NCBI GenBank assembly: GCA_029260055.1
Contig: JAJDDX010000233.1
Coordinates: forward strand, 1 to 40,583
DNA from: Phycisphaerae bacterium
GTDB lineage: Bacteria > Planctomycetota > Phycisphaerae > UBA1845
Direction of reading: 5' to 3'
DNA length: 40,583 nt
The position numbers and the translations under genes were made by a program. The notes below the pieces were generated by a model. That model searched no databases and was not told the DNA's origin. It was given only the letters and a program-made list of their open reading frames with translations. This document shows positions 1 to 40,583 of this stretch, in pieces; position 1 is the stretch's first letter; each line of letters begins with the position of its first letter.

Positions 1-128
1 AGGGCCGCCATGGCCACATGGGCCCGTCGGTCGCGGCGTGGCATAAAGTCGCCTGACGCCCGCGCCGATAGTCCAGGTGGATACGCTGGTTCCGGGGTCA
101 GTTCCGTTCTTGATGCGGTGAGTCGACG

Positions 129-305
129 ATGCCAATCACGCTACAGTGTCCCAGGCTCAACTGTCGAACCATTCTCCAGGTGCCGGAGTCCGTGCGCGGC
201 AAGCGCGTTCGGTGTGGCGAGTGCGGAATGACCTTCATCGTACCGACGACGGCCAAAGCGGCTCCACCCCCGAAGAAAGCCCCCGCCGAGCAAGCCAAGG
301 AATGA
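129..305 (+). CDS. Small zinc-ribbon protein (MJ0042-like), 58 aa
   Basis: A 58-codon frame runs from ATG 129 to TGA 303-305. It has four cysteines spaced as two knuckles (C7 and C12, then C29-G-E-C32), followed by a short Ala/Pro/Lys tail. The segment VPESVRGKRVRCGECG matches the pattern of the MJ0042/zinc-ribbon domains common at the N-termini of planctomycete proteins, here standing almost alone. A GGTGAG at 117-122 gives a plausible ribosome site. Four well-placed cysteines and strong G/C bias at third positions argue that it is real. It is convergent with the zinc-ribbon membrane protein that follows. Role unknown: a metal-binding adaptor or a nucleic-acid-binding peptide are both possible. 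Confidence 0.72.
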   Translation: MPITLQCPRLNCRTILQVPESVRGKRVRCGECGMTFIVPTTAKAAPPPKKAPAEQAKE

Positions 306-459
306 CGCCGAGATCCAGCCCCGTTGAAATCTGGCCCCACCGAGACTTCACGCCGGTAGTACGCCGCCGCAACAGTGGATACAGGATCGCGTCCGCAGTT
401 GCCGAGCGCGGCGACCGCGAATGCGCCCCGCTGTGGCTTGCGCATCGCGATAAGTCCAC

Positions 460-1071
460 TCAGGCGAACTGAAAGAGCACGTTGGCGCACGACAGGAACA
501 GGTAGCCACCGGAGATCGCTACGGCGCCGATGGCTAGGCCGCGTCGCCGTTTTCGCGTCAGAGCGAACAACCCACAAGCCAGTGCGGCGAGGGCCAAGCC
601 CAAAGCAGCAAACTGGAACAGGCCGACGACAATCACCCAGCCCGGCACACCGCCGGCGTCTGCCGAGAAGTAGTCCATGGCGATTTGAACCTGGGATTGT
701 CCTTGCTTGGCCCCTTGTTCGATTGCCTCTTGGAGAGCCAGCAGGTCGTTGGCGTGTGCGGCTGATACGCCGAGCACGATTAGGACGACGACGATCGCCC
801 CGACGGCCAGCGCGAGTGCCACCACGGCGATTACGTTGGGATGCGAGTCGGGCGTCATTGCCGGGTAAGGGGAAGCCGGCATGTTCATCGGCGAGGCCGG
901 TCCGGCCGGCAGCGGCGATGCGGTCGGTATGGCGCTCACGTCGTCGAGGGTCGACTCGACGGGGGCGGTTACCGTCTTGCGACAGTAGGGACACGCCACG
1001 GCCTTGAGAGCCCATTCGTCATCGATCTCGATCGGTTGAGAGCACGCGCCGCATTGGAATCGGATGGCCAT
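460..1071 (-). CDS. Zinc-ribbon membrane protein, 203 aa
   Basis: The protein starts MAIRFQCGAC and carries a zinc ribbon formed by C7-x-x-C10 and C27-x-x-C30 (CPYC). A Pro/Ala/Ser-rich linker (about 40-75) follows, then about three hydrophobic segments (near 80-105, 143-170 and 178-200). I chose ATG 1071 rather than an upstream ATG at 1098, because homologous zinc-ribbon proteins normally begin with M-x-I-R-F immediately before the first CxxC. No clear Shine-Dalgarno is visible at either. The arrangement (cytosolic zinc ribbon, linker, membrane bundle) is common among uncharacterised planctomycete proteins. Function unknown. The 154 bp between its stop and the preceding small gene hold nothing recognisable. 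Confidence 0.7.
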   Translation of the reverse strand: MAIRFQCGACSQPIEIDDEWALKAVACPYCRKTVTAPVESTLDDVSAIPTASPLPAGPASPMNMPASPYPAMTPDSHPNVIAVVALALAVGAIVVVLIVLGVSAAHANDLLALQEAIEQGAKQGQSQVQIAMDYFSADAGGVPGWVIVVGLFQFAALGLALAALACGLFALTRKRRRGLAIGAVAISGGYLFLSCANVLFQFA

Positions 1072-1404
1072 AGAGCGGGATACTAGCGTCATGGACACCG
1101 TCCGGTCAACGGCACACCGAACCGGGCAGAAGCAGAGTTATCCGAAAACCGTGGTGCGCGTTTTTCGCCGGCGCGGATGGGGACGGTGTGGGCACGCAAC
1201 GGCTGGGGCAGCCGCAGAGTCGGCCTGGCGCCGACGCGACGCCACTAAAGGCGCAGAGCCTGCGCGTGACGCGCCGTTTCTTGCCGCTTCCGGACCGCTA
1301 TGAGCGGTGAAGGCGTCTCCGTGACGTGGCCGATAAGCGATGGCGACGCCGGCACTCGAGGCCGGTGCGCGTAGGAACCCGTACCGCGAATGGAGTCGCC
1401 GATC
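1072..1404. other. Intergenic, nothing recognised
   Basis: I see no coding frame with convincing codon bias or motifs here, and no strong promoter or terminator. The short frames on either strand are Arg-rich products typical of antisense GC-rich DNA. A GGAG at 1392-1395 may serve the start at 1405. Confidence 0.5.
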
Positions 1405-1740
1405 ATGATGCCCAAGACCGACACGCTGACTGCGATTATGGACTTGAACCCGACCGCGACTCCCGAGTTCCTTTCGGAGTTTACGAACGAGCAACTGTCG
1501 GGGTATCTCGATCGCCTCAATCGCGTTTTCGCCGGTGATCCCGACGAAGCGTCGGTGGGTCCGCGAGTGGCTGGCGAAGTTCGACACGGCGGCTTCGAAT
1601 CGCGCCGCGACCCTCGCTGACGTGCCGGTGCTCGTGGAAGCAAGCCCGCGGTTTCGCCGTCTGGCTGAATTCACTCAATGCGCCGTGACGGTTGCGGTTC
1701 CGAATGTCGCGCTGATCCCGATACGCCACACCAGTCGTCG
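1405..1740 (+). pseudogene. Probable frameshifted small gene
   Basis: A frame opens at ATG ATG (1405/1408), 9 nt after GGAG, and encodes a natural-looking acidic/hydrophobic sequence (TATPEFLSEFTNEQLSGYLD) up to about base 1542. In that frame the rest turns Arg/His-rich and stops at 1618-1620. In the next frame, from about 1538, the reading again looks like protein (RRWVREWLAKFDTA, then ATLADVPVLVEASPRFRRL) with high GC at third positions. Dropping one base near 1543 would join the two. The second frame stays open into the opposing pseudouridine synthase gene, so no natural end is seen. Interpretation: a decayed gene, or a sequencing/assembly indel in an uncharacterised gene. No family recognised. 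Confidence 0.4.
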
Positions 1741-2838
1741 TCAGGCGCGCTCCCGGTGCGTGTCGAGCAATTCGAGGATGCGCAATAGGCGCGGTGGGAG
1801 CGGTGCTTCCAGCTCCAGCGGTTTCTCACGAATCGGATGCACGAGGCACAGGCGTCGCGCGTGCAGTGCCTGAAAATCGAGCAGCAGGTCGTTGTTGCCG
1901 TTGCCGGCGAGATCCGTTTCGTGGAGCGGGTGCCCACCGTACATCATGTCGCCGACCATGGGGTGTCCGATCGACGCCATATGCACGCGGAGTTGGTGCG
2001 TTCGTCCGGTCTTGGGAAAGAGATCGACGGCGGTGTACCCGCGGTAACGCTTGTTGACGCGGTATTCGGTGATGGCTTCCTTGAACATCGCCTGCCGCGG
2101 CGGGCTTGCGCTGGGCAGAATCATGCGGCTCGTGGTTTCCGGGTGAGGCGCGAGCGGCTTGTTGATGATGTCGCCGTCCAGCGAGATTTCGCCTTCGCAG
2201 ATGGCGAAGTATTGCTTTTTCATCGTCCGGCGTTCGAACTGGAGCGACACGCGCCAATGAGCCTCGTCGGTCTTGGCGATCAGCATGACGCCGGTGGTGT
2301 TCTTGTCGAGGCGATGAACGATGCCCGGCCGGAAGGGGTCGTCGCCGCGGCTGAGCTGCGCAGCGTAGAACGCCACACCGTTGGCAATGGTGCCGGTTTG
2401 CGTGGCCCGGGCGGGGTGGCACACGATGCCGGCTTGTTTGTTGAGGCCGAGGATCCACTCATCTTCGTAGATGATATCGAGCGGGATGTCCTCAGCCACG
2501 ATCCCGGTAGGGGGCGGCGGCGGAAGGTTGATCTCGACGAGGTCGCCGGCCGCCGGCTCGTAGCTGGCCTTGCTCGGCAGGCCGTTGATGGTGACGAGCC
2601 CTTGTTTGATGTATCGCTGGATGGTCGTTCTTGAAATGCGCGGGTATCGCCCTCGGAGGTACTTGTCGAGTCGGCGCCCCACGACGCGGCGACGGACGTG
2701 GTGCCTGTGTACTTGCGGTTCCTCGTCGCCGTTCGCGGGTTCGCTCGCGGTCGGGTCGGGCATATAGTCGGCTGGATCGGTCATGCTCTCGGCGTCCGGC
2801 TCATACTCTACGCGCGGCGATGGCGTACTTACCATCAT
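1741..2838 (-). CDS. rluD: RluA/RluD-family 23S rRNA pseudouridine synthase
   Basis: Converts uridine to pseudouridine in RNA, most likely in 23S rRNA. Counting from ATG 2838, an S4 RNA-binding domain lies at about 55-104 (RRLDKYLRGRYPRISRTTIQ), followed by a Pro-rich hinge and the RluA catalytic domain. The signature HRLDKNTTG is at 175-183 with catalytic Asp178. The later segment FPKTGRTHQLRVHM is the conserved RTHQxR region. S4 plus RluA fits the RluC/RluD group; which uridines it modifies cannot be told. The first 50 residues are acidic and poorly conserved, so the exact start (GTG 2850, ATG 2838/2835 or ATG 2784) is uncertain; none has a strong ribosome site. It lies 44 bp downstream of the helicase gene on the same strand, probably cotranscribed, giving an RNA-maturation pair. 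Confidence 0.9.
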   Translation of the reverse strand: MMVSTPSPRVEYEPDAESMTDPADYMPDPTASEPANGDEEPQVHRHHVRRRVVGRRLDKYLRGRYPRISRTTIQRYIKQGLVTINGLPSKASYEPAAGDLVEINLPPPPPTGIVAEDIPLDIIYEDEWILGLNKQAGIVCHPARATQTGTIANGVAFYAAQLSRGDDPFRPGIVHRLDKNTTGVMLIAKTDEAHWRVSLQFERRTMKKQYFAICEGEISLDGDIINKPLAPHPETTSRMILPSASPPRQAMFKEAITEYRVNKRYRGYTAVDLFPKTGRTHQLRVHMASIGHPMVGDMMYGGHPLHETDLAGNGNNDLLLDFQALHARRLCLVHPIREKPLELEAPLPPRLLRILELLDTHRERA

Positions 2839-2882
2839 GCAGTTTGGCACGTTACCGCGTTGCGGCGGCTTGTCGCAAACCG

Positions 2883-4175
2883 TTACAGGCGTCGCCGGCG
2901 TGACGTTCGGAACCGGCTGCCGATCGTCTTGCGAGGTAGTTTCGGTGCGTCGGGGCCGTCCTGCGCAGACACTGGCGCCTTCAGTCGTGAGACCGGCGGC
3001 GGGGCTTTCTTCTCGATGACCTCTTCGCGCGGCGGGCGCGGCACGAAGTCAGGCACCTTTCGCTCTTCGACTTCCCGGTTGATCAGCATCTCGACGTTGG
3101 TCAGCTCCTTGCCTTCTTCCTTGGTCACGAACGTGATCGCGGTGCCTTCGGCGCCCATCCGCGCGGTTCTTCCGACGCGATGGACGTAGACTTCCGGGTC
3201 CGGAGGGATGTCGTAGTTGATGATGTGGCTGATCAAGCTCACGTCGATGCCCCGTGCCGCCAAGTCGGTGGCGACGAGCACCTTGATATGGTGTTTTCGG
3301 AACTGATCCATGACGCGGTCGCGCTTCGCCTGGACCAGATCGCCATGGATTTCTTTTGCCTCGATCCCCGCGTCGTACAGTTTCTTGGCGAGTTTCCTGG
3401 CCATGGCCTTGGTGTTGCAGAACACGATCGTGACGGGCGGGTTCTCTTGCTCGATGATCAACCGCAACACTCTGAACTTGTCGAAGGATTCGCATGACAC
3501 GTAGGACTGCTTGACTTCGTCGACGGTGAGCCGGTCGCGCGAGACGTTGATCTCTACGGGATCGTTCATGTACCGTTTGGCGAGCCGGGTGATCTCCTCG
3601 TTGAATGTGGCCGACACGAAGATGGTCTGGTGCTCGCTTTTGACATGGCTGAGGATGTGCCTGATGTCGTCCCTAAAGCCGATGTCGAGCATGCGGTCCA
3701 CTTCGTCGAGCACCACAAACCGGACGTGGGAGATGTCGAGCGCGCGGCGCTGCATCATGTCCATGACGCGGCCGGGCGTGCCGACCACGAAGTGCGGCTT
3801 GCGGCCAAGCGCGTGGAGCTGCGTGGCTATCTTCTGACCACCGTAGACGGGAACGACGTGCAGGCCGGCGAACTCGGACAGTCGCTTGATCTCCGACGCC
3901 ACCTGCACGGCCAGCTCACGCGTGGGCGCCAGGCAAATGGCCTGCATTCGCCCTGCGGGGTCCATGCGCTGAAGGATCGGGAGGCCGAAGGCGGCGGTCT
4001 TGCCGGTTCCGGTTCGGGCCTGTCCGAGGATGTCCCTGCCCTCGAGGGCGGGCGGGATCATACTCGTCTGGATATCGGAGGGCTCGACGAACTCGACCTT
4101 CCTGAGAGCCTTGAGAAAGCGGACCTCGATGCCGAGGTCGGCGAACGCTTTGGGTAGATCCGGATGTTTCTGCAT
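2883..4175 (-). CDS. DEAD-box ATP-dependent RNA helicase (RhlE/CshA-like, DEVD motif)
   Basis: A 430-residue superfamily 2 RNA helicase. Visible motifs in order: Q motif (FADLGIEVRFLKAL, then EPSDIQ), Walker A ARTGTGKT (53-60), PTRELAVQV (84-92), TPGRVMDM (133-140), motif II VLDEVDRML (155-163), SAT (188-190), and in the second RecA lobe ARGID (307-311) and HRVGRTAR (332-339). Motif II reads DEVD, not DEAD, so the third residue is changed; the catalytic Asp-Glu pair is intact and activity is expected. The basic tail after about 375 (ending RRRRL) is a likely RNA-binding extension. Probably remodels rRNA or mRNA. It precedes the pseudouridine synthase gene in the same orientation, consistent with ribosome assembly. 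The ATG at 4175 has no strong ribosome site. Confidence 0.93.
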   Translation of the reverse strand: MQKHPDLPKAFADLGIEVRFLKALRKVEFVEPSDIQTSMIPPALEGRDILGQARTGTGKTAAFGLPILQRMDPAGRMQAICLAPTRELAVQVASEIKRLSEFAGLHVVPVYGGQKIATQLHALGRKPHFVVGTPGRVMDMMQRRALDISHVRFVVLDEVDRMLDIGFRDDIRHILSHVKSEHQTIFVSATFNEEITRLAKRYMNDPVEINVSRDRLTVDEVKQSYVSCESFDKFRVLRLIIEQENPPVTIVFCNTKAMARKLAKKLYDAGIEAKEIHGDLVQAKRDRVMDQFRKHHIKVLVATDLAARGIDVSLISHIINYDIPPDPEVYVHRVGRTARMGAEGTAITFVTKEEGKELTNVEMLINREVEERKVPDFVPRPPREEVIEKKAPPPVSRLKAPVSAQDGPDAPKLPRKTIGSRFRTSRRRRL

Positions 4176-4268
4176 GGGTGTGTTAAAACCGTCCTTTAGC
4201 GGCGAGGAGCCACTATAGCGGTGCTTGGCCGGGCTGTAAACCGCTTGATTTCGGCCGGGATTGGCGGG

Positions 4269-4727
4269 CTAGATGTCGTCTCGACTCAGTTTTCGGAAAT
4301 ATCGGACGGGGACATCGCTTCGGTAGCCGAGTTTCTCGAACAAGGCGACTGAGTCTTCGTTTGCAGGCTCTATCAGGGCAGCGACGATCTCGATCCCCTG
4401 GGCCCGAATCGCGGTATCACAGGCCGTCGCCAGCGCCAGCCCGATGCCCAAGCGGCGGCAGCTCGGATCGACGGCGAGGCGGTTGATCCAGCCCTTTCGG
4501 CCGTCCTGCGTCCCAAAAACCACGCCGACCACGCGGCCTTGGCTCTCCGCGACGAGGTAGAGGTCGGGGCACCGTTCGAGCTGCGCTCGGTATGCGGTTT
4601 CGCTCTCGCGGCCCGTTGGGCGGTAGGGGAGGCCGGCGGATCGCCACAATCCGACGATGTCCGGGTAATCGTCCAAGGTCGCGGGTCGGATCGCCACCTG
4701 TTCCGGGTTGCCGTTGGTCACGTCCAT
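4269..4727 (-). CDS. GNAT-family N-acetyltransferase, 152 aa
   Basis: A single GNAT domain that should transfer an acetyl group from acetyl-CoA to an amine. The acetyl-CoA pyrophosphate loop RRLGIG is at 91-96 after strand INRLAVDPSC, and the C-terminal ANEDSVALFEKLGY segment (122-135) is the usual motif B region. I place the start at ATG 4727: the 152-residue length is typical, and the upstream extension of the open frame is antisense-like Arg/His-rich sequence. The start overlaps the end of the CPBP protease gene by 10 bp, so the two are probably translationally coupled. Substrate unknown; it could be protein N-termini or a small amine. Confidence 0.85.
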   Translation of the reverse strand: MDVTNGNPEQVAIRPATLDDYPDIVGLWRSAGLPYRPTGRESETAYRAQLERCPDLYLVAESQGRVVGVVFGTQDGRKGWINRLAVDPSCRRLGIGLALATACDTAIRAQGIEIVAALIEPANEDSVALFEKLGYRSDVPVRYFRKLSRDDI

Positions 4728-5611
4728 TTGTCGCCGTAAGCGATGTAGAGCCCCACGAACTGAGCGAAGTCGAAAGCGGCATGGCCCACGATGGCGGGCA
4801 CGATCGAGCGCCGCCACACCGTGACTACGCTGAACACGAGCGAGAGGATGGTGATGGGCCCGAGAGCGGCAAAGGTCTGATCGCCCGCGTGCAGCGCCGT
4901 GAAGACGGCGGTGCTGATGATGATCGCGAGAGGCCAACTGTTGGTCACCCGCCGCAAGCGTGGCAGGAGGAATCCACGAAAGAGCACTTCTTCGTAAATG
5001 CCCACGATGCACGCGACGCCACACAGCGACAGCGGGTGCAGCTTGGGGATCAAAGCGATCAGCCGGTCGGCGTTCTCCATCATCTGTTTGATCATTTCAG
5101 GCCACACGAGCCACACCAGGAACTGCCACATGTAGATCAGCACAAAAGCCGCCAACGTGGCGCCCGCGCCGATCAGCGCGTCCAGGGCCCATCGTGGCGT
5201 CGACGCTCCGATGGCGCGCCGGGTCTGACCTCGCAGACGGACGAGCGCGAGCACGACGACGAGCACGCCGAGGGCGCGGAAGGGGAGCAGCACCATCGAC
5301 GTGATCCGCTCGAATGCGGGATCATCGAACATGCTGGGATCGAAGTCGGCCCCCACCGCAAGTCGGACGGCGCCCAATGCGGCCAACTGAGCGACCAACT
5401 CGGCGGCGAGAACCAGCAGGACGATGAGCCCGAGGTCGGCCAGTGCCTTTGGCCGGGACATATCGAGAAGCAGAATGTCGTGCCTGGGCTTGGAGAGGGC
5501 GAGCACTGTCGCGCCCGGACCGAGGATCGGGCGGGCCATCGGGATCATCGACGGGAAGGGCTGGGGTACGGTGGAGTCGTCTTGGGGCAATGAGTCCCGT
5601 TCATCTTCCAC
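4718..5611 (-). CDS. CPBP-family intramembrane metalloprotease
   Basis: A 297-residue polytopic membrane protein with the CPBP (CAAX-like/Abi) signatures: EEVLFRGFLLPRL with E207-E208 and R212, then H241 in ALHAGDQTF and H277 in VGHAAFDFAQ. These residues bind the metal and activate water in the family. About eight hydrophobic segments are visible, starting near residue 60. The first 45 residues are polar and may be a cytosolic tail. The start is GTG at 5609-5611, preceded by AAGGGG about 10 nt upstream. Family members process prenylated proteins, act in bacteriocin immunity or are orphans; the substrate is unknown here. Coupled to the downstream acetyltransferase by a 10-bp overlap. Confidence 0.87.
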   Translation of the reverse strand: MEDERDSLPQDDSTVPQPFPSMIPMARPILGPGATVLALSKPRHDILLLDMSRPKALADLGLIVLLVLAAELVAQLAALGAVRLAVGADFDPSMFDDPAFERITSMVLLPFRALGVLVVVLALVRLRGQTRRAIGASTPRWALDALIGAGATLAAFVLIYMWQFLVWLVWPEMIKQMMENADRLIALIPKLHPLSLCGVACIVGIYEEVLFRGFLLPRLRRVTNSWPLAIIISTAVFTALHAGDQTFAALGPITILSLVFSVVTVWRRSIVPAIVGHAAFDFAQFVGLYIAYGDKWT

Positions 5612-5668
5612 GCGTGTTGATCCCCTTGCCTCTGCTCAAGCCGCGCCGGCCCGCGGATGCTCGCCGTT

Positions 5669-6076
5669 CTAGAGCCCGCCCATCTTGCAGAGCTTCTTCC
5701 ACCACGCCGCGGTCACCGGCATCACCGAGAGCCGCGAGTTGCGAACCAGAAGGAACTCGGCCAGCGCGCTATCCGCCTTGATCTCGGCGAGCGTCACGGG
5801 CCGTGGAAGGCGCTTCTTGGCGGTGATATCGACCACCACCAGCTTATCATCCTGCCCGCCCGGGTCCGGATAGGGACCCGATTCGATCGTGGCGGTGCCC
5901 ACGATGCTCTTCTGTTTTCCGCTGTGGTAGATGAAGGCCGCGTCTTCTTCCGCCATCTGCCGCAGAAAGATGAGCGCTTGGTTATTGCGCACGCCGTCCC
6001 ACGGCACTTTCCCATCGGCTTCGAGGTCGTCGTAGCCGTAGTCCCCGGGCTCGGTTTTAAGCAGCCAGTAGTTCAT
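5669..6076 (-). CDS. EVE-domain protein
   Basis: A 135-residue stand-alone EVE domain. The N-terminal MNYWLLKTEPGDYGYDDL is the family signature (W4, K7, E9), followed by WDGVRNNQA (26-34) and later YHSGKQKSIVG (50-60). EVE domains are PUA-like folds thought to bind modified bases in DNA or RNA, and are related to the thymocyte nuclear protein/YTH group. No restriction nuclease, methyltransferase or glycosylase gene is adjacent, so a housekeeping RNA-linked role is as likely as a defence role. It sits 57 bp from the CPBP gene and 84 bp from sucD, all on the minus strand. Confidence 0.9.
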   Translation of the reverse strand: MNYWLLKTEPGDYGYDDLEADGKVPWDGVRNNQALIFLRQMAEEDAAFIYHSGKQKSIVGTATIESGPYPDPGGQDDKLVVVDITAKKRLPRPVTLAEIKADSALAEFLLVRNSRLSVMPVTAAWWKKLCKMGGL

Positions 6077-6160
6077 AGATAAGCGTGGCGCCGTTCGGAT
6101 CGAGACGGCGCAGGCGCCGCGGCGGCCCGTCCGCGGCGGCTATCGTTCGGATGACGGCGA

Positions 6161-7054
6161 TCAGCGGCTTTTGAGTGCGGCTGCGACCGTCTCGCCGAGC
6201 GCTGCGGGTGAATCCGCCACGCTGACGCCGGCCTCCTTCAGGGCAGCCACCTTGGACGCCGCCGTACCCTCTCCGCCACTGATGATCGCACCAGCATGCC
6301 CCATTCTCTTGCCAGGCGGGGCGGTCTGTCCCGCGATGAACGCCACCACCGGTTTGGTCACGTGGCGTTCGATGTAGGCGGCGGCCTGCTCCTCGTCGGT
6401 GCCGCCGATTTCGCCGATCATGATGATCGCGTCCGTGTCTTCGTCCTTCTGGAACCTCTCCAGCAACTCGATGAAGTTGAGCCCTTTGACCGGGTCGCCC
6501 CCGATGCCGACGCACGTGGTCTGGGCGATGTCTCGCGTCGTACACTGCCAGACGGCCTCGTACGTCAGCGTGCCGCTGCGCGAGATGATGCCGACGGCGT
6601 GCCCGCTGCCGTTCTTGGGCTTGTGAATGTAACCGGGCATGATGCCGACCTTGCAGCCGCCGGGCGTGATGATGCCGGGGCAGTTCGGGCCGATCAGCAG
6701 GGTACCTTTCTCTTCGACGAAGTCCCGAGCGCGGACCATATCGAGCGTGGGGATGCCTTCGGTGATCAGGACGACGACGGAGCAGCCGGCGTCGGCGGCC
6801 TCCATCGCGGCGTCGGCGGCGAACGGAGCGGGCACGAAGATCATCGACACGTCCGCGCCGGTCGCCTTGACCGCGTCGTGGCACGTGTTGAAGACTGGCA
6901 GGTCGTGCTCGGATCGTGTGCCGCCCTTGCCGGGCGAGACGCCGCCGACCATCTTGGTGCCGTACTCCAGGCAGCCGGCTGTATGGAATGCTCCGGCCTT
7001 GCCCGTGATGCCTTGACAGATGACCTTCGTGTCCTTGTCGACGAGAATGCTCAT
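6161..7054 (-). CDS. sucD: Succinyl-CoA ligase (ADP/GDP-forming) alpha subunit
   Basis: The alpha subunit of succinyl-CoA synthetase, the TCA-cycle enzyme that makes ATP or GTP from succinyl-CoA. The protein has 297 residues. The CoA-binding start ([21 protein letters not shown]) is followed by [10 protein letters not shown] (37-46), the ligase segment [11 protein letters not shown] (122-132), and the phosphorylated His253 in [13 protein letters not shown]. The partner sucC normally lies directly upstream, but here the next gene upstream is an unrelated coiled-coil protein. The 208-bp gap in between contains no recognisable gene. A GGAAAGGA lies about 10-12 nt before the ATG. Confidence 0.96.
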
Positions 7055-7262
7055 AGCGCCTGTGCCGTCCTTTCCCGAGAAGCAGCCGAATTCCGTCCGA
7101 TCGAGAGGCGAACTCGGGGCTTTCGTGTGAATCAGTCAGGGCGGCAGTATGTCATGACAGGGTGAAGTTGTCCACGGCGCAGGCGCGTGCGTCGCGACGG
7201 AATGGCATGCCGGGCACGCGGTCATCGGGCAGTACGGCCTGAGCGGCGGTGGGCCGCGGCTC

Positions 7263-8618
7263 CTACGCGGGCATAGCGGTGGCGGCCCGGGCATCGCGGG
7301 CGGCCTGGTCGGCGGCCAGCTCCGCGGCCTTGGCGCTGGTTTCGGCACGCTCCTTGGCGCGGCCCGCGTCTTCTCGAATCAACTTCGCCTCCTGGCGGGC
7401 CACGTCGGCCTCCGCGCGGGCGACCTCGGCCTCGGCCTTCACCCGGCTGATGTCGCTGAGCACGCCCCGGGCCTGCTCGAGCACCTCGTGGACTTCCGTC
7501 TGAGCCTTGACGATGTCCTCCATCGCGTCGCGTGCCAGTGTCCACTGCTGGTTGACCTCGCTGCCGAGGAGATCCGACAGCATGCGAATGCCGTTTTCGA
7601 TTTCGCTTACGGCTGCCACCGCTCGTTCCGGGGAATACCCGGTGTCGGCACGGGGCGCCGGGCTTGGCGGCGGCGTTGCCGGAGCGACAGCCGGCGTGCT
7701 GCCGGTTGGTCCGGGCGCCTCGAGAGGCGTCCCGTCGTTTGCCGGGGGAGCGGAAGGCGCCGTGGCCTGCGACGCTTCGGGCTTGGCGTCTGAAGGTCCG
7801 ACGGCCTCGGGTGCGGCGGTGGGCGCATCCGCGGTGGCCTGTGCCGGCGCGCCAGACAGTTCGCCGTCGACGGTTTCGATGGCGGCCGCCATGGCTGCGA
7901 TCGCGTCGGCCTCGTCGTCCGGTGCTGCGTGCGACTCGCCGGGCGTCTCGTTCACGGGTGATGTGTCGAGGGCTCCCGGTTCAAAATACTCACCGCCGTT
8001 GGCCTCGGCTGTCGTGTTCGGCTCGACGGCGGTCGACTCCGGCTGCTCGACACCGGCGATGGCTTCGGCTATGGGATCGGGCTCGGCGGGCATGTCCACG
8101 CCGTCGGGCTGCGGGTCGATCGGAGCGGTGTCCGGCGATGTATCGGTCGCAGCCACCTGGGCCAGTTCGGACTCGGCGCTGGCCAACGCGTTCTCGACCG
8201 CGTCGGGCAGTACGGTCTCGGTGTCGGCCGGCTCGCCTGGCGACGTGCCGTCGACCGCGCCACTATCCAGAGCTTCGCGGACTATCTTGTCCGCCTCGTC
8301 GTTGACGACCGTCATTGCGATTCCCTTTCGAGCGTCCGTGAACTTCTGATCGATGGCTGCGATCGCCCGGCGTACCTCATCGCGCCCGGCGTCTTCAAGG
8401 ATGCGGGCTAATTCGCGGCGGTCCTCGGTGCCGTATCGGTTGCCGCTTTTCTCCCGCCTCGCGGCGAGTAGGAACCGCACTTGTCGATCGATTCGGTCGA
8501 GCAGTTCGAGTTCCGTGCGCAGCACGCGGAGTTCGTCGGGGATGCCGATCGTCACGCGGACGAGTTCGCCGTCGCGCGGCACCGCAAACGTTGCGGGAAG
8601 AGCAACGGCGTCAGCCAT
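7263..8618 (-). CDS. Hypothetical protein with acidic linker and C-terminal coiled coil
   Basis: I do not recognise the family. The 451-residue protein has three parts. Residues 1-115 look globular, with alternating hydrophobic and charged helices (DELRVLRTELELLDRIDRQV). Residues about 116-340 are low-complexity, rich in Ala, Pro, Glu, Asp and Thr, likely disordered and acidic. Residues about 345-445 form a long Ala/Glu/Lys/Arg heptad region (RVKAEAEVARAEADVARQEA), a probable coiled coil. There is no signal peptide or membrane segment, so it is probably cytosolic and oligomeric. It could be a cytoskeletal or scaffold protein. The gene is divergent from the MMPL transporter across a 287-bp gap in which I see no clear promoter. 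Confidence 0.75.
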   Translation of the reverse strand: MADAVALPATFAVPRDGELVRVTIGIPDELRVLRTELELLDRIDRQVRFLLAARREKSGNRYGTEDRRELARILEDAGRDEVRRAIAAIDQKFTDARKGIAMTVVNDEADKIVREALDSGAVDGTSPGEPADTETVLPDAVENALASAESELAQVAATDTSPDTAPIDPQPDGVDMPAEPDPIAEAIAGVEQPESTAVEPNTTAEANGGEYFEPGALDTSPVNETPGESHAAPDDEADAIAAMAAAIETVDGELSGAPAQATADAPTAAPEAVGPSDAKPEASQATAPSAPPANDGTPLEAPGPTGSTPAVAPATPPPSPAPRADTGYSPERAVAAVSEIENGIRMLSDLLGSEVNQQWTLARDAMEDIVKAQTEVHEVLEQARGVLSDISRVKAEAEVARAEADVARQEAKLIREDAGRAKERAETSAKAAELAADQAARDARAATAMPA

Positions 8619-8905
8619 CTACCTGAAATCCATGTGCCCGCGAGTCGGCGTTTCGACGGCACTGACCCCCGAGATGCGCACGGTCGCCGTCGGCCACACG
8701 AGCCGCCCGGGTTACGAGGGGCGGCCCCTGTGAATAGGTCGGTCAACCGGTTGCGCGTCTTCATCACGCTGCGGTTCGTGAGGCCCGGGCCGAGCCGTCG
8801 GGGGGGCGGGTTATCGGGGCAAGGGCGTGCGTAGATCAGGTGGGGTACATGCGATACCATGCCCGCCCGGCTGGCGAGTCCGATAGGAGCTGTAGGTCAG
8901 GCGGA

Positions 8906-11179
8906 ATGCGAGGTGCGATGGAGACGTGGGGACGATTTGTCACGAGGACCGCCTGGGTGTGGCTGATCGCTTGGCCTATCGTTGCATTTGCCGTTTGGTG
9001 GCCGGCGCCGCGGGTGCAGACGCTTCTGGCGGATGATGACACCGGCTTTCTGCCGCCGGATATGCCGTCACAGCAGGCTGCGGCCGTCCTTAGGTCCGAG
9101 TTTCCGGACCAAGCGCCTTCCAGTCGAGTCGTCGCACTCTTCGTTCGTGAGACGGGGCTGACCGGCGAAGATCAGGCCTACATCGGGCATGTCGCGCGCG
9201 GCTTGGCGTCGCGAGCGGACGAATTGAACTGGCGAGTTCACGCCGTCGCCGTGGCACCCTACCTTGCACCGATCCTGCAGAACGCCGATGGGACAGCCGC
9301 ACTCGTGGCCGTCGATCTTCCCGCCGAGTTGCTCACGCACAGTAGTGTCAGGCGCGTGCGCGTGGTACAGGAGGCGCTGTCGCGGCACGAGCGACCATCG
9401 GGGTTACGGACGGAGGTTACGGGCAGTGCCGCGCTGGGCGAGTTGCTCGACGCCAACGCGAAACGCGATGTCGACATGACGACGGTGTGGGCGTTCGCGG
9501 CTGTCATGCTCATCCTGCTCGCCATCTACCGCTCGCCGGTCGCGATGCTCCTGCCGATCGTCAGTATCGCCGTGGCGTTGATGCTATCGCTCGGGCTCGT
9601 GGGCTGGGCGGCGTCGTCCTGGTTGGAGATCAGCGGCCTGGTCGAGATGCTGATCATCGTCATCCTGGTCGGCTCGGGCGTGGACTATTGCCTGTTCCTG
9701 TTCGCTCGATTTCGGGAAGAGCTCGGTAGTGGCGCCGAGACGACCCGCGCAGTCGAGGTGGCGGTCTCGCGAAGCGGCGGCGCGATCCTGGCGAGTGCGG
9801 GGACTAACGCCGCGGGGCTGGCGACGCTGGCGCTGGCCGGCAACCGCGACCTCCACACCTGCGGGCCGACGATCGCGCTGGCGATCTGCGTCGGCACGCT
9901 GGCGGTGCTGACGTTGACGCCGTCGCTGCTCACATTGGTCGGGCCTCGCCTGTTCTGGCCGAGCGCGGATTCAGCGGTGAACCGGGAGGAGAGCCGGCTC
10001 TGGCGGGCGGTGGCTGCGTCCGTGACCCGCCGGCCGGCACTCGTCGCGGTGATGACGGTTTCGATGCTGCTCCCTCTGGCGTGGGTGGGGCTGCGCGTCG
10101 AGCCGCTCTATGATGCCTACGAGGAGTTTCCAGCCGACTCGTCTTTCGTACGGGGCGCGCGGCTTTACGCGGACAAGTTCTTCGGGTGCGAAGGTGTCAG
10201 CGAGCAGACACTCGTGCTGTCGACGGATGGGCGGCTCGATACGGATAGCGCCGCTCCCGCCTTGATGCGAACGCTAGATCAGATTGCCGAGTCCCTCGCC
10301 GGGAGGGTTCCGCTACTTTATCAGCGTGATTTGGGTGACCCGTTGGGGCTTTCTCGAAGGAGTGATGCCCCGGGGGCCGGCGAGGCTGTCAGCGGCCTGC
10401 TGCCGAGCCTGACGGCCCGGCTTTCGCGTGAGGCGTATATCGGTCGATCGGGCAAGTCGACGCGGATCGACTTGGGTGTGGCGATAGAGCCGCGTAGCGG
10501 CGAGGCTCTCGATCAGATCGACACGATTCGCGAGGTCGTCGCTGACGCCGTGGCCGAAGCGGGCCTGCTTGAGGCGACCGGCGCGAGTTCCTTCCGGATC
10601 GACTTGACGGGCGACACGCCGCTCTATCGCGACGTGAGCGACTTGCGTAGGCGCGACTTCCGAACGGTGGCCATCGCCGCCGTCGTCGTGATCTTCGCGA
10701 TTCTGCTGTGGCTCATTCGCTCGCCGGTCCAGTCGGCCGTGCTCGTGATGGCGACCATGCTCACTTTCCTGGCGGCCTACGGGGCGACCTGGCTCGTGTT
10801 CTGGTGGTGGTTTGGCCTTGACGGGCTCGGGTACATCGTGTCGTTCCTGCTGTTCATCATCATTCTGAGTCTGGGGCAGGACTACAACATCTTCGTGGTG
10901 ACGCGGATTCGGGAGGAGCTCAGCGGCAACGAGCCCGAGGCGGCCGTCGAGATCGCCATCCGGAAGACCGGGCGTGTGGTCAGTAGCTGCGGTCTGATTA
11001 TGGCCGCGACGTTCGCCTCGATGCTTTCGGGGAGCTTGGTGCTGATGAAGGAGTTCGCGGTGGCATTCGCGCTCGGCATCCTGCTGGACACCTTCATCGT
11101 GCGTCCGCTGCTGGTGCCGGCCGTTATCCTGTTGCTTGTCCGCCGCAAGCGGGCTAAGGCCTTGCCGGCTCGAGTTTGA
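8906..11179 (+). CDS. MMPL/RND-family transporter
   Basis: A membrane exporter of the MMPL/RND superfamily, about 757 residues, with the usual duplicated layout: one membrane helix (about 14-32), a periplasmic loop (35-190), five helices, then the same pattern again. Each half has the signature after its fourth helix: GSGVDYCLFLFARFREEL with D260-Y261, and SLGQDYNIFVVTRIREEL with D659-Y660; the Asp-Tyr pairs are associated with proton coupling. Relatives move lipids, hopanoids or other hydrophobic compounds; the cargo is unknown. No membrane-fusion protein or outer-membrane channel gene is adjacent. The start could be ATG 8906 or ATG 8918; an upstream GTG at 8840 gives an unlikely polar leader. 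The 3' end overlaps the converging beta-helix gene by 26 bp. Confidence 0.9.
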   Translation: MRGAMETWGRFVTRTAWVWLIAWPIVAFAVWWPAPRVQTLLADDDTGFLPPDMPSQQAAAVLRSEFPDQAPSSRVVALFVRETGLTGEDQAYIGHVARGLASRADELNWRVHAVAVAPYLAPILQNADGTAALVAVDLPAELLTHSSVRRVRVVQEALSRHERPSGLRTEVTGSAALGELLDANAKRDVDMTTVWAFAAVMLILLAIYRSPVAMLLPIVSIAVALMLSLGLVGWAASSWLEISGLVEMLIIVILVGSGVDYCLFLFARFREELGSGAETTRAVEVAVSRSGGAILASAGTNAAGLATLALAGNRDLHTCGPTIALAICVGTLAVLTLTPSLLTLVGPRLFWPSADSAVNREESRLWRAVAASVTRRPALVAVMTVSMLLPLAWVGLRVEPLYDAYEEFPADSSFVRGARLYADKFFGCEGVSEQTLVLSTDGRLDTDSAAPALMRTLDQIAESLAGRVPLLYQRDLGDPLGLSRRSDAPGAGEAVSGLLPSLTARLSREAYIGRSGKSTRIDLGVAIEPRSGEALDQIDTIREVVADAVAEAGLLEATGASSFRIDLTGDTPLYRDVSDLRRRDFRTVAIAAVVVIFAILLWLIRSPVQSAVLVMATMLTFLAAYGATWLVFWWWFGLDGLGYIVSFLLFIIILSLGQDYNIFVVTRIREELSGNEPEAAVEIAIRKTGRVVSSCGLIMAATFASMLSGSLVLMKEFAVAFALGILLDTFIVRPLLVPAVILLLVRRKRAKALPARV

Positions 11180-13370
11180 ATCGCAGTTCGGCGTGGCCGT
11201 CGATTTCGAAGTGCTCCACGCGGAACCTGTGCGATCCAGCCGCAAGCTCGATCGTTGCTTTGTCTTCCGTCGGTCCGTGCCAGGTCCAGTTGCTCAACAC
11301 CTCTTTGCCGTTGATGAACACACGCACGCCATCGTCGGAGATGGTTCGCAGGTCCCACTTGCCGGCAGGGAGTTCGATTTGCGTGGTGGCTACGGTGGCG
11401 AAGTGGTCGCGCGGGACGCTCTCGTTCGGTGAACCGCCGTGCCACACGAAGTCGAGTTCGGAGGTCTCTGCTCGACTCAGGGGCTCCTCGGTCGTGATGC
11501 CGTGCCACGCGGCGTCGCCGCTACGTGGGTCGGTTGACGCATCCCAGCCGTAATAGGTGACCGTCCATTGGGTGCTAAGCAGCGTGCCGGTGAGTGCGAG
11601 TGGGCCCGCATCGGTCGCGATGGTGATGCCGAACGGCTGAAGTCCAGCCTCGGTCGTGTCGATCTCAACTTTGGCCGGCAGTTGTCCTTCGGTGGGAGTG
11701 ACGCGGACTTCGCCTTGGACCTTCGTCACGCGGAAGTCCGATTCGGGACCAAGCAACTGGACAACGGCGTTGTTGCCGCCGGTGATCTTCGACGGAAACG
11801 CCCGTACGTCGGTGAAGTCGTACGGTCCCCACTGATCGATGAAGATCTGGTTCCGCCCGCGGCGCACGCCGTCCGGCAAGAAGGCGCTCGGCCTGTGCTT
11901 GCTGCCCAGACGCTGCTCAATGGCTGCCATGTCGTAGCGGTCTTGACCGCGAGAGGTTTTTGATCCCTCGGACTGGAAGCTGACACCGTTGGTCGACTCG
12001 TCTACTACGGCATTTTGTAGTCCGTCGTCCAGGGCCAACTGCGTGCCGCTCGTATCGCCGGCCAGATGAACCGGCACCTCGACATCTTCGAACTCGTTTC
12101 CCCGAACGGCCGAGCCTGTATCGTCCGCGAGGCGGATCCCCTTGCGGACGCGCTGGAACCTGTTGTTCGTGACGGTATTGCTCTTCGACGGGCACCGGTC
12201 GTGGACCTTGCCGAACGGTGTGGTAAGCAAATCCTTGTCGTCGTCCCACCAAAGCTGCACGCCCAACTCCGTGTCGGCGATGACGTTGCCGGTGATGACG
12301 TTGCCATGTCCGTGCTCGATCGACACGCCGTACTTGCAGCGGCTGATCCTGTTGCCCTGGATCACGGTGTCGAAGGAGTAACCCGCCCAGACGCCGTGCG
12401 TGCATTCGTCGAGGATGTTCGCGACGAAGACGTTGCCGTGCGAGAAGGTCGCCTCGATGCCGTTGGCTGCGGCGTGGGAGAAGTCGTTGCAGTAGACGAT
12501 GTTGTCGTTGCAGCCACCTCGGCCGGTCTTCTTGACGGTCTCGTTGCCGGCGTAGAGGAAGAATCCGTCGCCGCCGTGTGTAGCGCTGTTGTAAGCGAAC
12601 AGGTTCCTGTGGCACTGCTCGTAGACGAGGATTCCGGTGGAGTCCTGCCCGCGGGAGTAGACGCCGTGGCTGTAGCCGCGCATGCACCAGTCGAACTTGT
12701 TGTTGATGATCTCGCCGTCGCTCGAGCGCCACATGGCCAGACCCCAGCCGCTCATGAAGGACATGTCGTTGTCAGTGATTCGGGCGCGGTCGCATCGGAC
12801 CATGCACAAGCCGTTCTGGCCGTTGCGGGCGCGGCACTTCGTGATCCTCGCGTCCGGGCAGCGGTAGAGGTAGATGCCCGCGCCGTATCGAAGCCACTCG
12901 TTCCGGTCGTTCTCGTGGCCGTAGAGCCAGTCGGAGAGGTCCTCGCGCTGAACCGTGCTCTTGAGGCGCTGGCGGAAGTTGCGCGAGACATCGCAGTCCG
13001 CGATGCTCAGGCCGGGCGCTTTCTCCGCGTAAACTCCCACTTTGTAGCCCCGGACGGTCACGCCTTTGACGGTCACGTTTCGGCCGGTGATCGTGATGCC
13101 GCGTCCCGTGTAGGCGTTAGCGGGCGTGCCGGGGCCGGCTCCGACGAGCGTAACTCCGGTCAGATCCACGGTGATGTCGTCGCCGGTGATCTCGACCGCT
13201 GCTTGGGTATCGCCTGCGGCCAACTCATATGTGCCGGGTGCCACGCGGACGTTCGTGGTGATGGTCATGCCGGGGCGATCGAGGCGGACCATGTCACGAA
13301 CGTGCCCCGGAGCGGGCCCGGTGCCCCACGAAAGGCATGCGATGCACGCCGAGATGGTTCCATGAATCAC
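11154..13370 (-). CDS. Right-handed parallel beta-helix protein with C-terminal PA14-like domain
   Basis: A 738-residue protein. From about 40 to 470 it shows repeated PbH1 turns (GRGITITGRNVTVKGVTV, ITNCR-like and GNVIADTELG rungs), as in NosD/pectate-lyase-type beta-helices that act on or bind polysaccharides. After a linker, residues about 600-738 resemble a PA14/GLEYA-type beta-sandwich: RTISDDGVRVFINGKEVLSNW, then a HxxG-containing AGSHRFRVEHFEIDGHAELR. The start is GTG 13370, with GGAG 8 nt upstream. The N-terminus is only weakly signal-like (ISACIACLSWG), so export is likely but not shown. The start overlaps a short upstream frame by the GTGA tetranucleotide. Probably an extracellular carbohydrate-active or adhesive protein. 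Confidence 0.82.
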   Translation of the reverse strand: MIHGTISACIACLSWGTGPAPGHVRDMVRLDRPGMTITTNVRVAPGTYELAAGDTQAAVEITGDDITVDLTGVTLVGAGPGTPANAYTGRGITITGRNVTVKGVTVRGYKVGVYAEKAPGLSIADCDVSRNFRQRLKSTVQREDLSDWLYGHENDRNEWLRYGAGIYLYRCPDARITKCRARNGQNGLCMVRCDRARITDNDMSFMSGWGLAMWRSSDGEIINNKFDWCMRGYSHGVYSRGQDSTGILVYEQCHRNLFAYNSATHGGDGFFLYAGNETVKKTGRGGCNDNIVYCNDFSHAAANGIEATFSHGNVFVANILDECTHGVWAGYSFDTVIQGNRISRCKYGVSIEHGHGNVITGNVIADTELGVQLWWDDDKDLLTTPFGKVHDRCPSKSNTVTNNRFQRVRKGIRLADDTGSAVRGNEFEDVEVPVHLAGDTSGTQLALDDGLQNAVVDESTNGVSFQSEGSKTSRGQDRYDMAAIEQRLGSKHRPSAFLPDGVRRGRNQIFIDQWGPYDFTDVRAFPSKITGGNNAVVQLLGPESDFRVTKVQGEVRVTPTEGQLPAKVEIDTTEAGLQPFGITIATDAGPLALTGTLLSTQWTVTYYGWDASTDPRSGDAAWHGITTEEPLSRAETSELDFVWHGGSPNESVPRDHFATVATTQIELPAGKWDLRTISDDGVRVFINGKEVLSNWTWHGPTEDKATIELAAGSHRFRVEHFEIDGHAELRFKLEPARP

Positions 13371-13549
13371 GAGTTTCGCTCCGGATCTGATGCGTGTGGC
13401 GCGGCTCGAGAACCTGTATTGACGGAGTGTACTTCCGCCTCCGGTTTGGCGACAGCCTCGCTGTCACTGAGTCGACAGGGGCACGGGTCGGGGATATACA
13501 CGTTCTTGGGCGAGTCAATGGTGTGCGTGGCATTCTCGGGGCGCGGCAT
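13367..13549 (-). CDS. Possible 60-aa leader ORF overlapping the beta-helix gene
   Basis: A short frame from ATG 13549 ends in a TGA that overlaps the GTG start of the beta-helix gene (GTGA). Its first 30 codons have strongly G/C third positions and give a natural-looking sequence (ATHTIDSPKNVYIPDPCPCR), with two cysteines. The second half loses the bias. It has no clear ribosome site. It could be a small coupled gene, a leader peptide, or chance. No family recognised. Confidence 0.25.
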   Translation of the reverse strand: MPRPENATHTIDSPKNVYIPDPCPCRLSDSEAVAKPEAEVHSVNTGSRAAPHASDPERNS

Positions 13550-13560
13550 GGGAAGCGGTC

Positions 13561-13974
13561 ATGTCGGACGATCAGCGATTTCGGTATAGCGAGCGGTTGA
13601 GGCTGCAGGAGGACTTCGCGCGCGTTTTCGCGACGAAGTGCAGCCGCGCCGATGAGGGGCTGATCGTGTACGTCGCGCTCAATGACCTGGCGTGGTCACG
13701 TTTGGGGCGGAGCGTCAGCAAGCGGATCGGCAACGCGGTGCGGCGGAACTACGTGCGCCGTCGCATCCGAGAGGCGTTCCGGACGCAGAAGGGCGTTCTG
13801 CCGCAAGGCGTCGATATCGTCTGTATTGCCAAGCCCCGCGCGGCGGACCGGGACTGGGATCTATCGGCGTCGCTTCGTCGGCTGGTCGAGAAGGCCGTGC
13901 GACAGCTCTCCTCGCGAAACCGCTGTGACCGTGCCGATGCTTCGGACTCGGCGGCCGAACATCAGGACGGCTGA
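13561..13974 (+). CDS. rnpA: Ribonuclease P protein component
   Basis: The small protein subunit of RNase P, which helps the catalytic RNA bind and cleave the 5' leader of pre-tRNA. It has 137 residues. The RNR signature SKRIGNAVRRNYVRRRIREA (53-72) is intact, with the upstream YVALNDLAWSRLGRSVSK strand region and a C-terminal helix (102-118). GGAAGC lies about 5 nt before the ATG at 13561. The usual neighbours rpmH upstream and yidD/yidC downstream are absent: upstream is the divergent beta-helix gene, and 26 bp downstream is a converging HTH gene. Confidence 0.93.
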   Translation: MSDDQRFRYSERLRLQEDFARVFATKCSRADEGLIVYVALNDLAWSRLGRSVSKRIGNAVRRNYVRRRIREAFRTQKGVLPQGVDIVCIAKPRAADRDWDLSASLRRLVEKAVRQLSSRNRCDRADASDSAAEHQDG

Positions 13975-14000
13975 CTCCGCACCGCGGGAAGTGTGCTCGC

Positions 14001-14354
14001 CTACGCCTGGATCATCCTCGATACGCCCTTGCCGACGCGGTACCTGCTGCCATCGAGCGAGATGTCGACTCCGGCACCTTCGAGATGGTTAAGGTAACGA
14101 AACAACGTACGTCGCGAGCACTTGAGCTTGCGTCCGAGTTCGGCTACCGAGGCGCCTTTCTGCATGAGTTTGAGCATTTTGAGTTGGCGGCCGTAGATCG
14201 ACTTTTCGCCTTCGAGTTCCTTGCAGAGGCCCAGCGCAGCCTTCTTGACCGCGGGGCTCTTGTCGTAGTGCTTGGCCTTGATCGCGAGCTTCAGCGCCGC
14301 GTGGACAGCAAGCGTATCGGTGAAATCGGAACTCGCACTCAGTTGACTTGCCAT
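14001..14354 (-). CDS. Small HTH DNA-binding protein, 117 aa
   Basis: A 117-residue protein with a C-terminal helix-turn-helix (about 66-92: GASVAELGRKLKCSRRTLFR), like the HTH_11/DeoR-type reader, followed by a short wing (VDISLDGSRYRVG). The N-terminal 60 residues are helical and basic (LKLAIKAKHYDKSPAVKKAA) and not recognised. The start is ATG 14354: AAGGGAG lies 6 nt upstream, whereas the ATGs at 14378/14375 lack one. It is probably a transcription regulator that dimerises through its N-terminal part. It is divergent from the aminotransferase gene across 221 bp, so it could control that gene; this is inference from position only. Confidence 0.75.
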   Translation of the reverse strand: MASQLSASSDFTDTLAVHAALKLAIKAKHYDKSPAVKKAALGLCKELEGEKSIYGRQLKMLKLMQKGASVAELGRKLKCSRRTLFRYLNHLEGAGVDISLDGSRYRVGKGVSRMIQA

Positions 14355-14575
14355 GATATGCTCCCTTCTGGGCATCAAACTCGACGCGACGCGCCGAACG
14401 ATACGAGTCGCGGTTCGGGCGGGTGGGAACCTGTGAAAAGTTCCTACAGCACGTTACGATACCACTCGGGTCTCAGGATGACAAGACCTGTCACTGCGTT
14501 TTTTGGCTGCGGTGGTGCGGTGCCTCGAGAAGAGGGAATCGCGCTGCGCTATACGGTTCGGGAGTAGGGGTTTCT

Positions 14576-15649
14576 ATGGATTATCTCCGCTGGGCCAAGC
14601 TGCATCAGAAGGTGCGCTACGAGATGACGGTCAGTGGTGTGCCGTCGGTGAGGCATGACGAGTGGGCCGCCGATCAGGCTACGGTAAGCCTCGATGTGGA
14701 GGGACCCTATGGCAATCCGACCCTGATTAAGCTGCTTGCCGACCGGTACGGCGTGGGGCCCGAGCGGATTCTGCCGGTGCCAGGGGCGAGTTCGGGGAAC
14801 TTCATCGCGCTAGGCGCCGCTGCGCAACGTGGTGGCACTGTCATGCTCGAAAACCCAATCTACGAGCCCATAGAGCGTGTGGCTTCGTTCCTCGCTTTAA
14901 CCGTCCTGCCGCTCGAGCGCACCCCGGTGGACGGTTTCGATGTGTCCGTGTCCGCGGTCGAGTCGGGTCTGGGAAACGGAGCGAACGTGGTTGTCTTGAC
15001 CAATCTGCATAACCCCAGTGGGCGACTCCTCCCGCAGGATGCCGTTACCCAGCTTGCTGAGCTTTGCGCCCGGTACGACGCCACGCTTATCATTGACGAG
15101 GTCTATCTGGATTCTACCTACCTTAACTGCGGGGCGCCGCTCTGGACGGCAGCGCAGCTCGCGGACAACGTGATCACGGTCAACTCGCTGACGAAGGTCT
15201 ACGGTTTCAGCGGGCTTCGGGCCGGCTGGCTGTTCCTGCCGGAAGGGCTCATGGAGCGTGCGCAGGCCGTGATGGATCTGCTGAGCGTGGACAACGCCGC
15301 GCCGGCTGCGTCACTTGCGGTCCATGCCTTACAGCAGATCGAGCGGTGGGAGGAGCGGTTCCGCGGCTACTACCGTGAGGGCAGGCCCATCTTCGAGGCC
15401 TGGCTTGCCGAGGAGCCCATGGTGACCGCGCATGACAACTATGGCGCGATCTTCGAGTGTCTGCGCTTGCCCGTGGGGGTGCATGCGGGGCGGTTCAACG
15501 ATCGCCTGGTGGCTGAGTATGACACACAGGTCGTGCCGGGGACCTTCTTCGACATGGACGATCACATTCGGTTGTCGACGACGTTGCCCGCGCCCGACCT
15601 GAAAGAGGCTCTCGTTCGCGTAAGCGCCTGTTTGCGCGACGTCGCATAG
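14576..15649 (+). CDS. PLP-dependent aminotransferase, class I/II
   Basis: A fold-type I aminotransferase of 357 residues. Key residues seen: N146 in NLHNPSGR, D174 in LIIDEVYLDS (pairs with the PLP pyridine nitrogen), K207 in NSLTKVYG (the Schiff-base lysine) and R215 in SGLRAGW (phosphate contact). The glycine-rich PGASSGNFIALG loop (69-80) binds the cofactor phosphate. The length is slightly short for the family (about 380-400), mainly at the N-terminus, and no tail is missing. ATG 14576 is chosen because AGGGG lies 6 nt upstream; the frame extends further upstream without sensible sequence. Substrate not identifiable; it acts on an amino acid or amino sugar in the cytosol. Confidence 0.88.
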   Translation: MDYLRWAKLHQKVRYEMTVSGVPSVRHDEWAADQATVSLDVEGPYGNPTLIKLLADRYGVGPERILPVPGASSGNFIALGAAAQRGGTVMLENPIYEPIERVASFLALTVLPLERTPVDGFDVSVSAVESGLGNGANVVVLTNLHNPSGRLLPQDAVTQLAELCARYDATLIIDEVYLDSTYLNCGAPLWTAAQLADNVITVNSLTKVYGFSGLRAGWLFLPEGLMERAQAVMDLLSVDNAAPAASLAVHALQQIERWEERFRGYYREGRPIFEAWLAEEPMVTAHDNYGAIFECLRLPVGVHAGRFNDRLVAEYDTQVVPGTFFDMDDHIRLSTTLPAPDLKEALVRVSACLRDVA

Positions 15650-15693
15650 ACGGCGGGGCGCAAGCTGCCAAGCGCCGTCAACGCTGATCTGAC

Positions 15694-15774
15694 GGGTGGC
15701 ATGGGCAAGCGGTAGCTTGCCCGTGTGCCTCAATGGTCCACACCCACGGGCAAACGAGTTTGCCCATGCCACCC
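15694..15774. repeat. Paired inverted REP-like palindromes
   Basis: Two related palindromic units face each other. The left arm, 15694-15727, reads GGGTGGCATGGGCAAGC and then GCTTGCCCGTGTG after a GGTA-type loop. The right arm, 15739-15774, is nearly its reverse complement (CACACCCACGGGCAAAC, then GTTTGCCCATGCCACCC). Each arm forms its own hairpin (GGGCAAGC/GCTTGCCC and GGGCAAAC/GTTTGCCC), and the two arms can also pair with each other around an 11-nt centre. This is the layout of a REP doublet (BIME). It lies between two converging genes and could end transcription from both sides. No transposase of the Y1/RAYT type is in the window. Confidence 0.8.
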
Positions 15775-15797
15775 ATCACTGGTCGTCTGGAAGAGCA

Positions 15798-16844
15798 CTA
15801 GACGATGCGCATGTCCTGGGCGGGCCAGTGGAGGGCGTACGCTCGGTCGTCGGTTCTCGCCATCGTCGTGCGCACGTGCAGAGGGATGGGCGACATGGGC
15901 CAGACGTGGCCGAACTGCTTCGTGGTCAGGACGGGCACATTCCGATCCTGCGGCAGGTGCCGATCGAGGCAGGCGAGTACGGCTTTGCTGCAGTCCAGTT
16001 CCTCGCGGTGGAAATCGCCGAGAAGAACGCCGTCGCAGCGTTGCCAATAGCCCGCGAGGGTCAACTGGGCGAGCATCCGATCCAGCCGGCTGGGTTTCTC
16101 GTTGTAGTCTTCGAGTGCGAGCCAGTGTCCCGCCGGTGACACAAGTGCCCCGAATCGGGATGCCGGAAGCGTCAGGAACACCGTGAGATTGCCGCCGACG
16201 AACGTGGCTTCCAGCACGTCCGGCAACTCCCCGCGCACCAGCGTGGCGGTCAGCGGGCGCGACGTGCCGGCGCCCTCGATGATCGCGACGGCGTCCTGGA
16301 AGAAGGCGCTGAACTCGGGCATGAGCATCTTCCTTGCCCACACCCGTCCGGGTTGGCCGCCGAGCGTCTCATCCGTCCCTCGCGTCAAGGCGAAGTGGCG
16401 GAGTGCGTATTGCAGAAACGCCGGGGAATTGTCGTATACGCCGCGTGCGTTGGCGTGCGCTCCGACGATGTTGACCAGCGTCGTGATTTCGCTGAAGCCG
16501 AACAGGGCGACGGGGCGCGTTCTGGCGTCGAGCACGGCGAAATCGATCCGAGGGATGATGCGCGTGAGCCAGGCTCCTCCGCGAATGGCGATCAGAGCGG
16601 CCACACGGTCGTCCGCGAGCGCCTCCTCGATGTCGGCGGCCCGCTCGGCGTCGTCCTGCCGACCGTCGAGGTCCTCATCCTCTTCGGCGTCGATCAGCCG
16701 TGGGTTGCCGGTGACCTCGTAGCCATCGCCCACGGCATCTTGGACGATCCCGATCAGGGCCTCAGCCGACGGAATCAGGGCGTATTGCAGGAACGGTCTG
16801 CAGGAAGCGGCTGGGGCGATCAAATGGATGCGTGGACGTGCCAA
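15798..16844 (-). CDS. LD-carboxypeptidase (peptidase family S66)
   Basis: A 348-residue S66 serine peptidase. The proposed Ser-Glu-His triad is S118 in LFGFSEITTL (the family nucleophile elbow, often GYSD), E245 in LALEDYNEKPSRLDRM and H313 in KQFGHVWPMSPIPL; the VGGNL strand (217-221) is also conserved. Family members remove the terminal D-alanine from muropeptide tetrapeptides during wall recycling, or, as MccF, cleave microcin C. The genome context does not decide between them. There is no signal peptide, so it is probably cytosolic. It begins 8 bp after the BtpA-family gene on the same strand, so they form an operon. Its stop lies close to the REP-like repeat. Confidence 0.87.
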   Translation of the reverse strand: MARPRIHLIAPAASCRPFLQYALIPSAEALIGIVQDAVGDGYEVTGNPRLIDAEEDEDLDGRQDDAERAADIEEALADDRVAALIAIRGGAWLTRIIPRIDFAVLDARTRPVALFGFSEITTLVNIVGAHANARGVYDNSPAFLQYALRHFALTRGTDETLGGQPGRVWARKMLMPEFSAFFQDAVAIIEGAGTSRPLTATLVRGELPDVLEATFVGGNLTVFLTLPASRFGALVSPAGHWLALEDYNEKPSRLDRMLAQLTLAGYWQRCDGVLLGDFHREELDCSKAVLACLDRHLPQDRNVPVLTTKQFGHVWPMSPIPLHVRTTMARTDDRAYALHWPAQDMRIV

Positions 16845-16852
16845 TGTCAGCT

Positions 16853-17638
16853 CTACCTCCGCCCGGCTTTGTGGACGAAGCTCGCGGCGAGTGCCTCATC
16901 GATCGGGTTAGCGGGCTTGCCGTCGATCTTGATGCCCGTGCCGACGATGACGCCGTCGGCCACGTCGAGCAGGGACCGGACCGTGTCCGGCGTGGCTCCG
17001 CTGCCGACGAAGAGCCGTCGGTCCGGCACTGCGGCGCGGACAGCGCGCAATTCATCGAGGTCGACCGCGTCACCCGTGGCAGCGCCGGTCACGATGAGTC
17101 CGTCCGCGAGCCCGCGATAGGCTGTGTCCCGAGCAGCCTGGGCAATGTCCGGTTGGCTGATCGGGGTGGCGTGCTTGACGTGGACGTCGGCAAGGATCGC
17201 GATTCGTCGACCGAGCAACTTGCGATAGGCGAGTGTCTCGTCCGCGTTACCCGTGATGAACCCCTGGTCGGTGGCGCTGACCCCGGTGTGGACATTCACG
17301 CGAACGAAGGACGCTCCGGCGGCGGCTGCGATGCCGAGGGCCGCAGTCGCGTCATTGCGGAGTGCGTTGATACCGATCATGAGCTCGACGCCGCGCCTGA
17401 CGTGTTCCGCTGCGACGGCCATGGCGGCGATGCAGGCCGGTGGCAGGTCGGTGGCGGGGAAGGGGGCGTCCCCGAAGTTCTCGATGATCGCGGCATCGAA
17501 GCCTGCTTCGCGGAGCGTGCGGCCATCCTGCAGCGCCCGTTCGATGACCTCGTCCATTGACAGTTGGCTACTCGCCCGGCCCGGGAGCGCGGGAAGGTGA
17601 ATCACGCCGATCAGCGCCGGGGAGGGCAAGTGAATCAT
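16853..17638 (-). CDS. BtpA/SgcQ-family TIM-barrel protein
   Basis: A 261-residue protein of the BtpA family: LIGVIHLPALPGRASS at the N-terminus, GFDAAIIENFGDAPF (46-60), and a C-terminal phosphate-loop-like LFVGSGATPDTVRSLL, followed by ADGVIVGTGIKIDGK. The fold is a TIM barrel. In cyanobacteria BtpA is linked to photosystem I assembly; in other bacteria the role is unknown, and SgcQ sits among sugar-phosphate genes. There are no photosynthesis genes here, so a sugar-phosphate or nucleoside-related enzyme role is more likely. It is the first gene of the pair with the LD-carboxypeptidase. Start ATG 17638; only a weak GAG precedes it. Confidence 0.85.
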   Translation of the reverse strand: MIHLPSPALIGVIHLPALPGRASSQLSMDEVIERALQDGRTLREAGFDAAIIENFGDAPFPATDLPPACIAAMAVAAEHVRRGVELMIGINALRNDATAALGIAAAAGASFVRVNVHTGVSATDQGFITGNADETLAYRKLLGRRIAILADVHVKHATPISQPDIAQAARDTAYRGLADGLIVTGAATGDAVDLDELRAVRAAVPDRRLFVGSGATPDTVRSLLDVADGVIVGTGIKIDGKPANPIDEALAASFVHKAGRR

Positions 17639-17704
17639 CGCAGTTTCGCTCGGTACGCGCCGTACGCTCGTTCGGTTCGGCGTGGTTCACACGGGTGGAC
17701 GGCC

Positions 17705-18028
17705 TCACTCGCTCTTGCGGAAGACGGCGACGACATCCTCGATGGGCACGACGTACAGGCAGTTGTCGGCATCGAACTCGACCGGAATCGCGTGCTTGGG
17801 ATTGAACAGGACGCGATCGTACTGGCGCACCGGGAAGTCCTCATCGTTTTCGATCTGGGTCGACACGGAGACGATGCGCCCGGTGATCGTCGGGATCTCA
17901 ATCGAATCCGGTAGCTCGATACCGCCCTTGGTCACCTTCTTGTCCTCATCCTTGCGGATCAGGACGCGCTTTCCGAGCGGCTCTACCGTGTCGAGCTTAC
18001 TTGTCTGTTTCTGTGTTCGGTCGGCCAT
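17705..18028 (-). CDS. groES: Co-chaperonin GroES
   Basis: A 107-residue Cpn10. The signature VEPLGKRVLIRKDE (15-28) is followed by the mobile-loop region TKGGIELPDS (33-42), which contacts GroEL, and a C-terminal NCLYVVPIEDVVAVF (89-103) strand pair. It caps the GroEL folding chamber. Start ATG 18028 has AAGGA 7 nt upstream; the longer open frame gives a Cys/Arg-rich leader and is rejected. No groEL gene is adjacent, so this may be a second, separately controlled copy or the only copy in a genome with unlinked genes. An upstream candidate promoter is listed separately. No CIRCE inverted repeat is seen. Confidence 0.92.
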   Translation of the reverse strand: MADRTQKQTSKLDTVEPLGKRVLIRKDEDKKVTKGGIELPDSIEIPTITGRIVSVSTQIENDEDFPVRQYDRVLFNPKHAIPVEFDADNCLYVVPIEDVVAVFRKSE

Positions 18029-18097
18029 CGGCCAGTCCTTACTCCAGCGGTTCGGGTGGGCCGATCGCGATCGGCATCGCGCCGGCCTCATTTGATT

Positions 18098-18127
18098 ATT
18101 GTATCCGCCCTCAGCGAATAGTGCGAA
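18098..18127 (-). promoter_or_regulatory. Candidate sigma-70-type promoter for groES
   Basis: On the minus strand, TTCGCA (18122-18127) and TACAAT (18098-18103) are separated by 18 bp. The -10 differs from consensus at one base, the -35 at two. It would start transcription about 60 bp before the groES ATG. Confidence 0.45.
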
Positions 18128-18217
18128 TCCACCGCTATCGGTTTCAATCGGCTTTCAGAGCCGCGAGACTTGCGAAAAACGGGGTTGGGGGAGGGCTGAG
18201 CGGGCCCGCCGGCACCG

Positions 18218-18246
18218 TTCACACGGCACGGCACGCATGTTATGCT
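18218..18246 (+). promoter_or_regulatory. Candidate sigma-70-type promoter for the M29 aminopeptidase
   Basis: TTCACA (18218-18223) and TATGCT (18241-18246) are 17 bp apart, in the gap upstream of the aminopeptidase gene. One mismatch at -35 and two at -10. The resulting leader would be about 110 nt. Confidence 0.4.
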
Positions 18247-18362
18247 TCGGCTCGGCCGCAAGCCCGCTTATGCCGGGGCGACGCGGCGGATTCCACGGAG
18301 CGGGAGGTTGACGCTCGTGACCTCGCCCGATGCTCAGTCCGGCTCTTACCAAGGGATGAACC

Positions 18363-19478
18363 ATGATCGATCCGCGAATGACCAAGTTGGCTGAAGTCCT
18401 CATCAAGTACTCCACCGCGCTGAAGAAGGGCGAGAAGATCCTGATCGAGGCTATCGATATTCCAATCGAGATGACGTGCGAGTTGATCCGCGTGGCCCGC
18501 GAGGCCGGCGGTGATCCGCTCGTGACGCTCAAGAGCAACCGGGTCAACCGGGCGCTGATGATGAACGGCTCCAAGGAGCAGATGGCGTTGTGGGCCGAAA
18601 CCGAGGCGCTGCGTATGGGCAACGTCGATGCCTACCTCGGCCTGCGCGGTAGCTTCAACATCGCCGAAAACTCCGATCTTCCGGAGGACAAGCACAAGCT
18701 CTATCAGGAGAGCGTGTGGAAGAAGGTACACCTGGACATTCGCGTGCCCAAGACGCGGTGGGTCGTGCTTCGCTGGCCGTCGTCGTCGATGGCTCAACAG
18801 GCGAACCGCAGCACCGAGGCGTTCGAGCAGTTCTACTTCGATGTCTGCACTATGGACTACGCACGCATGGGCAAGGCCATGCAGCCTCTGGCCAAGCGGA
18901 TGACCGAGGCTGACCAGGTCAAGATCGTCGGGCCGGGCACCGAGCTGTCGTTTTCGGCGAAGGGCATCGCCGCCATCCCGTGTGACGGCAAACTGAACAT
19001 TCCCGACGGAGAGGTGTTCACCGCTCCGGTGAAGGATAGCGTGAACGGGGTAGTGCAATACAACGCGAGGACGATCTACCAGGGCGTCATGCACGACGAT
19101 GTGCGGTTCGAATTCAAGGATGGCAAGATCGTCAAAGCCACAAGCTCGAACACCGAGCACCTCAACAAGGTGCTCGATACCGACGCCGGATCCCGGTACA
19201 TCGGTGAGTTCGCCATTGGCTTCAACCCGTACGTGACGGAGCCGATGCTGGACATCCTCTTCGACGAGAAGATCGCGGGCTCGTTCCACTTCACGCCGGG
19301 CCAAGCCTACGAAGAGGCCGACAACGGCAACAAGAGTACCGTCCACTGGGATATCGTCTGTCTTCAGGATGAGAAGAACGGCGGCGGCGAGATCTGGTTC
19401 GACGGCGAACTCATCCGCAAGGACGGCATGTTCGTCGTGGATGATCTGAAGCCGCTGAATCCGGAGAACCTCAAGTAG
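18363..19478 (+). CDS. Aminopeptidase, peptidase family M29
   Basis: A 371-residue metallo-aminopeptidase of the thermophilic aminopeptidase (AmpS/AmpT/PepS) family, releasing N-terminal residues from peptides in the cytosol using two metal ions. The C-terminal half has the family ligands: E217 in PDGEVFTAP, E282 in YIGEFAIGFN, H309 in GSFHFTPGQAY with Y316, and H328/D330 in STVHWDIV. The N-terminal half has the usual Rossmann-like region with IRVAREAGGDPLV. AAGGG lies about 8 nt before the ATG at 18363. The CxxCH lipoprotein gene follows 46 bp later on the same strand, probably in one transcript. Confidence 0.93.
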   Translation: MIDPRMTKLAEVLIKYSTALKKGEKILIEAIDIPIEMTCELIRVAREAGGDPLVTLKSNRVNRALMMNGSKEQMALWAETEALRMGNVDAYLGLRGSFNIAENSDLPEDKHKLYQESVWKKVHLDIRVPKTRWVVLRWPSSSMAQQANRSTEAFEQFYFDVCTMDYARMGKAMQPLAKRMTEADQVKIVGPGTELSFSAKGIAAIPCDGKLNIPDGEVFTAPVKDSVNGVVQYNARTIYQGVMHDDVRFEFKDGKIVKATSSNTEHLNKVLDTDAGSRYIGEFAIGFNPYVTEPMLDILFDEKIAGSFHFTPGQAYEEADNGNKSTVHWDIVCLQDEKNGGGEIWFDGELIRKDGMFVVDDLKPLNPENLK

Positions 19479-19524
19479 GGTCGGCGACTCGATCGCGAGA
19501 GGGAAGTAGCACGGGAGAACAGGC

Positions 19525-20124
19525 ATGAAATGCACTGTACCGATCGTCGGATTCGCCCTGCTTGCGTTGGCGACGGGGCTCGTCTCGGGCTGCGCAGCGG
19601 CGAAGAGCGACGGCGCTGCGCCCGGGAAGACTGCAAGCTACCATGCCGCGCAGGCGGACGTGGAGTTGGCGCGGCTGCTGGTCAAACTCGAGTTGCGCAC
19701 TCGGGGTGTCATCGGCTCGCATTACGGGGGCGCCGACTTCGCGCATCGGGCGTGGCTCGCCGAGAACCTCCTGTTGCCGGCTGCCGTGGCGGACAAGGTC
19801 TTTCACCAGGTCGTACCCGAGGTCACGGGGGGGCGTGCGTGGGTCAAGATGGTGGTCGACGAGCCGCGCAATCCGCACAACGCGGGTGACGCTACCGCGA
19901 TTGCGATGCTCGCCGACATCAAGACCGGGCAGCCCGAGGCGATCCGGCGAACGCGTGAGGCTTACTATTACGCGGAGCCGATCAAGGCCAAGAAGGCCTG
20001 TCTGCTCTGTCACGGTCAGCCGACCGGCGAGTCGGACCCGTACTTCCCTCAGTACAAGAAGAACGGGTGGGAAGAAGGGCAGGTCGTAGGCGCGGTCGTG
20101 GCCCGGGTGGCTCCGGCGGCGTAG
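19525..20124 (+). CDS. DUF3365/Tll0287-like lipoprotein with CxxCH haem motif
   Basis: A 199-residue predicted lipoprotein: hydrophobic leader, then LVSGC with the lipidated C23. The mature part resembles the DUF3365 (Tll0287-like) sensor/haem domain: N-terminal helices, WVKMVVDEPRNPHNAGDA (106-123), then CLLCHG (159-164), a c-type haem-binding motif, ending in the PYFPQYKKNGWEEGQVVGAV type tail shared by the family. It would sit at the outer face of a membrane and bind one haem c with a nearby His as the second ligand. Its role is unknown: redox sensing or electron transfer. GGGAGAACAGGC precedes the ATG. It follows the aminopeptidase and converges on the PH-domain gene. Confidence 0.82.
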   Translation: MKCTVPIVGFALLALATGLVSGCAAAKSDGAAPGKTASYHAAQADVELARLLVKLELRTRGVIGSHYGGADFAHRAWLAENLLLPAAVADKVFHQVVPEVTGGRAWVKMVVDEPRNPHNAGDATAIAMLADIKTGQPEAIRRTREAYYYAEPIKAKKACLLCHGQPTGESDPYFPQYKKNGWEEGQVVGAVVARVAPAA

Positions 20125-20145
20125 GCCGTCATCGCCCACCCGCTG

Positions 20146-20787
20146 CTACAGGTTTTCGACGAAGAGTGATTTGCGGCGCATGGTCCTCATGCGGCCTCGG
20201 ATGGCTTCCGCGATCCGATCGGACTCCGCGATCCCCTCGATAACGATCTCTCGGTCGGTGGCGTCGGTGGAGACGATCGCGACGGTCCCGAGCCCGAAGA
20301 TCCGGTCCAGCAGCGTTCTGTGCACCCGCACGTCGTCCACACGAATAAGTTCCGTCTGATCGATCGTCTGGCTGAGGATGCCTCGCGAGATGAAGAGCCG
20401 CTGGGACGTAAGGCGGTAGCGGTGCCCGATGATTCGATAGGCGACCCGTCCCAAAACGACGCCACCCGATACCACGAGCAGGGCGGTGATGATCCAGAAG
20501 GCCGTCGAGCCCGTCAGGGCATCCCACTTCGACGAGAGCCAGACCAGCCCGATCGCTACGGTGGCGTTCGCAGCGACCCAGAGCAAGATGCGGCCTGCGT
20601 AGTGTTTCCAGTGGGTCCTTCCGACCCACAGTTCCTTCTCGGCGGCGGGATCGACGCCTTCGCCGTCGCCGGCCGCCTGTGCCAGGGTAGCCCCCTCTCC
20701 GGAGGCCTCCTGGCTATCGGTGTCGGCCGATCTGCCGGAAGGGGGATCCGGTTCCACCGGTTCACTCGTCTCGGTTGGATTCTCCAT
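20146..20787 (-). CDS. Bacterial PH-domain (bPH2/DUF304) membrane protein
   Basis: A 213-residue membrane protein. Residues 1-50 are acidic, Pro/Glu/Ser-rich and probably disordered; two membrane helices are at about 63-84 and 96-116; a bacterial PH domain at about 122-200 begins with HRYRLTSQRLFISRGILSQT and contains DVRVHRTLLDRIFGLGTVAI, as in the bPH2/YdbS type. Family members are of unclear role, some in membrane stress or secretion. ATG 20787 is chosen because the longer frame from 20835 adds an unrelated Trp/Cys leader. It converges with the CxxCH lipoprotein gene, leaving 21 bp between stops. Confidence 0.82.
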   Translation of the reverse strand: MENPTETSEPVEPDPPSGRSADTDSQEASGEGATLAQAAGDGEGVDPAAEKELWVGRTHWKHYAGRILLWVAANATVAIGLVWLSSKWDALTGSTAFWIITALLVVSGGVVLGRVAYRIIGHRYRLTSQRLFISRGILSQTIDQTELIRVDDVRVHRTLLDRIFGLGTVAIVSTDATDREIVIEGIAESDRIAEAIRGRMRTMRRKSLFVENL

Positions 20788-20943
20788 GGTGGCGTCAGTG
20801 TACCCCCAACAGCCGGGTAGATGCCAGTGGGGCATTTGGCGCTCGCGGAGTTGTCTCTATCGCCCCCGATCGAGCGGCCGACGGGGTGCCTTCCCGCTCG
20901 TTGGCACGGTTTTTGCAGCGTCAAAACGTCCTGTGATTTGTGC

Positions 20944-20971
20944 TTGACGACACCTCTTGTGGACCTACACT
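20944..20971 (+). promoter_or_regulatory. Candidate promoter for the poly-Asp protein gene
   Basis: TTGACG (20944-20949) and TACACT (20966-20971) are separated by 16 bp, each close to sigma-70 consensus. A start near 20978 would give a leader of about 128 nt before the ATG at 21106. Nothing else is recognised in the 318 bp between 20788 and 21105. Confidence 0.45.
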
Positions 20972-21105
20972 TTGCCCGGTTTTTCCGGAGCGGTCGCCTC
21001 CGGTGGCGACGCCTCACGGACTCGCGGAAGGAGCGGTCCGGAGGATGCGCGGATTCACGACTGCCGAGGCGGGGGCGCCGCGGAAAACCGTCGGTGGAGC
21101 AGAAG

Positions 21106-21447
21106 ATGAAGGCTTTACTCTACTCATGTGATCGCGAAGAGGTCGGGGAGTGTTGCACGGGATTCGAGGAACCTCTCATTCCCGCACCGGTCGAAGAGCA
21201 CGAAGGGGCGGGCGAGACCGGTATCCCGGAGTTGGCGCCGGGGACTTTCCCCGAGCGTGACAGCGAGTTCATCGCGTCTGTCGATGCCGACGACGGCGGC
21301 TGGGATGACGACGACGATGATGACTTCGATGACGACGATCTGTTCGACGACCCCGACGTGGATGAGCTAGACGACGACGAGGACGACGATCTTCTCGCCG
21401 ATGACGATGACGACGATGTCGACGTGGACACGGATCGTGACCATTAG
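21106..21447 (+). CDS. Poly-aspartate acidic protein, 113 aa
   Basis: A 113-residue protein of unknown family. The start ATG 21106 has an excellent GGTGGAG 6 nt upstream. Residues 1-60 are ordinary, with C8, C16 and C17 and a Pro/Glu-rich middle (PAPVEEHEGAGETGIPEL). From about 60 to the end, almost every residue is Asp or Glu, with short hydrophobic breaks (DDDFDDDDLFDDP, ELDDDEDDDLLADDD). It has no signal peptide. Such tails can bind metals or basic proteins, or mimic nucleic acid; which applies is not shown. The next gene encodes an Arg-rich protein. The repeats in the DNA make this region prone to slippage. Confidence 0.7.
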   Translation: MKALLYSCDREEVGECCTGFEEPLIPAPVEEHEGAGETGIPELAPGTFPERDSEFIASVDADDGGWDDDDDDDFDDDDLFDDPDVDELDDDEDDDLLADDDDDDVDVDTDRDH

Positions 21448-21589
21448 TCCTCCGCCAATCCGCCCGTCCGAAAACCGGTTGGCCCACTGACGGCCGCCGC
21501 ATACCGCGATTATGGAACCTTCCCGACTGCGCCGGATCGAGACGGCCTAGGTCATTAAGGTCGCCGTGCTTTGAACCGATGCACGGTGT

Positions 21590-21940
21590 ATGTCAGAGAT
21601 TCAAGACGAACAAGACCGACGGTCCGGTCGAACCGGGCGGCGCGCAGCGGTTGACCGCCGTTCGGGCATGGATCGTCGACGCGGGCCGGGCCGGCGACGC
21701 GGCGAGGTGCGCCGTGCCGCTGAAGAGGGTGAAATCACCGGTGAACTCCTCGAGTTCATCATGGCGATCGACGAGTACAAACGCATCAATGATCGCCCCT
21801 TCCCGACTTGGTCCGAGGTGTTCGAGATAGTCCAGTACTTGGGCTATCGCAAGGTCGCCGGCCAGGCGGATCACATCAACACGGCCAGCGGTTCCGAGGT
21901 GCTCGAATCGGGCGCGGAAGCCGCCGAGGTCGGCGCATAG
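21590..21940 (+). CDS. Small conserved protein with Arg-rich repeats, 116 aa
   Basis: A 116-residue protein. The first 45 residues hold repeated RRSG/DRRxG units (DRRSGMDRRRGPGRRR), strongly basic. Residues 48-90 form a compact helical part, EITGELLEFIMAIDEYKRIN followed by DRPFPTWSEVFEIVQYLGYR, which resembles a short conserved hypothetical module found in planctomycetes and some proteobacteria. The tail is Ala/Glu-rich. The basic repeats suggest contact with nucleic acid or an acidic partner. Start ATG 21590; the site before it is weak (ACGGTG). It follows the poly-Asp gene by 142 bp and converges on the first receptor gene. Confidence 0.75.
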   Translation: MSEIQDEQDRRSGRTGRRAAVDRRSGMDRRRGPGRRRGEVRRAAEEGEITGELLEFIMAIDEYKRINDRPFPTWSEVFEIVQYLGYRKVAGQADHINTASGSEVLESGAEAAEVGA

Positions 21941-22039
21941 TCAATCCCATATCCACATCCGGTGCCCGTGGTTTTCCGGTATGGACTCGGCTGCGGCCGA
22001 TCCACGTCTAGCCGGCGCGGCAACGCAGCAATCCCGTGG

Positions 22040-24163
22040 CTAAGGAATGGCGATTCGAACTTCGGCATAGATCATCCGGGGTACTTCCGCGTCGTTTATG
22101 AAGAGCGACGCACCTTCGGCATGATCGGGGTCGAGCAGGTTTCGCGCTCCTATCGCGATCGAAACCTGATCCTCCCGGAACTCGTATTCGGCTCGAACGT
22201 CGAGGCGGAAATAGGGATCGATCTGCTTGCCCACGAAGGGCCACAGTGGGTTGGGTGCTTCGACCGCGTCGACGTAGTACAGATAGCCCGACAGGTGCAG
22301 ATCCTCGGTTGGGCTGTAGACCGCACCGAGCATGGCCTTGTGCCTCGGTGGCGACATGGAATACGAATCGTGCAGCGGCACCGAGGCATGCCAGTCGAGT
22401 TGGGTGTAGCTGTAGTTTCCCAGCAACGTCAGTTTGTCCGTCACGGCGTATTTCAGTTCCAGCTCCGCGCCGTATGAAGAGGCCCGCGCACGGTTGTCCA
22501 GGTCCAGCGCAATCAGGCCCGGCGGGCCGATCCGAGGGCTTAAGGTCGTGATCTCGTCGTATTCATGCCAGAAGAAGTTCAGGCTGGTGTCGACGCGATC
22601 GAACAGCCGACCTCGGTAGCCGAGCTCAAAAGCGACCAGCGACTGCGGGTCTATGTCGCGACTGCTATCGACTACCGCGAGGCCGTTCAGCAGGGGAACC
22701 TCCAGTTGCCTGACCGCAGCCGGCGGCATCTGAAAGGCTCGCGACACGGCCCCGTACAGGATTGCGTCGTCGCTCAACTCGTGAGTCAGAGCCGCCCTGG
22801 CGCTCGGCTGAATCCCGCCGTAGGTGTCGTAGTCGATTCGCGCACCGAGGTCGAGCTTCCATCGTTCCGCGAGCTGCCATTGATCCTGAACATAGATACC
22901 CACGACGGCGGATGTGATGCGGTCCTCGTCGAGCAAATGGGGGTCGCCGTTGCCGGTGTCGATCGTGTCGAGGCGCGTGTCGATTCCCCACGTCAGTCGG
23001 TGTGCTTCCGCGGGGACTACTGTCTGACGGAGTTGCAGAGCGACTTGCTGATAACGATAGTCGACGGCGGGCATGCCTTGCGAGGCCCAGAGGTCGTTGG
23101 CGTACAGGGTCAGTTCGAGTTGATTGTCCGGGGCGACTTCGCGCTTCCAGGTGCCCATGATGAACGACGCCTGGCTGCCGGAGTTCCGCGTGAGGGCCAG
23201 GCCGGCCAGCGGTGGGGGCGGATAGGCGCCATCCACTAGAGCGTGCCCGGCGGAAAGCGTGAAGCGATCCGTCGGTGACGTTTCGTAAATCGCGTGAACC
23301 CCGATGCGCCCCGCCTTGTATTCATCCTCGAGGCCACGGATGAACGATCCACCCTCGCGAAAACCATCGTTGGCTTCGTACTCGCCGGAAACTCGGAACC
23401 GAAGCTTGCCGTCTCTTACGGCGTAGCCGGTATGCTGATGGAAACTGCCTCTGGTGCCGCCACCGGCTGACAGCGTCAGGCCGAGTTGATCTGTGGGGTC
23501 CTTGGTGATGACGTTGATCACGCCGTTGACGGCGTTGGCTCCCCAGATCACGCCACCGGGGCCGCGGATGACCTCAATGCGGTCGATGTCCTCGAGTTGG
23601 AACGGCCAGGAGTGCCACAGCGCTCCACCGAAGAGGGAATTGAATATCTGTCGCCCATCGACGAGCACCAGAATCTGCCTTGCCACGAAGCCGTGAAACC
23701 CACGCGCCGAGACGGCCGAGGAACCCGAAGCCAGGTGAGCGACGTCGACGCCGGCCGCGAGGCGCAGCGCGTCGGGAATGGTCCTCGCCCCGGCGCGTCG
23801 GATGTCCCGGGCTGTAATTACGCTCATGGCGTAGGGAACGGATGTGAGCTTCTGCGCATGCCGTCCGGCTGTGACGACGATCGGGATTTCGAGTTCGAGC
23901 AAGTCAATGTCCTCGAAATCCTCTTCGTCATCGTCGTCCGGGTTCAAGTCGATGTCGGGAGCGTGCGGCGGTTCCCCACCGGTCTGAGCGAAAGTGGCCG
24001 TCGGCGCCGCGAGCCAAGCCGGCAGGGCGAGCAAGAGTATGCTCAGCGCACAGACTCTCGTGGCCGTGAACTGGAGGCGGATGCAATCGCCGACCGAGCG
24101 CACCGGCGGCACTCCGCGTCGAAGCGTGTCACGTGAGAGATGTGGTTGAAGCGCATCTATCAT
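22040..24163 (-). CDS. TonB-dependent outer-membrane receptor, paralogue 1
   Basis: A 707-residue TonB-dependent receptor. A signal peptide (hydrophobic core about 37-55, cleavage near TFA-QT, 59/60) is followed by an acidic linker (NPDDDDEEDFEDIDLL) and a TonB-box-like IPIVVTAG (93-100). The plug (about 105-220) has PYAMSVITARDIRRAG, RIEVIRGPGGVIWGANAV and VINVITKDP. The rest is a 22-strand-type beta-barrel with GVYVQDQW-like and AFELGYRGRLFDRVD segments. It imports a scarce ligand using TonB/ExbB/ExbD energy; those genes are not here. Start ATG 24163; the longer frame runs into the neighbour's 3' end. It is the last gene of the receptor operon, 32 bp after paralogue 2. The protein ends in IAIP, not the usual terminal aromatic residue. 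Ligand unknown. Confidence 0.92.
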   Translation of the reverse strand: MIDALQPHLSRDTLRRGVPPVRSVGDCIRLQFTATRVCALSILLLALPAWLAAPTATFAQTGGEPPHAPDIDLNPDDDDEEDFEDIDLLELEIPIVVTAGRHAQKLTSVPYAMSVITARDIRRAGARTIPDALRLAAGVDVAHLASGSSAVSARGFHGFVARQILVLVDGRQIFNSLFGGALWHSWPFQLEDIDRIEVIRGPGGVIWGANAVNGVINVITKDPTDQLGLTLSAGGGTRGSFHQHTGYAVRDGKLRFRVSGEYEANDGFREGGSFIRGLEDEYKAGRIGVHAIYETSPTDRFTLSAGHALVDGAYPPPPLAGLALTRNSGSQASFIMGTWKREVAPDNQLELTLYANDLWASQGMPAVDYRYQQVALQLRQTVVPAEAHRLTWGIDTRLDTIDTGNGDPHLLDEDRITSAVVGIYVQDQWQLAERWKLDLGARIDYDTYGGIQPSARAALTHELSDDAILYGAVSRAFQMPPAAVRQLEVPLLNGLAVVDSSRDIDPQSLVAFELGYRGRLFDRVDTSLNFFWHEYDEITTLSPRIGPPGLIALDLDNRARASSYGAELELKYAVTDKLTLLGNYSYTQLDWHASVPLHDSYSMSPPRHKAMLGAVYSPTEDLHLSGYLYYVDAVEAPNPLWPFVGKQIDPYFRLDVRAEYEFREDQVSIAIGARNLLDPDHAEGASLFINDAEVPRMIYAEVRIAIP

Positions 24164-24195
24164 CTGTTTCCGCGACACTCTTCGCGTGCTGCACC

Positions 24196-26259
24196 CTATG
24201 GGATGGCAAACCGGACTTCGGCGTAGACCATCCGAGGCACTTCGGCTTCGTTCAGAAAGACCGTCCCGCCTTCCGCGTGCTCGGGGTCGAGCAGGTTCTT
24301 TGCCCCGACGGCGATCGACACCCGGTCGTCCCACAGATCGAGCTCAGCTCGTACGTCGAGCCGGAAGTAGGGGTCGATGTGTCTGGCGAGAAACGGGAAG
24401 GCGGAATTCGGCGCCTCGACGGCATCGACGTACCACAGATAGCTCGAAAGGTGCAAGTCCGGGGTCGGGCTGTAGGTGGCTCCGATCATGGCCTTGTGCT
24501 TCGGCGCCGAGATCGCGTCTTTGTCGAACATCGGCGCTGTGGAATACCAATCGAGCTGCTGGTAGGTGTAGTTCCCCAGCAATGTGAGGTCCCTCGTCAC
24601 GGCGTACTTCAGCTCCAGCTCCGCCCCGTACATCGACGCGCGCGCGCGGTTGTCGAAGTCCATCGTGAGCAGGCCCGGCGGTCCGAGCCTCGGGGTGATG
24701 GTCGTCAGGTCGTCAAACTCGTGCCAGAAGAAGTTCAAGCTGGCATCCAGGCATTCGAACAATCGCCCGCGGTATCCGAGCTCGAACGCCAGCAAGGTCT
24801 CGGGGTTGACGGTGCGATCGCCTTCCACGTAGGTAAGGCCGTTGAGGATCGGAGTCGTGACGAAGCGCAGGCCGGCCGGCGGCATCTGGAAGGCACGCGA
24901 CACCGCTCCGTAGATCACTTCGTGGTCGCTCAGCTCATAGGACAATGCCGCCCGAGCGCTCGGCTGGAATCCACCGTATGCCTCGTAGTCGATCCGGGCG
25001 CCCAGATCGAGGCTCCACCGCTTCGCGAGCTGCCATTGATCCTGCACGTACACACCGACGACGCCGGTGGTGATATAGTCCCTCGAGAGCATGTGAGGAT
25101 CGGAGTTCGTGGCGTCGAGTAGGTCGAGGCGACTGTCGATTCCCCAGGTCAATCGGTGTCCTTCAGCCGGCACGAAGGTCTGACCGAACTGGAAGGCGAT
25201 CTGCTGATAGCGGTAGTCCATGGCGGGCACGCCGGGCGACGTTCCGAAGTCGTTGACGTACGCTGTCAACTCGATGCGGTTGTCCGGCGCTACGTCACGC
25301 GTCCACGTTCCCATCAGGAACGACGCCTGTCCGCCCGAGTTGTGGCTCAGGCCGAGCCCCACCAGCGGCATGGTCGGAAAGCCACCGTCCATCGAGCTGT
25401 GACCGGCTGACAACGTGAAACGGTCCTTCTCTGACGCTTCGTAAACGGCGTGCACGCCGATACGCCCGGCCTTGTACTCGTCATCGAGGCTGCGCAGGAA
25501 CGACCCGCCGGTGCGGAATCCGTCGTTGGCTTCGTACTCGCCGGAGATACGCAGCCGCAGCTTGTCGTCCTTGAAACCGTACCCCACGTACTGATGAAAG
25601 CTGCCCCTCGTGCCGCCGCCGGCGGTCATCGTCAGGCCAAGCTGATCACCCGGGTCCTTGGTAATGATGTTGATCACGCCGTTGACAGCGTTGGCTCCCC
25701 AGATCACGCCGCCGGGTCCGCGGATGACCTCGATGCGGGCGATATCCTCGATCTGGAAGGGCCAGACGCTCCAGACCGTTCCGCCGAAGTGGGAGTCAAA
25801 AAGCTGCCGGCCGTCGACAAGCACGAGAACCTGCCTCACCAGGAAGCCGTGGAACCCGCGTGGCGACACGGCTGATCCGCCCGAAGTGAGTTCGGCGACG
25901 TCAACGCCGACCACGAGCCGCAGGGCATCGGGAATGGTTCTCGCCCCGGCGCGTCGAATGTCCTTGGCGGTAATGACGCTCATGGCGTAAGGCACGGACG
26001 TGAGTTTCTGCTCGCGCCGTCCGGCCGTCACCACCATCGGGACTTCAAGTTCGAGAAGATCGATGTCCTCGAAATCGCCCTCTTCGTCGAGGGCTTCGGT
26101 GTCCGGTTCGTCCTGGGCGGTCGCCGTCGCGGGCAGCGCGGTCCATGCCATCAGGATGAGCCATGGCATGGTCGCGCTCAGAATCGGCACGGCGCCTATT
26201 CCGCAGGCGCGTCGCCACCGCGTTCGCTCCCGCGATCGTTTATGTTGGCTCGTACGCAT
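24196..26259 (-). CDS. TonB-dependent outer-membrane receptor, paralogue 2
   Basis: A 687-residue receptor closely similar along its whole length to the genes on either side. The signal peptide ends near ATA-QD (about 49); an acidic GDFEDIDLLE linker leads to VPMVVTAG (73-80), the TonB-box-like segment; plug and barrel motifs match paralogue 1 (RIEVIRGPGGVIWGANAV, VYVQDQWQLAKRW, SRAFQMPPAGLR). I start at ATG 26259 because GGGGAG lies 6 nt upstream; another ATG at 26265 lies directly after that GGGGAG. The gap to paralogue 3 is 35 bp. Differences among paralogues concentrate in barrel loops, for example after FQMPPAGLR (FVTTPILNGLTYVEGD here), which suggests different ligands or immune/phage escape. 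Ends in FAIP. Confidence 0.92.
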   Translation of the reverse strand: MRTSQHKRSRERTRWRRACGIGAVPILSATMPWLILMAWTALPATATAQDEPDTEALDEEGDFEDIDLLELEVPMVVTAGRREQKLTSVPYAMSVITAKDIRRAGARTIPDALRLVVGVDVAELTSGGSAVSPRGFHGFLVRQVLVLVDGRQLFDSHFGGTVWSVWPFQIEDIARIEVIRGPGGVIWGANAVNGVINIITKDPGDQLGLTMTAGGGTRGSFHQYVGYGFKDDKLRLRISGEYEANDGFRTGGSFLRSLDDEYKAGRIGVHAVYEASEKDRFTLSAGHSSMDGGFPTMPLVGLGLSHNSGGQASFLMGTWTRDVAPDNRIELTAYVNDFGTSPGVPAMDYRYQQIAFQFGQTFVPAEGHRLTWGIDSRLDLLDATNSDPHMLSRDYITTGVVGVYVQDQWQLAKRWSLDLGARIDYEAYGGFQPSARAALSYELSDHEVIYGAVSRAFQMPPAGLRFVTTPILNGLTYVEGDRTVNPETLLAFELGYRGRLFECLDASLNFFWHEFDDLTTITPRLGPPGLLTMDFDNRARASMYGAELELKYAVTRDLTLLGNYTYQQLDWYSTAPMFDKDAISAPKHKAMIGATYSPTPDLHLSSYLWYVDAVEAPNSAFPFLARHIDPYFRLDVRAELDLWDDRVSIAVGAKNLLDPEHAEGGTVFLNEAEVPRMVYAEVRFAIP

Positions 26260-26294
26260 ATTCATCTCCCCACGCGTTCTTGCTCCACGTGGCT

Positions 26295-28391
26295 CTACGG
26301 AATCGCTACTCGCACCTCGGCATAGACCATTCGCGGCACTTCGGCGTCATTGAGAAACAGCGTGCCGCCCTCCGGATGGTCGGGATCGAGGAGATTGCGC
26401 GCTCCTATGGCAATCGAAGCGCGGTCCTTCCAGAATTCACATTCCGCCCTCACGTCGAGCCGCAGGTAGGGATCGATGTGCTTGGCTATGAACGGGAACG
26501 ACGTATTCGGAGCATCCACCGCATCGACGTAATGCAGATAGCCGGAAAGATGCAGGTCTTCGGTCGGGCTGTAGATCGCGCCGATCATTGCCTTGTGCTT
26601 CGGCGGCGAGATGGTATCCCCGTCGTGCAAGGGCACCGACGACTGCCAATCGAACTGTTGGTAGGTGTAGTGCCCCAGCAGCGTCAGATCCTTGGTCACG
26701 GGGTACTTGAGCTCGAGTTCGAGTCCGTACATGGACGGCCGCGCCCGGTTGGCGAAGTCCATTGTGAGCAGGCCCGGCGGTCCGAGCCTCGGGCTGATCG
26801 TGGTGAACCCACCGTATTCGTGCCAAAAGAGGTTCAGGGCTGCGTCGACGCGATCGAACAATCTTCCGCGGTAGCCCAGTTCGTACGCCATCAATGGTGC
26901 GGCGTCGACGTCGATATCGCCTTCGACGACCGCCAACCCGTTGGCCAGCGGTGTCAGGAGGTATCGCAGTCCCGCCGGTGGCATCTGGAAGGCGCGTGAG
27001 ACCGCGCCGTACAGGAACGTGTCGTCGTTGACCTCGTAAGACAAGGCCATTCGGGCACTCGGCTGGAATCCGCCGTAGGCCTCGTAATCGATGCGGGCGC
27101 CCAGATCGAGTGCCCAGCGATCCGCGAACTGCCATTGATCCTGCACGTACAACCCGACGACCCCCGTGGTCACGTAGTCCTTGCTGAGCATGTAAGGGTC
27201 GGCATTGGTGCCGTCGAGCAGATCGAGTCGCGTGTCGATGCCCCATGTCAGGCGGTGTCCGTCAGCCGGCACGCAGGTCTGTCTGAACTGCAGAGCGATC
27301 TGCTGGTAGCGGTAGTCGATGGAGGGCAGCCCCGGGGATGCGGCGAAGTCGTTGGCATAGGCAGTGACCTCGATACGGTTGTCCGGGCTCACGTCCCGCG
27401 TCCAGGTGCCCATGAGGAACGATGCCTGGCTGCCGGCGTTTCGGCTGATACCGATGCCCGCGAGCGGCGTGGTCGGAAAACCACCGTCGACCGATGCGTG
27501 TCCTGCGGAGAGCGTGAACGTGTCTTTCGGCGACGCTTCGTAGATGGCGTGGAGGCCGATGCGCCCGGCCTTGTACTCATCATCCAGGCTTCTGAGGATC
27601 GATCCGCCTTTGTGGAAGCCGTCGTTGGCCTCATATTCGCCGGAGATCCGGAGACGGAGCTTGCCGTCGGTAAAAGCATAGCCCGTGTGCTGGTAGAAGC
27701 TGCCTCGCGACCCGCCGCCGGCGGTCATCGTCAGTCCGAGTTGATCGGCCGGGTCTTTGGTGATGATGTTGATGACGCCGTTGACCGCGTTGGCTCCCCA
27801 GGTCACGCCGCCGGGTCCGCGGATAACCTCGATCCGCGCGATGTCCTCGATCTGGAACGGCCATGAACTCCAGAGCGTTCCACCGAAGTGGGAATCGAAT
27901 ATCTGCCGGCCGTCCACGAGCACGAGGAGTTGCCTGGTGACGAAGCCGTGCGAGCCGCGCGGGGAGACGGCAGAGCCCCCCGATACGATGTCCGCCACGT
28001 CGACACCCGGTACCAGCCGCAGCGCGTCGGTTACCGTTCGCGCGCCGGCGCGCCGAATGTCCTTTGCGGTGATCACGCTCATGGCGTAGGGCACCGTCGT
28101 GAGCTTCTGGGCGTGCCTTCCCGCCGTCACGACGATCGGCACCTCGAGGTCGAGCAGGTCGATGTCCTCGAAGTCTTCCCCGTCGTCGACTTCCTCTATC
28201 GCGTTTTCGCTGGGCGCGGGTGCATCACTGATGGCGTCCTGCGCCGCGGCGACCGCGGTCAGGCCGGTAAGTGCCGGCAGCAGCCACCACAAGGCGATCG
28301 CGTGGCTGTGGAGGCAGTCCGGGCGCACCGGTCGCGACGGTGTCGCGTGGTTCCCAGACAATGTGGAACGAACATGGCGATCAGCCATCAT
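26295..28391 (-). CDS. TonB-dependent outer-membrane receptor, paralogue 3
   Basis: A 698-residue receptor, first of the three in the transcript. Signal peptide with core ALWWLLPALTGLTAVAAA (about 33-50), an acidic EEVDDGEDFEDIDLLD linker, VPIVVTAG (84-91), then plug and barrel like the others. Its start codon overlaps the stop of the binding-protein gene (ATGA at 28388-28391), so translation is probably coupled; the next codon is also ATG (28388) and sits at a better distance from GGAGG. The loop after FQMPPAGLR reads YLLTPLANGLAVVEGD. The barrel contains two Cys (near FRQTCVPADG and in AECEFWKDR) where the paralogues have none at these sites. Ends in VAIP. Ligand unknown. Confidence 0.92.
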   Translation of the reverse strand: MMADRHVRSTLSGNHATPSRPVRPDCLHSHAIALWWLLPALTGLTAVAAAQDAISDAPAPSENAIEEVDDGEDFEDIDLLDLEVPIVVTAGRHAQKLTTVPYAMSVITAKDIRRAGARTVTDALRLVPGVDVADIVSGGSAVSPRGSHGFVTRQLLVLVDGRQIFDSHFGGTLWSSWPFQIEDIARIEVIRGPGGVTWGANAVNGVINIITKDPADQLGLTMTAGGGSRGSFYQHTGYAFTDGKLRLRISGEYEANDGFHKGGSILRSLDDEYKAGRIGLHAIYEASPKDTFTLSAGHASVDGGFPTTPLAGIGISRNAGSQASFLMGTWTRDVSPDNRIEVTAYANDFAASPGLPSIDYRYQQIALQFRQTCVPADGHRLTWGIDTRLDLLDGTNADPYMLSKDYVTTGVVGLYVQDQWQFADRWALDLGARIDYEAYGGFQPSARMALSYEVNDDTFLYGAVSRAFQMPPAGLRYLLTPLANGLAVVEGDIDVDAAPLMAYELGYRGRLFDRVDAALNLFWHEYGGFTTISPRLGPPGLLTMDFANRARPSMYGLELELKYPVTKDLTLLGHYTYQQFDWQSSVPLHDGDTISPPKHKAMIGAIYSPTEDLHLSGYLHYVDAVDAPNTSFPFIAKHIDPYLRLDVRAECEFWKDRASIAIGARNLLDPDHPEGGTLFLNDAEVPRMVYAEVRVAIP

Positions 28392-29380
28392 TCGCCTCCA
28401 TACCTGACCGTGGCCGTACCGAGTTGCCGGTCCGACGGTGTTGCGCCGATCATGCCGGCCGTGTGTTTGTTGAAAGCTCGTCCGACCTGCTCGGGGTACA
28501 CGAGCCCGATGCTTGCCGGATCAGCGCCCTCGATGATCTTTAGAACGATGTCCGCGGTCTGGCGCCCGATCGCTTCGTAGTCCGCGTGTTGACCCGCCAG
28601 AGCGCCGGCCTTGACGAGGTTCTCCGAGAAGGACCAGACGGCCTTCTTCTGCCTGACGCCCCAGAGAAGGACGCGCTGCACGGTGGCCGAGTTGTAGACG
28701 TGGGAGTCGGGAATCATCACGAGGCCCTCGCAGCCGCTGGCGTTGAGCGCTTCGATTGCCTCGGGAATGGTGTCACGGCTCGCCAGGATGGTCGTGCATC
28801 GGAGGTTCTTCGCATCGGCGGCGGCCTTCAGGTCGCCCACCGTCGCCTCGTGGCCTTTGCCGTGGAGGATGGCGATGGACGACAGGCCAGGCCGCGTGGC
28901 GATGGCCCACTCGATGCGCTCGGTCGGTGAGATATCCGACGTGACGCCCGCCACCCGTGATCGATGTTCAAAGTCGTCCGCCGCGAACGAGGCGTCTCTG
29001 GCGTTGGGCACCAGGAAATAGACCACGGGCACGTCCGGGATGACGGCGAGTGCAAACGTCGTAGCCGAGGTGCCGCCTGTCGCGATGGCGGCGGGCTTCA
29101 TGTCGATCAGCCGCTGTCGGACGGCCTCTCGTCCATCCTTGTCCTTGCTCGCGGGCAACTCGATCAGGGTGCATTCAGTACCGTGCTCGCGCAGATGGGT
29201 TTCCAGGGCCTTGGCGGCCGTCTGGTAACTCTGTTTCGCGCGATAGAGGACGGCGATGGGACGGTCGGTGTTCTCGACAGCGCGCGCGGAGGGTGCCACG
29301 CAAGGTTGGACAAGTATCGCGATGACGGCCAACTGCGTCAGGAGGCGGCCGCACACCAATCCTGGCAAACGGTCTGTCAA
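28388..29380 (-). CDS. Periplasmic substrate-binding protein (ABC_sub_bind family), TTG start
   Basis: A 330-residue exported binding protein of the PF04392-type ABC_sub_bind family: signal peptide ending near PSARA-VE (34/35), then PIAVLYRAKQSYQTAAKALE, KPAAIATGGTSATTFAL, VPVVYFLVPNARDAS, VAGVTSDISPTERIEWAI and AVWSFSENLVKAGALAGQHADY, two Rossmann-like lobes with the ligand in the cleft. No permease or ATPase gene is present, so it may serve as a sensor partner or ligand shuttle rather than transport. The only sensible start is TTG 29380: the frame is closed upstream at a TAA without any ATG or GTG, and the next option, GTG 29356, would shorten the leader. A rare start suggests low expression. 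It is the first gene of the receptor operon, overlapping it by 4 bp. Confidence 0.86.
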   Translation of the reverse strand: MTDRLPGLVCGRLLTQLAVIAILVQPCVAPSARAVENTDRPIAVLYRAKQSYQTAAKALETHLREHGTECTLIELPASKDKDGREAVRQRLIDMKPAAIATGGTSATTFALAVIPDVPVVYFLVPNARDASFAADDFEHRSRVAGVTSDISPTERIEWAIATRPGLSSIAILHGKGHEATVGDLKAAADAKNLRCTTILASRDTIPEAIEALNASGCEGLVMIPDSHVYNSATVQRVLLWGVRQKKAVWSFSENLVKAGALAGQHADYEAIGRQTADIVLKIIEGADPASIGLVYPEQVGRAFNKHTAGMIGATPSDRQLGTATVRYGGE

Positions 29381-29462
29381 GCTTCGGTCACCGATGCGAA
29401 AGCGGGTTCGGATTCGCCACGATTCCGGGGCGCTCGAGCCCAGTTAGTCATGCCAACAGGTG

Positions 29463-29510
29463 ATTATCGGCACCCACAGGGCCAAACTGACGCGAATGCC
29501 CTGCTGTGGG
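29463..29510. promoter_or_regulatory. Divergent control region: inverted repeat and candidate -10
   Basis: The 329 bp between the binding-protein gene and the kinase gene contain an inverted repeat, CCCACAGGGC (29473-29482) facing GCCCTGCTGTGGG (29498-29510), with matching CCCACAG/CTGTGGG and CAGGGC/GCCCTG blocks. Directly beside it, on the minus strand, GATAAT (29463-29468) is a near-consensus -10 for the receptor operon, so the repeat would cover the -35 position. No good -35 is seen, which fits activator dependence. A second weaker pair, ACCCT/AGGGT, lies at about 29515-29537. I see no clear promoter for the kinase gene. Function inferred from position. Confidence 0.4.
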
Positions 29511-29709
29511 GATAACCCTAAGTAGTGCTTGCAGGGTGCCGCCATCGGCATTACCGGACGTTGCGTCGTATGCGAGACACGCAACTCGCGCGCCACATGG
29601 ACCGATGAGATACGCGGCGGACCGTCTGCCGCCACAGGGAAGTCGTGCGCACGCGCCACGCGGTTTGCGGGCGTGTGGGGCGCTGGCTCCGTCTCCATGA
29701 GGGTGCAGT

Positions 29710-32640
29710 ATGCTCAAGCCGAGAACCTTTGGCCTGCGAGGACGAGCGATCACGCTCTGTATTCTCGTGGTCCTGGGGACCGCCGCCTGCATCTGCGCGG
29801 CGCTGACATGGCGGACCCACGAGTTCGCCATCGAGAACCTCCGCACCCACGCGCTGGTGCACGCCCGTTCGCTCAGCTTCAGCGCGGAGCCGGCCTTGCT
29901 TCTGAACGACAAGCGTGAGTTGGATCATATCGTGGGGACGGCGGTCGCCGACGACACCATACGCCTGGCCTGCATCACGGATGTGTCCGGCGGCATCCTC
30001 GCCGAGTTCGTGCGCGAGGAGGGCACGCCGAGACTTCATTTCCTCAATAAGAAGACGCTCAGGGAGGCGGCGCGCGGCGCCGCGTCCGTGTGCCTCGAAG
30101 ATGACAACCTACGAGTGACCGTGCCCATCTGGCCATATCAGGCGCCGGTGGAACTCGACCTCGATCTGGATGAAGGTGATGCCAAACCGGCGACGGCCGA
30201 CTCGCCGGCCGGGTTCGTGACGGTCGAGCACAGCCTGGATCAACTCCAAACCGAAACCGCGGCATTGGTCGCGTTCGCCATCATGGCCGCGGTTGCCGTC
30301 GTGGCGCTCGGGATTGTCATCACCATCTTCTCAGTTCGCACGCTGCTCAAGCCCGTCGAGAACCTCGTGGACACCACGGCGCAGATTGCGGAGGGAGACC
30401 TCTCCAAGCGTGCGAAAGAGGACGCGGTGGGCGAGATCGGCGTGCTCGCCACGTCTTTCAATCATATGGCGGATCGTCTTGAACGCAGCTACGCATCGAT
30501 CGAGCGCAAGGTCGAGGAGCGCACCGCGGAACTAGATGCCAAGCGCAAGGCACTGCAAGAGGAAGTCGGCGTCAGGCAGAAGGCGGAGCAACAGCTTGAA
30601 GTGGCCCTGGGCGAGGCGGAGAAGCTGGCGGTCGACGCCCAGGAAGCGAGCCGCGCCAAGAGCGAATTCCTGGCCAATATGAGCCACGAATTGAGAACTC
30701 CGATGAACGGCATCATCGGGATGACCGAGCTCTCCCTCGACACGGAACTCAGTCACGAACAGCGTGAGTACCTGACGACCGTCATGGACTGCTCCAACGC
30801 GCTACTCACCCTCCTCAACGATATCCTCGATTTCTCCAAGATCGAAGCGGGAAAGATGGAGGCTGAACGGGCCGAGTTCGATCTCGTGGCCACCGTCGAG
30901 AGCGTCGTCGACTTGCTCGCCAACCGGGCCGTGGCCAAGGGGCTGGAACTCCTGTGCGACATTCAGCCGACAGTGCCGGTGAGACTCATGGGCGACCCGG
31001 TCCGGGTTCGGCAGGTGCTCTTGAACCTGGCCGGCAACGCCTTGAAGTTCACCGAGAAGGGCGAGGTCGTCGTTCGCGTCGAAGTCGAGCGATGTGAACG
31101 AGAACGCGTCACCGTGGTGTGTCTCGTTCACGATACCGGGATGGGCATCCCGGACGATCGCAAGCAGGCCATCTTCGATAGCTTCACGCAAGTAGATGGC
31201 GCTACGACGCGCAGATTCGGCGGAACAGGCCTCGGGTTGACAATATCCAAGCAACTCATCGAGTTGATGGGCGGCGATATCTGGGTCGAAAGCGAACTCG
31301 GACGCGGCAGCACTTTTGGCTTCAGACTCACGTTGGACATCGCCTCCGGCGGCGGCGCCGAGCTCAATAGCGGCGCAGTGCCATTGCCCGACACACGAGA
31401 AATGATCGAGGGCAAGCGGATTCTCATCGTCGACGACAACGCTACCAACCGGCGCATTCTCGAGGATACGCTCGACACATGGCAGTGCATCACGAGATCG
31501 GCGTGCGACGGCCCGTCCGCCCTGGAGGTGCTCGACTCGATCCAGAGGGGACCGTCCCGATTCGATCTGGTCATCCTCGACGTGCAGATGCCGGACATGG
31601 ACGGATTCGAGGTCGAGAAGACCATCCGTGAGCGGTTCGGGTCCGCTTGCCCCGATGTGCTCTTCCTCAGTTCCCTTGGATCGAGGAACGAGGCGTCCTA
31701 CGGAGGCGTGTCGGCTGACAGCGTCTACCTGACAAAGCCGATCAAGCAATCGGTTCTGCTCGATACGCTCGTGACGCTCTTCGCGCCGAGTGTCGAAGCG
31801 GTACCCGAGCCGGTCGTACCCGAACCGGTCGCCACAGGCCAGCCCGAGAATCGCCAGGATGCGATCCGCATTCTGGTCGTGGAGGACAACCCGGTCAACG
31901 CACGCGTCGCGACCGCCATTCTCGGTAAGGCCGGATACGTCGTCACGACGGCGGCCAACGGACGACTCGGGCTCGACGCACTTCAGCACGCTGCATTCGA
32001 TCTCATACTCATGGACCTGCAAATGCCCGAGATGGATGGATTCGAGGCTACCCGCCACATCCGCGCTTCCGGCTCATGGCGGCAATTGCCCGTCGTGGCG
32101 ATGACCGCCCACGCGATGAAGGGCGACCGCGAGCTTTGCCTCAAGGCAGGCATGGATGACTACCTCACCAAGCCCATCAACTCGGAAGAGCTGCTCCAAA
32201 TGGTCGAGACCTGGACCGAGTCCAAGGACGCGTCCAAGGCAACGGTCGCCGACGAGACTGAAACCGCGCAGCCGCCACGACCGCAGGCGACGACCCCTGC
32301 CGCGCCGCAAATGGACATCGAGCAGGCCCTCAGCCAACTCGGTGGTGATGCCGAGTTGTTACAGGAAACACTCGATGCGTTCGTGGAACACCTCCCGCAG
32401 ATACTCGGTGATCTGCAGGCGGCCATCACCGACGGTGATCCGGCGAAGGTTCGTCTCTATGCGCACAGCCTGAAGGGGGCGGCTTCGAACATCTGCGCCG
32501 AGCCGGCGCGGCAAATCGCGCTTCAGCTCGAAGAACTCGGAAAACAGGGCACGCTGAAGACCGCGGACGCGAAATTCGAGGAACTCAAGAAGCAGCTCGG
32601 CCAACTCACGAGCTTCGTTGCGACATTGGAAATTGGGTAG
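29710..32640 (+). CDS. Membrane hybrid sensor histidine kinase with two receivers and Hpt
   Basis: A 976-residue signalling kinase. Order: membrane helix (about 13-33); periplasmic sensor (about 35-180, resembling CHASE8: [20 protein letters not shown]); membrane helix (183-208); HAMP (about 209-262); coiled coil; HisKA with H326 in [11 protein letters not shown]; HATPase with N443 ([10 protein letters not shown]), DTGMGIPDD and GGTGLGL; receiver 1 with D575/D576, phospho-acceptor D624 and K676; receiver 2 with acceptor D769 and K821; Hpt (about 870-970) with H919 in AHSLKGAA. All catalytic residues are present. It should phosphorylate itself and pass phosphate through the receivers to the Hpt and on to another receiver, most plausibly the next gene's. 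GAGGG precedes the ATG by about 8 nt. It is divergent from the binding-protein/receptor operon, whose ligand it may sense. Confidence 0.93.
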
Positions 32641-32649
32641 AGGCGCGGA

Positions 32650-35280
32650 ATGCACGAACAAGTTCGTTTTCTCGTAGTCGACGACAACCCTGCCAGCCGC
32701 AAGGTGCTGACCACACTACTCGAGCAGGCAGGTCATGTCGTGCTGCGCGCCGGAAGCGCCACCGAGTTGATCAAGGCGATCCGTCAGCAGGCTCCGGCTG
32801 CTATCCTGCTGGCAAGCCACTCGATGCGCGAGAATGCCGCGGAGGTGTGCGCCGAGCTTCGGCGGCGACAGGAGACCGCATCGGTCCCCGTGCTTCTTCT
32901 GACCGAAACGTGCGAGCCCGGGTTCGAGCGGCAGGTGTTTTCCGTCGGGGCGACCGACTACGTGCCCATCCCGCTCCGCGCCGACGAGGTGATGGCGCGG
33001 GTGGCGCCGTACGCCGAGTGCTTTCGATTGCGGCAGAGGTCCGGTGACCTCGACGGGCGGGTCGAGGAGCTATCGTCGGAGCTTGCGGTGACGCGCACCA
33101 AACTCTCCGAGATCGCATGGACGGATCCGCTCACCGACCTCCTCAACCGAAAGGCGTGGGAAGAAGAGATCGATCGCGAGCACGCCCGCTTCCTGCGTCA
33201 CGGCCGCCCTTATAGCGTCGTGACCGTGGACGTGGACTGCTTCAAGACATTCAACGCGGCGCGCGGCCACCAAGTGGGTGATGGCTGTTTGCGGAGCATC
33301 GCCGGCGCCATCACCGATTCGTGCCGGCGCGTGGACATCGCCGGGCGCTACGGCGGCGACGAGTTCGTCATCCTGGCGCCCGATACGCGAGCCGACGCGG
33401 CCGCCACGCTCGCGGAGCGAATCCGAAGAGCGGTCTGGGCCCTGAACGTGCCGCACCCGGCGGGCGCGAACACGGGGCGCGTGACGGTCAGCCTGGGAAT
33501 AGCCACCAGCAAGGAAGGACCATGGGAGCGAATCCTTGCGGATGCCGACGATGCGCTATTCGTGGCCAAACGCGCGGGCCGTAACATGGTGTACCATCAG
33601 GAGGGCGCCGCTCGCCAGGTCGTGGCGGAAAGCGAGGTATCCACAACCGATTCAGAGAGTGACGGGCAACGGGAGGCACCCTTCGATCAGATCAGCGTGC
33701 TGGTCGTTGACGATGAACTCACGAACAGGATCGTTTGCAAAGGGTGTCTCGAACGTGCCGGCTACATCGTTCGCCAGGCCGTCGATGGGCAGCTCGCGAT
33801 CGACAGCATCAAGGAAAACGCGCCGGACGTCATCCTGATGGATGTGATGATGCCGAACATGGACGGCCTGACGTGTACGCGCATTCTCAAATCCAATCCC
33901 GACACGAGGGACATCCCGATCATCATCGTCAGCGCTCTGGGCGAGGGCGAGGACATCATGGCGGGGCTCGAGGCGGGGGCGGATGAGTACGTGGTCAAGC
34001 CGATCAGGACCTCCGAACTCACCCTGCGCGTCCGCTCGATGGCTCGCCAATACCATGATCGCAAGCATCTGCTCGCCAGCTTCCAATCGCGCGGCGAGCA
34101 CATGCGGATTCTGGGAAGGCTCGTCGAGTTCTGTCGCGTCGTCGGTACGAGCCGCCGGCTCGATGACGTCTTTGAACAGTCGGTCAGCGCGGTCGCTGAT
34201 GTCGTGCATGCCAGCCGCATTTCGATCATGGTCCCTGAGGGGGACGATCAGCGCCTGCGCATCGTCGGATCGCGCGGCGTCGACGAGGCGATCGTAAAAA
34301 CGGTCGAGGTAGTTCCCGGAGCGCCGATCGCGGGCAAGGTCTTCTCGTCCGGTACACCGATCGTCATCAACTCCGAGGCGGAGCGGGAGCACTTCGACGT
34401 TCCGTTGGACGACGGCTTCTTTGCGAGCGTGCCGCTGCTCTGTACGCCTCTGGGTGCCGCCGGCCGCACTGTCGGCGTGCTCAATGCCACCGAGCGAATC
34501 GATGCGCGTCCCTTCGAGCCCTACGAGCTGGAGTATATCGAGCTGATCGCCAAGGTGGCCGCCACGGCGATCCATGACATCCATGCGCGCGTGGCGCGCG
34601 ACCAGGCATCCGACTCGATCATGGTGGCTCTCGCCAAGCTCGCCGAACACCGAGACAACGACACCGGCTTGCACCTGGACCGTGTGACGCGCTACTGCGA
34701 GATGCTTGCCGAGGAACTCGCCCGCATGGAGCGGTTCCGCGACGAGATTGATGATGTATTCATGAACCATCTCGCTCGGAGCGTTCCGCTTCATGACATT
34801 GGGAAGGTCGCGATCCCCGACCACATTCTGCTTCACCCGGGCAAGCTGACCGATGAACAATTCGACATCATGCGCACGCACGCCGCCATCGGCGCCAGCA
34901 CCATCGAATCGCTGATCGAGCGGACCCCGGGCGTCGATTTCCTGTTCATGGCCGCCGACATCACTCACTATCATCACGAGTGGTTCGACGGGACAGGCTA
35001 CCCCGACCGGCTCGCGGGTGAGTCGATTCCGCTGTCGGCGCGAATCACCGCCGTGGCCGATGTCTACGACGCACTCACCACGAAACGGGTCTACAAAGAC
35101 GCCTTCTCACACGACAAGGCCGTGGCCATCATCGTTGAAGGATCGGGCACGCAATTCGATCCGGTCATCGTCGATGCCTTCGTCAGACGCGAACGAGAGT
35201 TCGGTGAACTCGCCAGAGCCATGGCCGACGACCCGAACCGTAAGAGCGCTACGACCGCCGCCGTCGGCGCGCAGGGCTAA
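32650..35280 (+). CDS. REC-GGDEF-REC-GAF-HD-GYP bifunctional c-di-GMP protein
   Basis: An 876-residue cytosolic protein joining opposing c-di-GMP activities. A receiver-like domain (1-120) has lost its acceptor: A55 stands where Asp should be (ILLASHSM), and the usual Lys near 107 is Ile. The GGDEF diguanylate cyclase (about 155-315) is intact, YGGDEF at 234-239, with the inhibitory I-site RRVD (226-229) exactly five residues before it. Receiver 2 (347-465) is intact: D398 in ILMDVMMPNMDG, K450. A GAF domain spans about 500-645. The HD-GYP phosphodiesterase (about 655-850) has HD at 715-716, HHE at 775-777 and GTGYP at 781-785. Receiver 2 is the likely target of the upstream kinase's Hpt. The gene begins 9 bp after the kinase gene. 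Confidence 0.94.
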   Translation: MHEQVRFLVVDDNPASRKVLTTLLEQAGHVVLRAGSATELIKAIRQQAPAAILLASHSMRENAAEVCAELRRRQETASVPVLLLTETCEPGFERQVFSVGATDYVPIPLRADEVMARVAPYAECFRLRQRSGDLDGRVEELSSELAVTRTKLSEIAWTDPLTDLLNRKAWEEEIDREHARFLRHGRPYSVVTVDVDCFKTFNAARGHQVGDGCLRSIAGAITDSCRRVDIAGRYGGDEFVILAPDTRADAAATLAERIRRAVWALNVPHPAGANTGRVTVSLGIATSKEGPWERILADADDALFVAKRAGRNMVYHQEGAARQVVAESEVSTTDSESDGQREAPFDQISVLVVDDELTNRIVCKGCLERAGYIVRQAVDGQLAIDSIKENAPDVILMDVMMPNMDGLTCTRILKSNPDTRDIPIIIVSALGEGEDIMAGLEAGADEYVVKPIRTSELTLRVRSMARQYHDRKHLLASFQSRGEHMRILGRLVEFCRVVGTSRRLDDVFEQSVSAVADVVHASRISIMVPEGDDQRLRIVGSRGVDEAIVKTVEVVPGAPIAGKVFSSGTPIVINSEAEREHFDVPLDDGFFASVPLLCTPLGAAGRTVGVLNATERIDARPFEPYELEYIELIAKVAATAIHDIHARVARDQASDSIMVALAKLAEHRDNDTGLHLDRVTRYCEMLAEELARMERFRDEIDDVFMNHLARSVPLHDIGKVAIPDHILLHPGKLTDEQFDIMRTHAAIGASTIESLIERTPGVDFLFMAADITHYHHEWFDGTGYPDRLAGESIPLSARITAVADVYDALTTKRVYKDAFSHDKAVAIIVEGSGTQFDPVIVDAFVRREREFGELARAMADDPNRKSATTAAVGAQG

Positions 35281-35467
35281 CGACCGCCCCGCTTCGCTAC
35301 ACAAGCCCGCGACGTGAGCACGCCACCTGGCGCTGCACGTCCTGCCTCGCACGGCTTTTACCCTCCACACTGCTGAAAAAGCAGGCCTTACCGGACGCAC
35401 TACGCTGGGCCGGGGTGATGACCAAGCACCGGTGTCCCTCTGGAACGATGTGGATTGAAGCGCGGAT

Positions 35468-35496
35468 GTTGTCGAAAACAACAGGGAAACCCCTGT
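35468..35496 (+). promoter_or_regulatory. Two adjacent stem-loops upstream of the PilZ gene
   Basis: In the 271-bp gap before the PilZ gene, GTTGT/ACAAC (35468-35472 and 35478-35482, loop CGAAA) and ACAGGG/CCCTGT (35481-35486 and 35491-35496, loop AAAC) form two hairpins sharing two bases, so they may compete or stack. There is no following T-run. The sequence does not match the c-di-GMP riboswitch core that I know. Another small hairpin, CTGCT/AGCAG, lies near 35373. Role unknown. Confidence 0.3.
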
Positions 35497-35551
35497 CGTT
35501 GCGAAGTCCACTCTTGCGGCATGCATCAACGCGGAGAACACCGGAGAGCTC

Positions 35552-36223
35552 ATGAGCGTCGCCCAAGCCATCGATACGATCCGCTCGTCCGAGGAGGATG
35601 TCGCCAAGCTCCTTGACGAACTCGACAGCGCGAGCTGCTGCGAAGCTCGTGACAACCGTCGTGGCGACGTGCGCGTGCCTTATCGAGTGTCGTCGGGTGT
35701 GATGCTCTCAGTGCCCAATGCCCGCGGCTCCGTTGACGACTACCGTGTGGTGCCTCGCAACCTCGGCGGATCGGGAATTGCCGTGCTTCACGGGACCTTC
35801 GTCTACACCAACACGACCTGCGCCGTCAGGCTGAAGAAGATCGACGGATCAGACGCCGTCGTAAAGGCGAGCGTGATGCATTGCAGGAGCGTTCGCGGGC
35901 GAATTCACGAACTAGGGCTGCGCTTCGACGAGCGGATCGACGTGAGTGACTTCGTGAAGGGGCAAGCCGCCGCCGCGCCGGCGACGAAGGCGGAGCCGGT
36001 TCCGACGCCGGAGACGGAGCCGATCACGACTTCGGAGCCGACCGCGACCCCGGACGCGACACCCGCGGAGGAGCCCGCGCCGGACTACAATCCGCACCAC
36101 GTACGCCGCTGCGCCGCCAAGCTGATCAAACTCGCCAATGCCGGCGGGCCGCTTCCGGCACTGCAGGCCATTCTCGAGGAACTCACCCAAGGGCTGCAGG
36201 GCGGCGGCCCAAAGGGCGTCTAG
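35552..36223 (+). CDS. PilZ-domain c-di-GMP-binding protein
   Basis: A 223-residue protein with a PilZ domain (about 33-135). The first c-di-GMP motif is visible as NRRGDVRVPY (35-44, RxxxR type); the second, usually DxSxxG, is present as RNLGGSG, so Asp is replaced by Asn but the spacing holds. A Pro/Thr/Glu-rich linker (150-185) leads to a helical tail (DYNPHHVRRCAAKLIKLANA and on to QAILEELTQGLQ), unknown in function. Start ATG 35552 has GGAG 5 nt upstream. It follows the GGDEF/HD-GYP gene on the same strand after 271 bp, so it is the likely output receptor of this locus, possibly with its own promoter. Confidence 0.85.
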   Translation: MSVAQAIDTIRSSEEDVAKLLDELDSASCCEARDNRRGDVRVPYRVSSGVMLSVPNARGSVDDYRVVPRNLGGSGIAVLHGTFVYTNTTCAVRLKKIDGSDAVVKASVMHCRSVRGRIHELGLRFDERIDVSDFVKGQAAAAPATKAEPVPTPETEPITTSEPTATPDATPAEEPAPDYNPHHVRRCAAKLIKLANAGGPLPALQAILEELTQGLQGGGPKGV

Positions 36224-36245
36224 GCCCGCCGATCTCGACCGGCGA

Positions 36246-39200
36246 CTACCGGTCGTGGCGGAACTGATCGCGCGGCGTCCACCGCGTGTTGTACTTCAGC
36301 CGCCAGTCGGAGTAGTTGTCGTCATCCATGTCAGCCGGCTCGCCGCTCGGTTCGCCGAACGGCATGGGCTCGATCGTGTCACCGTCCACGACGTTGTGGT
36401 CGGCGTCCTTCTCCAGGCCATACGAATAGAAGAAGAACGTACGCACCATGTCCGGCGGTACGGGCGGGAACTCCTCAGCCGCGAAGCCTAGTGTCAGTCC
36501 GTCACCCGCGTTGACGATCGCTAGTTGCTCGTCGCGCCGGGTCACGAGTTCGAGCACGTCACCGTAACGCGTACACCAGCCCTGAAGCGTCGTGCGCCAC
36601 GGTGGAAGTGGGGACACGGCGTCGAATTCCGGTGTCGTCGGGTGACCCGGCCGACGGAACTTGATCTCCGAGAAGCCGCGATACTGCAGGTCGGCCGTCG
36701 ACGGCAGAGCTTCGTGGACGTGGACCTTGGGCAGCCGCCGGCGCTCGAATAGCGCGATCCGATCCCACCGAAGCTCGAAGGTCGTGGTGAGTCGAAGCCG
36801 CCGCGCCCCCGGCGGCAGCTTCCCGCTCAGATCGCAGACGATGGTCTTGGTCTTGCCGGCGGGCATGCCGACGACGAGGTCGATCGGCTGCCACACATCC
36901 GTCTCAGCCTCGACTTCGAGCAGGGGCGGAATGACGACGGCGGATGAGTTCTGCGACAGAGCGATGTTGCGGCTGGCGTCGCCGTACTGAAGCCAGCCGG
37001 TCATCGCCAAAACATAGGGTCTTGTCGCATCGAGCGGTCCGAAATCCATCGTCAGCGTCAACGGGTAACACTTGCCTCGCAGCGGTGCCGGAAGATTGAC
37101 GCCGGGTGGCGCGAAGACACCGTCGGTGCGCCTGACCGCCTCCGTGCGATCAATGCCGTCGTCGCCCCTGACGCTTGTGGGGCCTATCGGTGCGGCCATC
37201 GCCCATATCTCGGATGGCGGGAATGGCGCCGGCATGAGTTTGTCGGTGGGGTGGACCTCGACGGCTGGGTGATGGTCGACGGCGACGAGCCTCGCCTCAT
37301 CCAGATACAACGCTTCGCGGAACTCCTCCGTGACTGTGAGCAGGTACGTGCCGTCACGCGGAGCAAACGAGTCGCTTTGGCCGATGTGGATCAGCTCGTC
37401 CGGGTCGGCATCGAGCACAACGCCGCGAGCCAGCAGCAGCCCGACCGGCGCGTTGCCCAGGATGTCGGTGACGAAACGGTGCTTGGTCCCGTCCCACGCG
37501 TAGAGGAACGGGCACGAGCCGGTGGCGACGTTCTTCTCGTCGATGGTTAGCGGCTTGCCGTCGAGGGCCACGTTGATCTGATGATCAACCACGCCGTTGG
37601 TCCACAGCGTACGCACGGAGTCGGCGCGTTTCTGCCCGCCGAGTCCGAGTTCGAGCGCTAACCCGGAGACTTCGCGCACCGTGCGGAACGCGCCGGAGCG
37701 AACCTCGACCTCGGTGCCGATGCCCGTCGGGTTGCTCTTGAGTGGCACAAGGCGCACCTTGAGCTGGCCATTGACGTGCGCTCCGTCGTTGCGGAGGTAT
37801 CGCATCGTGCCGCCAGACGTGGTCAGCAGCAGGTCGCTATCGCCGTCGCGGTCGAAGTCCGCCGGCACGATGTCCTTGACGACCGGGACCTGCACTCGAT
37901 CCAACGCCAGCTTCGCCGTGACATCCGTCCATGCGCCACCGCCCGCGTTTCGAAATACCCTGATTGCGCCGCTGTCGGGAATGGTCGGTGTTTCGCCAAA
38001 GGCGAGCACGTCGAGCCAGCCGTCGTTGTCGTAGTCCGTCAGCGCGACCGCCGGAGCTGCGATTTCGGAAAGATCGATCCGTTCGCGGTGGGCTGACCGG
38101 GAGTAGATGATCGACGCACCCTTGTCATCTACGAGTACGGCGTCCGTGAAGCCGTCGTTGTTGATGTCGTCGGTGAGTACGCGACGCGCCGCCGGCCAGG
38201 GCCCCGGCGGTTCGGCCATGGGCTTGAACAGGCCGGCACGCTGGTTCTCGATCACCAACGTCGGCTCGCCGCCGCGCGCCGTGATGATATCGATCGCTAC
38301 GTTGGCATCGAGGTCCGCAATCGCTACATCCGTGGCGGTCGCGGCGTCCGGGATGGCCACTTCGGCGGAGACGTTCGTGAATGTGGCGTTTCCGTTGTTC
38401 TGCCACAGTTCCAGACCGGTCTTGCGGGCAAGAAGCAAGTCGAGATCACCGTCGTGTTCGTAGTCGATCCATCCCGCACGGCGAGCCGATAGGCCCGCGA
38501 GGCCGGCTGGCTCAGTCACATCAGCGAACGTGCTCGCACCGGTGCGCTTCAAGAGGCACAGCCCGTTGGAACCGACCAGAAGCACATCATTGAGCAGATG
38601 CACTTTCGGGTCGTACTTCTTCCCTTCGGGTACGTCGTCATGGAAGTCGCCCACGACGCACGAGGTCGGCTTAAAGCCCTCGGGCAGCCTGATCGAGAGT
38701 GCTTTGCGCTCGAACTTCCCGCCTTTCGACAGCGACATGATCGATAGCACGCCGGTATCGTCTGCCGCGAGTAAGCTGTAACCGCCGTCTTCGGTCACTT
38801 CGACGATACCGGTGACGGTCGCCCGGCGATCCGCCTCGGACGCAAACACATCATCGGTCGCGTCGACGAAGCGTACGTCGATCGCCTGCGGGCGGGCGGG
38901 CTTGATGCCGGCGGCATCCGACGGCACTTCCGCCACCGTATAGATGCACACTTCGAGCGCTTCGGTCGAACGGCTTTCATCGCCGAAGAGCTTTCGCAGA
39001 CGCATGAACTCTCGATGTCGCTTCTGGAATTCCTTCTTGTCACCGGCCTTGCGGGCATAGGTCCCGAGCTTGTAGTGAGCACTCGCGTGGAACGGATCGA
39101 GCCGCACCGTTTCCGTAAGCTGTTCGATGGCCTTGTCGTCTTTCCCGCTCGCCTGATAGGCACCGGCAAGCTGGAATCGCAACGTCGCGGTTTCCGGATC

Positions 39201-39587
39201 GCCGCGCACAGCCTTCTCGAGAGGGGCGATCGCCTCTTCGAACTTCGAGAGGCGCACATGGGCAAGCCCCGTCAGGTAAGCGGTCGCGACGGCATCCGGT
39301 TCGACGGCGCGCGCCCTGGCAAGTGTGTCGATGACCCCATCGTGCGCGCGGGCCAAAAGCTGCGCGCGTGCCAGGTTCCGCAGGGCGGAAGGCGACTTCG
39401 GACGGAGCCTCACCGCGGCGTCGAAGGCCTCGACGGCCTTGGCTGACTCGCGGTTCTCCAGGTGTGCCTTGCCGACGTTCATCCGGCGGGCGAACTCCTC
39501 CGCATCGTCCGCGCGCACCGGTGCGGCAATCAGCAGGGCTAATGTCAAACTCGACCCGAGAACGTGAATCCATGCGGTGCCGCGCAT
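36246..39587 (-). CDS. Secreted TPR / FG-GAP / UnbV (ASPIC) protein, 1113 aa
   Basis: A large exported protein. Signal peptide (VLGSSLTLALLIAAPVRA, about 9-26), then TPR repeats (about 30-200: AVEAFDAAVRLRPKSPSALR, LEKAVRGDPETATLRFQLAG, LTETVRLDPFHASAHYKLG), then FG-GAP/VCBS-type repeats with Ca-binding-like loops (GWIDYEHDGDLDLLLARK, DINNDGFTDAVLVDD, DYDNDGWLDVLAFG, DFDRDGDSDLLLTT), then an UnbV/ASPIC module (about 605-676, ending TLWTNGVVDHQINV). The last 430 residues are not recognised. Start ATG 39587 is fixed by GGAGG 7 nt upstream; the longer frame adds an unlikely Arg-rich leader. TPR-FG-GAP-UnbV proteins are common and uncharacterised in planctomycetes; a cell-surface scaffold or binding role is likely. 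Confidence 0.88.
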   Translation of the reverse strand: MRGTAWIHVLGSSLTLALLIAAPVRADDAEEFARRMNVGKAHLENRESAKAVEAFDAAVRLRPKSPSALRNLARAQLLARAHDGVIDTLARARAVEPDAVATAYLTGLAHVRLSKFEEAIAPLEKAVRGDPETATLRFQLAGAYQASGKDDKAIEQLTETVRLDPFHASAHYKLGTYARKAGDKKEFQKRHREFMRLRKLFGDESRSTEALEVCIYTVAEVPSDAAGIKPARPQAIDVRFVDATDDVFASEADRRATVTGIVEVTEDGGYSLLAADDTGVLSIMSLSKGGKFERKALSIRLPEGFKPTSCVVGDFHDDVPEGKKYDPKVHLLNDVLLVGSNGLCLLKRTGASTFADVTEPAGLAGLSARRAGWIDYEHDGDLDLLLARKTGLELWQNNGNATFTNVSAEVAIPDAATATDVAIADLDANVAIDIITARGGEPTLVIENQRAGLFKPMAEPPGPWPAARRVLTDDINNDGFTDAVLVDDKGASIIYSRSAHRERIDLSEIAAPAVALTDYDNDGWLDVLAFGETPTIPDSGAIRVFRNAGGGAWTDVTAKLALDRVQVPVVKDIVPADFDRDGDSDLLLTTSGGTMRYLRNDGAHVNGQLKVRLVPLKSNPTGIGTEVEVRSGAFRTVREVSGLALELGLGGQKRADSVRTLWTNGVVDHQINVALDGKPLTIDEKNVATGSCPFLYAWDGTKHRFVTDILGNAPVGLLLARGVVLDADPDELIHIGQSDSFAPRDGTYLLTVTEEFREALYLDEARLVAVDHHPAVEVHPTDKLMPAPFPPSEIWAMAAPIGPTSVRGDDGIDRTEAVRRTDGVFAPPGVNLPAPLRGKCYPLTLTMDFGPLDATRPYVLAMTGWLQYGDASRNIALSQNSSAVVIPPLLEVEAETDVWQPIDLVVGMPAGKTKTIVCDLSGKLPPGARRLRLTTTFELRWDRIALFERRRLPKVHVHEALPSTADLQYRGFSEIKFRRPGHPTTPEFDAVSPLPPWRTTLQGWCTRYGDVLELVTRRDEQLAIVNAGDGLTLGFAAEEFPPVPPDMVRTFFFYSYGLEKDADHNVVDGDTIEPMPFGEPSGEPADMDDDNYSDWRLKYNTRWTPRDQFRHDR

Positions 39588-39733
39588 TGAGTACCTCCGT
39601 GACGAACGGACACACTTGCGAACCAGTGCGCACATGGTACAGGGCATCGCGGCCGGGGCCAAAGCGCGGCAAAGCGGGTGTCGCGAGCGAAGAGAGGGGG
39701 AAGCCGTTCGCCGGATTCGAATCAAGAACGAGC

Positions 39734-40291
39734 TTACGAGCCGCCGGCGGCAGCTCGCTTGAAGCGAATCGTCTCGGTCGCCTTCTTTCCATCCTTCTCT
39801 TGCTGGAACACCACTTCGAGTGAGTCGGAGTTCGTGGAGCGGTAGATGTAATCCCACGGCTTGTCGCCGACGAACCGAAACACGGCTTCCCGGTCGCCGC
39901 GGCTGACAAGCCGGAAGGTCAGGGACTCGTCCTTCTCTTCCCAGCCGACCAGCTTGCGGTCGAAGTGTTTGAAGCGGAAGGTTATCCCGTCGGCGTCTTC
40001 GACAATCGTCAGCAGCTCGTACATCCAGACCTTACCGCCCTTGATCCAGCGGAACATACCCATCATGCAGTCGCCGGACGGCGCGCTCCAAACCTCCTCG
40101 AGGCGATCGCCATCCGACTCGCCCACCCATCGGCCTTGCATCCATGCCAGGTCGGCGACCTTCACGCGCGGCGCATCTTGCGTACCGGTTGCCTTGTCAT
40201 CGCCGCCGGGAACACTAGCGCAGAAGGCCAGTACGAGAAGTGCCACCACGAGCATCGGAGCCATTGATCGTACGTTCGTGCTGATCGACAT
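39734..40291 (-). CDS. Secreted DUF6265-like protein
   Basis: A 185-residue protein with a signal peptide (hydrophobic core MAPMLVVALLVLAFCASV, about 10-27) and a single beta-rich domain: DLAWMQGRWVGESDGDRLEE (47-66), then EVWSAPSGDCMMGMFRWIKG, ending QQEKDGKKATETIRFKRA. This matches the lipocalin-like DUF6265 pattern, in which a WMxGxW start and an EVWS segment are conserved. Function unknown; a small secreted ligand-binding protein is likely. GGAG lies about 8 nt before ATG 40291. It precedes the large UnbV protein on the same strand by 146 bp, so they may share a transcript. Confidence 0.8.
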   Translation of the reverse strand: MSISTNVRSMAPMLVVALLVLAFCASVPGGDDKATGTQDAPRVKVADLAWMQGRWVGESDGDRLEEVWSAPSGDCMMGMFRWIKGGKVWMYELLTIVEDADGITFRFKHFDRKLVGWEEKDESLTFRLVSRGDREAVFRFVGDKPWDYIYRSTNSDSLEVVFQQEKDGKKATETIRFKRAAAGGS

Positions 40292-40500
40292 GGGCTATTC
40301 TCCGTCGAGCAAAGTAGGCAATCGTGTGTGCCGGCGCCGAGGCGCGCTCGCACCTCGCGGGTGAGCACAGCCTGACCGTGTGTCGCGGAGCATAAACCGG
40401 CCTATCGATCAGGGCCAGCCTGGCGCATCGGGCTACATGGGGAAGTGCGTCGTGAAGATGCGGCGAGACGGTGTTTCGTCAGAGGCGACGGCGGCTGTGC

Positions 40501-40583
40501 CTATTCTCCGCCGGACTCGATCATGTCGAGTAACCCTTCTACGTGCTGCTCTAGGCGGTCGGTCGCGGGCGCCGCTTCGTCAT
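40501..40583 (-). CDS. 3' end of a gene cut by the window edge
   Basis: On the minus strand a frame enters at the window end and stops with TAG at 40501-40503. It reads APATDRLEQHVEGLLDMIES and then GGE, with high GC at third positions, an acidic amphipathic C-terminal helix. The family cannot be told from 27 residues. The 209 bp from here to the DUF6265-like gene hold nothing I recognise. Confidence 0.55.
   Translation of the reverse strand, partial: DEAAPATDRLEQHVEGLLDMIESGGE

Follow-up and report, generated by a model that had tools for sequence, protein, structure and literature searches.

REC-GGDEF response regulators such as WspR and DgcR form a separate known class. In these cyclases a receiver is joined by a heptad-phased coiled-coil linker to a GGDEF domain with an RxxD I-site. 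Phosphodiesterases with HD-GYP domains of known structure include PA4781 (4r8z) and the protein 4mcw. According to a 2025 review (PMC12632262), PleD consists of a receiver, a pseudo-receiver, and a cyclase, and a pseudo-receiver is a receiver fold that lacks at least one of the five active-site residues. The protein analyzed here combines all of these elements in a single chain with the order REC1-GGDEF-REC2-GAF-HD-GYP. A search of titles and the beginnings of abstracts found no study of this architecture, which is no proof of absence.

The protein is encoded in the window, the whole stretch of 40,583 nucleotides that was analyzed, which belongs to a 7.6 Mb draft genome assembly of 500 contigs. 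Its nearest named relatives are Phycisphaerae and Planctomycetota bins. In the protein of 876 residues, Pfam identifies two Response_reg stretches and GGDEF (156-312), GAF (about 502-642), and HD/HD_5 (about 675-839) domains, each above the cut-off. The features of the locus are:

29710..32640, forward strand: hybrid histidine kinase, HAMP-HisKA-HATPase-REC-REC-Hpt, 976 residues, probable phosphate donor (Pfam)
32650..35280, forward strand: REC1-GGDEF-REC2-GAF-HD-GYP protein, 876 amino acids (open reading frame, ATG start, Pfam)
32662..33009, forward strand: REC1, pseudo-receiver with A55 and I107, residues 5-120 (Pfam, alignment; AlphaFold2 predicts receiver-like secondary structure)
32812..32814, forward strand: Ala55 codon GCA, replacing the phospho-acceptor Asp (sequence, alignment)
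33010..33114, forward strand: helix linking REC1 and GGDEF, residues 121-155, of conserved heptad length and with two core positions near REC1 lost (alignment, AlphaFold2)
33115..33591, forward strand: GGDEF domain, residues 156-314, RxxD I-site at 226-229 (Pfam, alignment)
33688..34044, forward strand: REC2, canonical, D398 and K450, residues 347-465 (Pfam, alignment)
34150..34584, forward strand: GAF domain, residues 501-645 (Pfam)
34585..35199, forward strand: HD-GYP domain, residues 646-850, catalytic residues intact (Pfam, alignment)
35552..36223, forward strand: PilZ-like protein that may be a c-di-GMP effector (Pfam 21.5 bits against a cut-off of 22.5; six-frame search, 23.0 bits)

The original prediction placed Ala55 in the position of the phospho-acceptor Asp of the first receiver, which was also said to lack the conserved Lys, assigned D398 and K450 to the second receiver, and described the GGDEF, I-site, and HD-GYP motifs as intact in one chain. 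The alignment bears out each of these observations, and the coordinates and residue numbers given with them are correct. The five active-site positions of REC1 (11, 12, 55, 85, and 107) are occupied by D, D, A, T, and I, and with two of the five residues missing the domain is a pseudo-receiver. The corresponding positions of REC2 (354, 355, 398, 428, and 450) hold the canonical D, D, D, S, and K. The cyclase residues are present (GGDEF at 235-239, I-site R226xxD229, D194, N202, and D211), as are all eight of the HD-GYP octet (H675, H715, D716, K719, H744, H775, H776, and D804). These GGDEF, I-site, and HD-GYP positions are the catalytic or binding ones of their families. Both enzyme domains look catalytically complete, and their activity is predicted from sequence. 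Position 203, beside N202, carries Ala; of the 58 relatives in which it is visible, 55 have Asp.

The REC1-GGDEF part shares with WspR and DgcR the receiver, the heptad-phased linker, and the RxxD I-site, and its best Foldseek matches are 3bre (PA3702, presumably WspR) and 3i5a (WspR). It differs from them in lacking the Asp and Lys of a phosphorylatable receiver, and in its attachment to a second response regulator. PleD, the best PDB sequence match, also has a pseudo-receiver directly before GGDEF; however, its active receiver precedes the pseudo-receiver, whereas in the window protein the active receiver follows the cyclase and precedes GAF-HD-GYP. The remainder of the chain has the canonical receiver quintet and the HD-GYP metal-binding and catalytic residues of a REC-GAF-HD-GYP phosphodiesterase, and hydrolysis is predicted for it. 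The structure 4r8z matches residues 651-861 and 4mcw matches residues 489-860, GAF included, but the HD-GYP domain of the window protein, unlike those of known structure, sits behind a REC-GGDEF unit.

Searches with E cut-offs of 1e-60 (60 relatives), 1e-140 (51 family genomes), and 1e-150 (114 order genomes) yielded 65 relatives that align over 480 residues or more. Because of these cut-offs, and because only the best candidates per genome and part of the matches were taken, the set is a sample drawn from the nearer relatives. Four rows that hold REC-GAF-HD-GYP as a separate frame were excluded. The alignment has 61 rows, including the window protein and some incomplete sequences, and the tree has 60 (L044 was left out). 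Both receiver sites are visible in 55 rows (54 without the window), and all five domains are complete in 51.

Among the 54 relatives with both receiver sites visible, 48 retain Asp55; L128, the REC1 of which aligns poorly, is counted with these. The residue has been lost in the window protein (A), in L158, L022, and L164 (A), and in L124 (N), L036 (G), and L034 (G). On a tree from which both receivers were excluded, these losses take five changes or more. Both receivers are canonical in L157 and L180, the two nearest full-length relatives. The A55 substitution is therefore a private loss. It is not fixed among the relatives. The original prediction had proposed such an alignment as its check and had named Asp at position 55 in orthologues as a result that would refute it, and this is the result obtained. 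The other A55 sequences form a paralogous clade and are not the source of the window's A55, since L164 shares genome G064 with L157. Ile107 does not occur in any of the relatives, and the D55A/K107I combination is specific to the window sequence. Several neighboring residues have changed as well (LLASHSM in the window protein and LLDIMMP in L157), so that a single base error does not explain A55. The Asp of REC2 is lost in 12 of the 61 rows. Judged by the full quintets in 55 rows, both receivers are canonical in 30, REC1 only in 12, REC2 only in five, including the window protein, and neither in eight.

The clade of L158 (3137-5881), L022 (862-3609), and L164 (3112-5883) belongs to one genus and has GGGEF or GGGEV in place of GGDEF together with A55 in REC1. 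In these proteins the cyclase arm appears to be dead and the phosphodiesterase to remain, and no kinase adjoins the gene in L158 and L164, which have enough upstream sequence. Nine group B relatives (L166, L118, L029, L120, L121, L122, L185, L167, and L125) have approximately 300 additional N-terminal residues before REC1 and an I-site of the form RxxE instead of RxxD. The close relative from G007 is incomplete at a contig start, and its missing REC1 was sought but not recognized. The contig end L139, from the genome of L043 (G060), carries a kinase gene as well as the first part of a gene for a receiver protein, whose site VDVALL keeps the Asp; this contig end is probably the missing part of L043 and is not in the counts. 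Among the best 5000 records of a plasmid search, none covered 80% of the protein.

Relative-rate tests compared window-only with sister-only changes, using two sisters and three outgroups and thus six choices. With L157 as sister and L132 as outgroup, the counts are 34 and 5 in REC1 (p = 2.4e-6), 11 and 1 in the linker (p = 0.006), 27 and 14 in GGDEF (p = 0.06), 13 and 7 in REC2, 21 and 11 in GAF, and 11 and 12 in HD-GYP. Across the six choices, the difference is significant at 0.05 in all six for REC1, four for the linker, three for GGDEF (p from 0.02 to 0.15), one for GAF, and none for REC2 or HD-GYP. This pattern is consistent with constraint that has been relaxed or altered in REC1 and its exit helix and, to a lesser degree, in GGDEF. 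The excess in REC1 could also reflect adaptive change instead of relaxation.

Of 59 rows, 58 retain every residue of the HD-GYP octet and 54 retain all of the GGDEF residues. Catalytic residues of GGDEF have been lost in 5 of 13 rows with a non-canonical REC1 and in 0 of 42 others (Fisher p = 3.7e-4, uncorrected for descent), and the association goes back to two or three origins: L040, and L136 and a clade of three, which are not separated from each other. The original prediction held that synthesis and breakdown must be switched, but this need not be so, as these two or three lineages lost GGDEF catalytic residues instead. In group A, to which the window belongs, the window protein is the only one of six non-canonical-REC1 rows with an intact GGDEF motif. 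However, all seven such rows in group B keep the motif, which argues against a general rule of joint loss. Independent tree pairs for erosion of REC1 and GGDEF number three, too few for a test, and an erosion index places the window protein among those with an eroded GGDEF domain solely because it counts GGDEF instead of GGEEF as a deviation.

The length of the linker changes in steps of seven among 1991 REC-GGDEF sequences, as reported in PMC8041772. In 56 rows the linker was measured from the proline of the KP motif to the aspartate of DxLT: 55 have 31, 38, 45, 52, or 59 residues, and one has 60. The window linker of 52 residues is in phase with 55 of the 56 rows, itself included. Its GGDEF-proximal core is hydrophobic (V138, L145, and L152), whereas the REC1-proximal core positions are Cys124 and Ser131, which are Leu in 24 and 27 of 36 relatives with the same linker length. 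Position 120 is Pro in the window protein and hydrophobic in 35 of these 36. AlphaFold2 predicts an unbroken helix of residues 111-157 in both the window protein and the control L157, with mean pLDDT for residues 131-150 of 71-72 and 83-87, respectively. The model thus provides no evidence for a break in coupling, and the idea of a signaling helix broken at P120, G132, or G136 is weakened. The unbroken helix may, however, be imposed by the alignment used as AlphaFold2 input.

The kinase gene ends nine bases before the ATG of the enzyme gene, and its phospho-site residues are present in the alignment. The best NCBIfam model for it is BarA, with 564.8 bits, below the equivalog cut-off of 890, and the two share only the same kinds of domain. 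Among rows with at least 1000 nucleotides upstream, a homologous kinase lies directly before the enzyme gene in 20 of 29 in group A, including the window, and in 3 of 20 in group B, while 9 and 17 rows, respectively, are without one. The Hpt histidine is kept in 19 of the 21 adjacent kinases compared, including that of the window, but not in L184 and L031; L044 and L138 are one contig in this comparison. Judging from the neighborhood, the hybrid kinase with its Hpt is likely the phosphate donor to REC2.

The PilZ-like protein starts 271 bases after the enzyme gene and contains a stretch rich in alanine, proline, and glutamate. Neither a terminator nor a sigma-70 consensus was found in 35200-35620. 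A conserved operon of kinase, enzyme, and PilZ effector is rejected on the basis of the phmmer search (E up to 1e-3), which found no homologue of the PilZ-like protein next to the enzyme gene in any of the 45 other rows that have 1500 nucleotides or more downstream, although a strongly diverged PilZ gene could escape it. On the reverse strand, two adjoining TonB-dependent receptors (24196-28391) are followed by an ABC_sub_bind protein (28388-29380), which is divergent from the hybrid kinase and a possible sensor partner. A large protein with TPR and FG-GAP repeats (36246-39857, reverse strand; ASPIC/UnbV only below cut-off) is convergent with the PilZ-like gene. Two further loci of the window's genome, L193 (G000:C484:26558-27667) and L194 (G000:C20:8614-9714), are single frames of 571 and 1144 codons that combine GGDEF and HD-GYP. 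The genome as a whole has 17 GGDEF, 14 HD_5, and 18 PilZ matches, so the cell could be buffered against losing a single cyclase input.

REC-GAF-HD-GYP also occurs as a separate frame, 535-700 codons long, in at least 41 rows among the matches listed; one of these frames has an in-frame stop, and two are present in the window's own genome. Of the five that were read, four begin at the receiver within their contig; the fifth, L006, starts at a contig edge, which leaves its true start unsure. Since such frames stand alone, as do the REC-GGDEF regulators WspR and DgcR, the gene appears to be two response regulators fused into one. A REC-GGDEF cyclase of the WspR/DgcR type and a REC-GAF-HD-GYP phosphodiesterase, each with its own receiver, would have been joined and served by the upstream hybrid kinase. 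The Hpt of the kinase would pass phosphate to D398 of REC2, which together with GAF would set the activity of HD-GYP. The ancestral REC1 would also have been phosphorylated and would have driven the GGDEF dimer as described for DgcR, through a shift in the register of the coiled coil. In the window lineage, loss of the REC1 input would have taken the cyclase arm off kinase control, and this arm may now be either basally active and limited by the I-site, or in early decay. The retained GGDEF motif, I-site, and linker length indicate that the cyclase may still be under selection and controlled in another way. This account as a whole, comprising fusion, control by the upstream kinase, and lineage-specific loss of the cyclase input, is drawn from sequence comparisons, and we consider it somewhat more probable than its negation.

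It is possible, but doubtful, that REC1 is instead locked in an active-like state by an aliphatic residue at K+2 and the remodeled exit helix, with the cyclase constitutive under I-site feedback and the kinase and REC2 controlling hydrolysis only. An aliphatic K+2 is the activating direction in CheY, and bacterial pseudo-receivers, including REC1 of ShkA, resemble the window REC1 in lacking key residues and in this position, according to PMC12632262. They differ from it in that the window loss is private in a mostly canonical family and the window REC1 has no known ligand. Six of the seven Asp55-lost rows and 18 of the 48 others have an aliphatic K+2 in REC1 (Fisher p = 0.035). A link between this residue and Asp55 loss is not significant on independent pairs and is unseen in REC2 (8 of 12 and 36 of 49). 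Should the cyclase be constitutive, one polypeptide would combine a self-limiting source with a kinase-gated sink and set a local c-di-GMP pulse.

The original prediction was right in its observations, but the interpretation it placed on them is mostly unsupported. It proposed a single switch, in which the phosphorylated central REC2, with GAF, toggles both enzymes while REC1 holds the dimer without phosphate. REC2 does lie between the two enzymes as the only canonical receiver, the linker keeps the coiled-coil phase, and REC1 has Leu at K+2 instead of the Phe of L157, L180, and L132, a substitution that PMC12632262 links to active-like conformations of CheY. However, 30 of 55 rows have one canonical receiver per enzyme, REC-GAF-HD-GYP occurs alone, and the fastest-changing part is REC1. 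The single switch is therefore less economical than two fused regulators, and we regard it as unlikely. Phosphate-independent dimerization through REC1 agrees with the heptad phase and the Leu at K+2, but not with the rapid change of REC1 and the two lost core positions of the linker.

Similarly unlikely is an adaptor role like that in PleD, in which the pseudo-receiver REC1 would bind phosphorylated REC2, so that REC2 phosphate would drive dimerization of GGDEF. In the NCBIfam comparison, residues 3-317 match positions 154-455 of the PleD model (457 positions), which we take to be the second receiver of PleD and GGDEF. Nevertheless, the score of 283.6 bits is below the cut-off of 474, and the active receiver comes after the cyclase, not before it. 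In the AlphaFold2 monomer, residues 319-345 are of low confidence, the pTM is 0.42, and no REC1-REC2 contact is defined.

We consider it improbable that REC1 has acquired a new input, binding a ligand or partner to gate the cyclase, as the pseudo-receiver of ShkA does with c-di-GMP. Ligand-binding pseudo-receivers, one of which binds c-di-GMP, are described in PMC7010744 and PMC12632262, the receiver-like secondary structure is retained in the model, and the rapid change fits adaptation as well as relaxation. Opposed to this, no binding residues were identified, and the D55A/K107I combination is confined to one sequence. Neutral change or an assembly error without functional effect is very improbable, since, even in a 500-contig draft with no second copy of the sequence seen, the frame is intact, similarity is full-length, many adjacent residues and the Lys have changed, and the other domains are normal.

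A cyclase and a hydrolase in one chain invite the reading of a single two-way switch. The gene looks instead like the product of ordinary domain-by-domain change, not a new kind of switch. The receivers, eroding separately among the relatives, provide a natural series for asking whether each enzyme has one receiver of its own, and what becomes of a cyclase after the loss of its switch.
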